NCBI GenBank assembly: GCA_016745035.1
Contig: JADGDE010000001.1
Span: 125,857-189,856, forward strand
Origin: Thiotrichales bacterium
GTDB lineage: Bacteria; Pseudomonadota; Gammaproteobacteria; Beggiatoales; Beggiatoaceae
DNA length: 64,000 bases
Direction: 5' to 3'
The notes under the pieces were generated by a model. That model saw only the letters and a program-made list of their open reading frames with translations, made no database searches and had not been told where the DNA came from. Of the stretch, positions 1-64,000 are shown one piece after another. Within the stretch, counting starts at the first letter, position 1. Each line of letters opens with the position of its first letter. The position numbers and the translations under genes are program-made.

Positions 1-549
1 CTTGCCGAATACAAAACCAATGGCGACAGTGTTTTATTTGAAGGCGCACAAGGTACGCTCTTAGACATTGACCAAGGCGCTGGCCCGTTTCCAACTGAAT
101 TATTTGACAACGATGGCAAACATCTTGGCGAAAAAAGACATGAATTTGGTGCAACCACCGGCAGAGAACGCCGCTGTGGCTGGCTCGACATCGTTGCCTT
201 ACGCCGCGCTAAAATCAACAATAGCTTAACCGGCATTTGCTTGACCAAACTCGACGTACTCGATGGCATGAAAACCCTGAAAATCTGTACCCACTACGAT
301 TTCAACGGTGAAACCTTAGACCAGCCACCGCTAGGCGCAGATGCCTACGAGCAATGCAAACCGGTTTATGAAGAACTTCCCGGCTGGAAAGGCACCACTG
401 CTAGTGTGCGTAACTATGACGAACTGCCCGCCAATGCCAAAGCCTATATTGAGCGTATTGAAGCGTTACTCGGCGTACCTGCGGATATTATCTCCACAGG
501 TGCTGAGCGTGATGATACTTTGATTCGAGTGCATCCGTTTGTAGGGTAA
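1..549 (+). CDS. purA: Adenylosuccinate synthetase, 3' part, with internal deletion
   Basis: The gene enters from the left edge in frame 1 and ends at TAA 547-549. PurA joins IMP and aspartate using GTP in AMP synthesis. Family motifs are clear: [13 protein letters not shown] near the left edge, [31 protein letters not shown] and DIISTG near the C-terminus. In standard PurA about 42 residues (the segment with TYPYVTSSNTTAGG) separate the LLDID motif from [11 protein letters not shown]. Here the two meet directly as [12 protein letters not shown], around positions 60-95, with the frame kept. The lost segment includes conserved IMP/GTP-site residues, so this copy may be inactive or the assembly may have collapsed here. 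Identity is sure; functional status is not. Confidence 0.9.
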
Positions 550-632
550 AGTAAATTAGCACCTAGGAGAGTATGTACTCTCCTTAAGGAAACATACTTG
601 CATAGTATGCATCGCAAAAAAATTAACAAAAT

Positions 633-660
633 AGGCACCCATAAATTTTAGTGGGTGTCT
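633..660. terminator. Hairpin built from GGGTGTC motifs, probable bidirectional terminator
   Basis: An inverted repeat of ggcaccca and tgggtgtc (one mismatch) encloses a short AT loop between the convergent ends of purA and the FN3 gene. Read on the minus strand it is followed by a T-rich run (complement of 616-632), which suits termination of the FN3 gene. A second tgggtgtc copy follows at 673-680. Confidence 0.45.
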
Positions 661-723
661 AATTTTAGTTAGTGGGTGTCTGGTTTTCTTGGTTTTCTTT
701 TCTCATATAGACAGGCTTGTGCT

Positions 724-3204
724 TTATTGAGTAACCTCCACACCCATGGCATTCATGGTGTAGATAAGTTTTCCATCAGGCAGACGATAGCCAATATGCC
801 AGTTATAAGACCCCATTGCTTCGAGAGAAAGTGTATCGACAGGCACTTCGAGTTTCCCTGGTTTCAGCAATACAGTCGCTGCGGGTTTCAAGTTTGCGAA
901 TGATGGCTTCCAAGGAACCCAGCCTGTATCAACCATACGTAGGAGGCTACCTTTATCGGGATGAGTTCCTATCATAACTAATTCAGCATTTTGCTCATAA
1001 TGTGCTGGATCAGCGTAAATATTAGCAATAACTTGGACAGTTTGGTGTTGTTTTGCAGTGATATGGCGTGCCATTGTGTCATTTTTAATTTTAATCATAC
1101 CACCTATGTATGTATGTGCTGGATTTGGGTTCAAGGTGTTGCTTTGTAGGTCATACATATTCGTATTACTTACAATAATCTCCATGGGTAAATTATTGTA
1201 AATAAGACTACCATTTACACGATAACCCACATAAAAGTGTATGTAACCACTATCGACGGGCAAGGAAGGCACTGGAAAATCATGCTTGATGTCTGTAGGT
1301 AGACCTTCTGGATAATCATCATACATAGCAGCTAAATCAGACATTATATTTTTGTGTGTCAGATCGAGCACTTCATTCCATTGAAATGAGCGGTCAAGGT
1401 TAAACCCGCGAAGTCTATTATCTTGTTCATGCAAAGCCAACATAACAATTTCACCGAGTTGTCCAACATGGGCTGAATTGACTTTAAAAGACAATTTTAT
1501 AGTCAATTGATTATCGGTAGCGGTAATAGATAAGGGCTTACCTGTATTGCCAAGACCATCATAAATTGATATTGAAAGACAAGCACCGTTATAAAGTGAA
1601 ATTTGATTAGTTGCTAAATCAACATAGGTTGTTGGAGTGCATTCTGGATCGCTATCACTACCTGTTGGTGGTTGAGAACAGGTAAGGGTTGCTTGAGCAG
1701 TTACTGACAATTTATCTTGATCAGCAACAGATACTTTATAAAAGAAGGTTTGTCCACAGTCTGCGGCGTTAAAGCTTATATCCTGATAAGAGCTTGTAGA
1801 TGTTTGAGCATAGACTTGTGTCCAAGGCCCTACTGCTGTGTCTGCACGGTAAACCGAATAAGCGGTTGCGCCATTGACCGCTTCCCAAGCTAAATCAAGC
1901 AAAGGTATATCAAGACTAAGATCGATCTTTGCCGTTACCGTTAGATTTTGTGGTGCTGGCACTTGAACTGGACAGCTTACTGTCGCCTCAGTCATTGCCG
2001 ATAAGTTATCTTGTCCTGAGACAGAGACTTTATAAAAGAAGGTTTGTTTGCACTCTGCGTCGCTAAATTTTATATCCTGATAGGCGTTTGTAGGGGTTTG
2101 ATCATAGGCTTGTGTCCAAGGCCCTGCTGCTGTTTCTGCACGGTAAACCGAATAAGCAGTTGCCCCGCTAACAGCATCCCAAACCAAATCAAGATTAAGA
2201 GGCGTATTGGCTTTCGCACTTAGATTTTGTGGTGCGGGTTCACTCTCATTATCGGTAATATCAAAAGTAACCGAGTCAATCGCTAAGCCCCTTTTATACC
2301 AGCCTCCGTCTGACTCGGAGATATAGTGAGTAATTGTACCTTGATGACTACCCTCCATATCGGCATCATCAACAGCGGTAACGGTCACTGTTTGTGGAAT
2401 ATCCCAATTGGACTCATAAAACGTAAGTCTATCAACATCCGTTTCTACTTGGGAATCGGTGTTGATATATATAATGACTCTATCTATATATTCAACACGC
2501 TCTCCAACGTCTTGATCGTAGACGAGGGAAATATCGCTGGTAGGCGGGGCAGAGAGTGATACTTCATAAGTCGCACCCCCATTCCCTTCTGTTATTTTAG
2601 TACTGACAGTTTGGACATAAACCTGAGAAGGCGTGCAATTGGCATCATCTAAATCAACCGGAGATGCAGTAGTCACATTAGAGCGAGAAAAGGTCAGTTC
2701 CCCATTAGCTTCCGTTATATCCAGATCATAGGTGTAATAGCAAAAGCCGTTAAGTGTTCCCCCTGTGCTGAATTTCATTTTATAAGAACCCGCTTGAGTT
2801 GGTTCATCTTCCGCCCTTCTAGGACCGGGTCTAGCACAGGCTAAATGGTGAGTGCTACTGTACGAAAGCATATAATAGCTTGAGATCTCATCCCAGTCAC
2901 TAATACAGTAATGTTTTGAACACCCACTACCTCCTTCATGCGGTTGATCATTTTCTGGCCATAAATACTCGGATTCAATTGATTCAGCATGATCCCTCAT
3001 GCGAGGGTGAATGACCTCAATATTGAATCCATGGTCTATGACTTCACAATTTGGATGCTGTTGCCCAGTCATCTCTCCTAAGCCTTCTAATGCATAAGCG
3101 TTTCCGCCCAATGTGATTAGCATCCAACCGAGTAATCCCACCATTGAGTGTCGTTTTGAAATAAGTTGACAGTTTAGTGGTTTATGTAAATTCATTTTTT
3201 TCAT
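724..3204 (-). CDS. Secreted protein with two fibronectin type III domains
   Basis: An 826-residue protein whose N-terminal hydrophobic segment (about residues 20-38, ending in AYA) looks like a signal peptide. Residues 200-320 resemble a Calx-beta-like sandwich (VTVTAVDD, then TITH and VTFDITDNE). Two FN3 domains follow at about 324-412 and 416-512. They are near-duplicates at protein level (GATAYSVYRA, GPWTQ, FFYKVSV) and at DNA level (about 1734-1850 and 2030-2150), so they arose by recent tandem duplication. The last 300 residues are not recognised. FN3 and Calx-beta modules are typical of extracellular adhesive or carbohydrate-binding proteins, but no catalytic domain is visible, so the role is unknown. 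It stands alone, convergent with purA. Confidence 0.8.
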   Translation of the reverse strand: MKKMNLHKPLNCQLISKRHSMVGLLGWMLITLGGNAYALEGLGEMTGQQHPNCEVIDHGFNIEVIHPRMRDHAESIESEYLWPENDQPHEGGSGCSKHYCISDWDEISSYYMLSYSSTHHLACARPGPRRAEDEPTQAGSYKMKFSTGGTLNGFCYYTYDLDITEANGELTFSRSNVTTASPVDLDDANCTPSQVYVQTVSTKITEGNGGATYEVSLSAPPTSDISLVYDQDVGERVEYIDRVIIYINTDSQVETDVDRLTFYESNWDIPQTVTVTAVDDADMEGSHQGTITHYISESDGGWYKRGLAIDSVTFDITDNESEPAPQNLSAKANTPLNLDLVWDAVSGATAYSVYRAETAAGPWTQAYDQTPTNAYQDIKFSDAECKQTFFYKVSVSGQDNLSAMTEATVSCPVQVPAPQNLTVTAKIDLSLDIPLLDLAWEAVNGATAYSVYRADTAVGPWTQVYAQTSTSSYQDISFNAADCGQTFFYKVSVADQDKLSVTAQATLTCSQPPTGSDSDPECTPTTYVDLATNQISLYNGACLSISIYDGLGNTGKPLSITATDNQLTIKLSFKVNSAHVGQLGEIVMLALHEQDNRLRGFNLDRSFQWNEVLDLTHKNIMSDLAAMYDDYPEGLPTDIKHDFPVPSLPVDSGYIHFYVGYRVNGSLIYNNLPMEIIVSNTNMYDLQSNTLNPNPAHTYIGGMIKIKNDTMARHITAKQHQTVQVIANIYADPAHYEQNAELVMIGTHPDKGSLLRMVDTGWVPWKPSFANLKPAATVLLKPGKLEVPVDTLSLEAMGSYNWHIGYRLPDGKLIYTMNAMGVEVTQ

Positions 3205-3634
3205 TGCTTTTTAGATGAGATATTAAAATTAATTGATTAACTAAAACAAAGGGTGTCGCTACCTCGTGACGACTTTCTAGGCTAAAAACTACTCGCAAAC
3301 GCGACACTGCCTTAGCCCTAATCAGCCTACGTATACCACTATAGCACAAGCTGTTCGGTACATCTCCAGCATAAACAAACGAAACCAGGCTATTTATATG
3401 GGTGTCTACAAAGTTTTACACACGGTTCCTGACGGAATCACGGCTTCAGCCGTGTTTTTACTAGCACGGTATTGTTAGATTTGTATGGGGTTTATCGAAG
3501 TCTGAAATATTGTGGGTGTCCCTTAGCTTCTTCCCTTAGCTTCTAATAAATTAGTCCACTTTGAGCGGTTAAAGCGGTTAACAAATTCAAGCCTCCGGCT
3601 TTGCCGGAGGTCTTTGACTTTTGTCATTCTCCTT
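3205..3634. other. Intergenic stretch with GGGTGTC motifs and hairpins
   Basis: No credible gene is seen in this 430-bp gap. It contains three further gggtgtc motifs (3251-3257, 3399-3406, 3513-3520) matching the two on the other side of the FN3 gene. It also holds a plus-strand hairpin cacggc-ttca-gccgtg followed by ttttta (3439-3460) and a palindrome cctccgg-ctttg-ccggagg near 3590-3608. The motifs look like scattered ends of a short repeat family; the last hairpin may end the M20 peptidase transcript. Confidence 0.4.
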
Positions 3635-5197
3635 TTATAAGGAGTGGCAGCAATGCCGCAATTTTTTTGTCAACTGTGTTATGTTATTTTTTAAATTATT
3701 TTCCTTTTTTGGAGAGTGTGAAACTCTAAACTTTAGGTTTTTTAACAGTGTTTCATAAAATACTATGCCATTAAGATAAGTACTTATTGCAATCCGCTCG
3801 TCAACACCATGAATTCTATTTAAGTCTGCTTTTTCTAAAATGTATGGTGCAAAACGTAAAATTTGTATTTTATTGGTTGAGTAATGACGTGAGTCTGTGC
3901 TCGCAATTGTTAACCATGGGCTTATAATGGTATCCGGATATACCTCACTGATGCTATTAGACAGTGCAGAAAAGTAACTTGATTTTGTATCACTAATCGT
4001 CGGTTTAAATATTTTTTTATCTTTAGAATGCAAAGTGACAAAAATACGAGGATCATCAATAATTTGTTCTATCATTGTAATGACTGAAGTAATTGATTCA
4101 TTAGGAAGAAGACGCAAGTTAATTATGGCTGATGCGTTCATGGGTAAAGAGTTTCGACGTTCGCCACCACTAATAATGGTGGCGACAGCGGTGTTTCGTA
4201 ACATTGCATTCATGGCAGGATTTTCTGTTAATTTGTCAGTTACAATCGAGTCAAAAATCCAGAGGTTTGATAAAAGCATATTTTTAAACCAACCCATATG
4301 AGGTGCCAGGTTTGCGAATAATTGTGTGCTAGGCTTAGTCCATCGGATAGGGAAATGGCTAGATTCAACACGTTGAATAGCTTGAGCGAGTATGCCAATT
4401 GTTGTTTCTCCGAATGGTATTGATGAATGACCACCATTTGAATAAGAAACGGTTAATTCAATATTGATAGATGATTTTTCCGAAGTCCCTATTAAGGCAA
4501 CAGTTTTGTCGACAGAAGGGAAGACATTTTTTGCTAGCATGCCTCCTTCATCGAATATTGCAGATAATGTTATACCATCGCTATTTAACTTCCTTGAGAT
4601 TTCTTGTGCACCTTGTTGTCCACCTGATTCTTCATCATGACCAAAACCAAAAAATATAGTATTGCTTGGTTGAAATCCGCTGGCCATTAACTTATCGATT
4701 GCTTCAAAGAGTTGAACTGCCACTGACTTAACATCGAGTGTACCGCGACCCCATATATAGCCATCTGCAATGGCTCCAGAGAAGGGAGGGTAAGTCCATG
4801 AATGACTCTCATTGTTTGATGCATTAACGACATCAAGATGTGCGGAAAATAGTATATTCGAGCCATTTTTGTCACTACCGTTCCAACGACAAAGTAGACT
4901 AAAGTAATTTATAGTCTGACAACCTAATGCAGCATAAGTACTAGGATAGTTATGTTGGAAGAAATTGATCATGTCGGCAAATAATTTGGGGTTTTTATCA
5001 TGTGTGTCAGATACAGTGGCTATTTGTATTGCTTCAGATAAACGTTTTATGATTTTTAGCGTCTCAGGATCGTCATTTTTTTTCTTAGTAAAATGCTTTA
5101 TCGTTTTTTGATCATCAAATGCTATATTATCTTGTACAGCAAAGGCAAAAGGTATTGCAAATAGATTGAACACTAATAATATTTGAATGTATCTCAT
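3635..5197 (-). CDS. Secreted M20-family metallopeptidase (PM20D1/CPS1-like)
   Basis: A 520-residue M20 zinc amidohydrolase. Residues 1-20 form a signal peptide ending AFA, so it is exported. Metal ligands and catalytic residues are visible: H120 in SAHLDVV, D155 in WGRGTLDVK, E189/E190 in GHDEESGG, an Asp-Glu pair in FDEGGM, and a late HGVDE. The PPFSGAIADGYIWGRG signature is shared with yeast carboxypeptidase S and animal PM20D1, which makes and hydrolyses N-acyl amino acids. That link matters because a probable N-acyl amino acid synthase lies about 2.4 kb upstream, but substrate assignment is inference. It sits 25 bp downstream of the CapA-like gene and is probably co-transcribed with it. 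Confidence 0.85.
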   Translation of the reverse strand: MRYIQILLVFNLFAIPFAFAVQDNIAFDDQKTIKHFTKKKNDDPETLKIIKRLSEAIQIATVSDTHDKNPKLFADMINFFQHNYPSTYAALGCQTINYFSLLCRWNGSDKNGSNILFSAHLDVVNASNNESHSWTYPPFSGAIADGYIWGRGTLDVKSVAVQLFEAIDKLMASGFQPSNTIFFGFGHDEESGGQQGAQEISRKLNSDGITLSAIFDEGGMLAKNVFPSVDKTVALIGTSEKSSINIELTVSYSNGGHSSIPFGETTIGILAQAIQRVESSHFPIRWTKPSTQLFANLAPHMGWFKNMLLSNLWIFDSIVTDKLTENPAMNAMLRNTAVATIISGGERRNSLPMNASAIINLRLLPNESITSVITMIEQIIDDPRIFVTLHSKDKKIFKPTISDTKSSYFSALSNSISEVYPDTIISPWLTIASTDSRHYSTNKIQILRFAPYILEKADLNRIHGVDERIAISTYLNGIVFYETLLKNLKFRVSHSPKKENNLKNNITQLTKKLRHCCHSL

Positions 5198-5222
5198 TAT
5201 ATTAATTCCCTTAATGTTGTGG

Positions 5223-6323
5223 CTAATTGGCTATTGATGATGGAATTTCTTGACAACAAGGGGCTGTATCAAATACGGGCTTATCATAGATTTTAGATAT
5301 TCGTTGTAATAACTTGTTGCGAATTTTTGTAGGTGCAGCATGAAGTGGAATGATTTCTACTCCATCTTTTGTATGGTTTTGATAGAAAAAATGAATTTTA
5401 TAGTCGGCTATTTCTGCTTTAGTGTTACGACTAACATGAACCTCAAGTATAGGAATAAGTTTGACTGGCCAGGCTACACCTAAACCGCAAAAATTCCCAA
5501 GACTATAAAAGCAAAGTCCTTTATTGATTCTCTCCATAGGAAGTAAGGTGTGTGGATGGCTGCCAACAATGAGATCAAAGTCCATGGTGTTCATTAACTG
5601 TTTTGCGATAGAGCGTGATTCATATCGTGGAAAATGCTGGAACTCGTATTCCCAATGTGGAAAAGCAATAAGCAAATCGATATTGTTATCTTTTTTTACA
5701 TCTTGCCAACAGGTAGTTTCAATATCATGCCAACGATTTACACCTGGATTTTTTTTAAAAACATCATTATTCATCCAGTGTGTCCATGAACTGATACCTA
5801 ATCGGATATTATTAACATCAATTATGGTTAGCGGTTCTTCATCTTGTTTCCATTGACCCATTGGTGTCACTCCTAACTCTTTAAGGTTAGGAATAGTTTT
5901 AAGATAAGCACCAATATCACGATCACCACTATGGTTGTTGGCTGTTGATAACAATATCGGCGGACGATTAGCTCCGAATTGATCAAGAATACCTTGTAAT
6001 GAATCAAAGGGCATATGAAAACTGAAATTATAGTGAACTTTAGGATTACGAGGGTGTTTGCCAACAGGAGCTTCACAGTTTCCTATTACTACATCAGCAG
6101 AACTGACAAGTGATGTTAGTTCTGGGTCTAATAAAGGAATACGATCACCTTGCATTACCATAATGTCACCCATAAAAATTAGTTTTTTGCTATCAGATGA
6201 CTTAGTGTGTTGCAGTTTCATCTGGGTTGGTGTTTTACCAATCTTGGTGTGGTTTTTGGTTGAAGGCCAATGAAACAAAAATGGCCATTTAAATGAATAA
6301 CTTAATGGATATGGAGAGGGCAT
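5223..6323 (-). CDS. CapA/PgsA-type metallophosphatase-fold protein
   Basis: A 366-residue member of the PGA_cap family (bacterial capsule synthesis protein CapA). Recognisable blocks are LIFMGDIMV (residues 48-56), VVIGNCEAPVG, LLSTANNHSGD, FPHWEYEF, LIVGSHPHTLLPME and YSLGNFCG. These are the histidine, aspartate and asparagine positions of this calcineurin-like fold. Members are linked to poly-gamma-glutamate export or processing and to other amide chemistry, but the reaction here is unknown. No signal peptide or membrane segment is obvious, unlike typical CapA. The start is the first ATG; Met35 is an alternative. It is the first gene of a pair with the M20 peptidase. Confidence 0.75.
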   Translation of the reverse strand: MPSPYPLSYSFKWPFLFHWPSTKNHTKIGKTPTQMKLQHTKSSDSKKLIFMGDIMVMQGDRIPLLDPELTSLVSSADVVIGNCEAPVGKHPRNPKVHYNFSFHMPFDSLQGILDQFGANRPPILLSTANNHSGDRDIGAYLKTIPNLKELGVTPMGQWKQDEEPLTIIDVNNIRLGISSWTHWMNNDVFKKNPGVNRWHDIETTCWQDVKKDNNIDLLIAFPHWEYEFQHFPRYESRSIAKQLMNTMDFDLIVGSHPHTLLPMERINKGLCFYSLGNFCGLGVAWPVKLIPILEVHVSRNTKAEIADYKIHFFYQNHTKDGVEIIPLHAAPTKIRNKLLQRISKIYDKPVFDTAPCCQEIPSSIAN

Positions 6324-6767
6324 ATTGAATTCCTTACTAAAAAATAGAACGTAATTACGTAAGATAAATATTTTCTAGATTAATGACAAAAAGCTCCGCC
6401 AGTCTTGATAGCCATTTATAAACCATTGAAACTTTATTGTTGATTTTTAATACTTTATAGTTACAATACTTCGGACAGTTTTCTAAAACACAGAGCCATG
6501 AAAATCATAACCCATTGAAATATAATTATATTTTATTTTTCACTCTAAAATTAAAAATACAATAAAAACAATGAATTATAAAAAGTGTCCGAACCATTGT
6601 AGTTAAAAAAATCATGCATAAATTACGGACAAGAAAAATCAAGCAGTTGTTAATGTCATGTAAATATGGTCGAGCTTTATGGCTAATCTGGAATATTTTT
6701 ATTTAAAAAAACTCTTCGATTGTATTACATCAGTGCAAATCGAAGAGGTTTATAAGATCTAAAGCAA
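6324..6767. other. Intergenic region with a 12/13-bp inverted repeat
   Basis: A 444-bp AT-rich gap with no convincing gene. An imperfect inverted repeat ttcggacagtttt (6472-6484) and aaaagtgtccgaa (about 6579-6591) brackets about 120 bp, the size and form of a decayed MITE. The promoter of the capA-M20 pair must lie in the left part. The right end carries the terminator listed separately. Confidence 0.35.
6704..6747 (-). terminator. Rho-independent terminator after the diiron-protein gene
   Basis: On the minus strand a 10-bp stem (ctcttcgatt 6712-6721 with aatcgaagag 6738-6747) is followed directly by seven T residues (complement of 6705-6711). It lies just past the stop of the diiron gene and separates that operon from the capA-M20 pair. 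Confidence 0.75.
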
Positions 6768-7511
6768 TTAAGCTGCAAGGCTCACAGCTGCATTAGGAAT
6801 GCTTTTTTGATCTAGTGATTTATCACTGGTTTTCTGGTGAAGTTCGAGGAAGTAAGCAGAAAACAGACCGTATAAGTTGCTCATATGCTCCATCAGAGTT
6901 TCAACATCTTTTTCGTTATTAATTGTAGAGGCTAAAACATCCCATACGAAGCCAGTGTGATCAACTTCCCCGTCATAATCAACATGTGCACGTGCTCCTT
7001 TAAGATTGTCTTTACCTAAAACAGACTCTAAATTATCAAGCCATTGAGGTTGTGTATGTAGCGTTGTTGTTTCCAGGAAGTAAGCACTTGCAAGTGAAGC
7101 CATTGGACCTTCAAGTTCTAAGGTATAATAAAAATAACCGTTTAGAAGTTTAGTGGCAAAGAATGTGTCTGTGTTGTAGATCTCATCCATAGTTGTACCA
7201 TTGAGGCGCTCAAGATCTTTGCCAAACATTTGTCCGTGCATCATTTCGTCTTCAAGATAATCAGCCCATGCTTTTGCTTCTTTCATTTTATGATCTTTTA
7301 TCAGTGACTTAACAACTAATGAATCAATCATTCGTTTGTGACGAATTCTCAAGATAGTTTGAATAGTATGAGTTTTGAAATAATCAATATCGATAGTCTT
7401 GGATTCCATTTGAGTTTTAGCACCCGGAACTTCCATATAAAATTTCTCGATGCACTCACCTAAAAATGTATCGACTTTACTTCTTAATTGATCAAGGTTT
7501 ATATTTGACAT
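6768..7511 (-). CDS. Haem-oxygenase-like diiron protein (HDO/UndA-like fold)
   Basis: A 247-residue, probably all-helical protein of the iron-containing redox enzyme type. Candidate iron ligands are E89 and H92 (EMMH, the E-x2-H seen in HDO enzymes), E132 or E134 in LELEGPMASLAS, and H176, D180 and H185 in HVDYDGEVDH. The last group is H-x3-D-x4-H rather than the more common H-x3-D-x2-H, so the third helix may be altered. Known HDOs use O2 for N-oxygenation, oxidative decarboxylation or C-C fragmentation of amino acids and fatty acids. A clear GGAG-type site precedes the ATG. It is third in an operon after the decarboxylase and acyltransferase and is followed by a strong terminator. Function is inferred from fold signature only. 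Confidence 0.65.
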   Translation of the reverse strand: MSNINLDQLRSKVDTFLGECIEKFYMEVPGAKTQMESKTIDIDYFKTHTIQTILRIRHKRMIDSLVVKSLIKDHKMKEAKAWADYLEDEMMHGQMFGKDLERLNGTTMDEIYNTDTFFATKLLNGYFYYTLELEGPMASLASAYFLETTTLHTQPQWLDNLESVLGKDNLKGARAHVDYDGEVDHTGFVWDVLASTINNEKDVETLMEHMSNLYGLFSAYFLELHQKTSDKSLDQKSIPNAAVSLAA

Positions 7512-7633
7512 TATGTATCTCCATTATGTACAAGGTTTAATAATTGTTTATTTAAATAAACACAAATAATAAAAAGCTACTTCAATCAGTAGATTTTTTT
7601 ATGAACTAAAGTTTAATAAAGTAAAATTAAACT

Positions 7634-8374
7634 TTATACGAACATTTTTTTTATAAAGAGTTTAAAATCTTGTAAAAAATCACCTTTAAGCATTAAATAA
7701 TTATCTTCACCTCGACTGGGTATGCTGAACTCGCGTATATTTTTGTCGAGACTAAAAGTTGAAAAGGTATTTCTTACTTTAGATTTTGAGTATCCAAAAT
7801 ATTGCCGGTAACCTGTTTTAAATATGGCGCTAAGCCCTGCATAGACAATAAGTGCTGTACTTAAGCGTTTAATCGCACAATTTTTCTCGATTAATAAGCG
7901 ACTCCACTCCAGATAATCATGCTGCTTTTGTTGTCCTAAAAATGCATTTAATTCCGCTGCAGACATAAACTTACTTGATTCAAAGGGGTAGGGTGTAAAC
8001 CTGATAGTACCTACTGCCATACCATGCCACCATGCAGCAAAAACAACCGAATGATTATCATATTCATCTGAACCATCAGAATTTATATGATCTAACATGT
8101 AGGGAGCTTTATCAGCGTATACACGTAACCGTAATGCTTTAACTTTTTCCCATTCATCTTCAGTTGAAACCTGAGAAAAATGTAAGCTGCCTTGAGTTGC
8201 ATTAGTGGTTGTATTTTTAGCTAGCCAATTTGCAATAATTTCAGGTATAGCAATGTATCTCTTACGAACAGGTTTATATTGACTAAGCGTTTCCAATGTG
8301 GCTGGAAATATATCAATCTCCTGTGATTTACTATTGGGAATAAAGAATTTTACTTGAGGTTGACTATGCGTCAT
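7634..8374 (-). CDS. N-acyl amino acid synthase-like GNAT/autoinducer-synthase-fold acyltransferase
   Basis: About 246 residues with the layout of FeeM-type N-acyl amino acid synthases, relatives of LuxI: ALRLRVYADKAPYML followed by VGTIRFTPY, DYLEWSRLLI and an ALIVYAGLSAIFKTGYRQYFGYSK helix region. Such enzymes transfer a long acyl chain from acyl-ACP to an amino acid or amine. I start it at the ATG at 8374 because AAGGAGA lies eight bases upstream; a longer reading of eight residues exists. It lies 51 bp after the decarboxylase and 122 bp before the diiron gene, on the same strand, so the three probably act in one pathway making an N-acylated product. The substrate is not visible from sequence. 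Confidence 0.7.
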   Translation of the reverse strand: MTHSQPQVKFFIPNSKSQEIDIFPATLETLSQYKPVRKRYIAIPEIIANWLAKNTTTNATQGSLHFSQVSTEDEWEKVKALRLRVYADKAPYMLDHINSDGSDEYDNHSVVFAAWWHGMAVGTIRFTPYPFESSKFMSAAELNAFLGQQKQHDYLEWSRLLIEKNCAIKRLSTALIVYAGLSAIFKTGYRQYFGYSKSKVRNTFSTFSLDKNIREFSIPSRGEDNYLMLKGDFLQDFKLFIKKMFV

Positions 8375-8425
8375 TATAATTTTCTCCTTACACTTCAACT
8401 ATTTAACCATGTATTTATGTAATAT

Positions 8426-9865
8426 TTATTGTGTTGATGAGACGGGCTCATTTTTTTTCTGAGATAAAGCTTTATAAATATCAATTAAAGTCTCGACTAT
8501 GCGATCCACATCATTTTGTTGTGTTCTCCAATTACTAAATGCGGCTCGAATAAATCGCTGCTCATTGATCACTGTCGGAGTAAAAAATACCTCTCCCCCT
8601 AAATTTACCTCTGTTAAAAACTGGTTAGTAAATTCTGTATCATTAACTGATTTATTTGGTAATAAAGGAGCAAAACAAGTGATATTTAAGCGGGGTTTTT
8701 CTAAAACAGTGAACATGTTACTAGATTCAAGACGGCTGGCCATTTGCTTTGCTAAATGACAATGTTGTTCAACAATTTGCCGAAAGGTATCTGCACCATA
8801 GGCTACAAGAGAGAACCATACAGGTAGAGTGCGAAAGCGTCTGGAATTCTCTATCCCGACATCCATTGGCTCAAGTTGATCCGTTGAGGTTTCAAGATAT
8901 ACTGCATTATTTCGAAAAACACGATGTTGTAAATCGAAGTGACGTGTAAAAAATAGTCCACAGTCGTAAGGAACGTTTAACCATTTATGAACATCTGCAG
9001 TAATTGAGTCGGCCTTTTCCATGCCTTTGGTTAAGGATTCCAAATTTGGAGAGAGACGAGTAAAAATACCAAAAGCAGCATCAACGTGTAGCCAAGCGTT
9101 ATATTTTTTACATAAGTCAGCCATTTCATTGATTGAATCAAAATCCCCAGTATTTACTGTCCCTGCATTGGCAACAACGATATTAACCATTTCTGAGTTA
9201 CTGGCTAATTGTTCTTCCAGAACCTTAGTATTGATCGCTTCGCGATTCGGTAAAGTTGGTATGCGTATTAAATTATTTCGCCCCAGGCCTACTAATGATA
9301 ATGCTTTGTTGATACTGGCATGAGAGCTAGCACTATAGATTCGTATCTTACCTGAAGTTACTCCTTGTTCTGAGAAATTAATGCCTAACTTATCACCGGC
9401 CCATTCACGTGCAATTGCCATGGCTAAAATATTGGATGCAGTGGCGCCAGTAGTCAGAATCCCATGAAAATTATTTTGTGGGAGATTAAAAAGTTGTTTG
9501 AGCATTTCTATTGTTTGCCGTTCAAGATCTACAGCAATAGAATCTCCCCCTATCATCACATTTTGATCGAGTACAGAAACTAACCAGTCTGCAATTAATG
9601 CAGCGGGTGTAGTACCACCAGTAATAAAACCTAGGAAACGTGAGCCTGCGCTGGCAGACAACATGGGCAGAATTGATTGTTTAAATATATCCAATGTATG
9701 GTTTGTACCTAAACCTGATTCTGACAATTTATCCAAATCTAAAGAAGGTAACTTTGTATGCGCGACTTTCCTCGTTGTCGCGCCAACATATAGCTCAATA
9801 GCAGTGCGTTGGGTTTGATCAATAATTGAATTGAGATTATTTATATCTTCAAACAGTTTATCCAT
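8426..9865 (-). CDS. PLP-dependent group II amino acid decarboxylase
   Basis: A 479-residue fold-type I decarboxylase of the aromatic amino acid/glutamate/diaminobutyrate decarboxylase group. The PLP lysine is K294 in DVHKWLNVPYDCG, with D262 in the HVDAAFG motif pairing with the pyridine nitrogen. TTGATASN is the phosphate-binding region and SSHASINKA the usual substrate-side histidine. These enzymes turn an amino acid into an amine. Which amino acid is used cannot be read with confidence. It is the first gene of the decarboxylase-acyltransferase-diiron operon. The divergent side (9866-10121) is a 256-bp promoter region that also serves a small membrane protein on the other strand. Confidence 0.85.
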   Translation of the reverse strand: MDKLFEDINNLNSIIDQTQRTAIELYVGATTRKVAHTKLPSLDLDKLSESGLGTNHTLDIFKQSILPMLSASAGSRFLGFITGGTTPAALIADWLVSVLDQNVMIGGDSIAVDLERQTIEMLKQLFNLPQNNFHGILTTGATASNILAMAIAREWAGDKLGINFSEQGVTSGKIRIYSASSHASINKALSLVGLGRNNLIRIPTLPNREAINTKVLEEQLASNSEMVNIVVANAGTVNTGDFDSINEMADLCKKYNAWLHVDAAFGIFTRLSPNLESLTKGMEKADSITADVHKWLNVPYDCGLFFTRHFDLQHRVFRNNAVYLETSTDQLEPMDVGIENSRRFRTLPVWFSLVAYGADTFRQIVEQHCHLAKQMASRLESSNMFTVLEKPRLNITCFAPLLPNKSVNDTEFTNQFLTEVNLGGEVFFTPTVINEQRFIRAAFSNWRTQQNDVDRIVETLIDIYKALSQKKNEPVSSTQ

Positions 9866-10120
9866 AATATTTTATCTTTACCCCTACCTAGTGAAGGGGC
9901 TAATTTACAGATAAATATGTTGTGTGAATAGATGCAGTTGATACTAACTCAATGAAACAGTTTGTTTTAAGCAAGATATAATTACAAAATTGATTGCAAA
10001 ATTATGGAAATTAGATAAAACTTGCGACGTAAATAAGATGTTGCTTAATGTTGAATAAATGGATATCGATTTATGTGAGTGTAGCGACTAAATTTAAAAT
10101 TACGTTAAGTTGGTTACTAG

Positions 10121-10244
10121 AGCCATTCCCGCTCTGAATCATATAACCAGTTGATAAATATAGTATATTTTTATTTGGACACTAATTTTTCGATAAAATA
10201 AAATCTATATTTTTCAATAAATTGCGAGGTGAGCGGGAATGGCT
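10121..10244. repeat. 124-bp MITE-like element, copy 1, with perfect 14-bp ends
   Basis: Perfect terminal inverted repeats agccattcccgctc and gagcgggaatggct flank about 96 bp of AT-rich sequence. A second copy in the same orientation lies at 12603-12725, sharing an internal block (ataaccagttgataaatata) and the right end. Copy 1 sits in the divergent promoter region and ends 38 bp before the membrane protein start, so it could carry regulatory sites. No transposase is encoded. Confidence 0.7.
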
Positions 10245-10281
10245 GTGGTTACTACGTAAGCATCTATTTGTGTATTCTAGT

Positions 10282-10719
10282 ATGAAAGCTATAAACATTG
10301 CAGCCAATTTTAACCGGAATGAAGCGGTGTTAGATAATAAATTATATGCTCCAAGTCTAGCTTTTATTGGCTTTGGTGGATGGGCGCTCTATATAAATAG
10401 TTCGGATGTGAATATTGCTTTTTATGCAGCCATTATTCAAGGGATAGGAAGTTTTACTGTTACGTTGATAATACAAACTGCTATAAAATTTATTTTGAAG
10501 TACAGCCGAGCGGTAAAGTCATATGCAATTAAGCTGTTATTAGCTGTTCTACCCAGTGTAATTCTTACTGGCATTATTGCGAGTGTCCATGCAGCTACTC
10601 ACACACAAGAGATACTGATAACTGTTTTACCTTCATTGTTGATTGGTTCAATATTTAGTTGTTATCACGCAATAAACTGCTTGGATAAGCAAAAAAATTT
10701 AAACATAGAGGGAAAATAA
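10282..10719 (+). CDS. Small four-helix membrane protein, unknown
   Basis: A 145-residue hydrophobic protein with about four membrane segments (roughly residues 22-40, 45-68, 78-100 and 108-130). I start at ATG 10282; an upstream in-frame start would begin inside the 124-bp repeat and is less credible. No family was recognised. It ends one base before the rubredoxin start, so the two are almost certainly co-transcribed. A membrane partner handed electrons by the rubredoxin is a possible reading, not shown by sequence. Confidence 0.6.
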   Translation: MKAINIAANFNRNEAVLDNKLYAPSLAFIGFGGWALYINSSDVNIAFYAAIIQGIGSFTVTLIIQTAIKFILKYSRAVKSYAIKLLLAVLPSVILTGIIASVHAATHTQEILITVLPSLLIGSIFSCYHAINCLDKQKNLNIEGK

Positions 10720-10720
10720 A

Positions 10721-10894
10721 ATGGAAAAATGGGAATGTTCAATTTGTGGATTTGTTTATGATGAAGCAATTGGGTTGTTGAGAGATCATATTGCTTCAGG
10801 GACAAAATTTGAGGATATAGATCCCGACTGGATCTGTCCAGATTGTCAGATGGGAAAAGATCGGTTTGAATTAAAAAAAGATACTATAGCTTAG
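10721..10894 (+). CDS. Rubredoxin
   Basis: A 57-residue protein with both rubredoxin iron knuckles, CSICG (C6, C9) and CPDC (residues 42-45), plus the usual aromatic and acidic residues around them (FVYDEA, DPDW). Rubredoxins carry one electron on a single Fe(SCys)4 centre and feed oxygenases such as alkane hydroxylase, or diiron proteins. It lies one base after the membrane protein gene and within 4 kb of the diiron protein, for which it is an obvious candidate donor. That pairing is inferred from proximity. Single-domain and slightly longer than the minimal family length. Confidence 0.88.
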   Translation: MEKWECSICGFVYDEAIGLLRDHIASGTKFEDIDPDWICPDCQMGKDRFELKKDTIA

Positions 10895-11023
10895 TCAGTA
10901 AAAATTAATAAATTTAAAAACAAATGGCACTGTTGATGTTAATGCAGTGATATCCTTTCTTAATTTTAAGGAGGAAGCTGGCTGGCTTCACTGTGCTACT
11001 TGCTTAATTTAAGGTATCACAAG

Positions 11024-12472
11024 TTAATTTAATATGCTTTTGTTCTTATGTGTTAGTTCACCAAGACGCCTAATTGCATATTCCAGTTTATTTGTCCATA
11101 GATACCCGCAACTAAGTCTTAAGCAGTTTTTATATCGTCCAGAAACAGAAAACAATGAACCTTGCATAACCTCAATGGATTCATTTGCTGCTTGCTGCTG
11201 TATTGTGTCGGCATTGTATTCTATGGGTAACTCAACCCATAGTACAAAACCACCATTTGGTTGAGTTATGCAAGTTCCTTTTGGAAAGTATTCTTTGACA
11301 GCAAAGCGCATACGCATAGTTTGCTGTGCTAAAGATCGCCTTAGTTTGGCAATATGTTTATCAAAACGGTGGCTATCGAGAAAACACTGCATCACAAATT
11401 GATATAGGGAAGAGGTCGCCAAATTATTTGATAACTTCAATTCTGTTATTTTTTCCGTATAACGTCCGCCTGCTACCCAGCCAAGACGTAAACCAGGTGC
11501 CACAGACTTAGAGAAGGAACTGCATAACATGACATTACCTTCTTTATCGAAATATTTTACGGGATGGGGAGGCGAGCTAGTGTAAGAACATTCGCTAAAT
11601 ATATCATCCTCGATTAGAGGTACTTGATATTGATCACCAAGTTCTACCAGTTTTTGTTTAGATTCGTTGCTCATACAAAATCCGAGTGGATTTTGATAAT
11701 TTGCTGAGAATAGACAGGCCTTGATGTGGCCTTTATTAAATTGTTTCTCCAGTTCATCCAAACAAAGACCTTGTTTTTGATCAGTACGAATTTCTGCTGC
11801 ATGTAAGCCTAAGCTCTCCAGTAATAAGAGAAGACCATAATACGCAGGAGATTCCACCGCAACGGTATCTCCTGGTTTTGTAACCACCCTTAAACACAGG
11901 GATAGTGCATCTAAACAGCCATTTGTAATGGTGATTTCATCTAAAGGGATAGATAAACCTCGCATACTATAACGACGCGCTATGGCACCGCGTAATTCTG
12001 GTTCACCATGTGCTTCACTGTAGCTTAAGCTTCGTGCTAGTAAACTTTTATCATGCAATACATCGCTTACTATCTTTGTAATATCACGCATAGGAATTAA
12101 TTCGGGTGAAATTACTGCAACACCAAATGAGTGGTTAATTTTATTCTCAGGGCTATCAATTAATATTTGCACAAGATGGCTGTTTTGGATATCTCTTGCT
12201 ATTGGTTGTACTGCTATATGTTTAGACTCAAGGTTCATAGATTTTACTTTGTTTGAAACATAGAAACCTGACTGAGACCTTGACTCGACGATATCCTTTG
12301 ATTCAAGAAGTCTATAGGCATTAAGGACTGTATTACTGCTGATCTTTCGTTTTCGACAAAGTTCACGAATAGAGGGCAGTCGTGAAGCAGGTGCATAAGC
12401 ACCATTATATATTTGCTGCATCATATATTCTGCTAGTTCAATATACAGGTAATAACTTGATTTTTTTGACAT
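11024..12472 (-). CDS. MocR-type regulator: GntR winged helix fused to aminotransferase-like domain
   Basis: A 482-residue PdxR/MocR family protein. Residues 1-75 form the GntR DNA-binding domain (GAYAPASRLPSIRELC, ISSNTVLNAYRLLE). Residues 110-475 form a fold-type I aminotransferase-like domain with ITNGCLDALSLCL, SANYQNPLG, IEDDIFSEC and the PLP-lysine motif SSFSKSVAPGLRLGW. Family members usually sense PLP or an amino-compound adduct and control neighbouring genes. It is convergent with the rubredoxin gene, and a repeat copy lies 131 bp upstream of its start. It is the natural candidate regulator of the decarboxylase operon and the membrane protein-rubredoxin pair. Confidence 0.85.
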   Translation of the reverse strand: MSKKSSYYLYIELAEYMMQQIYNGAYAPASRLPSIRELCRKRKISSNTVLNAYRLLESKDIVESRSQSGFYVSNKVKSMNLESKHIAVQPIARDIQNSHLVQILIDSPENKINHSFGVAVISPELIPMRDITKIVSDVLHDKSLLARSLSYSEAHGEPELRGAIARRYSMRGLSIPLDEITITNGCLDALSLCLRVVTKPGDTVAVESPAYYGLLLLLESLGLHAAEIRTDQKQGLCLDELEKQFNKGHIKACLFSANYQNPLGFCMSNESKQKLVELGDQYQVPLIEDDIFSECSYTSSPPHPVKYFDKEGNVMLCSSFSKSVAPGLRLGWVAGGRYTEKITELKLSNNLATSSLYQFVMQCFLDSHRFDKHIAKLRRSLAQQTMRMRFAVKEYFPKGTCITQPNGGFVLWVELPIEYNADTIQQQAANESIEVMQGSLFSVSGRYKNCLRLSCGYLWTNKLEYAIRRLGELTHKNKSILN

Positions 12473-12602
12473 TTTATTTATGAATCAATAGGCCGTGGTT
12501 TGCTCTGCTCACGCTATCTATCCTTATTCGTTAGTTTTTTCTGTTCTTATTGAAGTCATTAAAATTAATAGTGGTTCCTTCAAATTATTTAAGCATATCA
12601 TC

Positions 12603-12725
12603 AGCTATTCCCGCGCTTATTTATATAACCAGTTGATAAATATAGTATATTGTAATTTAACGATTAATTTTTCTATAAAATAAAGTATATATTTTCAATA
12701 AGTTACGAGGTGAGCGGGAATGGCT
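12603..12725. repeat. MITE-like element, copy 2 of the 124-bp family
   Basis: The right end gagcgggaatggct is identical to copy 1; the left end agctattcccgcgc has two changes. The orientation matches copy 1. The two copies enclose the membrane protein, rubredoxin and regulator genes, giving a composite-like layout, and each lies in a promoter region. Confidence 0.65.
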
Positions 12726-13168
12726 GGCATATCATCACAGTGGTTGTATCGGTTATCTGACTTATAATATCTTAGAATTTATTCGTAGTGCGATACACAG
12801 TATTCATCATGACGCACACGCTCAATTCGCATTGCATGTAAATGTTTGTTGGACATAACCGCGATAATCCGGCTTCTATTTCTAGGAATTTATTTTTAGA
12901 AAGCTAGCCTGGATGGCCGAGAATATACCCTTAAAATCCCCCTCCCTGAAAAAAATGTAATGACCCTTTTTGTCATTTTTCAAGGTTGTGTTAACCTTAA
13001 ATTTTTCTTATTTAATCAATACTCAACTCGTAAATCGCATATCTCGTAGGGTGTATAAGCACAGCGTCATACATCATAAACGAAACCCGAAAGTTTAAAG
13101 ATTCCTCTTAATTCCAAGGCTTCGATTGGTGCATGGCGGCAACGCCTTATGCACCCTACGGTTTTTGC
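12726..13168. repeat. Intergenic region with a REP/BIME-like inverted pair
   Basis: No convincing gene here. cgtagggtgtataag (near 13045) and cttatgcaccctacg (13146-13160) form an inverted pair, and the right member is itself part of a hairpin ggtgcat-ggcg/cgcc-atgcacc at 13128-13157. The tail gcaccctacggttttt is shared with the REP hairpins beside the RAYT gene at 21261 and 21436, so these are one repeat family. It lies just past the end of hdrB. Confidence 0.55.
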
Positions 13169-14068
13169 TTATTTATTAGCAATCGCCTCCAACTGCTTGG
13201 CCTTAATAATCTGACCATTCAGCGCCGAGTCTTTCGCATTGCGTCCATAAGCCACACTCATCAAGGTACTGTAATAGACCACGGGAATGTTGAACTTAGT
13301 GCCGTATTTTTCGTTGATTTGGTCTTGGTAGACTTCAACGTTCATTTGGCACACAGGGCATGGGGTGACGATCATGTCTGCACCGCCGTCATAGGCTGCG
13401 CCGATGATGTCTTTAATCATGTCCTGAGATTTTTCAGGTTCGGAAAATGCTAGCGCACCACCACAACATTGAACTTTCTTGTCGTAGTTTTTCACCGGAT
13501 CTGCGCCCAAAGTTTCGACCAATTTGTCGAGGTACATTGGGTTTTCATAAGATTCGCCATCAATGCCGAAAGGACGGTTGGTTTGGCAACCAACGTAGCC
13601 TGCGATTTTGATGCCTTCCAAAGGTTTTTTGACCTTCGCGCCCAGTGCTTCGTAACCAAAATCCTCAATTAAGACTTCTGCCATGTGGCGGACTTCTTTG
13701 TTGTTTTTGATTTCAAGCCCAGCAGCAGAAAGCGCTTGATTGGTTTCTGCCATCAAGTCAGCGCTTTCGTCTAAACGCTCTTTGGTTTCTTTGGTTGCGA
13801 GCCAACACGCAGCACAAGTTGCCACAATGTCTTGATCGGGATGCGCTTGTTCTGACAGGGCGATGTTACGCGCTGAGAGTGCCAAACGGGGTAATTCACC
13901 ACCGCCTGCGTAGCCGATAGAGGCTGCGCAACAGTTCCAATCAGGGATGTGGTTGAGTTGGATATCCAACTCTTCACACATACTATTGGTGGAGATGAGG
14001 TAGTTAATCGAGGATGCGCCTTTTTGCGAGGAGCAACCTGGATAAAAGGAGTATTCTTTTTTTGCCAT
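13169..14068 (-). CDS. hdrB: HdrB-like subunit of the Qmo/Hdr complex (CCG-domain protein)
   Basis: A 299-residue protein with the two cysteine-rich CCG domains of heterodisulfide reductase subunit B: YPGCSSQ...NCCAA...CAACW in the first half and GYVGCQ...QCCGGA...CPVCQMN in the second. In methanogens these ligate non-cubane [4Fe-4S] clusters at the disulfide-reducing site. In some sulfur oxidisers and Gram-positive sulfate reducers HdrC and HdrB follow qmoAB and replace the haem subunit QmoC. It is last in the qmoA-qmoB-hdrC-hdrB operon, 15 bp after hdrC. Its likely job is passing electrons between the Qmo flavoproteins and the quinone pool or a thiol carrier. Confidence 0.9.
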   Translation of the reverse strand: MAKKEYSFYPGCSSQKGASSINYLISTNSMCEELDIQLNHIPDWNCCAASIGYAGGGELPRLALSARNIALSEQAHPDQDIVATCAACWLATKETKERLDESADLMAETNQALSAAGLEIKNNKEVRHMAEVLIEDFGYEALGAKVKKPLEGIKIAGYVGCQTNRPFGIDGESYENPMYLDKLVETLGADPVKNYDKKVQCCGGALAFSEPEKSQDMIKDIIGAAYDGGADMIVTPCPVCQMNVEVYQDQINEKYGTKFNIPVVYYSTLMSVAYGRNAKDSALNGQIIKAKQLEAIANK

Positions 14069-14083
14069 TGTCGTTATCCTCGT

Positions 14084-14710
14084 TTATTTGCCGAACTTGT
14101 CAAGTTTGGCATCTTCAATTTCACGGGCTTTGTCGAGCATAGCATGGAAGCCTGCTTGATCTTTTACGCCGTGACCACCCAAAATTTCCATGGGGTTGAG
14201 ACGTTTGGCGAAAAACATGCCTTGACCGATAGAACGCATTTCTAAGGATTTTTTCACCCCTTCTGAAAAACCATTCATGAAGTAGAGGTTTAAGCCCAGT
14301 TTTAACTCGTTTACACGACCGGTTTTGGTCAAATTATCCCAGAACAATTGGGCAAATTTTTGCGTAGGTTGGTTTTTAGGGCTTAATCCTAGGCGGGCAG
14401 CATAGTGCGCCAAGCCGTGCATGATGTGGGTAATCGGCAGCTCGCGTGGGCAGCGGACGATACAATTGTAGCAGGAGGTACACATCCACATAGCGTCAGA
14501 GCTAAGGACTTCGTCGCGTTTGCCTGCACGAATCATCATGAACAGTTTTTGTGGGGTATGTTCCCAAGCGTCGCCTAAAGGACAGGAGCCTGCGCATACG
14601 CCACATTGCATACACATCTTGACCCAGTCACCTTCTTCGACATTAGCCTCGACTTCTTTAAGAAAGTTGTTGCGGTATTTTTCCACAACACGATTGTTTA
14701 ATTCACTCAT
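14084..14710 (-). CDS. hdrC: HdrC-like iron-sulfur subunit
   Basis: A 208-residue electron-transfer subunit with two [4Fe-4S] motifs, CMQCGVCAGSCPLGD (residues 33-47) and CTSCYNCIVRCPRE (about 78-91), in the order and spacing of heterodisulfide reductase subunit C. No membrane segments are seen, so unlike QmoC it has no cytochrome b part. It lies between qmoB and hdrB and should relay electrons between the flavin subunits and HdrB. The start ATG at 14710 gives the usual short N-terminus before the first cluster. Confidence 0.9.
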   Translation of the reverse strand: MSELNNRVVEKYRNNFLKEVEANVEEGDWVKMCMQCGVCAGSCPLGDAWEHTPQKLFMMIRAGKRDEVLSSDAMWMCTSCYNCIVRCPRELPITHIMHGLAHYAARLGLSPKNQPTQKFAQLFWDNLTKTGRVNELKLGLNLYFMNGFSEGVKKSLEMRSIGQGMFFAKRLNPMEILGGHGVKDQAGFHAMLDKAREIEDAKLDKFGK

Positions 14711-14760
14711 TACGATACCTGTGTGTCACAGTCGGGGGAAGCACGCTTCCCCTACCGACA

Positions 14761-16977
14761 TTAGAATTTGAAAGGACTCATGCCGATTTTTTGAACCGTT
14801 TCCGCCATCTCGTTGATGATTTGCGGAATCCGTTCGACATCGGTGATCGCGACTTCGTGTGTCCCGACCCGTTCTTTTTCTAATTGCAGTTGACTCAAGG
14901 TGTCGTCAATTTTGCTCATACGGATATGGGCAATTTCAGAACCTTTAACAAAGTGACATTGATAGTTTTCACCTTTTTGACAACCGAGCAACATAATACC
15001 ATCATAACCACTGTTGAGTGCATCGGTAATCCAAATGGTATTGACCGAGCCTAAGCAACGTACAGGAATGGCACGCACGTAAGCGCTGTATTCGACTTTG
15101 TTCATCGCTGCCATGTCCATTGCAGGATAGGCATCGTTTTCACAAGCCAGTGCTAACAGACGTGGTTTTTCTTCAAACTCGTCGGGCATGTCAACGGCTT
15201 TAATTTGCTGACCCACCGAATCGACTGAGTAGTTAGCGAAAGAGATAACCCGTACAGGACACGCGCCCATGCAAGTACCACAACGACGGCAACGCCCTTC
15301 ATTGTATTGTGGGAAGCCGCGTTCGTCTTCGTTAATCGCACCGAAAGGACACTCAACTGTGCAACGTTTGCACTGGGTGCAGCCTTCTTTACGGAAGCTA
15401 GGGAAGCTCAAGTCGCCAGAGCGAGGGTGAGCCGCCAAGCCTTTAGAGCTGTTTTCAATCGCTTGAATGGCTTTCATCGCCGCGCCAGTGGCATCGTCCA
15501 TCGCTTGTTTGATGTCCATAGGACGACGAACAGGGCCTGCGGTATAAATACCGGTACGGCGCGTTTCGTAAGGGAAGCAAATGAAATGTGAGTCGGTGAA
15601 ACCGTGTACCAGTTGTGGAATATCTTTACCTTGACGATAATCGAGATTCAAAATAGAAACAGGGGTTTCGGTGACTTCTTCGCCTTCTGCTGGTGCAGGT
15701 GCGTCAATGTTGACACCTGAGTTTGGCAACATACCTGTGGCTAAGACGACTAAGTCGAAGTTTTGTTCAACATTTTCATCAAGAATCAAATCGTTGAATT
15801 TAACTAAAGGACCCGTGTCCCCCGGTGTAACTTCGCTGACTTCGCCCTTGGTGAAGATAACGCCTTGTTTTTGCGCGCTACGATAGAAGTCTTCACCACC
15901 CGCGCCTGGGGTACGCAGGTCGGTATACATGACCACGGTATCGGTATCAGGGTTGGCTTGTTTGAAGTACATCGCTTGCTTGATGCTGGTCGCACAACAG
16001 TGACCTGAGCAATAAGACAAATGCCCTTCTTTTTCACTGCGTTGTCCGGCACATTGGACGAATAAGACCGATTCAACTGCTTTCGCATCCGAAGGACGTT
16101 TAATCGCGCCGCCGTTGGCTTCTTTAGCTAAGGCTTCTAAACCGAGTTGGTCAACCACGTCTGGGCTTTCAGGAGAAAACTCAGTCAATTGCGACATATC
16201 ATAAGGTTCAAAACCACTAGATTGTACAATCGCACCAAAGTTTTCGGTGGTGGTGTCGCCGCTTTCGGTACTGATGTCAACCGAGAAACGCCCGGGCGCA
16301 CCGCTAGTTTTGGTCACGGTAGAGTTTAAGTAAACCGTAATCCGCGGGTTGCCTTGGATTTGAGTGGCTAAGCTATCAACACCGTTATCAACAGGCAAGC
16401 TATAAGGCGCACGTTCTGGTACACGCTTATATAAAGCCGCTGCTGTGCCGCCTAAGTGACCGGCTTTCTCAACAAGACCCACATTGTAGCCAGCTTTCGC
16501 GGCTTCAATTGCTGAAGTCATGCCAGTGATGCCACCGCCGACAACCAACATATTGCGGTTTAAGCCTTGCTCTTGGCTAGGCGCGGGCAAATCTTGATAT
16601 TTAACTTCCGCACAACCCATGCGAATGTAATCATCCGCCATTTCTTGGGTGCTTTCGCGGGCTTCATCGGTATCAGGACGCACCCAAATTACGCCTTCAC
16701 GTAAATTGGTACGGGTCATGACCACGTTTTCAAAATTAAACGCATCGGTTTTTGCCCTGCGTGAGCAAGCACCTAAAACGATGTGGCTAACGTCGCCCGC
16801 ATCAATATCCGCTTGAATCATTTCAACGCCCGCTTTAGAGCACAAGAACTCATGCTGACGGGTTAATTTAGCGCGACCATCGCTTTTAGCGACTTTCTCT
16901 AATTGGTCACAATCTAGGCGATCCCCTAAACCGCAACCACTGCAAATATAAGCGCCAATATCTTTTTGTACTGCCAT
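14761..16977 (-). CDS. qmoB: QmoB: flavin/iron-sulfur subunit with C-terminal MvhD-like domain
   Basis: A 738-residue HdrA-like protein. It begins with ICSGCGLGDRLDC and carries an FAD-binding VVGGGITGM motif near residue 142. Two [4Fe-4S] sites follow (CTQCKRCTVECPFG and CRRCGTCMGACPVR, about 533-580). The C-terminus is an MvhD-like domain with VRCLGSVN and LGCQKGENYQC. This layout is diagnostic for QmoB of the quinone-interacting membrane oxidoreductase complex, the redox partner of APS reductase. It lies three bases after qmoA, so translation is probably coupled. Confidence 0.92.
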   Translation of the reverse strand: MAVQKDIGAYICSGCGLGDRLDCDQLEKVAKSDGRAKLTRQHEFLCSKAGVEMIQADIDAGDVSHIVLGACSRRAKTDAFNFENVVMTRTNLREGVIWVRPDTDEARESTQEMADDYIRMGCAEVKYQDLPAPSQEQGLNRNMLVVGGGITGMTSAIEAAKAGYNVGLVEKAGHLGGTAAALYKRVPERAPYSLPVDNGVDSLATQIQGNPRITVYLNSTVTKTSGAPGRFSVDISTESGDTTTENFGAIVQSSGFEPYDMSQLTEFSPESPDVVDQLGLEALAKEANGGAIKRPSDAKAVESVLFVQCAGQRSEKEGHLSYCSGHCCATSIKQAMYFKQANPDTDTVVMYTDLRTPGAGGEDFYRSAQKQGVIFTKGEVSEVTPGDTGPLVKFNDLILDENVEQNFDLVVLATGMLPNSGVNIDAPAPAEGEEVTETPVSILNLDYRQGKDIPQLVHGFTDSHFICFPYETRRTGIYTAGPVRRPMDIKQAMDDATGAAMKAIQAIENSSKGLAAHPRSGDLSFPSFRKEGCTQCKRCTVECPFGAINEDERGFPQYNEGRCRRCGTCMGACPVRVISFANYSVDSVGQQIKAVDMPDEFEEKPRLLALACENDAYPAMDMAAMNKVEYSAYVRAIPVRCLGSVNTIWITDALNSGYDGIMLLGCQKGENYQCHFVKGSEIAHIRMSKIDDTLSQLQLEKERVGTHEVAITDVERIPQIINEMAETVQKIGMSPFKF

Positions 16978-16980
16978 GTC

Positions 16981-18267
16981 TTAATCCTCTGCCTCAGCTA
17001 CTTGGTTGACGACTTGAATTGCACGTAAAGCACTGGCGGTTGCACTTTGTACTGCGCGATTCACATCTAAAGCGTCGCTGGCACAACCGGCACCGAATAA
17101 GCCACCATTTTCTGGGTTAGCTTCAATAAATCCGAATTCATTACTCACGATGTCAACAGGCGCATCATTAAAGTTGACGCTTGGCTCCATACCAACGGCT
17201 AAGACCACCAAATCATGTGGGTTAGCATAGCGTTTGTAACCTTCGGTATCCACACCCTTAAGGATAGGATTGCCTGTGTCTTTATCCTCAACAACGCTCG
17301 CGACTTTAGACTTGATAAAGTTCACAGTGCTGTCGGATTTAACTTTTTGATAAAAATCTTCAAAACGGTCAATCGCACGAATATCGATATAATAAATGGT
17401 CGATTTGCCTTCATCACCGAATTTTTCACGGGTGTAGGTGCTTTGCTTGAGTGATGCCATACAGCAAATACGTGAGCAATGACGTAAGTGGTTACGGTCA
17501 CGCGAACCTGCGCACTGGATAAAGGCAACATCTTTGGCTTCTTTGCCATCAGAGGGGCGAATTAACTTGCCACCGGTAGGGCCTTGAGGATCCATCATCC
17601 GTTCGAGTTCAACGCTGGTGATGACATTATCGAAACGGTCATAGCCATAAGGCTGGATTTTCGCCGCATCATACGGTTTCCAACCCGTCGCCCAAACCAC
17701 AGAGCCGACGTTGAGTTGAATGTTTTCCTCAGCCATGTCCAAATCGATTGCGCCAACAGGGCAAGCATCTTTCGCTTTAGCCGCATCGTCAGTGCCGATC
17801 ATCGCAGGGTCAATCACATAACGCTGTGGGAAAGCCATGGTGAAAGGTAAATAAGCGCCTTTGCGTTTATCTAAATTGTAGTTATGTTCGTTATCAAATT
17901 CAGCACTAACGGCATCCGAGCAAGCGCCACAAGCGGTACAATTCTCATTAACATAACGTGGAGAGATTTTGACATCGACAGAATAATTGCCTTTGTCGCC
18001 GGAAACTTTGGTCACTTCCGCCAGCGTCATTACCCGTAAATTATTACGCGCTTTAATACGACGCAAATTGATTTCCATCCCGCAGGTAGGGAAACACAAT
18101 TTAGGGAAATACTTATACAATTGTGACACGCGACCGCCGAGAGACGGATTTTTTTCCAGCAAGATCACATCTTTGCCACACTCAGCGGCTTCTAGCGCGG
18201 CGGTCATGCCACTGATTCCACCACCGACAACTAAGATGGTCTGGTTCGTTGCGACCACATCGGTCAT
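16981..18267 (-). CDS. qmoA: QmoA: HdrA-like FAD protein
   Basis: A 428-residue flavoprotein with the dinucleotide motif VVGGGISGM at residues 13-21, followed by LLEKNPSLGGRVSQ and the QmoA cysteine cluster FPTCGME. Further iron-sulfur-type cysteines are in NCTACGAC, DACPVGAI and HCSRICCMAS. It ends with an FAD-contacting GLFGAGCASDALDV block. QmoA with QmoB moves electrons between AprBA and the quinone pool, in the oxidative direction in sulfur oxidisers. It is the first gene of the operon. No aprBA genes lie next to it in this window. Confidence 0.92.
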   Translation of the reverse strand: MTDVVATNQTILVVGGGISGMTAALEAAECGKDVILLEKNPSLGGRVSQLYKYFPKLCFPTCGMEINLRRIKARNNLRVMTLAEVTKVSGDKGNYSVDVKISPRYVNENCTACGACSDAVSAEFDNEHNYNLDKRKGAYLPFTMAFPQRYVIDPAMIGTDDAAKAKDACPVGAIDLDMAEENIQLNVGSVVWATGWKPYDAAKIQPYGYDRFDNVITSVELERMMDPQGPTGGKLIRPSDGKEAKDVAFIQCAGSRDRNHLRHCSRICCMASLKQSTYTREKFGDEGKSTIYYIDIRAIDRFEDFYQKVKSDSTVNFIKSKVASVVEDKDTGNPILKGVDTEGYKRYANPHDLVVLAVGMEPSVNFNDAPVDIVSNEFGFIEANPENGGLFGAGCASDALDVNRAVQSATASALRAIQVVNQVAEAED

Positions 18268-18606
18268 TGCGATACCTCCACAGTATTCTACACCTTCAAC
18301 ACCCGCTGCCTAACGGCTTAAGAAACAGGCTAGAGAGAAAAAACATAAGTCCGACTTTAAAGTGGGGATATTGTACCTATATAAAGGAGTGCATCCCACC
18401 GCTCTACACGCGAACCCATATAAAAAAGTCAAGTCTATAAGCATACGCTGTTACACGCCGAGATACCATATTAATCCTCTTATTTGGGGATATAAAAAAC
18501 ATATGGGGACGGTTGGTGGGCTTATGGGGTAGAATCGGGATATTGCTCGTAGGTTGGCGCTGAGCTTGCGAAGCCCAACATTCTACAGAGATAAGGAGAA
18601 CATATC
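18268..18606. other. Region upstream of qmoA
   Basis: A gap of 339 bp that must contain the qmo operon promoter reading leftward and any signal for the antitoxin remnant reading rightward. I see no gene and no certain promoter. AprBA, often encoded beside qmo, is not here. Confidence 0.4.
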
Positions 18607-18972
18607 ATGCGCCTTGATGTTGAATTAGACCCAAACCATGCTAAAAAGTTAGAATACCTTAGCCATCAAACACATACGGTAGCAAGCGATGTTTTAATAC
18701 AAGCATTAGGCTTTTAGAGTCTATGCGGAGTATGGGAGTCGTCGCGAAAATCAGATATTTTGAGGCTAATTCCGTGGTTTTGTGAGGCGAATAACGCGTT
18801 ATTTAACGAATAAAAGCGCGGGATTAGACCAAAATAGCGGATTTACAGCCGATTATTCATATTTCGCATAGACTCTTATTATCAAGAAATCAAACGCAAG
18901 CAACAAAGCCCAGCAGAGATTTTGCGTAGCACAGGGTTTATCGGTAGTTTAGAGGCTGATTATTCAGAATAA
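18607..18972 (+). pseudogene. Solitary antitoxin-like gene split by a MITE
   Basis: The reading frame from ATG 18607 (start MRLDVELDPNHAKKLEYL) resembles short ribbon-helix-helix-type antitoxins. After residue 36 it hits TAG at 18715-18717, inside a 159-bp palindromic insertion. If that element and one copy of its TTA duplication are removed, the frame continues as GFYYQEIKRKQQSPAEIL and ends at TAA 18970-18972, giving about 69 residues. The reconstruction is exact, so this is a gene broken by recent insertion. No toxin gene follows. Confidence 0.7.
18717..18875. mobile_element. 159-bp MITE related to the IS5-type element at 51373-52338
   Basis: Ends gagtctatgcg and cgcatagactc match the terminal repeats of the complete IS downstream, and TTA flanks both sides (18714-18716 and 18876-18878), a 3-bp TNA target duplication typical of IS1031-type IS5 elements. 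The interior carries no gene. A block gcgaaaatcag-attttgaggct recurs in altered form at 49916-49945. It is probably moved in trans by the full-length transposase. Confidence 0.8.
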
Positions 18973-18992
18973 CTAACATTATAGATGCTTTT

Positions 18993-20183
18993 ATGAAAAT
19001 AATGCAGCATAGAATTTTTAAATGGAAAGATGGTTTTTTTTTCATATTTTTAATTTTCTTCACAGTCAATGCTTTTTTATTAATTACAATTTTTTTTACA
19101 AAAAATGAGTACAAGGAAAACATGAGGAAATTACCCTCAATAGAGTTTAAATTCACACCTTCAAAACAAGAAGAAATTCTTGATACAAAATGGTTGAATC
19201 CTGGTGCGAGAATTTCAGTTAGAATTTTTTCTAAAAATTATCGTGAAATTTTATCTTTATCAAAAGACTTAAACAATAAAAAAACAACATATGAATTATG
19301 GAAGGAAAATGGAAAACATACTTCAGACGTTGATAAATATTTTAATTTATCAGTAGTTGCTGGTGATATTTTTTCATCATATTTAATTATTAATGATGCT
19401 ATAAAAGAAGATAACACATATGCCGATCTATGGTTGCATAATTTAACGAATACATATTGGCAATTAACAAATGAATACCTTCATGAGTTAGATTTTGGTA
19501 GAGCTTATCATTTTAATCAGTTGTACTTATCTTTATCATCAAAAATGCTATCATCGCAGAATTTAAGTGCCCCAAAAGAGTCTGAAAGAAATAGAACTTT
19601 AGCATACATTCTACAAAGAGAATTTAAAACACATAGAATATATAGTTTATGCAGCAAACCTGGTATAAGCAATTCTTTTGGCAGTTTATTGGGGGGCGAA
19701 TGGGGGGATAAAATAGAATTAAATGATTCACGATATTTAACCCTTAGAAGAGAGAAAAATAAAAAAATATATTGTAATAATAAAAACACAAGATATATAA
19801 ATTATGAAATAGAAATAAAAAGTTTAAACAATAAAAAGGATATGAAATCATGTAATTTATTTGGCTTAGAATGCACTTATAATTATTTGTTAGATAAAAT
19901 AATAAAAGGCAATAATTTTCAATCAAATGAAATTATAACCTTCATAAATAAATGCTCTTACCTTTCCGATGATATTGTTTATATGTACATTAAAAAGTCA
20001 CTTGCAGATATGGATTTTAATTTTGATATAAAAGTTATAAAAAGTTTTTTTTCTTGTCGAATAAAAAAAGAAGATTTTGATTATTTTATATATATAAAAA
20101 ATATTGTAAATGACATCTGTAATAAAAATAAATTTCAAAAAAAAATTCCATATAAAACCAAGGGAATATGCGATATTATATGA
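18993..20183 (+). CDS. AT-rich membrane-anchored protein of unknown function
   Basis: A 396-residue protein with one N-terminal membrane segment (about residues 12-33) and a long polar C-terminal part rich in Lys, Asn and Ile. No family was recognised. Base composition is far more AT-rich than the flanking genes, as is that of the next gene, so the pair looks acquired by transfer. Its stop overlaps the next start as ATGA, indicating a two-gene operon. The single anchor with a large soluble domain would place most of it in the periplasm if the N-terminus is inside. Confidence 0.65.
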   Translation: MKIMQHRIFKWKDGFFFIFLIFFTVNAFLLITIFFTKNEYKENMRKLPSIEFKFTPSKQEEILDTKWLNPGARISVRIFSKNYREILSLSKDLNNKKTTYELWKENGKHTSDVDKYFNLSVVAGDIFSSYLIINDAIKEDNTYADLWLHNLTNTYWQLTNEYLHELDFGRAYHFNQLYLSLSSKMLSSQNLSAPKESERNRTLAYILQREFKTHRIYSLCSKPGISNSFGSLLGGEWGDKIELNDSRYLTLRREKNKKIYCNNKNTRYINYEIEIKSLNNKKDMKSCNLFGLECTYNYLLDKIIKGNNFQSNEIITFINKCSYLSDDIVYMYIKKSLADMDFNFDIKVIKSFFSCRIKKEDFDYFIYIKNIVNDICNKNKFQKKIPYKTKGICDII

Positions 20184-21136
20184 AAAATATAATAAACTTA
20201 ATAGTGATTTTATTTATACCAATAATAACTCTTTATATTTCAGATAGGCGTGCTTTTCATATAGCTAAAGAGTTTATATATTTTGAATTTAGTTCAACCT
20301 TTTTTTACTTGATAGCTGTTGGCATATTTGTGTTAGTTTTTTTCTTAAAAAAAGCAAAAAAATTAAGGTCAACCACTCTTAATTTTAAGGCTATAATAAA
20401 TAAAAACAAATCAGAAACATTTCTTCTTATTTTAATAAGTTTATGTATTTTATATTTATATTTTGACTATAAATATAAAATATATAGTGAAACACATCAT
20501 CAGTTACTAGCATTGAAAAACCTTGAGTCAGGAGAGTTTAGAAAGGCGAAGTTATTATGTGAATGGTATACAAAAATATATCCCCAAAGATCTATTGATT
20601 CTTTGTATCCAGATCCTTTTTGCTTACCTGTACTAAAAGACTTAGAAAAAATGAGAATCATTGATAAATATCTTAAATATTACCAATCTGGTGTTGGTAA
20701 TATTGAAGGGTATTCAATACCTGTTGAATGGAATTCAAAGAGATTCTCTAGATACATAACGGATAAATTATCAGGGAATCAAAATTTAAAAATTGATGAT
20801 TATATAATGGAAGTTAAACCACACCCTATGAAAGAAAGTCTCTTTTTCCCTCGTTTTACTTCAAAGGACTTAAACCAAAAAACATCTTTCCAAAATAAAA
20901 ACTATAAATGCTTAAAAGATATTCAAATTGCTTCTTTTTCAAAAAAAAATAATGCAGAAAGTACTCTAAATTTTCTAAATGAAAATGGATATACTTCCAT
21001 TATAATAAAGAAAGTTAAAGTTAAAGAAAAATATTTCTATAGAATTATAATTCCATGCATTAAAAGTCAAGAAGAAATTGATAAATATATTTATAATTTA
21101 AAAGAAAAAGGTTTTCACAAAGCTTTTCCAAAATAA
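20180..21136 (+). CDS. AT-rich membrane protein with C-terminal SPOR-like domain
   Basis: About 318 residues. Three hydrophobic segments lie in the first 105 residues. A soluble part follows, ending in a region resembling a SPOR repeat (IQIASFSKKNNAEST, then a Tyr-Phe-Tyr-Arg-Ile-Ile strand and the closing LKEKGFHKAF). SPOR domains bind denuded septal peptidoglycan. ATG 20180 is chosen because it overlaps the upstream stop as ATGA; an ATG 12 bases earlier is possible. Extreme AT content points to horizontal origin. The pairing with the single-anchor gene upstream suggests an envelope-associated complex. Confidence 0.65.
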   Translation: MKNIINLIVILFIPIITLYISDRRAFHIAKEFIYFEFSSTFFYLIAVGIFVLVFFLKKAKKLRSTTLNFKAIINKNKSETFLLILISLCILYLYFDYKYKIYSETHHQLLALKNLESGEFRKAKLLCEWYTKIYPQRSIDSLYPDPFCLPVLKDLEKMRIIDKYLKYYQSGVGNIEGYSIPVEWNSKRFSRYITDKLSGNQNLKIDDYIMEVKPHPMKESLFFPRFTSKDLNQKTSFQNKNYKCLKDIQIASFSKKNNAESTLNFLNENGYTSIIIKKVKVKEKYFYRIIIPCIKSQEEIDKYIYNLKEKGFHKAFPK

Positions 21137-21168
21137 AATAAAAGCAGAAACTTAAGAATAATAAGCAA

Positions 21169-21519
21169 GTAACGCACCAATTGAAACCCCAAAACAAACT
21201 ATTACCACAATATAAATCAAAGCCAATAACAAAATTCGTGTCGCTATTGTTATCGTAAACGGTGCGTTACGCTGCGCTAACGCACCCTACGGTTTTTCCC
21301 CCACCTATATTAAATTTGGCTATCTCTTCTTGCCATGTTGAGCGTAACGCACCAATTGCCCCCCAAAGACAACCTATTACCACAATATAAATCGAAGCCA
21401 ATAACAAAACTCGTGTCGCTATTGTTATCGTAAACGGTGCGTTACGCTGCGCTAACGCACCCTACGGTTTTTCCTCACCTATATTAAATTTGGTTATCTC
21501 TTCTTGCCATGTTGGGCGT
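21169..21519. repeat. Two tandem 175-bp units carrying REP hairpins and the RAYT gene 3' end
   Basis: Units begin gtaacgcaccaattg at 21169 and 21344 and are about 90% alike. Each holds a hairpin ggtgcgtta...taacgcacc (21261-21286 and 21436-21461), the tail cctacggttttt, and then the last codons of the transposase gene. In the outer unit those codons are a vestige, so the 3' end of the RAYT gene and its REP have been duplicated in tandem. Confidence 0.8.
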
Positions 21520-21995
21520 TGCAGATATAAACCTTTTTGGTGATGGTAACTCGAATAAGGCCAATCAGCTACCCGCTTTACCCACTGATGTTTGACAGGA
21601 TTGTAATGAATATAATCAACATGGTGTTGATAATCACGCTCATCACGAATCATGTGCTCCCAAAACCGCCGTTGCCAAATACCACGTTCTTTACGTTTTA
21701 AACAGCTGTCACTCCTTTTTTCAACATCGGGTAATCTTTTGGAAAAATAACTTTTTATTAAACGCCAACGAGTTGAATAATCAGCATCTTTTTGGGGTAA
21801 TTGCCAAATACAATGTAAATGCTCAGGCAAAATCACAATGGCCTTTATCTCAAATGACCGCTCTTTTTTAATTTTTCTAAATGCTTCACGCAATAATTCT
21901 ATATGCTCCGTTAATAATTGGCTTTTACGATTTAATAAATTAACAGTAAAAAAATATTGTGCATGAGGTATTTTAAAACGATGGTAATTTGGCAT
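21462..21995 (-). CDS. REP-associated tyrosine transposase (RAYT, Y1_Tnp)
   Basis: About 177 residues starting MPNYHRFK, the usual RAYT N-terminus; a longer frame to 22082 is open but not family-like. The catalytic HUH pair is in LPEHLHCIWQLP and the tyrosine region in HHVDYIHYNPVKH, followed by WPYSS. RAYTs are IS200/IS605-related single-strand nucleases that bind and move REP hairpins. Two REP hairpins sit directly at and beyond its 3' end, and a matching one lies 8 kb away after hdrB. The stop codon TAG (21462-21464) lies in the tail just past the hairpin. Confidence 0.9.
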   Translation of the reverse strand: MPNYHRFKIPHAQYFFTVNLLNRKSQLLTEHIELLREAFRKIKKERSFEIKAIVILPEHLHCIWQLPQKDADYSTRWRLIKSYFSKRLPDVEKRSDSCLKRKERGIWQRRFWEHMIRDERDYQHHVDYIHYNPVKHQWVKRVADWPYSSYHHQKGLYLQRPTWQEEITKFNIGEEKP

Positions 21996-22121
21996 AATTT
22001 GATTATCTTTTATAAATTTTTTGATACGCGCTACTGGTACATGGGAAAAAAACCAAGCAGATGGAGGTCTAATATCTGTCATATTTTTTATTTTCTGCGC
22101 TTACTCAACAAAATAGGCATA

Positions 22122-22187
22122 ATGCCTTTTGTCATCTATCGTTTGATTCTTGCCGGAATTTTGTTTGCGTTAATATACAAAGGATGA
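22122..22187 (+). CDS. Possible 21-residue single-helix membrane peptide
   Basis: A short open frame (MPFVIYRLILAGILFALIY...) with one hydrophobic helix ends four bases before the next small membrane protein gene and may be translated with it. No ribosome site is strong and no family is recognised. Weak call, kept because of its tight spacing in a run of small membrane proteins. Confidence 0.3.
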   Translation: MPFVIYRLILAGILFALIYKG

Positions 22188-22191
22188 ACCA

Positions 22192-22374
22192 ATGAGCTTA
22201 AAAACGCTTGCCTTGATTGTTTTGATAATGATTTCTGTCAGTTATGCCAGTAGCTTATACTTTGCAGCAGATTATATTCTCACGCACCCCGTCCGCTTTA
22301 TCTTTTCCAGTTTGGACACATGGGCGCTAATATTTTTCTTTGCGATGTTATTCAAACATTCAGGAGATCAATAA
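22192..22374 (+). CDS. Small membrane protein, 60 residues
   Basis: Two hydrophobic segments (about residues 4-26 and 38-55). It abuts the following gene with no gap (stop 22372-22374, next ATG at 22375), a coupled arrangement. AAAGGA upstream of the ATG can serve as ribosome binding site. Function unknown. Confidence 0.55.
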   Translation: MSLKTLALIVLIMISVSYASSLYFAADYILTHPVRFIFSSLDTWALIFFFAMLFKHSGDQ

Positions 22375-22746
22375 ATGCCTAATTATGCAAAAGAGCTGAA
22401 CTGGAAAACGGGGACGCTTGAACAACAACATGAGACATATTCCCCTAAAAATGCCTTTTTTGCGATCGGTGCCATTGTATTATTTTTTTTAAGCCCCGTC
22501 TTATCTATGATGGTCAGTTATCAATTCAGTACAAGCTCTGGCTGGGCTGCTGGATATGCTGCCGTATTGATGATGTTCATGTTTTTGGGTGTTTTTTGGT
22601 TGCTGGGTTTAGTGATAGGTATTGTCGCCTTAAAGCGCCAGGAAAAGCGCCGAACATTGGCGCTTAGTGCTGTGGTGCTAAATGGGCTTGCTGTCTTTTT
22701 TTATCTTATGTTTATTTTGGCAGCCTTCACAGGTCATATCAGATAA
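22375..22746 (+). CDS. Membrane protein, 123 residues, unknown
   Basis: A polar N-terminus of about 25 residues is followed by three hydrophobic segments (roughly 28-48, 56-82 and 95-120), with a basic KRQEKRR loop before the last. It directly follows the 60-residue membrane protein and is probably made with it. It ends just before a solo IS end at 22753. No family recognised. Confidence 0.6.
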   Translation: MPNYAKELNWKTGTLEQQHETYSPKNAFFAIGAIVLFFLSPVLSMMVSYQFSTSSGWAAGYAAVLMMFMFLGVFWLLGLVIGIVALKRQEKRRTLALSAVVLNGLAVFFYLMFILAAFTGHIR

Positions 22747-22752
22747 GCCTAA

Positions 22753-22778
22753 GAGTCTATGCGAAGTTTAAGATGTTG
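22753..22778. repeat. Solo left end of the IS5-type element
   Basis: Twenty-six bases from gagtctatgcgaag onward match the left end of the IS at 51373, after which identity stops. No matching right end was found nearby, so this is a relic of an earlier insertion. Confidence 0.7.
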
Positions 22779-22812
22779 GAAAAATTATTGGACACCTATA
22801 AATATAGCTTTT

Positions 22813-22899
22813 GGCGGAGATTTAAGTTGGTTTATGCACTGTCTTAACGAACCCATTGCCCGTATGGCAAACAAAGAAGACGGTTGTATCAATAGCTAA
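22813..22899 (+). pseudogene. Fragment of a second Y1-type (REP/IS200-like) transposase
   Basis: A short frame reading GDLSWFMHCLNEPIARMANK, stopped by TAA at 22897-22899, matches from memory the middle of the larger Y1_Tnp transposases found in many gammaproteobacteria (motif LNEPIARMANKED). The HUH and tyrosine motifs are absent. It lies next to the solo IS end in a 370-bp gene-free stretch and is a decayed remnant. Confidence 0.5.
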
Positions 22900-23117
22900 A
22901 AACCCCATCAATCGTGACTTTGTCGAAATTGTAAGTTTTGTTGAGATGTATGCCGTATTTCATAGAAAGACTACAAAACGAAGAAGTGGGTTATATTGAA
23001 ACCGCAAGACATAATGTTCCAAGCACAGTACCATACTCCCATCGAAGCCTATAAATTTAGGTAATTTTAAATTTTAGGCTTTTATTATCGAGAATATCCT
23101 CAAAATAGGAAAAGTTT

Positions 23118-23429
23118 ATGCTATGGAATTTTATGATGCACGCCTTAATGGGGTGGCTGGGTGCTTATTATTTTGTTTTAACCCCTGAACGTATTGGCGT
23201 TGCTATTTTAGTGGTGTGTATCACCCAAGCGGTTGATCAAATACGTATTCGTAAAGAAAAATGGGCAGAAGTTGAAGCACTGCCTAAACAAGAACAGACC
23301 TCAGCCAAGCAAGCATTAGAAAAGAAAATCAACGGCATGATGACATTGATCATGATACAAAATATTATGCTGTTCTCAATTGTATTGTTATTAACTGCCC
23401 AGATTGTGCGTGTTCAGGGTTGGTTGTAA
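23118..23429 (+). CDS. Membrane protein, 103 residues, unknown
   Basis: Three hydrophobic segments (about residues 3-24, 26-42 and 76-98) flank a central charged helix rich in Lys and Glu. It has its own AGGAAAAG-type ribosome site and no close operon partner. No family recognised. Base composition is like the core genes rather than the AT-rich patch nearby. Confidence 0.6.
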   Translation: MLWNFMMHALMGWLGAYYFVLTPERIGVAILVVCITQAVDQIRIRKEKWAEVEALPKQEQTSAKQALEKKINGMMTLIMIQNIMLFSIVLLLTAQIVRVQGWL

Positions 23430-23604
23430 CGCATAAAAAAGCCTGTAGGACCTATATTTGTAGATGGAGTAGAATTTTAGGATTGCTGAAAATTGCTAGG
23501 TTGAACTTTGCAAGCTCAGCCTAACTTACTCTTTGTTAAAGTCTACTAAAATTGGATTTCATTTTTACTTTAAAATAATTTTTATTCTGCCAAGGAGCTG
23601 TATA

Positions 23605-24036
23605 GTGCCTAATATGTTGTATGAAACACGCAATGTTCGGTTTTATATAGATGAGTCATTACCATGTTTAGTGAATGAATGGGATGGTTTTATAAAAAGC
23701 CAAGATTTTCGAGAAGCTATTTTAAAATTAGTTGATGTTTTAAGACAGCAAAAAGAAATTTATCCTAAGCTATCTATGCTAGCAGACACCCGTACTCTGG
23801 GTATATTGTCGCGAGAAGATCTTGAATGGGTGACTAAAGAGGTTAATCCTCTTTACGTTGATGCTGGAATAACCCATGAAGCCTTTCTTTTGTCTGATGA
23901 TGCTTTTGGAGCGTCTGCACTAAATCGATATACTCAACAAACCACCGAACACGGTATTTTTACAGTCAAACTCTTTAGTGACATTGGGGATGCAAAAGCT
24001 TGGTTAAGTATCGAAATGGCAGATAACGCTGACTAA
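23605..24036 (+). CDS. STAS/SpoIIAA-like small protein
   Basis: About 143 residues, soluble. I start at GTG 23605 because AAGGAG lies seven bases before it; ATG 23614 is the alternative. The pattern, an N-terminal strand pair, a helix, the motif LADTRTLGILSREDLEWV and a C-terminal GDAKAWL helix, fits the SpoIIAA-like/STAS group as I recall it. It is convergent with a SpoIIE-type phosphatase gene. PP2C phosphatases of that type commonly act on STAS proteins, so this may be its partner, although the canonical phosphorylated serine is not obvious. Confidence 0.5.
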   Translation: MPNMLYETRNVRFYIDESLPCLVNEWDGFIKSQDFREAILKLVDVLRQQKEIYPKLSMLADTRTLGILSREDLEWVTKEVNPLYVDAGITHEAFLLSDDAFGASALNRYTQQTTEHGIFTVKLFSDIGDAKAWLSIEMADNAD

Positions 24037-24177
24037 TTACCAGCGAGAAAGAGTAACTGGTAAGTAGTAACGCTTAGCTTTTGCACAACATCAGAGCAAA
24101 GAGAAGCCTTGTTGTAACACCCGGTTACAACAAGGAATGAGGCAAGTGTGAAAACTCGCCCCCATAGGGAGAGACGG

Positions 24178-25893
24178 TTATGCGTCAGTTTGGCGTTTAA
24201 TAACCAATAGCGCAATATCATCAGAGGCGACGGTATCTCCGGCAAATGTTTGCACATCGTCAACGATCAGTTGACTGACTTTGACCGCGCTATGTGCTGA
24301 CCAAATATTGCTCAACAGTTCGCACAAACGTTCAATACCGTAGCATTGTTTGTCGACATTGAAACATTCAGTGATACCGTCAGTATATAAGACAATCCCA
24401 TCACCATTGTCCAACTGCACTTCTTGGTACTGGATAAAATCACTGATGTCTGGCTCCAGACCGACCATAAAGCCTAAGTCGCAGGTATCAATGCGTTCAA
24501 CTGTACCATCAGCCCGCACAACGAGTACTTCTTCATGTTGTCCGGTGACATGCAGTTTACCTTGTTGATAGTCCAATAAGGCTAAGGTTAAATTTTTATC
24601 GGTATTCAAGCGCTGGGCATTGGCAAAAATCACTTGATTGACCGTGTTTAAAAAAGCTTTGGGGTCGGTGACATTATTTATCAAGAGGGTACGTACAGCC
24701 ACTTGTACCATCAGCATCAGCACGCCACTTTCGAGACCGTGTCCGGTGACATCGCCAATACTGATTTTAATATTGCCGTTGTGCTCGAGCACATCGTAAT
24801 AATCACCGCCCACCTCTGTGGCTGGTGCCATGTAACCTGCGACATCCAATTCGCGGATTTTTTGTAATTCATCCGATTTGGGCAACAGCATTTGTTGTAA
24901 GCGCCGCGTGACATCGAGTTCACTGCTCATACGCAGATTTTCAGACTCTAATTGTTGGTTTAAGGTCTGAATTTGCTGATTGGCTATTTCTAGTTCTTCG
25001 GTGCGAATCTGTACCCGTTCTTCGAGTTCTTCATTAAAGCATTGTAAAGCTTGTTGCTGCTCATTGATTTGGGTAGCCATATTATTAAAGGTGTTGCCCA
25101 TGAGCTTGAACTCACCTTTTAAATTAGTGATGTGTTGGCTGTAATCACCACGCGCCACGGCATCCATACCTTGAACCATGCGTCCCAAGGGGTTGGTAAT
25201 TTGACTACGCATGAATAAAATCACCAGTAGGAAAATAGCAGCAAAGGTCGTCAGGTGTACGATTAAATCTTGTTTAAATACCGCCCATACCCGTTCCATC
25301 ACAGTGCTTGCTGGCAATTTGATACTCATAATGCCACGCAAATCACCTACTTCATAATTCCATGCCGTGCTATAGAGTTTGCGAATGGTTTCGGGCGCAT
25401 CTTCACGGTTGCCATGACATTTGATGCAATATTTTTTGATCCAAATTGGACGGGCATAAAGGTAATAGTCTTCGCCCTTATCATTGACAAAGGGCTTAAA
25501 TAAGAGTTTTTCTGAGTCATTTTCTCGAAAATATTTCATGGCTTCGAGTTCAACTTCATCCGCCATATGATCAGGATTACGCGGTTGGTCGGAGACATTA
25601 TTGAAACTAAAACCACTTTTGTCCCAATTTGGGTATTCCGCAGAAATTTGCCCAATGGCATAGGCAGGGAGAAAATGCAGGGTTTTTTCGGTCAGGGGGA
25701 TTTCGTAGGTTAAAAAGGCGTGCTGTTGGGTTTTACGGTAAGCCATGAGCAAATTGCGCACCTTTTCCGCTTGTTCCCACAATTCATGGGTCGCGTTCTT
25801 CTTCACCGACTGATAGTTCAACACTTCCAGTGTGGTAAATGCAGTCACCAAAATGAGACTGAGATATAACAGCAGTTTACTTTGTAAGTTCAT
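24178..25893 (-). CDS. Membrane haem-c sensor/HAMP/SpoIIE-type PP2C phosphatase
   Basis: About 571 residues from the ATG at 25893, which has a G-rich site upstream; a TTG four codons earlier is unlikely. Order: transmembrane helix 1, a periplasmic Tll0287-like (DUF3365) domain with haem-binding CIKCH (residues 156-160 from this start), transmembrane helix 2 (about 214-230), HAMP, a coiled coil (about 280-330), then a SpoIIE PP2C domain with VGGDYYD, IGDVTGHGLESG and LYTDGITE carrying the metal aspartates. It probably senses redox or gas at the haem and dephosphorylates a serine-phosphorylated protein. The convergent STAS-like gene is a candidate substrate. Confidence 0.87.
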   Translation of the reverse strand: MNLQSKLLLYLSLILVTAFTTLEVLNYQSVKKNATHELWEQAEKVRNLLMAYRKTQQHAFLTYEIPLTEKTLHFLPAYAIGQISAEYPNWDKSGFSFNNVSDQPRNPDHMADEVELEAMKYFRENDSEKLLFKPFVNDKGEDYYLYARPIWIKKYCIKCHGNREDAPETIRKLYSTAWNYEVGDLRGIMSIKLPASTVMERVWAVFKQDLIVHLTTFAAIFLLVILFMRSQITNPLGRMVQGMDAVARGDYSQHITNLKGEFKLMGNTFNNMATQINEQQQALQCFNEELEERVQIRTEELEIANQQIQTLNQQLESENLRMSSELDVTRRLQQMLLPKSDELQKIRELDVAGYMAPATEVGGDYYDVLEHNGNIKISIGDVTGHGLESGVLMLMVQVAVRTLLINNVTDPKAFLNTVNQVIFANAQRLNTDKNLTLALLDYQQGKLHVTGQHEEVLVVRADGTVERIDTCDLGFMVGLEPDISDFIQYQEVQLDNGDGIVLYTDGITECFNVDKQCYGIERLCELLSNIWSAHSAVKVSQLIVDDVQTFAGDTVASDDIALLVIKRQTDA

Positions 25894-26044
25894 GAAAACC
25901 CCCAAACACGGATCGTGCCAGCAAGAGAATCGTTAAGGTTTTACCAATGTATTTAAAAATTTAGGGTTGATTAAGTAAGAGAATTGTCATTGAACAGAAC
26001 ATTAGTTCGGATTATAGCAACTTGTTTGCGATTAGGCACGTATT

Positions 26045-26075
26045 AACTGATGTGACGTACTAAGGCAATTTTTAC
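26045..26075. repeat. Truncated end of the TGATGTTACGCA element
   Basis: actgatgtgacgtacta and the following bases match the right end of the full elements in reverse orientation, then stop 12 bp before a complete copy. Evidence of repeated insertion at this spot. Confidence 0.55.
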
Positions 26076-26087
26076 CTGCTTACTGAT

Positions 26088-26219
26088 CTGATGTTACGCA
26101 AAGGCTTCTTTTTCTGCCTTAAGGGCAGAAAAAACCGCCATTACTGCACAGCTAAGCTTCACTAGGCAGGTGGAAAATCACACTATTGTGATAAAAACCG
26201 GCTTAGTGCGTAACATCAG
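26088..26219. repeat. TGATGTTACGCA palindromic element, copy 1 (132 bp)
   Basis: Ends ctgatgttacgca and tgcgtaacatcag are inverted repeats. Body blocks aaggcttcttt, accgcca and ggcaggtggaaaa are shared with five other copies in this window. It lies 94 bp upstream of the next gene's start, and its open frame runs into that gene in frame. Confidence 0.85.
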
Positions 26220-26313
26220 CTACTTAGCCTTTGGGTTAAAAACCACCGCTTTACAGCAAAACGTTGCTTACGCGACAATAGCCCGCTTATACATCGAACA
26301 GAAAGGATTGATT

Positions 26314-27465
26314 ATGCAAAATGGCCCCCGCCTTATTAATACGCCATTTCGACCCATTGAAGTAGCTGTACCAGAGGGTGTTAGCCCCAATGAGTTTTTT
26401 AATAGTGCCGAAAACTTAAAAAATTTACGTCAAGAAAATGGTTTATTGGATTCGCTCGAAGGCTTGTTAATGTACCGTAAGGCCATCGGTCATAGTCTCG
26501 AATTTGATACCTCGATTATGTATAACACCGCGCAACGTATTCTCAATCCTTTGGGTCGCCCAGTGCGTCACGACCAAGTGCCAGATATGACCAAACGGGT
26601 ATGGACAGACATGAGTACCTTAATTATCGAGTATATGCTGGAAAAATACCCCGATCCCGATAAAGCCTTGGTCTTGTGTGGCGAAGCGAGTTTAGACCCC
26701 ACATGGCCGCTTAATAAGCCCGGTGTGCCCAGTATTCGCATGATTCACAATCATTTTGTTGTTTTTCCGAAAACCACGCTCAAAAAAGCCGAATTGGCTG
26801 ACCCCAATAATCCCAACCTCACCGACGGCGGTCATCACAACTTGTTTTATCGCTGTCTGGATGAAGTCTATCAGCGCTTTTTTGATGCAATTAATTTACA
26901 AGTATTAAAACCACTTGGTTGTGATGATGCCACCATTTCTTTAACCACCTATCCAAAAGGCTTGCCGAGTTGGGAAGTCCAAGGTGGTGTCGATGCTTTG
27001 CGTAAGCCTGAGTTTTGGATCGAGTATGAACTGATCTTAAAAGGCTTTTTAGATTTTTATCGTACCTTTTTCCGCCAAATTTCCACGGGCAATGCCGAAA
27101 TGCCGGATAACAGCTATTTCCCCGATCATATTGCCAATATTTTGCATTCGGATGTGTCTTTCCACCGCACCGCGCGCGATATTCGCCATCGCGTCACTTG
27201 CGACCCACAGTTTGCCAATCAAATTCGTTGGGAACCCGCTTACAAACAATTATTGTATCGCGATGATAAAGGGCGTTTAATCGTCACCATTAGCCAAAAC
27301 TCGGTAGGTAATGCGATTACTGAATTATTGGGCATTGTGGTTAAGCGGGCTGAGGATGCCGAGGCGTATAAAAAAGCTGAACCCGCTTTACTGGATAAAC
27401 TCTTTGAAGTTCGGGATCGTTTGGTCGCGGCTGATTTGGGTTGGGCATTGAAAGGTTTGGGTTGA
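26314..27465 (+). CDS. Conserved protein of unknown function with HNHF motif
   Basis: A 383-residue soluble protein starting MQNGPRL, with AGAAAGGA upstream. A longer open frame begins in the repeat element upstream but those residues are element-derived. It contains RMIHNHFVVFP near residue 150 and many conserved-looking His and Asp residues (DGGHHNLFYR, FPDHIANILHSDVSFHRTAR). The HNHF patch is reminiscent of HIT-like nucleotide transferases, but I do not recognise the family and assign no function. It is followed directly by the origin-like region. Confidence 0.6.
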   Translation: MQNGPRLINTPFRPIEVAVPEGVSPNEFFNSAENLKNLRQENGLLDSLEGLLMYRKAIGHSLEFDTSIMYNTAQRILNPLGRPVRHDQVPDMTKRVWTDMSTLIIEYMLEKYPDPDKALVLCGEASLDPTWPLNKPGVPSIRMIHNHFVVFPKTTLKKAELADPNNPNLTDGGHHNLFYRCLDEVYQRFFDAINLQVLKPLGCDDATISLTTYPKGLPSWEVQGGVDALRKPEFWIEYELILKGFLDFYRTFFRQISTGNAEMPDNSYFPDHIANILHSDVSFHRTARDIRHRVTCDPQFANQIRWEPAYKQLLYRDDKGRLIVTISQNSVGNAITELLGIVVKRAEDAEAYKKAEPALLDKLFEVRDRLVAADLGWALKGLG

Positions 27466-27514
27466 TAAGACCCGGTGGTTTTAGGACATTGCCCCCAAGT
27501 GATGTCCTATAGGT

Positions 27515-27790
27515 TTATATATTAATATATATCAATGTAATTATTATTATTAAGTTGAATGATTTGTTGGATAACTTTTTTTAACCTTTAATAATCAATT
27601 GGTTAATAAGTAAATAGCGTTGGATAACTGTTGCATAAGTGTTGGATAAGCTGTGAATAAGTGACCAACTTATCCAACAGAGATGGTTTTGTATTTGAAG
27701 CTTGGAAACAGTTATTAAGTTATCCAACAAGTTATGCAACAAAAATTATAAGTTATCCAACAGATTTCTTAAGTTATACAACGCCTCTGT
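27515..27790. other. oriC: Candidate replication origin: AT-rich stretch plus ten DnaA-box-like 9-mers
   Basis: An AT-rich block (27515-27555) is followed by 9-mers of consensus TTATNCAAC. On the minus strand they lie at 27566, 27619, 27630 and 27641, plus one perfect DnaA box (TTATTCACA) at 27652-27660. On the plus strand they lie at 27670, 27720, 27732, 27753 and 27774. The four from 27619 to 27652 are spaced exactly 11 bp, one helical turn. The two arms face each other. Gene orientation changes from mostly leftward to mostly rightward here, and mnmG, an oriC neighbour in many gammaproteobacteria, is 2.5 kb away. The TTATNCAAC form is unusual; a regulator-binding cluster is the alternative. 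Confidence 0.6.
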
Positions 27791-27800
27791 TATAATGCGT
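27770..27800 (+). promoter_or_regulatory. Promoter of the DUF354 gene, overlapping the last origin box
   Basis: A perfect TATAAT near 27790 lies about 40 bases before the ATG at 27836, with a TTATAC-like -35 hexamer inside the box at 27774-27782. Binding at the boxes would be expected to affect this promoter. Confidence 0.5.
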
Positions 27801-27835
27801 GCAATTATAGTTCGCTTGCCTTAGGAAACATACTC

Positions 27836-28876
27836 ATGGCTTTCACCTTTTGGTTTGATTTAGAAAATGCGCCCGATGTTTTATTTTTTGAACCCTTGGC
27901 GACCGAATTACGCCGTTTAGGTCATACCGTACACATTACTTCTCGGGCTTATTCTAATGTGCCTGAACTGGCTGAAATTTACGGTATTCCTAGCACTATT
28001 TTAGGTAAGCATGGCGGTGAGAAAAAACTCGGTAAAATTGTCGCTGGGCTAAATCGCAGTCGACAAATGATTCGTTGGGCGCGGGGAAAAAACATTGACC
28101 TAGCCGTGGGCTTTGGCTCGCAACCGATGGCGGTTGCCTGTGGTGCATGGCTGAAAATGCCCAATATCACTGTCGATGATTATGAGCACACCATTGTCTC
28201 GGTCTTAAACCGTTATTGTGATTTGCGTTATGTCCCTGAAGAAGTGCCTTTGCAAGTCTTGCTCGATAAAGGCACGCCAGAGAAAAAATTGCGTTTTTAT
28301 ACAGGCTTAAAAGAAGAAGTCTATACCGGGGTTTATGAACCGGATTTGAGCTTAAAACAAAAACTCAAACTCCCCGAGGATAAAATTATCGTTACCATGC
28401 GCCCACCGGCAACGCTGGCGCATTATCATGACCACACCGGAGAGGTGATTTGTAACCTCACCCTCGAGCATATTGCCCAACGCGATGATGTGGTTTGTGT
28501 CTTGATGACGCGGGACAATGACCATACCTTTGATGAGTATCTCAAATATGACAATATCCAGCCCTTACCTTTCCCGGTCAAAGGACTGGACTTGTTAGCG
28601 ATTTCTGATTTGGTTATCAGCGGCGGTGGGACGATGGTACGTGAAGCCGTCGCTCTCGGTATCCCCGCTTATTCAACCTTTACCGGTGAGCAAGGCGCGG
28701 TTGACCTAGAACTCAGCGCTCAAGGGCGTTTAACCTTGGTACGCCGTGAAGAAGATGCTGACAAGATCATCTTACAAAAACGCCAAGATTATAATCTCAG
28801 CGATTATCAACGCACCGATGTGCGCGACTTTTTTGTTGCAGAATTTATCCGTTTGGCACAAGAGGGACAAGCCTAA
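27836..28876 (+). CDS. DUF354-family protein (glycosyltransferase-like fold)
   Basis: A 346-residue protein matching the DUF354 family: WFDLENAPDVLFFEPLATEL at the N-terminus, then SRAYSNVPELAEIYGI, VGFGSQPMAV, ITVDDYEH, VTMRPPA and the closing VISGGGTMVREAVALGIPAY motif, which resembles the nucleotide-sugar site of GT-B glycosyltransferases. Members occur in polysaccharide loci, but no reaction is established for most. It is the first gene rightward of the candidate origin, followed after three bases by a membrane protein gene. Confidence 0.75.
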   Translation: MAFTFWFDLENAPDVLFFEPLATELRRLGHTVHITSRAYSNVPELAEIYGIPSTILGKHGGEKKLGKIVAGLNRSRQMIRWARGKNIDLAVGFGSQPMAVACGAWLKMPNITVDDYEHTIVSVLNRYCDLRYVPEEVPLQVLLDKGTPEKKLRFYTGLKEEVYTGVYEPDLSLKQKLKLPEDKIIVTMRPPATLAHYHDHTGEVICNLTLEHIAQRDDVVCVLMTRDNDHTFDEYLKYDNIQPLPFPVKGLDLLAISDLVISGGGTMVREAVALGIPAYSTFTGEQGAVDLELSAQGRLTLVRREEDADKIILQKRQDYNLSDYQRTDVRDFFVAEFIRLAQEGQA

Positions 28877-28879
28877 ACA

Positions 28880-29395
28880 ATGACTCAACATGTGTATACC
28901 CCAGACGATTACGACGACAACGACTGTCTGCGCCCGCCGGGTGCTTTGGTCTTAGTGCTGATTTATTTGATGAAATACATCATGCTGGTCGTGATTCCGC
29001 AATTACCGATTGTCGGGCGGAATATGGACTGGGTTAGCAAAGCTATTCCCACCGACATCGGCTTATTATTATGCGCTATCCCCGCCTTATTGGTTACCAT
29101 TGCTTGGGTTAAACGCAACCCGAAAGCCAAACCGAAAGCATGGCAACGTAAAACTTGGTTAGATGGGCGTAGATTGCTCTTGTCCTCTGCCATTATTCCC
29201 TTATTATTGTGGTTGGCCTATTTACTCTTTGGTATGGTTTCAGTCACCGAACCTCTGTTAATGATGTTATATTTAGATGCAATGCTAGTGCTGTATTTAT
29301 GGCGTTCGCACCGCTTGAGGGATGCATTTTTAGATTACCCTGAGGCGCACGCCCCAAAGACAGCAGATAAACTCAAGGATGCGACCAGCAAATAA
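28880..29395 (+). CDS. Membrane protein, 171 residues, unknown
   Basis: About four hydrophobic segments (residues 22-44, 55-73, 97-117 and 122-140) with a basic loop rich in Lys and Pro near residues 76-92. It is coupled to the DUF354 gene, with a three-base gap. No family recognised; possibly an inner-membrane partner of the DUF354 protein in envelope synthesis, inferred from pairing only. Confidence 0.65.
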   Translation: MTQHVYTPDDYDDNDCLRPPGALVLVLIYLMKYIMLVVIPQLPIVGRNMDWVSKAIPTDIGLLLCAIPALLVTIAWVKRNPKAKPKAWQRKTWLDGRRLLLSSAIIPLLLWLAYLLFGMVSVTEPLLMMLYLDAMLVLYLWRSHRLRDAFLDYPEAHAPKTADKLKDATSK

Positions 29396-29455
29396 ACCAA
29401 GTATCAGGGCTTCAACAGCAAGCCCTGATGCCTTGTTTCTAACCCGAGAAAACTT

Positions 29456-30352
29456 ATGTTTAGCCGTTTACATGCCTTTTTATATTCCAGTGCACTGATT
29501 TTAGCTATTGCCATTGTCCTCACTTGGCAAACCCAAAAAAATATCCGCTATTTTATCGATACTCAACAATTATTTGAAAGAACCGTGGTCGATAATGCCG
29601 CTGCCGAAATTGGTGATTTTATTCATGAACGCCAAACCGCTGCGCATATTTTTGCTGAAGAATATGCTCCCAGTTTTCAATACATGCAGGCAAACCCAGA
29701 GAATAGCAGTTACCGTACGGATATGGTTAAACGGATACAACGGCGTTTTTCGGATTATTTAAGTTTTTCCGTTACCGATGAACGCGGCAAATTGCTTTAC
29801 CAAGATAAGGCGATTCATTTTGGTGACATTTGTGAAAAAGAAGTACGCCAATATGCCCTTTCCCACCAAGACTTAAGCAAACCGGCGAAATATTGGGGAA
29901 ATATCCGTATTCACCCCAAACCACAACATTATCACTTTGATACCATGTCACCTTGGCCGATGGCTAATGGTAAAAATCGGGGTATTTTCCTTCTAGGATT
30001 ACAACCTACCGCTCTGATAAAAATCCTCAAACGCCATCAAATTCCCGGTTACCGAATTTTATTAGTGCGCAACAATGGAACGGGTTCCATTGAGGTCACT
30101 CACGAGGGCACAAGCGACCAATTACTCGGTGACATGGATTTGAGCAAAGATGAAATGATGCGTATCTATGCCAGCACCGAAGTTGAAGGCAGTGCATGGA
30201 AATTGGTCAGTATTCCTGATGAGGGCTTATTCAGTGATTACGAATACAAACTCTGGTCAGAAGCCTTATTAATCCTCGCTATTTTTGCCTTTATCAGCTT
30301 GTTAATGAGTGATCTGATCTGGCGGCTAACACAAAAAGCGACTGACGACTAA
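29456..30352 (+). CDS. Double-anchored periplasmic sensor-like protein lacking an output domain
   Basis: A 298-residue protein with a membrane helix at residues 8-23 and another at about 266-288, bracketing a 240-residue periplasmic domain that resembles dCache/PAS-like sensors ([40 protein letters not shown]). Only about ten residues remain after the second helix, so there is no kinase, GGDEF or methyl-accepting part. It may need a separate partner. It ends one base before mnmG. Confidence 0.6.
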
Positions 30353-30353
30353 A

Positions 30354-32219
30354 ATGGATTATCCCGATAAATTTGATGTCATCGTCATTGGTGGTGGGCA
30401 CGCAGGTACAGAAGCTGCCCTTGTTGCTGCGCGCATGGGGGCAAAAACCCTATTATTGACCCACAATATCGACACTCTCGGACAAATGTCCTGCAACCCG
30501 GCGATAGGCGGCATCGGTAAAGGACACCTCGTCAAAGAAATTGATGCCCTCGGCGGTATCATGGCAAAAGCGGCGGATAAAAGCGGGATTCAATTTCGCA
30601 CCCTCAACGCCCGCAAAGGCCCTGCGGTACGCGCAACACGGGCACAAATCGACCGCGCCCTGTATCGCCAATCGATTCACGATGCCCTCGAGACCCAAGA
30701 AAACCTACAATTGTTTCAACAAGCGGTGGATGACTTCATTATTGAAGGCGAGCGTATCACAGGAGTGATAACGCAAATGGGACTGCGTTTTCAGGCAAAA
30801 ACCGTGGTGCTGACCGTGGGGACTTTTTTAGACGGGCTGATACACATAGGGCTGTCCAATTACTCCGGCGGACGGGCTGGTGATCCACCCGCACAAGCCC
30901 TTGCTGAGCGCCTGCGGGCATTACCGTTTCGGGTTGAGCGCCTCAAAACCGGCACACCACCACGAATAGACAAACGCAGTATCGACTACAGCCGCCTCCA
31001 AGCCCAACCGGGGGATACGCCGTTGCCGGTGTTTTCCTTCACAGGTGATGCCAGCGAGCACCCCGAACAACTGCCCTGCCACATTACCTACACTAACGAA
31101 AAAACCCACGAAATTATTCGCCAAAGCCTCGACCGCTCGCCCTTGTATAGCGGCGTTATCGACAGCATTGGCCCGCGTTATTGCCCCTCGGTAGAAGACA
31201 AAATTGTCCGTTTTGCTGACAAAGACAGTCACCAAATTTTCATCGAACCCGAAGGACTGCACAGCCAAGAAATTTACCCTAATGGCATTTCCACCAGCTT
31301 GCCCTTTGATGCCCAAATTGCGCTGGTGCGCTCCATCGAAGGCTTTGAAAACGCCTATATCACCCGTCCCGGCTATGCCATCGAATACGACTTTTTTGAC
31401 CCACGGGACTTGCTACCCTCGCTAGAAACCCGCTACATTGAAGGCTTGTTTTTCGCCGGACAAATCAACGGCACGACAGGCTATGAAGAAGCGGGCGCAC
31501 AAGGGCTGATTGCCGGCATGAATGCCGCCTTACAAGTGCAAGGCAAACCTAGCTGGACACCCCGTCGGGATGAGGCGTATATCGGCGTGTTGATTGATGA
31601 CTTAATCACTCAGGGCACGAACGAACCTTATCGGATGTTTACCAGCCGCGCCGAGTATCGTTTACTGCTGCGCGAGGACAATGCCGATTTGCGCCTCAGC
31701 GATAAGGCTATTGAGCTAGGCTTATTAGATAGCGCTCAAGCCCAAGCGTTTCAGACCAAGAAAGCTGCGATTGCCGCTGAACAACAGCGCCTACAAAACA
31801 CGCTGTTTTATGCTGATGATACGGCGGTTAATGCCCTGTTGGATAAGCCCCTACGCCGTGAAGTCCGAGCGCTGGAGCTGTTGGCGCGCCCACACATTAA
31901 CTATGTGGACTTATGCCAGTTGGAACAATTAAAACCGGGCGTAAACGACCCACGTGTGGCTGAACAAGTGGAAATCCAAGCCAAGTATCAAGGCTATATC
32001 GAGCGCCAACAAGCCGATATTGAACGCAACCTACGCCACGAACAAACCGCCTTGCCTAAAAATATCGACTACTACCAAGTCTCAGGCTTATCCAACGAAG
32101 TCTGTCAAAAACTCAAAGACCACAAACCTAGCAACCTCGGACAAGCGGCGCGTATCTCCGGTGTGACCCCTGCGGCGATTTCCTTATTGCGGGTGCATCT
32201 AAAAAAACACGGTAATTAA
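30354..32219 (+). CDS. mnmG: tRNA uridine 5-carboxymethylaminomethyl modification enzyme MnmG
   Basis: A full-length 621-residue GidA/MnmG. With MnmE it installs the cmnm5 group at wobble U34 of several tRNAs using FAD, methylene-THF and glycine or ammonium. Visible: FAD motif [12 protein letters not shown] at residues 10-21, [36 protein letters not shown], the [15 protein letters not shown] block and the C-terminal helical region ending VSLLRVHL-like. In most gammaproteobacteria rsmG follows; here a minus-strand gene and a repeat follow instead. Confidence 0.97.
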
Positions 32220-32254
32220 ACGCGAGTCCTGATCATTCTCTGCTGTGATGATGA

Positions 32255-32719
32255 TCAGAGCGTTGTGGCGGCTGAAAAAATAAATGATAAATAACTGATG
32301 TGACGCACTAAGCTTGTTTTTGCCTCAATATTGTGGTTTTCCACCTGCATAGTGGTGTTTAGCCGTGGAGCACTGGCGGTCTTTTTGCCTTTTGGGGCAA
32401 AAAAGAAGCCTTTGCGTAACATCAGATAAATAATATAGCTGCCAAATAGGGTCGCAGACACGGTAATAATCAAAATAGCAGGGGAACGATTAAAAATAAT
32501 GAGGTCTTTTATGGTTGCTAAACTCATGATAAAGCAACACATGGCTAGCGAAAATAATATGACTATTTTTGCATAACACAGATATTTATTATCGACATTA
32601 TTTGGAATTGAAAATAAGTAAAAAATAAAGACAAAGGGTGAAATAAAAACAAATGTACTAGCTAATGCTGTACTTATAACCGATTTTTTATAATTACCAG
32701 AGATTGTTTTTACAAACAA
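32255..32719 (-). CDS. Membrane protein whose C-terminus is encoded by a repeat element
   Basis: A 154-residue protein. The first 100 residues hold three hydrophobic helices (about 12-37, 45-68 and 78-100) and are not recognised. From about residue 100 (RKGFFFAPKGKKTASAPRL and on through SLVRHISYL) the sequence is translated from the 131-bp element at 32295-32425, after which about ten more codons lead to the stop. The element therefore replaced or extended the original C-terminus while keeping the frame open. Its start overlaps the end of the upstream minus-strand gene by 26 bp. Confidence 0.5.
   Translation of the reverse strand: MFVKTISGNYKKSVISTALASTFVFISPFVFIFYLFSIPNNVDNKYLCYAKIVILFSLAMCCFIMSLATIKDLIIFNRSPAILIITVSATLFGSYIIYLMLRKGFFFAPKGKKTASAPRLNTTMQVENHNIEAKTSLVRHISYLSFIFSAATTL
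32295..32425. repeat. TGATGTTACGCA palindromic element, copy 2 (131 bp)
   Basis: Reverse orientation relative to copy 1. Ends ctgatgtgacgca and tgcgtaacatcag; shares the ccacctgca and aagaagcctttgcg blocks with the family. It lies inside the 3' part of a minus-strand membrane protein gene without closing its frame. Confidence 0.85.
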
Positions 32720-33023
32720 ACTTAGCTGCTTTTAATTGCTCATCAAAACATTTACCTTTATGTTTCCTTTTATTAGTACACCATATCTTTCTACGTTCAA
32801 AAGCGTAAATATTATATTTATAATTCCCACTACATCGCACTTTGTATCGATAAGGCTCTTGCCCTAGCAAATCGTTTGATTTGGCGTTACCATTAAACCT
32901 AATATCAATGGGAATACTGGCTGGTATTTTTTCGTGTTTTTTATCTGCCAGCATATAAATAAATATATTTTCTAAAACAAAAACAATAAATAAAGCCATA
33001 AAGGAAAATTTTAAAAATTTCAT
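32694..33023 (-). CDS. Small secreted or anchored protein, unknown
   Basis: A 109-residue protein with an N-terminal hydrophobic helix (residues 6-25) and a basic, cysteine-containing remainder (four Cys, many Lys). The four cysteines could form two disulfides if exported. AT-rich and with no recognised family. It overlaps the next minus-strand gene, suggesting coupled translation. Confidence 0.45.
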   Translation of the reverse strand: MKFLKFSFMALFIVFVLENIFIYMLADKKHEKIPASIPIDIRFNGNAKSNDLLGQEPYRYKVRCSGNYKYNIYAFERRKIWCTNKRKHKGKCFDEQLKAAKFVCKNNLW

Positions 33024-33226
33024 AAAGTTAATTATTTATGTGTCAAAATGGTATTTAAGGCTGAGTTTTAGCGTTATACGAATAAAAAACAGATAAAAGT
33101 ATTTTTTAACATGGTTATTGTGCAAGCACAACTGGCTTGTACACGTCATGAATGTATTAAAAAGGCTGTTTTTCAATACACAAAGCTTTATGATAACAAG
33201 TTGGATGTTAATCGTAGCGAAAAGCC

Positions 33227-33886
33227 ATGAAAATTGTAAAAATAGAATTGAGTCGTTTATTCATTGTCATCATTTTAATGGCAGGTTTTACGGGCTGTGC
33301 CACCATCAGCATGATAGAAGCCAGTAAAGGGCGGACACAGATAGAAAAAAGTTTGGTGCTGAGTGATGAGGTAGTCGCTATCGGCAAAGCTGATACGGCC
33401 TTAAAGCAACAACTGGGCAAAAATGTCATTGCTTTTTTAGGTAAAAAACACACCTATTTGCTGCATAAAGGCGGAGAGCATTTAGAGCATATAGCTAGCA
33501 GCGGTTTAAATCCGCGCTATATCCGTTTACAGGGTAATAAACAGCTTCTTTTAAAAGACCAACGCCTTTGGGGGCATGTGAATTTATATTATGACAAAAC
33601 CGAGCTATCCCCAGCAGAATTACACACTTTGCAGCGCTTAAAGTTTCGTCTTAAAAATAAAATTTATCATCGTGCTGTGCCTGTTGCAGGACAGGTTGCA
33701 GCGCCAATTTCTCTGACACAAAGCCAGCATCAATTCACTAAAAGCTTTAACATTGAGTTTTATCAAACGGAAAACAGCCGTGTACCCAATTATGCTTTAG
33801 TACCTTTAATCCCTTTTGCCATCGCTGCCGATGTTGTCTTAGCACCCGTGTATTTAGGCGTGGTTTTAATCCTTATCAGTAACTGA
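33227..33886 (+). CDS. Lipoprotein of unknown function; stop codon supplied by a repeat
   Basis: A 219-residue protein with a lipoprotein signal peptide: hydrophobic stretch residues 11-22 and lipobox AGFTGC with the acylated Cys at about 24. The mature part is mixed alpha/beta and unrecognised; the C-terminus ends in a hydrophobic segment (PFAIAADVVLAPVYLGVVLI). The stop TGA (33884-33886) is the second to fourth base of repeat copy 3, so insertion probably trimmed the original C-terminus. Confidence 0.65.
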   Translation: MKIVKIELSRLFIVIILMAGFTGCATISMIEASKGRTQIEKSLVLSDEVVAIGKADTALKQQLGKNVIAFLGKKHTYLLHKGGEHLEHIASSGLNPRYIRLQGNKQLLLKDQRLWGHVNLYYDKTELSPAELHTLQRLKFRLKNKIYHRAVPVAGQVAAPISLTQSQHQFTKSFNIEFYQTENSRVPNYALVPLIPFAIAADVVLAPVYLGVVLILISN

Positions 33887-34012
33887 TGTTACGCACTAAC
33901 AAAATTTTTATCACAATAGCTAAGTTTTCCACCTGCATAGTGAAATTTAGCCGTGCAGCAATGGCGGTTTTTTTGCCTTTTGGGGCATTGAGAAGCCTTT
34001 GCGTAACATCAG
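33883..34012. repeat. TGATGTTACGCA palindromic element, copy 3 (130 bp)
   Basis: Reverse orientation relative to copy 1; ends ctgatgttacgca and tgcgtaacatcag are a perfect 13-bp pair. It begins at the stop codon of the lipoprotein gene and ends 72 bp before polA, so it fills much of the region where the polA promoter would lie. Confidence 0.85.
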
Positions 34013-34083
34013 TCAGTAAATAATGAGCGATTTCATTCACATGAGTGCTGTTATCCGCTTCACACGCATAACAAGGTAAAAAA

Positions 34084-36774
34084 ATGGACACCTTATATCT
34101 GGTTGATGGCTCTAATTATTTGTTTCGAGCTTTTCATGCCCTACCCAATTTGACCAATGCCGCAGGGATGCCGACGGGGGCAATTTATGGCGTGGTTAAT
34201 ATGCTCAAACGCCTACAAACTGAATACCAACCTGAGTATGCCGCCGTGGTCTTTGATGCCAAAGGCGGCAGTTTTCGCAATGATTTATACCCCGAATATA
34301 AAGCCAACCGCAGCGAAATGCCGGAGGATTTAGTCCCGCAAATTGCCAAACTCCATCCTTTAATCGAAGCGCTGGGTTTTACTTTGTTGTGTGAGTCAGG
34401 CGTAGAAGCCGATGATGTCATTGGCACGCTCGCCAGCCAAGCCGATGCCGCCGGAATGCAAGTGCGGATTTTCACTGGCGACAAAGACATGGCACAGTTG
34501 GTCAATGACAGGGTTTGGATGGTTGATACCATGAAAGAGGTTAATCTTGACCCCCAAGGCGTGTTTGCTAAGTTTGGTGTAAAGCCAACACAAATCATTG
34601 ATTATCTAACGCTGATGGGTGATAAAGTCGATAATATTCCCGGCGTGCCTAAAGTCGGACCGAAAACAGCGGCAAAATGGTTAGGACAATACGATAACTT
34701 GGATGCGCTGTTAAATCATGCCGATGAGATTAAGGGCAAAGTTGGCGAAAATTTGCGCGAGGCTTTGCCACAACTGCCTTTAAGTCGGGAATTGGTCACC
34801 ATTCGCTGTGATGTCGATTTACCTTATTTACCTGAACAACTCAGTCTTGCGGCAGCGGACACAGAACGCTTAGTCGATTTTTATGCTGACTTGGGTTTTA
34901 AAACCTGGCTGGCGGAAATGCTGGAGCAAAGCGGTGAAACCGAGGCTGGGACGCATGTTGAGTCGGTTTATCACACGATTTTAAGCTTAGAGGATTGGGC
35001 GCTGTGGCGCGAGCGTTTAGAAACAGCGAACACCTTTGCCTTTGATACCGAAACCGACAGCCTCGATGCCTTAAACGCCCGTATTGTCGGCGTGTCTTTC
35101 GCGCTCGATTGTGGCGAGGCCGCGTATCTGCCTTTGCGTCATAGTTATATCGGTGTGCCTATACAACTGGATATGACGCAAATCTTGGCGGAACTGAAAC
35201 CAATTTTAGAAAACCCCAAGATTGCCAAACTGGGGCAAAACCTCAAATACGATGCCCATGTGTTATTAAATCACGGCATTGAACTGCGCGGCATCGCCGA
35301 GGATACCTTGTTGGCGAGTTATGTCCTTGATAGCAATGGTCGCCATGATTTAGACACTTTGGCACTGAAATATTTGTCTCGGCGTTTAATCAGCTATGAA
35401 GACGTGGCAGGCAAAGGCAAGCAACAAATTCCTTTTGCCCAAGTTGCCCTAGAGCAAGCCGTGCCTTATGCGGCTGAAGATGCCGAGGTTTGTGTTTGCC
35501 TGAATCAAAGCTTGCAACAACAGTTAGAAAAAACCCCGCATTTACAACGCGTCTATCGCGAATTGGAGATGCCTTTATTGCCCGTTATTCTAAAAATGGA
35601 GCGCCGGGGGGTCTTGGTCGATGTCGAAAAACTCCAGCAGCAAAGTACCGAGCTTGGCGATCAAATCCAACAATTAGAACAGCAAGCCTATGAAGTCGCC
35701 GGGGAAAAATTTAATCTCGGCTCGCCAAAACAATTACAGGCGATTTTATTTGAAAAACTCGAATTACCAGTATTGAAAAAAACCCCTAAAGGGCAGCCTT
35801 CGACCGCCGAGTCGGTGTTACAAAATCTTGCTGATGAATACGAGTTGCCACGTATTATTATGCAGCACCGCAGCCTCAGCAAACTCAAATCAACTTATAC
35901 CGACAGCCTGCCTTTGCAAGTCAATCAAAAAACCGGGCGTATTCACAGCAATTACCATCAAGCGGTCACGGCAACCGGGCGTTTATCCTCCAGCGATCCG
36001 AACTTACAAAACATCCCGATTCGTAGCGCTGAGGGGCGCAAAATCCGCCAAGCTTTTATAGCGCCTGAGGGCTATGTCTTACTAGCTGCGGATTATTCTC
36101 AAGTCGAATTGCGGATCATGGCACAGTTATCGGGCGATGCGGGGCTATTAGGCGCATTTGAGCGCGGTGAAGATGTCCACAGCACCACCGCTGCCGAAAT
36201 TTTCGATGTTGCCTTGAGCGAGGTCACACGCGAGCAGCGCCGCAGTGCTAAAGCGATCAATTTTGGCTTGATTTATGGCATGTCTGCCTTTGGTTTAGCC
36301 AAGCAATTAAAAATTGAGCGCAAGCTGGCACAAGATTATATTGATCGCTATTTTGCCCGTTATCCTGCGGTCAAAGACTATATGGAAAGCATCAAAACCT
36401 TAGCCGCTGAACAAGGTTTTGTTGAAACCGCCTTCGGTCGACGTTTATACTTAAACGATATTAACGCCAGCAATCATCAGCGTCGCCAATATGCCGAGCG
36501 CACCGCCATTAATGCGCCCATGCAAGGCACAGCAGCGGATTTAATTAAACGCGCCATGATTGCCATTGATACCCGTTTACAGACATTGGATTTAGATTTG
36601 CATTTAATTATGCAAGTCCACGATGAATTGGTGTTTGAAGTCAAACAAGCGGAGCTAGAAGCCGCCACAACGCTGATTCAAACCCTAATGTCTGACGCGG
36701 GCGCTGGTATATTAGATAAAGTTGAACTGACAACTGAGGTAGGCAGTGGTCAACATTGGGATGCGGCGCACTAG
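34084..36774 (+). CDS. polA: DNA polymerase I
   Basis: An 896-residue full-length Pol I for Okazaki-fragment processing and repair. Residues 1-290 are the 5'-3' exonuclease (LVDGSNYLFRAFHALP, TGDKDMAQLV, GDKVDNIPGVPKVGPKTA). Residues 310-490 are the 3'-5' exonuclease with intact FDTETDSLD, so proofreading should work. Residues 520-896 are the polymerase (TATGRLSSSDPNLQNIP, DYSQVELRI, KAINFGLIYGMS, MQVHDELVFE). It starts 72 bp after a repeat element and slightly overlaps the frame used by the next gene's long reading. Confidence 0.98.
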   Translation: MDTLYLVDGSNYLFRAFHALPNLTNAAGMPTGAIYGVVNMLKRLQTEYQPEYAAVVFDAKGGSFRNDLYPEYKANRSEMPEDLVPQIAKLHPLIEALGFTLLCESGVEADDVIGTLASQADAAGMQVRIFTGDKDMAQLVNDRVWMVDTMKEVNLDPQGVFAKFGVKPTQIIDYLTLMGDKVDNIPGVPKVGPKTAAKWLGQYDNLDALLNHADEIKGKVGENLREALPQLPLSRELVTIRCDVDLPYLPEQLSLAAADTERLVDFYADLGFKTWLAEMLEQSGETEAGTHVESVYHTILSLEDWALWRERLETANTFAFDTETDSLDALNARIVGVSFALDCGEAAYLPLRHSYIGVPIQLDMTQILAELKPILENPKIAKLGQNLKYDAHVLLNHGIELRGIAEDTLLASYVLDSNGRHDLDTLALKYLSRRLISYEDVAGKGKQQIPFAQVALEQAVPYAAEDAEVCVCLNQSLQQQLEKTPHLQRVYRELEMPLLPVILKMERRGVLVDVEKLQQQSTELGDQIQQLEQQAYEVAGEKFNLGSPKQLQAILFEKLELPVLKKTPKGQPSTAESVLQNLADEYELPRIIMQHRSLSKLKSTYTDSLPLQVNQKTGRIHSNYHQAVTATGRLSSSDPNLQNIPIRSAEGRKIRQAFIAPEGYVLLAADYSQVELRIMAQLSGDAGLLGAFERGEDVHSTTAAEIFDVALSEVTREQRRSAKAINFGLIYGMSAFGLAKQLKIERKLAQDYIDRYFARYPAVKDYMESIKTLAAEQGFVETAFGRRLYLNDINASNHQRRQYAERTAINAPMQGTAADLIKRAMIAIDTRLQTLDLDLHLIMQVHDELVFEVKQAELEAATTLIQTLMSDAGAGILDKVELTTEVGSGQHWDAAH

Positions 36775-36814
36775 TCGCACCCGCCCATTGTCATGGTTTA
36801 TATTGAGGAACAAT

Positions 36815-38278
36815 ATGTCGCGTTTCCCCCTAATCATTATTTTAAGTTTATTATTGAGTGCTTGTTTTCAAACCACGTCGAAAAAAAGCCAAGCTCAAAA
36901 ACCTAGCCGCGATTTATATCCCGCTGAATTGAAATCGATCCAAAAAGACCCGAATGCGGTCTTGGATAATCTGTTATCCAAAGGTTTAGATGATATTCGC
37001 TTTAATTATTCCCCTTTGCCCAGCAGTTTGCCTAAAGTCAGCGATGTGTGGGAGCGTATACCCAAAGGTTTTAGCCTGCTAAACGGCATTGAACAAAAAC
37101 ACTTTGCCCGCTCTTTGAACCGTTTTAATAAAGCCCAGCGTTATTTTAATTACATAGGCAAACGTGCCAAACCCTATTTACATCACATTGTCGAGGAAGT
37201 CGCTAAACGCGGGATGCCGATGGAACTGGCTTTATTGCCCGCGATTGAGAGTAGCTATATGCCGCACGCGGTCTCGCCTTATCGCGCCGTAGGCATGTGG
37301 CAAATCATCCCCAGCACTGGGCGCAGTTTTGGGCTGAAACAAAACGCTTGGTATGACGGTCGCCGCGATATTGTCGCCTCCACCGATGCCGCATTAGATT
37401 TCTTAGAAACTTTATATAAAAACTTGGATAATAATTGGCTGCATGCGATTGCCGCTTATAATTGTGGTGAGGGGTGTGTCCGTCGCGCGATTGCCAAAAA
37501 CCGCGCTAAAGGTTTACCCACCGATTATTGGTCGCTGCCACTACCCAAAGAGACCAAGAAATATATTCCCAAATTAATGGCCTTGTCCACCGTGGTACAA
37601 GACCCTGAAGCTTACGGCGTTGATTTACCCAAAATTGATAACAAACCCTATTTAATCAGCGTTCCTACCGAAGGACAAGTTGATTTACGCAAAGCTGCCA
37701 AAGCCGCAGGCTTGGGACAAAAAGAACTAAAAAAACTCAACCCCGGATTTAAGCACTGGGTTACCGACCCCAAAGGCCCGCATAATTTATTATTACCATT
37801 GGAAAATGCTAACTTATTTTATCAACGCAAAAATGAAAAAGGCATTTATGTTTCGGTATCCAAACCGCCTTATCAAGCTAAAAGTAAAACAAAACGTAAG
37901 GGCAAAAAGAAGAAAAAATATCAAGGCAAAAAACGCCATCATTACATTAGCCAAGGCGATACGCTCTACAAACTTGCCAAACGTTACGGCGTGAATGTCA
38001 GAAGCCTTGCCCGTGCCAACGGGATTAGCAGCAAAGCCACATTGGCTTTGGGTAAACGCTTAATTATTCCAGCCAAGAGCAAAAAGAAAAGTAAAGATAA
38101 GAAGAAAAAACCTCAAGTTACCAAGCGAAATAAAAAACATAAAATCCGCAAAGGTGACACCTTAGCCGCGCTTGCCAAACGCTATAGCACCAGTATTAAC
38201 GCTATTTGTCGCCTCAACCGCATCGGTAAAAAAACCATCTTAAATATAGGACAAGTGTTAAAAATCCCTTATATGTGA
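36815..38278 (+). CDS. mltD: Membrane-bound lytic murein transglycosylase D-like lipoprotein
   Basis: A 487-residue lipoprotein starting at ATG 36815 with GAGGAA eight bases upstream. Signal peptide with lipobox LLSAC (Cys near 18). The SLT domain (about 130-260) has the catalytic glutamate in LALLPAIESSYMP, then GMWQIIPSTG and AAYNCGEG. Two LysM peptidoglycan-binding repeats follow: HHYISQGDTLYKLAKRYGV (about 390-435) and HKIRKGDTLAALAKRYSTS to the end, joined by very Lys-rich linkers. MltD-type enzymes cleave glycan strands to 1,6-anhydro products during wall growth. Confidence 0.93.
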   Translation: MSRFPLIIILSLLLSACFQTTSKKSQAQKPSRDLYPAELKSIQKDPNAVLDNLLSKGLDDIRFNYSPLPSSLPKVSDVWERIPKGFSLLNGIEQKHFARSLNRFNKAQRYFNYIGKRAKPYLHHIVEEVAKRGMPMELALLPAIESSYMPHAVSPYRAVGMWQIIPSTGRSFGLKQNAWYDGRRDIVASTDAALDFLETLYKNLDNNWLHAIAAYNCGEGCVRRAIAKNRAKGLPTDYWSLPLPKETKKYIPKLMALSTVVQDPEAYGVDLPKIDNKPYLISVPTEGQVDLRKAAKAAGLGQKELKKLNPGFKHWVTDPKGPHNLLLPLENANLFYQRKNEKGIYVSVSKPPYQAKSKTKRKGKKKKKYQGKKRHHYISQGDTLYKLAKRYGVNVRSLARANGISSKATLALGKRLIIPAKSKKKSKDKKKKPQVTKRNKKHKIRKGDTLAALAKRYSTSINAICRLNRIGKKTILNIGQVLKIPYM

Positions 38279-38507
38279 AATGGTTAGAAATAAATGGTTG
38301 GCTTTTTTTTTGTTAAAACCGCATTTTTTTTAAGAGTTTAGCCTGTATCCAAGGTATAATCCTCCTCTTGTGTACCTAATGATGGCACGAATGCAAAGTT
38401 GATTATCGCTTTGCATTAAGATAAAAAATATAATCGAGCATTGCCATTCACACAATAATACTGAAAGCTTAGGTACGCATCCTATCAATAAGACAAAGGA
38501 GGAACGT

Positions 38508-40463
38508 ATGATAATACGCAGCATTATCAACCTATGCTTGATGTTTGCACTCACCCTTGGGGCTGGGCAAACAATGGCAGCAGAGGAGAGCAAGGCAAGT
38601 GCCGAGCCCAGTGTCAAAAAGCTCATACCCAATAAATCCTGTAATAAATGTCATGATGACGAAGATGAAAAAATTTGGGAATATGATGATGGCTCCGAAA
38701 AATTTATCTATGTAAATCCAGAAAAATTTGAAGCCAGTGTCCATGGCGAACAAAACTGCGTTGGTTGCCATAGCAATGTCACCTTAAAAAAAGGCGAACA
38801 CGACGAAAAATTGCCGATCACCGTTGGCTGTGTCAAATGTCACACCGAAAAATGGGAAGAGCAAAAAGATAACCCCGACCCCGAACATAAACGTCTAGGC
38901 GTGGTGATGGAGCAAATCGACAGCTATATGCACTCGGTTCATGCTCGCCCAAATATCAACGATCAATCCAAAACCAACGCGACCTGTCATGACTGCCATG
39001 ATGCCCATAATGTTGGTACATTGGGTAGCACCCAACGCGCTGAACATCGCTTGGAAAACCCTGAAGTGTGTGGTAAGTGTCATGAAAAAGAAAAAGAAGC
39101 CTATCTGACTTCAATTCATGGTAAAGAAATCACCGAAAAACAAAATACTGATGCGGCGGTTTGTTCTGATTGTCACACCACGCATGATATTAAATCTCCT
39201 GATGGCGACGAAGCCAAACTTGCCGTGACCAAAAACTGCGGTAGTTGTCATGAAGACTCCCTCAAAACCTATTTGAGTTCCTATCATGGACAAGTCAATC
39301 GCTTAGGCTATACCAATACCGCCAAATGCTATGATTGCCACGGCAGCCATGATTTGAAAAAAATTGATGACCCCACCTCGATGGTACATGCCAATAACCG
39401 TTTAGAAACCTGCCAGAGCTGCCATGAAGATGCGCCAGAGGGTTTCCTAAGCTTCCATGCGCACGGCAATGCTAACGACTTTGAGCGTTATCCGGGTATT
39501 TTCCTCACCGCTAAATTCATGAACTTGCTGATCATCGGCGTATTCCTATTCTTCTGGACCCATGTGATGTTATGGTTCTATCGTGAATACCAAGATCGTC
39601 GTCAAGGCAAAGGTTATGTGCCACCAGCGCATATTGCTGAAGATGCGGTTTACTTCCGCCGCTTTAGTGCCACTTGGCGGATTATCCATCTCTTGTTTGC
39701 TATGAGTACCATGACCTTGGTGCTTACTGGTTCTACGTTGTTATTCTCCCATACCGAATGGGCAGCCATTGTGATGAAACTCCTCGGCGGCCCGCAAATC
39801 GAGGCGATTATTCACCGTACTGCTGCAACTGTGTGGCTGGGTGTGTTCTTCGTCCATGTGATGATAGCTAGCTATAATGTCTTTATTGCTAACCGTAAAA
39901 CCTTCCGTTGGTTTGGTCCCACGTCGATGCTACCGAATTGGCAAGATTGGCACGATTTGAAAGCCATGTTCCGCTGGTTCTTTGGTAAAGCCGAACGGCC
40001 TGAGTTTGACCGTTGGTCTTATTGGCAAAAATTTGATTACTGGGCACCATTCTGGGGTGCGGGCGTGATCGGTTTAAGTGGCTTGATGTTATTCTTCCCC
40101 ACTAAAACCGCGATTATTTTGCCAGGCTTTGTCTTTAACATTGCCACCATTATCCATGCGGAAGAAGCCTTGCTTGCAACCATCTTCTTGTTCACGGTGC
40201 ATTTCTTTAATGCCCATTTCCGCCCGGACAAGTTCCCCATGAGTACCACTATCTTTACTGGCGCGATTCCTCTCGATGAGTTCAAACATGAACACAAACT
40301 TGAGTACGAACGCTTGAAAGCCAGTGGCGAATTGGAGAAATATTTGGTTAAGAAACCTTCCAAAGCGATGGCAACAGGCTCCAAACTCTTGGGTGCGTTG
40401 CTTATCTTTGCAGGCTTGACCTTGCTGACCTTAGTGCTTATTGGTTATTTGACCATGCATTAA
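38508..40463 (+). CDS. Nine-haem cytochrome c fused to a b561-type membrane module
   Basis: A 651-residue protein with a signal peptide (residues 1-24) and nine CXXCH motifs between residues 45 and 306: CNKCH, CVGCH, CVKCH, CHDCH, CGKCH, CSDCH, CGSCH, CYDCH and CQSCH. From about residue 338 there are about five to six membrane helices with histidines typical of b-haem ligation (THVMLW, IIHLLFAM, IIHRTAATVW, FFVHVMI, IIHAEEALLA, FTVHFFNAHF). It should pass electrons between the quinol pool and periplasmic partners, as NrfH/NapC or Cyt-b561 multihaem systems do. Donor and acceptor are unknown. A GGAGGAA site precedes the ATG and a strong terminator follows. Confidence 0.88.
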   Translation: MIIRSIINLCLMFALTLGAGQTMAAEESKASAEPSVKKLIPNKSCNKCHDDEDEKIWEYDDGSEKFIYVNPEKFEASVHGEQNCVGCHSNVTLKKGEHDEKLPITVGCVKCHTEKWEEQKDNPDPEHKRLGVVMEQIDSYMHSVHARPNINDQSKTNATCHDCHDAHNVGTLGSTQRAEHRLENPEVCGKCHEKEKEAYLTSIHGKEITEKQNTDAAVCSDCHTTHDIKSPDGDEAKLAVTKNCGSCHEDSLKTYLSSYHGQVNRLGYTNTAKCYDCHGSHDLKKIDDPTSMVHANNRLETCQSCHEDAPEGFLSFHAHGNANDFERYPGIFLTAKFMNLLIIGVFLFFWTHVMLWFYREYQDRRQGKGYVPPAHIAEDAVYFRRFSATWRIIHLLFAMSTMTLVLTGSTLLFSHTEWAAIVMKLLGGPQIEAIIHRTAATVWLGVFFVHVMIASYNVFIANRKTFRWFGPTSMLPNWQDWHDLKAMFRWFFGKAERPEFDRWSYWQKFDYWAPFWGAGVIGLSGLMLFFPTKTAIILPGFVFNIATIIHAEEALLATIFLFTVHFFNAHFRPDKFPMSTTIFTGAIPLDEFKHEHKLEYERLKASGELEKYLVKKPSKAMATGSKLLGALLIFAGLTLLTLVLIGYLTMH

Positions 40464-40511
40464 GCAAGTAACGGGTTTTCCCTTGCTGGAAAACCCCTTG
40501 CTTCAAAGAAA

Positions 40512-40547
40512 AAAAGCGGCTATTCCGGTATTGGAATAGCCGCTTTT
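40512..40547 (+). terminator. Rho-independent terminator of the multihaem cytochrome gene
   Basis: A perfect 15-bp stem, aaaagcggctattcc with ggaatagccgctttt, around a six-base loop and ending in a TTTT run. It lies 49 bp after the stop. The stem's A-tract also makes it usable from the other strand. Confidence 0.9.
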
Positions 40548-40743
40548 CTCGTTCTGCACAACCTCAAAATTATCTTTTGATAGACATCATTGTGCGATCA
40601 AATCTAATCTTGGTATGCATACCATATAAATGTGCTTAGGCTATATTTTCCCCGATACTGACATAAAATATACTATAATCTTTTGCCAATTCATCATCGC
40701 AGCAAACACGGGTTATTGGTTTTCTGCTAAAAATAGTTATGTA

Positions 40744-40873
40744 TTGATGTTACGCAAAGGCTTCTTTTTTACCCTAAAAAGGTAAAAAATCGCCATTGCT
40801 CCATAACTGTATCACTAGGCAAGTGGAAAACCGACCATATTGTGATAAAAACAGGCTTAGTGCGTCACATCAA
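40744..40873. repeat. TGATGTTACGCA palindromic element, copy 4 (130 bp)
   Basis: Same orientation as copy 1; ends ttgatgttacgca and tgcgtcacatcaa. It stops 18 bp before the ATG of the DUF2333 gene, so that gene's promoter is inside or upstream of it, and its open frame runs into the gene. Confidence 0.85.
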
Positions 40874-40891
40874 TTATTTAAGGATAAACAG

Positions 40892-42106
40892 ATGTCAAAC
40901 GAACCAGATAACAATAAACCTCCGGCTTTTATGCCCGAACTCAATGCCAATAATAAGGCTGTTGCGGAAACACAAAAATCAGAAGCACCTGAAGATAAAG
41001 CCGAAGAACATACCGAGGTCTCTACCGAAACCGCACCGCCGGTAATTGATGAGCGTCCGAGTGAAAAACCTTCAAAACTGGATAAATTGCGTTTGTGGTG
41101 GGAAGAAAGCCCAGATTGGTATCAGCCTGTGTTATTCGGTGGCGCGGCTTTGTTTTTTATTCTTTGGGTTATCAGCATTTTCTGGAGTATTGAACCAGAC
41201 CTACTTGATGTGCAGCAACTCGCCCAAGATCGTGCTGGCGAAAAACAGCAATTGATTGATGGCAAGCCCGTAGTCGGCTACACCACCACGATCACGCTGA
41301 TGGAAGTCGCCAATACCTTGATGGATAAGTCCGGCGGTTATCTCAGCAACGATGTTTTACCACCGAGTGTGGTGATGGATAATATGCCCGCTTGGGAATT
41401 TGGAGTCTTACAACAAGTGCGTTTGTTTACCAAATATTTACGTTATGAAATCAGCCGTGGACAAACCTCCAGCGAAGAACAGCGGGATCTACAAGCTGCT
41501 GAGCCTTTGTTTAATATTGATAACACCGCTTGGATGGTGCCTGCTGCTGAAGGCAAATACAAAGATGGTGTTGAAGCCTTAGAACGTTATTTAGATAAAC
41601 TTGCCGATCCCAATGAGCAAAATGCGCAATTCTATTCCCGTGCTGATAATTTGCGCGAATGGCTTAAACCTGTGGCGCGTAGTTTAGGTAGTCTTTCTCA
41701 GCGTTTAGCTGCTAGCGTTGGGCAAACCCGGGTTAATACCGATTTGGCAGGCGACAGCGCTGCACAAAGTTCTACTGGGCAAAATAAACTGATTCGCGCG
41801 CGGACTTCTTGGTTTTTAATTGATGATGTTTTTTATGAAGCGCGAGGCACATCTTGGGCGCTGATTAACCTATTGCGGGCGATTGAAGTTGATTTCAAAG
41901 ATGTTTTAGAGAAGAAAAACGCTTTGCGCAGTGTGCAGCAAATTATCCGCGAATTGGAGTTTACCCAGCGCACGCTATGGAGTCCGATGATTCTCAATGG
42001 CGCGGATTTTGGCTTTTTTGCCAATCACTCGCTGGTGATGTCTTCTTATGTTGCCCGTGCCAATGCTGGCTTGATTGAATTGCGCGATTTACTAGCCAGG
42101 GGTTAA
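40892..42106 (+). CDS. DUF2333-family inner-membrane protein
   Basis: About 404 residues from ATG 40892 (AAGGATAA upstream). Residues 1-75 are acidic and low-complexity, then one membrane helix (about 82-103, VLFGGAALFFILWVISIFW) and a large periplasmic part with VGYTTTITLMEVANTLMDKSGGYLSND, NMPAWEFGVL and the closing WSPMILNGADFGFFANHSL. These match DUF2333, an uncharacterised proteobacterial family. Residues before the chosen start in the longer frame derive from the repeat element. The methyltransferase gene follows after three bases. Confidence 0.8.
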   Translation: MSNEPDNNKPPAFMPELNANNKAVAETQKSEAPEDKAEEHTEVSTETAPPVIDERPSEKPSKLDKLRLWWEESPDWYQPVLFGGAALFFILWVISIFWSIEPDLLDVQQLAQDRAGEKQQLIDGKPVVGYTTTITLMEVANTLMDKSGGYLSNDVLPPSVVMDNMPAWEFGVLQQVRLFTKYLRYEISRGQTSSEEQRDLQAAEPLFNIDNTAWMVPAAEGKYKDGVEALERYLDKLADPNEQNAQFYSRADNLREWLKPVARSLGSLSQRLAASVGQTRVNTDLAGDSAAQSSTGQNKLIRARTSWFLIDDVFYEARGTSWALINLLRAIEVDFKDVLEKKNALRSVQQIIRELEFTQRTLWSPMILNGADFGFFANHSLVMSSYVARANAGLIELRDLLARG

Positions 42107-42109
42107 GGC

Positions 42110-43156
42110 ATGAGCGAGGCGAAGCCGCATTTAGAAGGCAAGGCACAAAGCGATTGTGTGCTCTGTGGCAGCCAAGGTACGGTTGTTTATCATGATTTGC
42201 CCGATACGGTGTTTGCCAATGTTGCAGGCACTTGGGATATTCGCTGTTGTGACAATGCAGATTGCGGCTTGATGTGGCTCGACCCGATGCCCAAGGCAGA
42301 GGAATTAGGCAAGGCTTATAATAGTTATTACACCCACGCGCAAGAGTGCTTGCCAGAGCGGGGGCTAAAAAAAGCCTATCACCGTCTCAAAGCCAGCTAT
42401 CAAACCCAGCGCTATGGCTATCCCTACCCTTATGACGATACACCCGCACCTGCGTGGCAAACAGCGCTATTGTCTTTGCACCCACCGCGCAAAACCGAAC
42501 TCGACTTTCCTTTTACTTATCTTGCCGATATGCCTAAAGGACGTTTATTAGAAGTCGGCTTTGGCAGTGGTGAAATGCTCGACAAGCTCAGCACTTGGGG
42601 TTGGCAGGTTGAAGGAATTGATTTTGACCCGACAGCAGTTGCCAATGCCAAAGCACGGGGCTTAAACGTGCGCCAAGGTGATTTTTTAGCCGAAGCGCCA
42701 GCGCAATATGATGTGATTTTTCTTAACCATGTTTGGGAACATTTGCCCGAACCGATTGCCATGCTCAAAGCGTGTGCTGAACGCTTAAGCAGTGGCGGGC
42801 GTTTATTGATAGCACAGCCGAACAGCGCCGCCTATGGTCTTGATGTCTATCAACAGCACTGGTTGGCTTTAGATGTACCGCGTCATGTGTATTTATATCA
42901 AGCTAAAACCTTGCGCCGCTTGGCAGAAAACTGTGGTTTAGATAGCACCAAAATTCAAATCCATAGCAGTGTCTTGCATGGCGTGGATGTGTTTAAATGC
43001 AGTGAGAGTTTAGCCCGTTATCAGCGTTTGGCAGCCGATGACTTGGGTAAGTTTGCCAAAATTAAAGCCGAATTGCGTTGGTTTTGGGCTTGGTTGCAAG
43101 TGAAACTGGGGAAAAATAATGGTGAAGAAATCCATTTCATTTATCAAAAACCTTAA
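42110..43156 (+). CDS. SAM-dependent methyltransferase with N-terminal zinc-ribbon
   Basis: A 348-residue class I methyltransferase of the Methyltransf_23 type. The N-terminus has a Cys-rich ribbon (CVLCG, then CCDNADCGLMW). The SAM motif is LLEVGFGSGEML near 142-153, followed by the acidic VEGIDFDP, QGDF, and LNHVWEHLPEP. The layout is that of O- or C-methyltransferases acting on sugars or lipids in polysaccharide pathways, but the substrate is unknown. It is coupled to the DUF2333 gene upstream. Confidence 0.8.
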   Translation: MSEAKPHLEGKAQSDCVLCGSQGTVVYHDLPDTVFANVAGTWDIRCCDNADCGLMWLDPMPKAEELGKAYNSYYTHAQECLPERGLKKAYHRLKASYQTQRYGYPYPYDDTPAPAWQTALLSLHPPRKTELDFPFTYLADMPKGRLLEVGFGSGEMLDKLSTWGWQVEGIDFDPTAVANAKARGLNVRQGDFLAEAPAQYDVIFLNHVWEHLPEPIAMLKACAERLSSGGRLLIAQPNSAAYGLDVYQQHWLALDVPRHVYLYQAKTLRRLAENCGLDSTKIQIHSSVLHGVDVFKCSESLARYQRLAADDLGKFAKIKAELRWFWAWLQVKLGKNNGEEIHFIYQKP

Positions 43157-43262
43157 AATTTATCTGCCGATATAATATTTTGATGGCTAAGTATATTTGT
43201 AAAGCCCCACCTCGCCCCCATGACTAGCGATTAACCTTAACCATAAAAATACATAACAACAT

Positions 43263-44927
43263 ATGAAGATTGAAGTCAGTCAGCTCATTGTTAAATTTAT
43301 TGAGCGCTTGGGCATTAAATATATTTTTGGGATGCCGGGTGCACATATCCTTCCCGTCTATGATCATCTCTACGATTCCTCGGTTAAGAGTATTTTAGCC
43401 AAACACGAGCAAGGTGCAGCGTTTATGGCTGGCGGCTATGTCCGCGCTTCTGGCAATATTTCCGCTTGCATCACCACCGCCGGGCCTGGAGCGACCAATT
43501 TGGTCACTGGGATTGCCAACGCCTATGCTGATAAACAGCCGATTTTGATTATCACGGGTGAAGCGCCGACGCATATTTTTGGTAAAGGCGGCTTACAAGA
43601 AAGCTCAGGCGAGGGCGGGGCGATTGACCAAACCGCACTATTTAAAGGCATCACCGCCTATAACCGCGTGATTGAACGCACCGATTATCTCGGTCAAGTA
43701 TTAAGCCAAGCCGCAAAAATTTTGCTCTCCCCCAACCCCGCGCCCGTGTTGTTAAGTTTTCCTTATAACGTCCAAAAAGAACTGGTCGATGATAGCATTT
43801 TAGACAGCATTCAAACCCAAAAGCATGTGCATTTTGTCCATAAAGACATGCCACCAGTAGAAGCGCTCACCGATGCCTTATTGAAAGCGAAAAAACCAGT
43901 GATTGTCGCCGGATTCGGGGTGATCAGTGCCAAAGCGCAAGCCGAGGTGCAACAGCTTAGCGAACAGCTACAAATCCCTGTCACCACCAGCATTAAGGGT
44001 AAAGGCATTATTGCCGAGCAATCGGGCTTGTCTTTGGGCACGCTGGGCGTGACTTCCTCAGGCTATGCCTACCGTTATATCGTTGATGAAGCCGACTTAT
44101 TGCTGTTTTTAGGCGCAAGTTTTAACGAACGCACCAGTTATTTATGGGATAAAGCCCTGCTTGAGGATAAAACCATTGCCCAAGTGGATTTGGACTATAC
44201 CCAGTTAGCCAAAGTCTTTAATGCCGATATTGTTGTGCATGGCGATATGAAAGACGTTTTATCCAGTCTGTTGGCAAACTTAGCAGAACGCGGGATTGCT
44301 CCGCGCCAAAGTGAGATTGCCAATGATATTCAACAGCTCAAAGCCGCGCCGCAGAATGATTATCAAATCCTCCAAGAGGGTTTTTCTCTACCTGAGCATT
44401 TTTTTGCCAAACTTGCCGAGCAGTTGCCGCGCAATACCATGCTCTTTGACGATAACCTAATTTTTGCCCAGAATTTTTATAATGTCTCCAGCGAAAACCG
44501 CTACTATCCCAATTCAGGGATTTCCTCCTTGGGTCATGCCATCCCCGCCGCTATTGGTGCGCGCTTTTATCAAGATCGCCTAACCTTTGCTGTGCTCGGT
44601 GATGGTGGCTTTCAAATGTGCTGCATGGAAATCATGACCGCAGTTAATTATGGCTTGCCGCTTAATATCGTCCTATTTAACAACAACTCCATGGGACTGA
44701 TCCGTAAAAACCAACATCAGCAATATAAGCAACGCTTTATCAATTGCGATTTTACCAACCCCGATTACGCCCTCTTAGCCCAGTCTTTTGGCATCCAACA
44801 CTATCGCATTGAAACCCTCGCCGAGATAGACCAATTGTTTGCTCAAGCTGATTTTGCCAAGCAAATTAATCTGATAGAAGTCATCTTGGATAAAAACGTG
44901 TTTCCAAACTACTCCTCACGGCGCTAA
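43263..44927 (+). CDS. Thiamine-diphosphate enzyme, acetolactate synthase large-subunit type
   Basis: A 554-residue three-domain TPP enzyme. The cofactor-activating glutamate is E49 in AKHEQGAAFMAGGY. The middle domain runs roughly 190-320 (VIVAGFGVISAKAQAE). The TPP/Mg motif is VLGDGGFQMCCMEIMTAVNYGLPLNIVLFNNNSMG at about 438-473, described here in parts: GDGGF, then NYG, then NNN. The closest group is acetolactate synthase. No regulatory subunit (ilvN) follows, so it may be a catabolic or unrelated carboligase or decarboxylase. Single gene with its own start signal. Confidence 0.8.
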   Translation: MKIEVSQLIVKFIERLGIKYIFGMPGAHILPVYDHLYDSSVKSILAKHEQGAAFMAGGYVRASGNISACITTAGPGATNLVTGIANAYADKQPILIITGEAPTHIFGKGGLQESSGEGGAIDQTALFKGITAYNRVIERTDYLGQVLSQAAKILLSPNPAPVLLSFPYNVQKELVDDSILDSIQTQKHVHFVHKDMPPVEALTDALLKAKKPVIVAGFGVISAKAQAEVQQLSEQLQIPVTTSIKGKGIIAEQSGLSLGTLGVTSSGYAYRYIVDEADLLLFLGASFNERTSYLWDKALLEDKTIAQVDLDYTQLAKVFNADIVVHGDMKDVLSSLLANLAERGIAPRQSEIANDIQQLKAAPQNDYQILQEGFSLPEHFFAKLAEQLPRNTMLFDDNLIFAQNFYNVSSENRYYPNSGISSLGHAIPAAIGARFYQDRLTFAVLGDGGFQMCCMEIMTAVNYGLPLNIVLFNNNSMGLIRKNQHQQYKQRFINCDFTNPDYALLAQSFGIQHYRIETLAEIDQLFAQADFAKQINLIEVILDKNVFPNYSSRR

Positions 44928-45031
44928 AACCTCGGTTTTTGATTGCCTATCAGGTGAATTCTCGCTTAGAATGCCTTAAAAATAATTCGACACAGATCGA
45001 AAAAAATAGTCGCATACAAAGGGGTAGAACA

Positions 45032-45676
45032 ATGCAATTAAGCACTAGTGAAAATGAATCATTTGATGTCTATTTAGTCGGCGACGAAAATGCCGACCGG
45101 GGCGTATTAATCTTGCATGACTGGTGGGGCATGTTAGATTACAACAAAGATTGCGCCGATCATTTTCAAGAGCTGAATTGCCAAGCTTTGGTTGTGGATT
45201 TATACGATGGTGAGCATCCTGAAAATACCAAAGAGGCGGGCGAATATATGCGTAGCCTCGATCAGGACATGCTGAACCGTAAAATTGGTGCGGCGCTGGA
45301 TGTCTTGAAAAAAGACGGGCGCAAAATTGCCGTGCTCGGCTGGTCTTTTGGTGGCTTACAAGCCCAATATGCGGCGATTACCTTTCCTGATTTAGTTGAT
45401 GTCTTGGTCTTGTATTATTGCCGCATCGTCCTAAATAAACAAAATATCGACGCACTGAGCGCGCCAGTGTTGGCAATTTTTGCCGAAACTGAAGCCACTT
45501 GGCCAGATAAACAAGCGGCTTTAGAATCGCTAATGGCATCGGCAGATAAAACCTTAGAGTGTCACAGTTATGATGCCGATCACGGTTTTGCGAATCCCGA
45601 TGGCATTCGTTACGACGACAGTGCTACCGACGCGGCAAGACGCGAAGTGCTGAATTTTCTTAATCGTTATTTTTAG
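45032..45676 (+). CDS. Dienelactone hydrolase-family alpha/beta hydrolase
   Basis: About 214 residues starting at ATG 45032, preceded by AAAGGGGT. The fold markers are VLILHDWWGM, VVDLYDG, the nucleophile elbow LGWSFGG (Ser where classical dienelactone hydrolase has Cys) and the histidine in DADHGFANP. Such small cytosolic hydrolases act on lactones or esters, with the natural substrate usually unknown. The Ser elbow argues against true dienelactone activity. The next gene begins nine bases after the stop. Confidence 0.8.
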   Translation: MQLSTSENESFDVYLVGDENADRGVLILHDWWGMLDYNKDCADHFQELNCQALVVDLYDGEHPENTKEAGEYMRSLDQDMLNRKIGAALDVLKKDGRKIAVLGWSFGGLQAQYAAITFPDLVDVLVLYYCRIVLNKQNIDALSAPVLAIFAETEATWPDKQAALESLMASADKTLECHSYDADHGFANPDGIRYDDSATDAARREVLNFLNRYF

Positions 45677-45684
45677 GACAACAC

Positions 45685-46131
45685 ATGGTTGATGAGGGCG
45701 AGTATCAACAAACGTTTAAAGAGGTCAATCACAGCCCCTGTGTCTTTGGGCGCGCCATGTTGGCAAATTGTTGCCGTTGTCAGCATGGGCAGCGTTTGTT
45801 AATTGCCGAGCGCGAAGCCATGACTTGCCTGCAAACTGAGGCAAGAGAAACCTGCACCCAAGTGTTGGCTCAATTGCGCCACAACGCCCGTTTTAGCCTT
45901 AAAATCAGCGACAGCAGCAGCGAATTGCCCCATGGCTTGGCTTTGCGCCTGCAATGTGGCAGCCTGCGCGGCATCCGCGCCGCCTTACACGGCGAAGAGA
46001 TACAAAACGATAGAATTGAAAATGTCGCGGCTTTGCTAGCAGAGGCGGTGCTACAAACCGATATATTTGAGCAGCCTGAGATCTTACAAGCGGTACAAGC
46101 GTTTAAAAGTCGAAAGCGGCGACGCTCCTAA
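45685..46131 (+). CDS. Cysteine-rich small protein, unknown
   Basis: A 148-residue soluble protein with a Cys cluster in the first 55 residues (CVFGRAMLANCCRCQHG, then C and C in MTCLQ and ARETC), which could bind a metal or an iron-sulfur cluster. The remainder is helical and charged. No family is recognised. It sits nine bases after the hydrolase gene and is likely co-transcribed. Confidence 0.6.
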   Translation: MVDEGEYQQTFKEVNHSPCVFGRAMLANCCRCQHGQRLLIAEREAMTCLQTEARETCTQVLAQLRHNARFSLKISDSSSELPHGLALRLQCGSLRGIRAALHGEEIQNDRIENVAALLAEAVLQTDIFEQPEILQAVQAFKSRKRRRS

Positions 46132-46249
46132 ACTATTTTTCTGAACAATAAAACTACTCGAGTAAACTATTGTATTAGAATTTTATTATATTATAATATT
46201 GTGACTTATCAACAAGGTTGTTGAACCCCATATCGAAAGGAAATCACAC

Positions 46250-46753
46250 ATGAAAAAACCGATTATTTTTTTATTCTCTGGACTGTTTTTAGGCATGTTT
46301 TTAACCGTTGCCGGCTTAGGCTTTATCGCTCCAAAAATAATGCTGGATGTACAAGAAAGCCGATTAAATTTTGATGATACCCTCGCGGCGATTAAAGCCT
46401 CTGCCAAAGAAGAAGGTTGGAAAACACCCAAGGCTTATGATTTACAAAAAACCTTTGCTAAAGCGGGTTATGGAGAAATGAGCAAAATGACGGTGTTATC
46501 TTTATGCCAGCCACATCATGCCGCTGCCTTATTATCTGAAGATAGTCAAAAACCGTTTATGGCGATGATGCCTTGTCGCGTGGGCATTTATGAAGCAGCT
46601 GATGGCAAGGTGTATTTATCGCAAATGAACATGGGCTTATTGAGCCGTTTAATCGGTGGAGATGTCGCCAAGATTATGAAAACCGCTGCCCAAGAGGAAA
46701 ACGAAATTTTTGCCCATGTGTTAGTTGAGAAAGTCGATAGCACGGTGCAATAA
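46250..46753 (+). CDS. DUF302-family membrane-anchored protein
   Basis: A 167-residue protein with an N-terminal membrane helix (residues 5-27) and a DUF302-like domain (ESRLNFDDTLAAIKASAKEEGW, VLSLCQPHHAAALLSED, MMPCRVGIYEAADGKVYLSQMN). DUF302 proteins are common in sulfur- and metal-metabolising bacteria; their activity is unknown. The two cysteines in LCQP and MPCR are the usual conserved positions. A GAAAGGA site precedes the ATG. Confidence 0.78.
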   Translation: MKKPIIFLFSGLFLGMFLTVAGLGFIAPKIMLDVQESRLNFDDTLAAIKASAKEEGWKTPKAYDLQKTFAKAGYGEMSKMTVLSLCQPHHAAALLSEDSQKPFMAMMPCRVGIYEAADGKVYLSQMNMGLLSRLIGGDVAKIMKTAAQEENEIFAHVLVEKVDSTVQ

Positions 46754-46780
46754 GATCAATAGGCACGAGTATAGCCGTGC

Positions 46781-48124
46781 CTATAAAAACACCCGCCAGT
46801 ACACAATCGCGAATAAAGAAATCAAACTAATACCCGCCAAATTAAACCAAAACCCATAACTTGCCATCCGTTTGACACTGACCACACCGCTACTCATGGC
46901 TATGGCATTGGGTGGCGTGGCGATTGGTAACATAAAGGCATAGCTGGCACAAATCGTCGCCACCATCATAAATAAACGGGTGTCCAGGCCATTTTGCTCT
47001 GTCAGGGCATAAATCACCGGGAGCATCATCGAAATAAGCGCTGTATTGCTGGTAATCTCGGTGCTAAAAGTGACTAAAATCGCGATGAGTAGCAATAATA
47101 ATAAAGGCGATAAATGGGTTAAATGCTGCAAAGATTTCGCGAGTTCATCCGCAAGCCCGGTGCTGGTAAATGCCATCGCGATAGAAAACCCTGCACCGAA
47201 TAAAAAAATAATTTCATAGGGAATTTTTTTGCTGTCTTGCCATGTGAGAATATTAAAAGGCGGCATAAACATCAGCATCCCAAAACTCAATAAAATGCCT
47301 TTTTCATTTAAGCCTAAGCCATCATAATAAGGGCGAATCGGTGAATTGATAATCAATAAGATAATCAAGCTAAATAGGGCATATAAGACCTTTTTTTGCT
47401 CGCTGTTTAAATCACCCACCTGCATTTGGCTTTGAATCGGTAATTTCGCCACCCCCAAAGATAAAGCCCAACCGATTAAAACAAACATAATCATCGCCAA
47501 AGGCAAGACTAAGCCGACCCATTGCATAAAGGGAATCGCGACGATTTGTAAATCATCGAACACCCCATAAAGAATCAAATTCGGTGGCGTGCCAATCGGG
47601 GTAACAATACCGCCAATACTTGCCCCATAAGCAATGGCTAAAGCAAAACGCATTTTAAGGCGCGGATCGTCGCTTAAAAACAAGGCCAAGGGCATGAGCA
47701 ATAAGGTCGTGGTGGTGTTGGATAAAAAAGAACTTAATAAGCCAGAGGTGATCGCTAGCGCAAAAATCATCCCGCGTGCCGTATTCGGAAAAACACTGAG
47801 CATACGCTGCGAAATCAGACGATGTAAGGCAGTTTTTTCTACTGCAATTGCCAACATAAAGCCGCCTAAAAAGAGAAAAATAATTGATTTAGCATAGTTG
47901 GGCGTGACCGCATTGGTGGTACTAATATCAAAAGCTGGAAACAAAACCACGGGCAATAAAGACACCAAGCCCAAGGGCAATGCTTCATTACTCCAAAGCA
48001 CCACCATCGTTGCAATCACGGCTAAAAGTAAAGCTTGGGTATGGATTAGAAACAAGCTGGCGAGCGCAAATATCACCAGACCGATCAGCATCGCGAATAA
48101 TATGCCGCGTGTTTGTTCACTCAT
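46781..48124 (-). CDS. SLC13/DASS-family anion transporter
   Basis: A 447-residue inner-membrane transporter with about eleven to twelve helices. DASS markers are SNTTTTLLLMPLALFLS and SIGGIVTPIGTPPNLI in the first half and STEITSNTALISMMLPV and LPIATPPNAIAMSSG in the second, an inverted-repeat pair of SNT and GTPP-like motifs that bind Na+ and substrate. Substrates in this family are di- and tricarboxylates or sulfate, and sequence alone does not decide. In a sulfur oxidiser sulfate is possible. The gene stands alone, convergent with the DUF302 gene. Confidence 0.85.
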   Translation of the reverse strand: MSEQTRGILFAMLIGLVIFALASLFLIHTQALLLAVIATMVVLWSNEALPLGLVSLLPVVLFPAFDISTTNAVTPNYAKSIIFLFLGGFMLAIAVEKTALHRLISQRMLSVFPNTARGMIFALAITSGLLSSFLSNTTTTLLLMPLALFLSDDPRLKMRFALAIAYGASIGGIVTPIGTPPNLILYGVFDDLQIVAIPFMQWVGLVLPLAMIMFVLIGWALSLGVAKLPIQSQMQVGDLNSEQKKVLYALFSLIILLIINSPIRPYYDGLGLNEKGILLSFGMLMFMPPFNILTWQDSKKIPYEIIFLFGAGFSIAMAFTSTGLADELAKSLQHLTHLSPLLLLLLIAILVTFSTEITSNTALISMMLPVIYALTEQNGLDTRLFMMVATICASYAFMLPIATPPNAIAMSSGVVSVKRMASYGFWFNLAGISLISLFAIVYWRVFL

Positions 48125-48141
48125 ACGTTTGATACCTTAGA

Positions 48142-48477
48142 TTAAACGGTTTTTTTAATGCCATATAAGCGCTCACACTCAGCCCAAAATATAGAGATGG
48201 CATCTTTATTTCCATCATAAAAATCTTCAAAAAATCCCACTAGATGCCATGCTTTTGGATAAGCATACTCTTCCCCATCGTCTCCTAACTCAGAAACCCA
48301 AAAATGAGGTCTAAGGGCATCAACGATTTCAAATTGATTGGGGTTATACAAATAGGGCATATGCGTATTATCAATAATTCGGTAAGAATCAGCTTCGATG
48401 CCCAATACTTCATAAACATGACCGACCGTCATTCCTGCTCCCTGATATTCACCTTTATGTAAATACCGAACTTGCAT
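48142..48477 (-). CDS. Small soluble protein, unknown
   Basis: A 111-residue acidic protein starting MQVRYLHKGEYQGAGMTVG, with a pattern (GHVYEVLGIEADSYRIID) seen in small immunity- or SMI1-like uncharacterised proteins, though I cannot place it. It lies between the transporter and a membrane-protein pair on the same strand, four bases after the latter's stop. Confidence 0.55.
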   Translation of the reverse strand: MQVRYLHKGEYQGAGMTVGHVYEVLGIEADSYRIIDNTHMPYLYNPNQFEIVDALRPHFWVSELGDDGEEYAYPKAWHLVGFFEDFYDGNKDAISIFWAECERLYGIKKTV

Positions 48478-48481
48478 AAAC

Positions 48482-49201
48482 CTAGCGTCCTAGCTCCAAT
48501 GTTTGTCGCCAATGATCGAGAAAAAAATGTTTTTCCGTGACAAAAATAGGGCGACCTTCGCCCAATATCGGACGAAAGACGGTGGACATTTGTGCGAAAG
48601 TTAATAAAAAAATCATCATCCAGACTTTGATCATCATTACATCTTTACCGCCCAAAAATTGCACGCCTTTTTTGAAAAAATGAAACCCAAAAAAGAAGCT
48701 AATACCCCAGATAAGCAAATGAACCAGCCCCATAAAAGGCAAAGAAGCAATCGACACGGTAAACACAAAAGCCACAGGGGCAAAGCCGAGTAATAATAAA
48801 GCAACTAAGCCCAAACTGGTTAACAGCAAAGCCCCTGCTTGCTTAACACTTAATGTCGCCCCGCTCAAGGCAGAAAGAATATACAAACTGGGAAAACATA
48901 ATAAAGCACTGAGCAACGTAATCAGAAAAATTTTTGCAGGCACGACTACCCATTGAATCCCCATACTAAAAGCGCCCATTAATACCCCATATAAGCTAAA
49001 GCCAAATAGGGCAATAAAGAGCAATTTAATCATATTACTGATACCGCTGCCGGTATTAAATAATTGATACATTTGTTCATGCGATTTTAATAGCGCATCA
49101 ATCAGTTGCATCATCGAGGCATTTTTAACTAAGGGAGGCGCATTATCTGTGGGGGGTTTCTCGGCTATCGTTTTATCCATATGGTTTGTGTCATTATTCA
49201 T
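48482..49201 (-). CDS. Polytopic membrane protein, second of a pair (Yip1-like)
   Basis: A 239-residue protein with a polar N-terminus of about 55 residues followed by five to six hydrophobic segments. The arrangement resembles YIP1-type integral membrane proteins but motifs are too weak to be sure. Its start codon overlaps the stop of the upstream gene (TAATG), so the two are translationally coupled and probably form one complex. Confidence 0.55.
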   Translation of the reverse strand: MNNDTNHMDKTIAEKPPTDNAPPLVKNASMMQLIDALLKSHEQMYQLFNTGSGISNMIKLLFIALFGFSLYGVLMGAFSMGIQWVVVPAKIFLITLLSALLCFPSLYILSALSGATLSVKQAGALLLTSLGLVALLLLGFAPVAFVFTVSIASLPFMGLVHLLIWGISFFFGFHFFKKGVQFLGGKDVMMIKVWMMIFLLTFAQMSTVFRPILGEGRPIFVTEKHFFLDHWRQTLELGR

Positions 49202-49866
49202 TATCCAGCTCCTAAAATTATTTCCAATATGCGCTCAAAAAAACTACCATTAAACGGATCATCACGTAAAAAATGTACGGGTAAATCGGGCGTACCGATA
49301 AAGGGACGTAAATTCCAAGAAATTTGTGCGCCTAAAAATAAATTAATTGCCAGCCATGCCAATAAAATTTGTAAGGCTTGTTGTGCTTTGCTGCAAATAT
49401 GCCCGAGCAAGTGATACAAACGTAAATTGGCGATGACCCCTGCAAAACCGACCATCAGCGTATGAGAGAATAAATGTAAATCATAATCCGCGGGTAGAGC
49501 ATAAGCAAAAAACCAACTTAAAGGCGCTAATGCGCCTAAAATAACCGCCAATAGAGCAAAACTCATCAATACAGCCAATAAACTTTGTCGAAAACGTATC
49601 GGGGCGCCTAATAACTGCGCCAACATGCCATTAATTAAAGCGTTGCCTAAGGCGGTGAGTAATAACAATAAGGGAAATTTGAACGCCACATATATAGCTT
49701 GTAAAGGGGAGCGTAAAATACCGATGGCACTGCCGTAGAGCATACCACCGATACAAATCAGCAACAGGCTAAACCAAAACTTATGTTGCTCAGGTGCGAG
49801 CCATATAGCCAATTGTTGCGGGCGTGCCTGACACAATTGATTCAGAGCGGGAAAAAATGTTGACAT
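49201..49866 (-). CDS. Polytopic membrane protein, first of a pair (Yip1-like)
   Basis: A 221-residue protein with about five hydrophobic segments (around residues 30-48, 60-90, 100-130, 135-155 and 165-185). It is comparable in layout to the next gene, which it overlaps, and may be a paralogue. No family is certain and no function is assigned. Confidence 0.55.
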   Translation of the reverse strand: MSTFFPALNQLCQARPQQLAIWLAPEQHKFWFSLLLICIGGMLYGSAIGILRSPLQAIYVAFKFPLLLLLTALGNALINGMLAQLLGAPIRFRQSLLAVLMSFALLAVILGALAPLSWFFAYALPADYDLHLFSHTLMVGFAGVIANLRLYHLLGHICSKAQQALQILLAWLAINLFLGAQISWNLRPFIGTPDLPVHFLRDDPFNGSFFERILEIILGAG

Positions 49867-49879
49867 GGTTTATTGTCCC

Positions 49880-50042
49880 AATTAAATCTGGGTTTGATCT
49901 AGGCATTTATGTATCGTGAAAATCAGCTATTTTGAGGCTGTGCATGGTTTTGTGAAGCTTCCATTGTTCGGCTTCTGCCCAATGCCTTGCTCACTAGAAA
50001 ATTGGGAGCGCAGCGAGTAATTTTTCCGCATGTAGTAACTTA
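49880..50042. repeat. Degenerate relic of the IS5-related MITE
   Basis: The segment around 49914-49960 (gtgaaaatcagctattttgaggct and ggttttgtgaagc, in two parts) matches the interior of the MITE at 18717-18875, but intact ends are not visible. No gene. Confidence 0.4.
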
Positions 50043-51371
50043 TTATGAGTATTTATACTTCCTGCCCATCATCATCCGATAATGTCCATGATTATCAGTG
50101 TACTCGAAAATTTTTTCAAAAACATTCAGATATTTCTCTACAGAATCATCAGGTGTTTGAACGTAAAGGTCATCTGGGATGGTATGGGAACCATCATTAA
50201 TCCAACTCAGTAATGAGCGACATATCTGTTGTTCTTCCTGCGTATGAAACCGATCAACAAGGCCGTCATCTGTAAACTTACCTAATATTTTGAAGTAATG
50301 TTCAATGATTCTTCGCATTGTATTTTGAAGGGTGATTCCAAAATTCTGTTGCCATTCTTTAATCTCTCGCCATAGTAACTCATAGGATGACTCTATGGGG
50401 TTTTTTTGTTCATAGGCTCGAATAGAGGTAATATTCTGGTTTTTTCTGATTATCCAATAATTTGTATCTCGATCTTCATTTGACCTGCTGCTGATGAAGG
50501 AGGCTTCTTTGTGAAAGTAAACGTTATGGGTCAACAGTAGTATTTGTTTAATAGTTCCTGAACTTTCTTTTATTTCTCTAATCAAACCCTTTACTATAGT
50601 GCTAATGATATATAATATGTTGCTATCCAAACTAGAGATAGGGTCATCAATAACCAATACTCGATCTTCAGTTACAAAATTCTGGTTTAATGCACCTTTA
50701 GCTAGTTGAACAAAATAGAGAAAAGTAATAAAGGTAACTTCACCCTCGCTAAGAGTATGGTGTGCCAAGTCACCATTCTCACGCTGTATGGCGTAATGAT
50801 TTTGTTGTTCAGGTGATGGAATAATTAGAAAATTGGTAAATCCATAGATGCTAAGTAAACGATTTATTTCATCAACCGCTGGTTGAACACTGGTAATATT
50901 CTTGCTCAATTCAATAATCTCACGCTCTAACTCTAGAATATTTTCTGTTCGCTTTTCTATCTCATTTGAGATATTATTAATTCCCTGTTGCAGTCCACTA
51001 TTAGCTGATTTATAATTACGTATTTTTTCGTCTAAATCATTAACTAGAAAGCGCCATATTTCACGCTTCAACTTAGCAACTTCTTGATCATAGTTATCTA
51101 TTAATGAATTATTATTAGTTATATCTTTATTAGCCTTTTCGACAACAGATGAGATAGACTTTAAGTCCATTTCTGTATTAGTCAATGATAACTTCCGACT
51201 AGTATTATTAAGTTTTTCCTTAATTAATATTTTATTCTTAGATACTTGACTGTGTACTGCCCTCAAGTAAGATGAAAACTTGTCAATATCTAACTTTGAT
51301 TCCGTTTTTTCTTTTTCAGATACTTCTATTTGTTCGAGAGTTGATAAAATTGGGGATACTAGTTCTTCGTA
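50043..51371 (-). pseudogene. AAA_13-type ATPase, 3' part only, truncated by an IS
   Basis: The frame encodes the C-terminal part of a large coiled-coil ABC-type ATPase of the AAA_13 group (relatives include the anticodon nuclease PrrC and RloC). It has a long coiled coil, the signature LSEGEVTF, Walker B VLVIDDPISSLDS and the D/H-loop LLLTHN. The frame stays open upstream of the TTG at 51266 right up to the IS boundary, and the Walker A half is missing. No N-terminal part is found beyond the IS, so insertion came with a deletion. The ATPase cannot work in this form. It was possibly a defence gene, judged only from family. Confidence 0.75.
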
Positions 51372-51372
51372 A

Positions 51373-52338
51373 GAGTCTATGCGAAGTTTAAGATGTTGAA
51401 ATACATTAATTTTACTGAAAATAAAATGAGAAAATTCTTTGGTTTTTAGCTATAATTAGTCAATTCAAAACTACATGCATTCAGAATGAAAAGAAAAAGC
51501 TATCTATCAGATATAACAGATGTTGAATGGGAGGTTTTAGCTCCTATCGTCGAAGAAAACTGTCCATATACAAGAGGGCCGAAAGTAAGTTTGGAACAAT
51601 ATCGTGAAATATTAAATGCTATATTTTACATCAATAAAGCAGGTGTTCAGTGGCAATATTTCCCTCATGATTTCCCTCCATATAAAACAGTGAATCATCA
51701 TTATCTTAAATTTATGGGAATAGGTTTATTTGAAAAAATAAATGATACATCCCGTAAACTTGCTAGAAATAAAGTAAAAAAAAAGAACCCAGCGCAGGTG
51801 TAATAGACTCACAAAGTGTTAAGAGTATGCCTGAGACAAAGGGTAATGATGTTGGTGTTGATGGTGGAAAAAAAGTTAATGGAAGAAAAAGAATTATTAT
51901 TGTAGATACAATGGGTTATCTTATCTCTGTTTTTGTACACCCAGCAAATATGTATGATGGAAATGCAGGAGTTAGATTACTTGAAAAGGTATTTAAGAAA
52001 TATAAATTAAAAAAAATATGGGCAGATAATACATATAGAGGCAATTTTGTAAAAACTGCAAAATCACAATATAACTGTGATATAGAAATAAAACAGAGAA
52101 AATCAAAGAAAGGATTTAAGCCTATTCGGAAAAGATGGGTTGTAGAACGTACCTTTGCATGGTTAACAAGAAATAGAAGACTCGCTAGGGAATATGAAAA
52201 AACAACAAAATCTATTGAATCAATGGTATATATTGCTGCATCACGAATATCATTAAAACATGCTTTAGAAAAAATAGATTAGTTATCTAGGTTTTTAATC
52301 GTGAAATTAACTAATATCGTTAAACTCGGCATAGACTC
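51373..52338 (+). mobile_element. Complete IS5-family insertion sequence (966 bp)
   Basis: Terminal repeats of about 18 bp, gagtctatgcgaagttta and its imperfect complement taaactcggcatagactc. They enclose one transposase split over two frames. Flanking triplets are TAA on the left and TCA on the right, so no matching TNA duplication remains. Related pieces in the window are a 159-bp MITE at 18717 and a solo end at 22753. Confidence 0.9.
51486..52282 (+). CDS. IS5-family transposase made by probable -1 frameshift
   Basis: Frame A (51486-51803) is the N-terminal DUF4096-like part (LSDITDVEWEVLAPIVEE, FYINKAGVQWQYFPHDFP). Frame B ends at 52282 and holds the DDE core: D in GVIDSQSVKS, D in IWADNTYRG, and E in RWVVERTFAWL with RNRRLAREYE. 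The frames overlap, and a run of nine A then G at 51776-51785 lies in the overlap. A -1 slip there joins them exactly in register, as in IS427/IS1031-type elements. So this is more likely programmed frameshifting than decay. Confidence 0.85.
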
Positions 52339-52446
52339 TCAGGCTGCTTAGCACGATAGAGACCGCTACATAGGTAAATAAGCGAAATAGCTTCTTCCAA
52401 TTCATAGGCTTATAATTAATCTTTAGAGAAAACCATAGGTAAACAA

Positions 52447-52893
52447 ATGTCTTCCTCTCAAAAATTAGAAATACAAAACATTGATAACATACGGGGTTTT
52501 AAAAGAATTTCTGCTCCATTTGCTTTAGGTCTTATATTATACGTCATGGCAACAGAAAATTTAGGTGCTGTTTTTTCATTTGCAATTTTATCTATCATAA
52601 TAATATATCTTGTATTTGATTATTTTCGAGGGACAGTTACTTCCTTAGAGGTGACAGATGAGAATATGTTAATAACAACATCTGAATTAATTTATTTTGG
52701 AAAAATTAGACTAAAAAAATACCAGCTAACCGATGTGTATTTCATTGCTTATTCTAGTTTTTTTCAAAGAATCACTATAAAAACAAAAAATAAAAATTCA
52801 CATATAAATATATCAACCGCAGAAAATGAGGAGGTTCAAGCATTTATATCAGCTTTAAATTTTTCGATTAATACCAGTGAGGGAAACAAATAA
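52447..52893 (+). CDS. Small membrane protein with PH-like C-terminal part, unknown
   Basis: A 148-residue AT-rich protein: two hydrophobic helices (about residues 24-40 and 44-62) then a beta-rich region (LEVTDENMLITTSELIYFGKIRL...) like the bacterial PH/YcxB-type membrane proteins. No confident family. It lies between the IS and murU, in the same AT-rich patch as the truncated ATPase. Confidence 0.55.
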   Translation: MSSSQKLEIQNIDNIRGFKRISAPFALGLILYVMATENLGAVFSFAILSIIIIYLVFDYFRGTVTSLEVTDENMLITTSELIYFGKIRLKKYQLTDVYFIAYSSFFQRITIKTKNKNSHINISTAENEEVQAFISALNFSINTSEGNK

Positions 52894-52925
52894 GTAGCTG
52901 TAACCTTTTTTTGTTGTACTGAGTT

Positions 52926-53615
52926 CTAATTTCCATGTAAGCGTGTTTCTAAGGCTTGTAAGCGTGTTTCTAAGGCTTGTAAGCGCTCAAGTGTGCCAAC
53001 ATCTTGCCAATAAGCGCGGCTATGCTCACCGCTAACTAAACCTTGTTGCATTGCTGCTTGTAATACGGGCGCAAGGCTAAAACGTGTTGTGTCGATATGC
53101 TCAAATAAACGTGCATGATATAAACCCATGCCGCTATAGGTCAGCCGTGGGGCAAAGCCTGGGCTGAGTTTACCTTTATCCAGTCCAAAATCGCCTTTGG
53201 GATTATGCGGCGGATTATCGACTAAAATTAAATACGCGGCTTTATCGCCCAAGTCATTAGGCAATTGCTGTAAATCATACTCAGACCAAACATCACCATT
53301 GATGAGTAAAAAGGGCGCATAGCCAAAGTGGGGCAAGGCTTTATAAATGCCGCCGCCCGTATCTAAGCACGGCCAACCTTCAAAACTGTAATGAATCTTT
53401 AAACCCCATTGTCGCCCATCGCCGAGTTGGGTGGGCAGTTGTTCTGCGAGCCAGCCTTGATTAATCACCACCTCTTTGATGCCCAGTTGTTGCAGTTTTT
53501 CAAGGTGATAATGAATCAGAGGTTTGCCCGCGACTTCTATCAAAGGCTTTGGGGTGCTATCGGTCAAAGGGCGCAGGCGCTCGCCTCGCCCTGCGGCTAA
53601 AATCATGGCTTTCAT
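52926..53615 (-). CDS. murU: N-acetylmuramate alpha-1-phosphate uridylyltransferase
   Basis: A 229-residue nucleotidyltransferase with the signature MILAAGRGERLRPLTD and PKPLIEVAGKPLI, then LLINGDVW and the metal-site YWQDVGT. MurU makes UDP-MurNAc from MurNAc-1-phosphate in the peptidoglycan recycling route of Pseudomonas and many gammaproteobacteria. Its usual partner amgK is not in the window. The C-terminus carries a duplicated LQALETR heptad, from two 21-bp direct repeats at 52937-52978, making the tail longer than usual. A periplasmic protein gene lies 11 bp upstream. Confidence 0.85.
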   Translation of the reverse strand: MKAMILAAGRGERLRPLTDSTPKPLIEVAGKPLIHYHLEKLQQLGIKEVVINQGWLAEQLPTQLGDGRQWGLKIHYSFEGWPCLDTGGGIYKALPHFGYAPFLLINGDVWSEYDLQQLPNDLGDKAAYLILVDNPPHNPKGDFGLDKGKLSPGFAPRLTYSGMGLYHARLFEHIDTTRFSLAPVLQAAMQQGLVSGEHSRAYWQDVGTLERLQALETRLQALETRLHGN

Positions 53616-53626
53616 CGGCTAATTCG

Positions 53627-54097
53627 CTATTTTTCCTGTACGTATTTAGCTGCAAATTTATTCCATGCCTCAGGGTGTTCATAACGGGGGCTAAAATCAG
53701 TTTGCCATAAGCCGGAAACCACCCGTAGCTCGTTAAAACTGATTTGGTAATATTTTTCGATTTCTTCAGCACCGATAGTCATGGTTTGAATGGTATCGCC
53801 AACGGGGATAACCAAGGTCAGAGATTTAAGCCCCGGCAAAGTAATAAACAATTTGACTGAATCAATGGCAAAAATGCGCTTAAAACGTTCTCCAGCAGTG
53901 AAATAGACATCATTTTTTTTAAAAGTTAAGCTGGCTTCGCCTTTTTCTTCATTAATGGTTATGGTTTTCATTACCCCAAGAGGAAACAAGCTCAATAACT
54001 GGGATTTGAATTCGTTGCGATTAAAGTCAGCGGCCATGCTGTTTACGCTACACAGTAGCAATAGGCTGAGACAAAATTGAGAGAATAATTTTTTCAT
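53627..54097 (-). CDS. Periplasmic protein, unknown
   Basis: A 156-residue protein with a clear signal peptide (residues 1-22, ending SMA). The mature part is beta-rich (ITINEEKGEASLTFKKND, LPGLKSLTLVIP) and unrecognised. It is transcribed in the same direction as murU and ends 11 bp before it. Confidence 0.6.
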   Translation of the reverse strand: MKKLFSQFCLSLLLLCSVNSMAADFNRNEFKSQLLSLFPLGVMKTITINEEKGEASLTFKKNDVYFTAGERFKRIFAIDSVKLFITLPGLKSLTLVIPVGDTIQTMTIGAEEIEKYYQISFNELRVVSGLWQTDFSPRYEHPEAWNKFAAKYVQEK

Positions 54098-54202
54098 AGT
54101 AGAGGTCTATTGAGAAAGGAATGAGGCGTTATTTTAATCATCTTAGGGTGTTTTGCAAAAATTTATGCGGGCTTCCCTATTGATGATGGGCAAAGAAGTT
54201 AA

Positions 54203-54332
54203 CTGATGTGACGCACTAAGCCAGTTTTTGTCACAATAGTGTGATTTTCCACCTGCCTAGTCGTATTTAGCCGTGGAGCAATGGCGGTTTTTTTGCCTTT
54301 TGGGGTATTGAGAAGCCTTTGCGTAACATCAG
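54203..54332. repeat. TGATGTTACGCA palindromic element, copy 5 (130 bp)
   Basis: Reverse orientation relative to copy 1; ends ctgatgtgacgca and tgcgtaacatcag. It lies between two minus-strand genes and starts three bases after the stop of the CoA-binding protein gene, seen in that gene's direction. Confidence 0.85.
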
Positions 54333-54335
54333 AAG

Positions 54336-54707
54336 TTAGAATTCGTTTGTCTCCAGCATAACCAAAGTACAAGCATTTATCACTGTAATCCCAGCCGCCT
54401 CTGCTTGTGCAAACAAATCAGCATTTTCAGTGCCCGGATTGAAAATAATCCGTTTTGGAGCGAGAGCCAAAATTTCCGCGCTCATTTTATCCGTACCCGC
54501 TTTGCCTAAATATAAGGTCAAGGTATCAATCGCTTCTGTCGGTAAGGTCGCTAAATTTTTATAGCACGTTTGTTCGTGGATGGTTTTGGCAATCGGGTGG
54601 ATGGAGTAAACCTGATGCCCATATTCGAGTAGCCGCGCCACCGCTTGATTGGCATAGCGTTCTGGTTTCGGTGATGCGCCTAAGACCACGACTTTTTCTG
54701 ACATCAT
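54336..54707 (-). CDS. CoA-binding domain protein (YccU-like)
   Basis: A 123-residue single-domain Rossmann protein of the CoA_binding_2 family: VVVLGASPKPERYANQAV at the N-terminus, VYSIHP, and PKRIIFNPGTEN. Such proteins bind CoA or a nucleotide, with no established reaction. It overlaps the M14-like gene upstream by four bases (ATGA), so the two are co-translated. Confidence 0.82.
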   Translation of the reverse strand: MMSEKVVVLGASPKPERYANQAVARLLEYGHQVYSIHPIAKTIHEQTCYKNLATLPTEAIDTLTLYLGKAGTDKMSAEILALAPKRIIFNPGTENADLFAQAEAAGITVINACTLVMLETNEF

Positions 54708-55759
54708 GCTTTATCCGTTTTTGGGTGGGGTAAGCGTTCCATCAAGTAGCCTAAACAATCTTGCCGGATCACGCGAGAATCCAAAGTAAACATGGCAGGC
54801 ATTAAGGAGCGACTTAAACAAACTTGATTGTCCATAATTTGAATATATTGCTCGGCAACTTGCTCGCCCGCTTCGTTTTCTACTTGTAGGGGCATTTGTT
54901 GGCTGCTGTTTGGTGCAAGCCAACCAATCGGAGTATTGGCGGGTAATTCATTAAAATTGAGATGATCCAATTGCGCCCGTAATTGCATATGCGCGCCTTG
55001 CCAATCGTGTGGCTCGGTGTCCGAATCTGAAAATTCAAAATTGACTTCAGCGGGGATTTTGATTGTCGCCACCGTGTGGAATAAATCAATATCGTGCGCA
55101 GTAACGGGGTGGTGTGGCAAATGTTCTATATGTAAGCAGGCATCAAGAAAACTGGCAGTGTGGTCGATGCTGTATTGGTTGCCTGTTGTCCCCGCTTCAA
55201 TGGTCACTGCTGGACAAAACTCAGAAAATGCCAAGGATTGCACCCCTTGCGGGCGTAAGAAATAGACCACAGTGCGGCTGAACAAGGTGGCTAAATGCAG
55301 AAAATCTGAGTTCAAGCGGTTAATACAAGCATAATGCGGATTCAGTCCGGTATTATTATGGACATCAACACTGACAAATACCCCTTGTTTGCGCATGATG
55401 TCGGTGACTTCACGCATGGTGTGGGCTTCGATAGAATTGGGATATTCGCCTTGCGGCCAAGTACGATTATAATCAGGCTGTTTTGGTAGCCGTCGCAAGC
55501 CCAAACGTGCGGCGCTGATGTTACCGATAAACAAGGCCAACGAACGCGGCAATTCGCTATCTTGATAGTGTTTAAGGATTTTTTGAATCGCATACAGCCC
55601 GGTGTCTTCGTTGCCATGCAATAAAATCGAGACAAATACGGCGGGTTCGCGTCGCCCTTTTAATTGAATTAAACTCGGACCGGAAAGAATATTATGTAAT
55701 TGATCAGCAGGGCAATCTAAAAAGCCCTTAGGCAGTTTATCTAATAAGTGCAAGGACAT
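54704..55759 (-). CDS. M14/AstE-AspA-like zinc deacylase or carboxypeptidase
   Basis: A 351-residue zinc-dependent hydrolase of the succinylglutamate desuccinylase/aspartoacylase type. Zinc ligands appear as H and E in LLHGNEDTG (residues 48-56) and the His in VSVDVHNNTG; the catalytic glutamate is in VTIEAGTTGNQ. The C-terminal third is a beta-rich domain. Family members remove acyl groups from amino acids or trim peptides. The substrate is unknown. It is co-transcribed with the CoA-binding protein gene. Confidence 0.78.
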   Translation of the reverse strand: MSLHLLDKLPKGFLDCPADQLHNILSGPSLIQLKGRREPAVFVSILLHGNEDTGLYAIQKILKHYQDSELPRSLALFIGNISAARLGLRRLPKQPDYNRTWPQGEYPNSIEAHTMREVTDIMRKQGVFVSVDVHNNTGLNPHYACINRLNSDFLHLATLFSRTVVYFLRPQGVQSLAFSEFCPAVTIEAGTTGNQYSIDHTASFLDACLHIEHLPHHPVTAHDIDLFHTVATIKIPAEVNFEFSDSDTEPHDWQGAHMQLRAQLDHLNFNELPANTPIGWLAPNSSQQMPLQVENEAGEQVAEQYIQIMDNQVCLSRSLMPAMFTLDSRVIRQDCLGYLMERLPHPKTDKA

Positions 55760-55867
55760 CTCTTAATACTCAATGATTCATTGAAACATGTTAGTCAAAA
55801 TGGGGGGGTATACCTCCAAAGTATTGATAAATTTAGATTAAAACTTTGGAGGATAGGGTGGGATTGC

Positions 55868-56782
55868 TTATGCAGGTGCGCCCATGATTAAAAATTCAAG
55901 TAAGGCTTTTTGGCTGTGCAGTCGATTACCTGCCTCATCCCAAACCACGCTTTGCGGGCCATCAATCACATCAGCGGTGACTTCTTCGCCTCGGTGTGCT
56001 GGCAAGCAATGCATAAACAGCGCATCTTCGCTGGCAAGTTTCATCATCTCTTGGTTGATTTGATAAGCGGCAAAGATTTCCATCCGTTGTGAGGTTTCTT
56101 CTTCTTGTCCCATACTCGCCCAGACATCAGTGACGACCAAATCAGCATCGGTGACCGCATCACGGGGATCTTTGACAATCTCAACATGCTTGCCAGCCGC
56201 TTCAATGATTGCAGGATCAGGCTGGTTGCTTGCAGGCGCTGCAATGCGCAAGGTGAAATCAAAACGGCGGGCGGCATTCACATAGGAATGACACATATTA
56301 AAGCCATCTCCCACCCAAGCGACGGTTTTGCCTTGAATGCTGCCACGGCGCTCTTGATAAGTGAGCATATCAGCGAGCAACTGGCAAGGATGGTATTCAT
56401 CGGTTAAAGCATTAATGACCGGAATAGTGGCATGTTCAGCAAAACGCTCTAAATCTTTTTGTTTAAAGGTACGAATCATCACACAATCAACCATGCCAGA
56501 TAGCACTCTTGCTGAGTCTTCTAATGGCTCGCCGCGCCCAAATTGGGTATCGCGTGGTGACATAAAAATCGCATGGCCGCCTGCTTGTGCCATAGCGGAC
56601 TCAAAAGATACCCGTGTTCGGGTAGAAGATTTTTCAAAAATCATCGCCAACACACGGTTTTTGAGGATTTCATGTGAACTACGTTGTTGTTGTAGTGCCT
56701 TTAATTTTGCCGCACGTTTTAATAATGCTTGCAATTCGTCTGCACTTAAATCGAGTAAAGATAAAAAATGACGTAACGCCAT
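55868..56782 (-). CDS. argF: Ornithine carbamoyltransferase
   Basis: A 304-residue OTCase making citrulline from ornithine and carbamoyl phosphate in arginine synthesis. Carbamoyl phosphate motif SSTRTR at residues 52-57, then HPCQ in [11 protein letters not shown] (about 135-145), ornithine site DVWASMGQE and the catalytic HCLPAHRG near 263-270. It follows argD by 92 bp on the same strand, with a hairpin agcagccc-cctat-gggctgct (56810-56830) in between that lacks a T-run. Confidence 0.96.
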
Positions 56783-56874
56783 ACTAATAATACCAAGGGT
56801 AAGAGTAATAGCAGCCCCCTATGGGCTGCTCACATATAATTATTGCTGCGATCACAGCTAAAATAGGCTATAGG

Positions 56875-58044
56875 TTAAGTATTGACCGATTGCACCAATG
56901 CACTAACAATATCAATAATCTCATCAGCTTGCGCTATTGTGATAATCAATGGCGGCAATAAACGCACCACGCTGCCAGCGGTCACATTGATAAGCAAGCC
57001 TTTATCCAAGGCTTTGCCAACCAATTCAGGACAAGCTTTATCCAATTCGATACCTATCATTAAACCTTGAATACGAATGGATTTAACTTGTGGCAAACTA
57101 GATAAGGGGGCAAAGCCTGCTTTGAAGTGTGTACTTAGGTCTTGTACTTGGGCAAGCAATTGTTCTTGCTCAACGACTTCTAAAACACTTAAAGCCGCTC
57201 GGCAAGCCAAAGGATTACCGCCAAAGGTCGAACCATGCGTACCTGGCTGCATCAATTCACCTATCTCAGCACGGGCAAGACAAGCACCAATCGGCACGCC
57301 ATTGCCTAAGCCTTTGGCTAAAGTCATGATGTCCGGCAACAAGCCTTGATGTTGCTGAAAAGCAAACCAATATCCGGTTCGGGCTATCCCGGTTTGAATC
57401 TCATCGAGAATTAATAACGCCTTGTGTTGATCACAAAACTGGCGCAGTTTAGGCAAATAATCTGGTGCGGGGATATTAATTCCACCTTCGCCTTGAATTG
57501 GCTCAACCAGCACTGCGGCAATGTTTTGTGTTGCCGCTAAAGTTTCTAGCGCTTCCATGTCATCATAAGCAATGGTGACAAAGCCCTCAGGCAATGGATC
57601 AAAACCGACTTTAACCGCAGGATTACCTGTCGCAGTTAAAGTGGCCAATGTCCGTCCGTGAAAACTACCAGACATGCTGACAACGACCGGGTTTTTCATC
57701 CCTTGTTTGCCCGCGTATAAGCGCGCTAGTTTCAGCGCAGCTTCATTCGCCTCTGCACCTGAATTAGAGAAAAAGACTTCATCAAGCCCTGATAATTCGG
57801 TCAATTTATCGGCTAATTGGCTTTGACGCTCGACACCATAGAGGTTGGAGGTGTGTAATAATTCACCCACTTGTTCACACAAATTTTGTCGCAGCACAGG
57901 ATGCGCGTGTCCCAGACCACAAACGGCAATGCCCGCCAGTGCGTCTAAATAACGTTTTCCCGCATTGTCCCACAACCACGCGCCTTCACCTTTAGCAAAG
58001 CTGACCGGCAAGCGCTTGTAATTAGGCATTAAACTGCTGGACAT
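56875..58044 (-). CDS. argD: Acetylornithine aminotransferase
   Basis: About 389 residues from the ATG at 58044; 22 extra in-frame residues upstream look non-native. A fold-type I class III aminotransferase with LDALAGIAVCGLGHAHP, FFSNSGAEANEAALKLAR, GSFHGRT, LILDEIQTGIARTG and the PLP lysine in MTLAKGLGNGVPIGA. It converts N-acetylglutamate semialdehyde to N-acetylornithine and often doubles as succinyldiaminopimelate aminotransferase. It precedes argF in an arginine operon. Confidence 0.94.
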   Translation of the reverse strand: MSSSLMPNYKRLPVSFAKGEGAWLWDNAGKRYLDALAGIAVCGLGHAHPVLRQNLCEQVGELLHTSNLYGVERQSQLADKLTELSGLDEVFFSNSGAEANEAALKLARLYAGKQGMKNPVVVSMSGSFHGRTLATLTATGNPAVKVGFDPLPEGFVTIAYDDMEALETLAATQNIAAVLVEPIQGEGGINIPAPDYLPKLRQFCDQHKALLILDEIQTGIARTGYWFAFQQHQGLLPDIMTLAKGLGNGVPIGACLARAEIGELMQPGTHGSTFGGNPLACRAALSVLEVVEQEQLLAQVQDLSTHFKAGFAPLSSLPQVKSIRIQGLMIGIELDKACPELVGKALDKGLLINVTAGSVVRLLPPLIITIAQADEIIDIVSALVQSVNT

Positions 58045-58110
58045 AAGCCTGATAACCTCAATATTTTCGATATAAACGTGACCTGTCGCCACGCTTATGC
58101 GCCCATTCAA

Positions 58111-58436
58111 AATAAAAAAGCAGCCCGAAGACTGCCTTGATAATTTGCTTCATTAGTCAGATTTTATTCATCTCACTAATTTAAAGCCAATCGATTATTA
58201 TACCTAAATTTTTGATTTGTGAATAGAAAAGAATTTATCCGGTAAAATTTACCACTGGAGATGGCATACATAAAGGGTGGTTTTTTTGAAACCCACACGA
58301 CAGTTGTAGTAAGCTCTTAGGTGGATGTTTTATTTCAAGTCTCGCTGCCTTTATCGGATGAGAGGCAATATAAAACCCGCACTTATCGTATGCTCCCAGG
58401 GGCTAGAGACGGTCTATAACTTTTGGAAAAAGTATC
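58111..58436. other. Divergent promoter region between argD and the lectin gene
   Basis: A 326-bp gap with no gene. An AT-rich core (58140-58260) suits two divergent promoters. No ARG-box-like palindrome was certain. Confidence 0.3.
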
Positions 58437-58955
58437 ATGTTAAAACTTAACACGCTTATCGCCGGTGTGCTTATCACCAGCTTCAGTGCCTTTCCTTTAC
58501 TGAGTTTGGCAGAATTGCCCGATAGTGACAAACTCAACTCCCTTAGACGCAGCCTTGATAGTAAACTCAGCGCTTATCGCCCTTTGGTCAATGGCGGTGG
58601 TAAGTGCTTGGAGTTGGTTCCTGCCGACTTATATCGCAATGGTGGTCATGTACAGATCTGGGATTGCAATGGCGGCTCGCATCAATTGTGGAAAAATGAC
58701 AATGGTCGTTATGTCAGCAGTGGCGGCAAATGTCTTGATGTCGCAGGGCCGGATTTACACAAAAACGGCGGTCATGTACAAGTCTGGGATTGTAATAATG
58801 CCCCCAATCAAAAATGGTCAGCCAATGCGGGGCGCTTAAAAAATGGCGGCGGCAAATGTTTGGATGTCGCCGGACCTGATTTACATAAAAATGGCGGCAA
58901 AGTACAAATTTGGGATTGCAATAATGCGCCAAATCAACAATGGCAAGCGCGTTAA
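58437..58955 (+). CDS. Secreted ricin-type beta-trefoil lectin
   Basis: A 172-residue protein with a signal peptide (residues 1-25, ending LAE or SLA) and three tandem ricin-B repeats of about 40 residues, each with GGGKCL or SGGKCL, a DLxxNGGxVQxWDC block, and a closing QxW (HQLW, NQKW, NQQW). Repeats two and three are nearly identical in protein and DNA. The three-fold repeat makes one complete carbohydrate-binding trefoil with paired cysteines in each lobe. No enzyme domain is attached, so it is a stand-alone extracellular lectin. Confidence 0.88.
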   Translation: MLKLNTLIAGVLITSFSAFPLLSLAELPDSDKLNSLRRSLDSKLSAYRPLVNGGGKCLELVPADLYRNGGHVQIWDCNGGSHQLWKNDNGRYVSSGGKCLDVAGPDLHKNGGHVQVWDCNNAPNQKWSANAGRLKNGGGKCLDVAGPDLHKNGGKVQIWDCNNAPNQQWQAR

Positions 58956-59006
58956 ACAGCCATTATTCATAAGGCAACTAATATGAGTCAACAACTTGCG
59001 TGTTTG

Positions 59007-59138
59007 CTGATGTTACGCAAAGGCTTCTTTCTGTGCCTGAATGGCCCAGAAAACCGCCCTTGCTCCACGGCTAAATGCTACTATGCAGGTAAAAAAGTTA
59101 CCTATCATGGCAAAAACTGACTTGGTGCGTAATATCAG
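59007..59138. repeat. TGATGTTACGCA palindromic element, copy 6 (132 bp), inside a gene's 5' end
   Basis: Same orientation as copy 1; ends ctgatgttacgca and tgcgtaatatcag. It lies between ATG 58983 (frame MSQQLACL) and the codons for YLDALGI of the uracil-DNA glycosylase. The original ATG now runs into an in-frame stop in the element (TGA at 59118-59120), while ATGs inside the element are in frame with the downstream gene. Confidence 0.88.
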
Positions 59139-59823
59139 TTATTTAGATGCCTTGGGCATTCAAGCTTGGGTGCGACGTGATGTTAGCTCTGAACGTAGCG
59201 CTGCGCCCGAAACTGAACCTGCCGCGCCTGTGCTGGAACAAACACCTGCTGTTGTAACGAAGCCTAGCCTTATGCCTTGGGAGCAATTACAAACCCAAAT
59301 CGCCAGTTGTGCGCAATGCGAATTGGCGGCGGGGCGTACCCAAAGCGTGTTTGGTATCGGTGATGCGCAAGCGGATTTGATGATTATTGGTGAAGCACCA
59401 GGGCGTGATGAGGACATGAAAGGCGAGCCATTTGTCGGTCGTGCTGGGCTACTTCTAAACGCTATGCTCCATGCCATCGGGCTTGAGCGCGAGCAAATCT
59501 TCATTGCCAATGTACTTAAATGCCGTCCGCCACAAAACCGCGACCCCAGCCTTGCTGAAATTGAAGCTTGTAGCAATTATCTCAAAGCCCAAATCGAGCA
59601 TATCCAACCGAAAATGCTCTTAGTCGTCGGGCGCATTGCGGCGCATTTTTTACTAGAAACCAATGTCGCGGTGGGCAAATTGCGCTTACAAGTGCATCAT
59701 TATCAAGGCATTCCCTTGATTGTCACCTATCATCCTGCGTATTTACTGCGTCGCCCCAGTGAAAAACGTAAATCATGGGACGATTTAAAATTGGCTTTGG
59801 CGACCATGCAAGCACAAACTTAG
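59107..59823 (+). CDS. Family-4 uracil-DNA glycosylase with repeat-derived N-terminus
   Basis: About 238 residues. The [4Fe-4S] cysteines are in SCAQCEL, LKCRPPQNR and EACSNYL; GEAPGRDED is the uracil-binding loop and HPAYLLR the second catalytic motif. It removes uracil from DNA. Normal relatives begin close to a YLDALGI-like segment; here that segment is preceded by residues read from repeat copy 6. The most likely start is ATG 59107 inside the element (MAKTDLVRNIS), with ATG 59041 also possible. The last four bases overlap the convergent rhodanese gene. Confidence 0.85.
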   Translation: MAKTDLVRNISYLDALGIQAWVRRDVSSERSAAPETEPAAPVLEQTPAVVTKPSLMPWEQLQTQIASCAQCELAAGRTQSVFGIGDAQADLMIIGEAPGRDEDMKGEPFVGRAGLLLNAMLHAIGLEREQIFIANVLKCRPPQNRDPSLAEIEACSNYLKAQIEHIQPKMLLVVGRIAAHFLLETNVAVGKLRLQVHHYQGIPLIVTYHPAYLLRRPSEKRKSWDDLKLALATMQAQT

Positions 59824-60323
59824 TCTTCTTCCTCGCCCAGTTGCGCGGGTGTCGGTGGGATAGATAAAAACGTATCAATAAAGTCGGCATCCACAGGCAA
59901 TTGGTTATTATTCACCATCAGCCCGTCGGCATCATTCCAGCCCTTAACCCCGGTTTGCAAAGATTGGACATTTTCATAGCCCATCATTTTTAGGGTTAAA
60001 CCTGCCATCAAACTGCGTTTACCTGAACGACAAATCACCACCACAGGGCGCTTACGCGCTTCAACCAAACGCGGCACGCTGTCCTCAAAGCCATAATCAC
60101 AAGCGGTTTCCAAAATACCCCGGGGGACATTGATAGAATCGGGAATATGGAACAAATGAAACTCATCGAGTTCGCGCACATCCAGTAACAAAGGCGCGGG
60201 CTGTGTGGTATCATCCTGCCACGCTTGCAAGTCCCATGGAAATAGTTCACCAACGAACTGGCTACAATGATCTAAAAATTGTTGTAAATGCCAAGGTTCC
60301 CCCGCTGGGGTTAAGTCGTGCAT
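59820..60323 (-). CDS. Rhodanese-domain protein
   Basis: A 167-residue protein with a single rhodanese domain (about residues 45-140): LDVRELDEFHLFHIPDSINVP in outline, and the active-site loop VVICRSGKRS with the sulfur-carrying Cys at about 97. Rhodaneses move sulfane sulfur, fitting a sulfur-oxidising host, though these small ones are widespread. It is convergent with the uracil-DNA glycosylase gene, overlapping by four bases, and divergent from pdxB. Confidence 0.85.
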   Translation of the reverse strand: MHDLTPAGEPWHLQQFLDHCSQFVGELFPWDLQAWQDDTTQPAPLLLDVRELDEFHLFHIPDSINVPRGILETACDYGFEDSVPRLVEARKRPVVVICRSGKRSLMAGLTLKMMGYENVQSLQTGVKGWNDADGLMVNNNQLPVDADFIDTFLSIPPTPAQLGEEED

Positions 60324-60407
60324 GGAAATATCCTTATTGTTGTCTCTGTTGCAACAGTATGGTTTGGCAAGTATAAATCAAGCTTTAGAAACCCAGTAAG
60401 GATGATA

Positions 60408-61541
60408 ATGCGTATATTCGCCGATGAAAATATCCCCTTTAGCCAAGCCGCTTTTAGTCAATTTGGTGAAGTGCAGCGTTTTAATGGTCGCCAAGTCACG
60501 CAAAGCGATTTAACACATGCCGATGTGTTATTAGTCCGTTCCGTGACCCAAGTCAACGCTGAGTTACTAGAAAACACGCCCGTGCAATTTGTCGCCTCGG
60601 CAACCATCGGTTTTGATCATATCGATTTAGATTATCTGGCGAGCAAAAACATTCCCTTTGCTCGCGCCCCGGGTAGCAATGCCATTTCTGCTGCGGAATA
60701 CGTGGTCAGTGGTTTATTAATTTTGGCGCGACAACAAGGCTTTAACTTAAAAGATAAAACCGTCGGTATTATTGGCTGTGGCAATGTCGGCTCGCGGGTG
60801 CAAAAACGCCTGCAAGCTCTTGGCGTGCGTTGTTTACCGCATGACCCACCCTTGGCAGAAAAAACCGGTGATACACAATTTGTTGACCGCGAAACTTTAC
60901 TAAGTGCCGATATTGTTACCATGCACGTGCCTTTGGTAAAAACGGGGGCACACCCGACCTTGGCTTTAGCAGACCAGCCGTTTTTCGAGCAATTTTCTGA
61001 TAGCGGTATTTTCATCAACACCTCACGCGGCGATGTGGTGGTCGAAGCGGCGCTAAAAGAAAAAATCCAAACCTGTCCTGATTTTCATACGATTTTAGAT
61101 GTTTGGGAAGGCGAGCCTGCCATTGACGCGGAGTTACTCAAGCAAACCAATTTAGGCAGCCCGCATATTGCCGGTTATAGTCTCGATGGCAAAATTCGCG
61201 GCACAGAAATGATTTATACCGCCTTGTGTGCGCATTTGAATGTCGAGCCAACGTGGTCAGCTGCCGAGGTTTTACCCGAACCAATGGTTAAAGACATCAG
61301 CTTTAGTGCCGAAATTGACGATTGGCAAGCGCTCTATTTGGCGGTGATGACTTGTTATGATGTCCGTGATGACGATGCCCTGTTGCGGCAAAGTAACCCC
61401 GCTGAGCAATTTGATTTATTGCGCAAACATTACCGCGCTCGGCGTGAATTTGCGAATTTACGTGTCCATGTCCCCGCAGAAAAAACCGCCTTGGCGCAGA
61501 TGTTAAGTGGTTTAGATTTTCAAGTTGAGGTGATGCAATGA
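60408..61541 (+). CDS. pdxB: Erythronate-4-phosphate dehydrogenase
   Basis: About 377 residues from ATG 60408 (TAAGGA nine bases upstream); the longer frame is not family-like. PdxB oxidises 4-phosphoerythronate in the DXP-dependent vitamin B6 route. Markers are RIFADENIPF at the start, NAD motif GIIGCGNVGSR (about 120-130), catalytic Arg in NTSRGDVV, Glu in VWEGEP and His in GSPHIAGYS, then the PdxB-specific C-terminal dimer domain. PLP supply is relevant to the several PLP enzymes nearby, but no regulatory link is seen. The next gene overlaps it by four bases. Confidence 0.92.
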   Translation: MRIFADENIPFSQAAFSQFGEVQRFNGRQVTQSDLTHADVLLVRSVTQVNAELLENTPVQFVASATIGFDHIDLDYLASKNIPFARAPGSNAISAAEYVVSGLLILARQQGFNLKDKTVGIIGCGNVGSRVQKRLQALGVRCLPHDPPLAEKTGDTQFVDRETLLSADIVTMHVPLVKTGAHPTLALADQPFFEQFSDSGIFINTSRGDVVVEAALKEKIQTCPDFHTILDVWEGEPAIDAELLKQTNLGSPHIAGYSLDGKIRGTEMIYTALCAHLNVEPTWSAAEVLPEPMVKDISFSAEIDDWQALYLAVMTCYDVRDDDALLRQSNPAEQFDLLRKHYRARREFANLRVHVPAEKTALAQMLSGLDFQVEVMQ

Positions 61542-62521
61542 CGCGCCCGCCTTTATGGTTTCTACCCCTGATAGGGATTTGCTTATGGCTGGGTTTGTAT
61601 ATTAGCCCTGAGCGTTTGATAGAACTTGGCCCTTTACGCAACAGCCTGACCTCCGATATTGAGTCGGTCAAACGCATCGCCTTTTTAGAAGTCAGCATAT
61701 TGCGCGGCTTAAGCATTGCCTTTGCGGTTTTTCTCGCCTTGCTTTGGGCGTTTTGGCAACCCTTGCAAGGCAGCCATTTTGTCGCCTATATTCAAGCCAC
61801 ACCGCCTGCAAGCCCCGCTTTTCAAGCTATCGACCATCCCTTTAACCGCGCTTTTTGGATTTTGTTTCTCAGTGTTGCCGCTTGCTTGGCGTATGTCGGT
61901 ATCGGGCAACTGTATTTAAGCGATGAAGCCATGTTTGCTTTTATCGCCGAGGATGGCATCGTTGAAGCGGGCAGCGCGATTTTATTACTGTTTAGCAGTG
62001 CTTATGCGCTTAAATTGGCGCTCGATAGCCGCATTATTGACACCGATAATACCGTGTTACCAAAAATCGTCTTGATTCTATTTGCCCTCTTATTTTTCCT
62101 GATGGCAGGCGAAGAAATCAGCTGGGGACAACGGATTTTTGGACTCGAAACCCCTGCGGCGCTGAAAGAAATCAATGTCCAAGGTGAAATCAATTTTCAT
62201 AACCTGCTGGGCTACTTTTTTGACCATATCTTTATCGCCTCAATTTTTGCCTATGGCTTTGTTTTACCCTTGTTAGCGCGCTTTTATCCCTTTTTTGCCC
62301 AAGCAGCGCGGCGCTTTGGTATCCCGCTGGCTTCTATTGGCTTAGCGTGGGGCTTTTTCATGGTCTCTAGTATTCACGATTGGACCGTGTTTCGGCTTTT
62401 CCCCGAAATCCCCGAATTTGCCAATGCCGAACTGCGCGAACTGCTCACCGACATCGCCCTACTTTTATTAATTCACGAACACCGTTTGCACTTCAAACCC
62501 GTTGAAAACGAGGAATTTTAA
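61538..62521 (+). CDS. Polytopic membrane protein, unknown
   Basis: A 327-residue protein with about eight hydrophobic segments and a conserved-looking acidic motif in a helix, FFLMAGEEISWGQRIFG, followed by NFHNLLGYFFDH. The acidic and histidine residues near the membrane suggest a catalytic or metal site, but no family is named with confidence. It is coupled to pdxB by an ATGA overlap and followed six bases later by the aldolase/SDR gene. Confidence 0.65.
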   Translation: MTRPPLWFLPLIGICLWLGLYISPERLIELGPLRNSLTSDIESVKRIAFLEVSILRGLSIAFAVFLALLWAFWQPLQGSHFVAYIQATPPASPAFQAIDHPFNRAFWILFLSVAACLAYVGIGQLYLSDEAMFAFIAEDGIVEAGSAILLLFSSAYALKLALDSRIIDTDNTVLPKIVLILFALLFFLMAGEEISWGQRIFGLETPAALKEINVQGEINFHNLLGYFFDHIFIASIFAYGFVLPLLARFYPFFAQAARRFGIPLASIGLAWGFFMVSSIHDWTVFRLFPEIPEFANAELRELLTDIALLLLIHEHRLHFKPVENEEF

Positions 62522-62527
62522 CCACTC

Positions 62528-64000
62528 ATGAAAAGTCTTTGGAATGATGCTGATGCAGCACAATGGCAAGCCGATGATTTACAAATGCGGGTCTATACCT
62601 CGCGCCTATTGGGACAAAACAGCGATTTAGTTCTACATGGGGGCGGCAATACCTCGGTGAAAACCACGGTTAAAAACCTCTTTGGCGAGTCTGAAGAAGT
62701 TTTATATGTTAAAGGCAGCGGCTGGGACTTAGAAACCATCGAAGGCGCAGGCTTTGCGCCCGTCAAACTCGATGTCTTAAAACGCATGGCGGACTTAAAA
62801 GAACTCTCCGACAGCGACATGGTACGCTACCAACGCGCAGCGATGCTCGACCCTAACGCCCCTAATCCCTCAGTTGAAGCCATCCTCCACGCCCTGATTC
62901 CGTTTCGCTATGTTGACCATTCGCACGCCGACGCGGTGGTCTCAATCAGCAACACCCCCGATGGTGAAGCGCGTCTAAAAGAAATTTATGGCGACCGCGT
63001 GCTGTTTATCCCTTACGTGATGCCGGGTTTTATTCTCTCGCAAACGGTGAACAGACTCTCGCAAGGGATTGATTGGTCGCAATACGAAGGCATGGTGCTG
63101 CTCAATCATGGCGTGTTCAGTTTCCACGACGATGCCAAAACCAGCTATGAGCGCATGATTAAACTGGTCAGCGAAGCCGAGGATTATTTAGCCCTACAAA
63201 ACGCCAGCGCGGCGGTAGCCAAAGCCGACGCGGGCAAAGTTGATTTACTCGAATTGGCAGATATTCGCCAAGCCATCAGCCACAGCCGTGGACGGGCGAT
63301 GATAGCGCAACTCGACAACAGCCCCGAAGCCTGTGGCTATGCCAGCCGTGCTGACATCGGCACACTGAGCCAACAAGGTCCCTTAACCCCCGACCATGTG
63401 ATTCGCACCAAGCGCCTGCCTTTGTTGATTCAAAACGACATCAAGACCGAACTCAACAGCTATCAAAGCGCCTACAAAGACTACTTCGACAGCGAAAAAA
63501 CCGACGGGCTAACCATGCTCAAGCCCACGCCTTGCTGGGCGGTGTGGCAAGGCATCGGCACGCTTAGTTTTGGACAACAAGCCAAAGAAGCGCAAATTAT
63601 CAGCGACATTATTGACCACAGCCGTCGGGCGATGCAATGGGCGCAACAACTCGAGCGCTGGCAAGCCCTGCCTGCTGCGGATATTTTTGAAGTGGAATAC
63701 TGGGAACTCGAGCAAGCCAAACTGAAAAAATCTGGCTCCGCGCCGAGCTTCCAAGGCAAAGTCGCCGTGGTAACAGGCGCTGCCAGCGGCATTGGGCAAG
63801 CCTGTGCCGAGGCACTGCACGCGCAAGGCGCGGCGGTGTTAGCCCTCGACATTGCCCCACAAATTGCCGATAAATTTACCCAAACCACGCTTAAGGGGCA
63901 AGTCTGCGATGTCACCGACCTTGAAGCGCTGCAAGCCGCGATTGATAACTGGGTGGCGCGTTTCGGCGGCCTAGATATTGTCGTCAGCAACGCCGGGATT
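62528..64000 (+). CDS. Bifunctional class II aldolase/short-chain dehydrogenase, 5' part
   Basis: Runs off the right edge after 491 codons from ATG 62528. Residues 1-380 are a class II aldolase/adducin-type domain (LHGGGNTSVK for the phosphate site, then zinc ligands in VDHSHADAV and LNHGVFSFHDD). From about residue 412 an SDR domain begins with VAVVTGAASGIGQACAEAL and LDIVVSNAGI. This fusion is the RhaD-type bifunctional aldolase/dehydrogenase, used in some bacteria for rhamnulose or related sugars. The true substrate cannot be told here. Confidence 0.88.
   Translation, partial: MKSLWNDADAAQWQADDLQMRVYTSRLLGQNSDLVLHGGGNTSVKTTVKNLFGESEEVLYVKGSGWDLETIEGAGFAPVKLDVLKRMADLKELSDSDMVRYQRAAMLDPNAPNPSVEAILHALIPFRYVDHSHADAVVSISNTPDGEARLKEIYGDRVLFIPYVMPGFILSQTVNRLSQGIDWSQYEGMVLLNHGVFSFHDDAKTSYERMIKLVSEAEDYLALQNASAAVAKADAGKVDLLELADIRQAISHSRGRAMIAQLDNSPEACGYASRADIGTLSQQGPLTPDHVIRTKRLPLLIQNDIKTELNSYQSAYKDYFDSEKTDGLTMLKPTPCWAVWQGIGTLSFGQQAKEAQIISDIIDHSRRAMQWAQQLERWQALPAADIFEVEYWELEQAKLKKSGSAPSFQGKVAVVTGAASGIGQACAEALHAQGAAVLALDIAPQIADKFTQTTLKGQVCDVTDLEALQAAIDNWVARFGGLDIVVSNAGI

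Follow-up and report, generated by a model that had tools for sequence, protein, structure and literature searches.

Few protein-DNA pairs of bacteria are as well conserved as DnaA and its box. In the oriC of E. coli, two oppositely oriented arrays have sites 2 bp apart, and an IHF site separates R1 from R5M (PMC4451416); measured from R1, IHF lies at +27, R5M at +55, R2 at +106 and R4 at +180. The 9-mer DnaA boxes tabulated in PMC4285127 vary at positions 2, 3 and 5, while the final CACA is kept. On the protein side, H434 and T435 are described as base-contacting residues of DnaA (PMC7561715), and the helix that holds them is reported to recognise the 3' half of each box (PMC5742627).

Here, we describe a locus at 27515-27782 of the window, a stretch of 64,000 nucleotides (C11:125857-189856) from a 4.18-Mb genome in 90 contigs, of which contig C11 accounts for 1,454,720 bp. 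The locus is probably an origin element of the E. coli oriC type at which replication depends on DnaA, and its boxes appear to have co-evolved with the DnaA of the same genome. It is a variant oriC-type element rather than a canonical oriC, because the canonical TTATNCACA expected of an E. coli-type origin is found in one of its ten boxes and because it stands alongside an altered DnaA. Several other marks of an E. coli-type oriC are present, namely an intergenic cluster of boxes, an adjoining AT-rich element, an IHF site between the R1-like and R5M-like boxes, and opposed arms, the left one phased at 11 bp.

Architecture of the array

The array itself (27566-27782) packs nine TTATNCAAC boxes and one TTATTCACA into 217 bp, five on the minus strand followed by five on the plus strand, and the special feature of these boxes is that positions 8-9 read AC, not CA. 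Sixteen copies of TTATNCAAC occur in the window as compared to 3.7 expected, a number reached in none of 100 shuffles, and a count per 400 bp along the whole contig gave 9 at the array and 2 at the next best place. The first-pass annotation had reported the nine boxes and the single exception, the 11-bp repeat of the boxes at 27619, 27630, 27641 and 27652, two facing arms with an AT-rich stretch, and a lack of GATC; all of this was borne out, the last for 27500-27840.

The order of sites follows E. coli oriC (R1-IHF-R5M-tau2-I1-I2-R2 / C3-C2-I3-C1-R4) closely. As in E. coli, an AT-rich stretch lies on the R1 side (27515-27565); this candidate duplex-unwinding element contains TTATTATTAAG at 27544-27554, and AT content reaches 85% over 60 bp from 27521. 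Beside it is the R1-like box TTATCCAAC (27566-27574, minus strand), taken as offset 0. An exact IHF consensus, AATCAATTGGTTA, is located at 27593-27605 on the plus strand, +27 from the R1-like box and thus at the E. coli distance; exact matches to this consensus occur at 0.19 per kb in the contig, which also encodes an IhfA homologue with 75% identity. The left arm (27619-27660, minus strand) is made of four boxes in strict 11-bp phase, TTATCCAAC at 27619, TTATGCAAC at 27630, TTATCCAAC at 27641 and TTATTCACA at 27652-27660, at offsets +53, +64, +75 and +86, and resembles the likewise 11-bp-phased R5M-tau2-I1-I2 of E. coli, with a step of 53 from R1 in place of 55. An R2-like box, TTATCCAAC, follows on the plus strand at 27670-27678 (+104, compared with +106 for R2), and the step from R5M to R2 measures 51 bp in either system. 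The right arm (27720-27782, plus strand) is inverted relative to the left, as in E. coli, and carries TTATCCAAC at 27720, TTATGCAAC at 27732, TTATCCAAC at 27753 and TTATACAAC at 27774.

The differences from E. coli oriC are also clear. The sites of the window array are all near-perfect TTATNCAAC, whereas E. coli has a few strong sites and many weak ones; the right arm, at +154, +166, +187 and +208 with spacings of 12, 21 and 21, extends beyond the +180 of R4; GATC is missing; and the genome holds a second copy.

The ten boxes lie between an ORF at 26170-27465 and a gene for a DUF354 protein at 27836-28876, which is outside the origin proper. Both are on the plus strand, contrary to the divergence of genes that had been claimed at the array, and the nearest change of gene direction is at about 25.9-26.2 kb in the window. 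The earlier mention of mnmG is correct as to position (30354-32219, plus strand, 2.5 kb downstream of the array), but the gene is a neighbour only and weak evidence of an origin, since the arrays of relatives have no common gene neighbourhood.

Elsewhere in the window, GC content drops to 0.25 at 19001-21000, as compared to about 0.43 nearby, across ORFs 18993-20183 and 20168-21136, and this segment is possibly foreign DNA. A 651-aa ORF at 38508-40463 resembles multihaem cytochrome c families, with weak matches only.

DnaA and arrays in the family

The genome encodes a single full-length DnaA, located on the same contig about 1.18 Mb from the array. The protein matches TIGR00362 over its whole length (518 bits, against a cut-off of 343.9) as well as PF11638, PF00308 and PF08299, which are the N-terminal, ATPase and HTH domains. 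It is DnaA by every test except the recognition-helix motif DH[ST]T, in place of which it reads DRST: Arg-Ser occupies the positions of His434-Thr435 (GGKDRSTV, GGRDHTTV in E. coli), and the recognition helix is GGKDRSTVLHSC here and GGRDHTTVLHAC in E. coli. When 369 gammaproteobacteria were searched with DNA patterns, the one for the Arg form matched a single genome, this one, and the one for the His form matched 300; both patterns need the preceding Phe-Gly-Gly, which leaves DnaAs that do not have it, for instance in G006 and G015, out of either count. The region upstream of dnaA, examined as a 4.4-kb locus, contains no exact TTATNCAAC or TTATNCACA.

We compared DnaA types and box ends in a family sample of 43 genomes from 25 genera; 16 of the genomes have DnaA. 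The family is probably Beggiatoaceae, for which PMC11172852 likewise gives 25 genera in GTDB. Its Arg434 proteins group together as a single clade (support 98/97). With array limits drawn by eye and boxes required to start TTWTNCA, the relatives with a His434 DnaA had boxes ending in CACA in 55 of 62 cases, while for G006 and G012, with Arg434-Thr435, the figure was 16 of 30, the remainder being mostly CACG or CACT and three CAAC. In the present genome, with Arg434-Ser435, CAAC ends 18 of the 20 boxes of both arrays and CACA one. These box ends fit a course in which the preference was first relaxed, with Arg434, and then fixed anew, the final state being represented by one genome only. The DnaA of G015 is also Arg434-Ser435, and the start of its helix differs through a deletion. 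With the patterns used, G015 yielded no array and neither did G013, G040 or G004, which have Arg434-Thr435, and no array lies alongside the DUF354 homologue of G015.

In several relatives with DnaA (G006, G012, G020, G023 and G024), the boxes are canonical or near-canonical and form opposed arrays phased at 11 bp, with a step of 54-55 bp to an R1-like box, and, with G005 included, the family arrays resemble the window array in their opposed arms and, mostly, in phasing and step. They differ from it in that their boxes mostly end in CACA and their gene neighbourhood is unlike that of the window; no synteny of arrays was seen among the relatives. The array on contig C92 of G005 (L207:5713-6335) is unusually large, with 21 DnaA boxes and a separate minus-strand block mostly 20-21 bp apart. 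A second motif, GTTACTAACA, lies between the DnaA boxes in 11-bp phase at L205, L206, L208 and L394 (G024, G041 and G009), for example as TTATCCACAAGTTACTAACAGGTTATCCACA.

Triplets of TTATNCAAC were also searched for in other genomes, in a collection that may omit the window's own genome. The best clustered among the matches listed repeat regularly in tandem, for the most part on a single strand, and none of these was origin-like.

The DnaA C-terminal domain has no match in 27 of the 43 family genomes, including 16 of the 31 of good quality; G002, for example, is a single contig of 4.8 Mb and 100% complete. Nor did the genomes without a DnaA match yield a convincing match to Hda or a convincing array of canonical boxes. 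Apparently, dnaA has been lost in many large genomes of this gammaproteobacterial family, which may be set against the cyanobacterial cases of PMC7198777: free-living bacteria without dnaA have been reported from cyanobacteria, with none known earlier according to that paper.

A second array and the role of the window copy

The first-pass annotation had named recurrence of the array at many loci as a sign against an origin. The array is unique within its contig, but a whole-genome search found one more TTATNCAAC array of the same layout at G000:C4:19129-19344, on a 67-kb contig. Read in the reverse direction, this array has its IHF consensus on the same strand as the window array, at +27, followed by boxes at +52, +73, +84 and +95, a first plus-strand box at +114 and a right arm spanning +163 to +207; its left arm is about one helical turn longer than that of the window array. 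In both copies TTATTATTAAG ends 11 bp ahead of the first box. The C4 boxes end in CAAC in nine of ten cases and in CACG in the other. Pairs of TTATNCACA within 30 bp were not found in this genome. Inverted copies of TTTTCCACC, about 400 bp apart (L198:10076 and L198:10475) and inside longer similar stretches, flank the C4 array.

An oriC with a DnaA preference other than that of E. coli had been proposed for the window array, and the oriC-like layout and the unusual residues at 434 and 435 support it well; it is not the only such array, no skew minimum marks it, and genes do not diverge there. GC skew shows neither a minimum at the array nor any regular trend across the 1.45-Mb contig, gene orientation along it likewise has no turning point, and dif site, KOPS and Chi-like polarity gave no clear signal there. 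No trend in GC skew was seen in the first 1.7 Mb sampled from G041, a closed relative.

If the window array is an origin element, the predicted sequence of events would be that DnaA binds the boxes, IHF bending brings R1 close to the R5M-like box, both arms are filled in a cooperative manner, and melting of the AT-rich stretch allows the helicase to be loaded. We infer that the window copy fires; it need not be the active origin, however, because a second, equally good array exists, and the origin may be the window array, the C4 array or both. The window array could instead be a control locus like datA or DARS that titrates DnaA, promotes its hydrolysis or reactivation, or controls the downstream operon, with the C4 copy as origin. 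The presence of two arrays favours such a role, as do the E. coli clusters of DnaA boxes with IHF that are described outside oriC in PMC5742627, and the position of the last box about 50 bp ahead of the DUF354 start codon, beside a TATAAT-like sequence. However, the window copy has all the oriC-like parts that C4 has, including the AT-rich stretch and IHF at +27, and no sequence feature puts C4 above it. We regard a control locus as a possibility of lesser weight. Much the same weight falls to the idea that both arrays fire, the two oriC-type origins either sharing one chromosome or lying on two replicons; this is a special case of the preferred origin reading, and our estimates for the two therefore overlap. 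Both copies are complete with their layout kept, array pairs also occur in G006, G020 and G024, and regular GC skew is missing, but flat skew has other causes, contigs C4 and C11 are unjoined so that a single replicon is not established, and G041 gave one array, a second candidate near 1955257 having been rejected as not an array.

More distant readings concern DnaA itself. Replication in this lineage might be largely DnaA-independent, as in some cyanobacteria, with the arrays as relics or purely regulatory sites. The flat skew and the many relatives without dnaA point this way, and irregular skew, polyploidy and lost DnaA-dependence go together in cyanobacteria according to PMC7198777; on the other side, the new sequence shared by 18 of the 20 boxes and the kept layout point to continued selection, and DnaA is intact with all its domains, which makes this reading improbable. 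Least probable by far is that the boxes serve another protein, such as a transcription factor or a plasmid-type Rep with iterons. The box does depart from the canonical one at two positions and its binding by DnaA is a prediction, but both copies follow the geometry of E. coli oriC, including IHF at +27, TTATTCACA and TTATCCACG are in register as array members, and relatives carry arrays of this kind made of canonical boxes. A DnaA-dependent origin element stays the probable reading of 27515-27782; against it stand the lack of a turning point in GC skew or gene orientation, the second array, and the fact that the box switch is seen in one genome only. For the lineage as a whole, DnaA-dependence is not to be assumed because many family members seem to be without dnaA.

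The box code in comparison with known variants

We infer from the paired changes in site and protein that AC at positions 8-9 of the boxes co-evolved with a DnaA carrying Arg-Ser for His434-Thr435. The DnaA of this genome would prefer TTATNCAAC, owing to Arg434-Ser435. Arginine commonly reads guanine, and with C in place of A9 the other strand offers a guanine for an arginine to read, which is a plausible chemical reason for the switch. The full combination, a box code switched at 8-9 from CA to AC via a tolerant Arg434 intermediate, two complete oriC-type origins per genome and DnaA lost in many family members, is tentative and, taken together, somewhat unlikely. A natural switch at these box positions, if true, with residues in DnaA that may compensate for it and with what looks like an intermediate in sister lineages, would open the evolution of initiator specificity to direct test by simple binding assays. 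In open-literature searches, which were not exhaustive, no paper surfaced that describes a CAAC box or an Arg434.

Other DnaA-binding loci and boxes share some of these features. The datA and DARS loci combine DnaA boxes with an IHF site outside oriC and are without an unwinding element; the window array has boxes and IHF, but an AT-rich stretch too. The variant boxes of Caulobacter (TGATCCACA), Helicobacter (TCATTCACA) and Mycobacterium and Streptomyces (TTGTCCACA) are like those described here in being 9-mers read by DnaA domain IV, while the 12-mer of Thermotoga (AAACCTACCACC) is a departure of another kind. The difference from the former is one of position: among the 9-mers tabulated in PMC4285127, the change is at position 2, 3 or 5, whereas here it is at 8-9.
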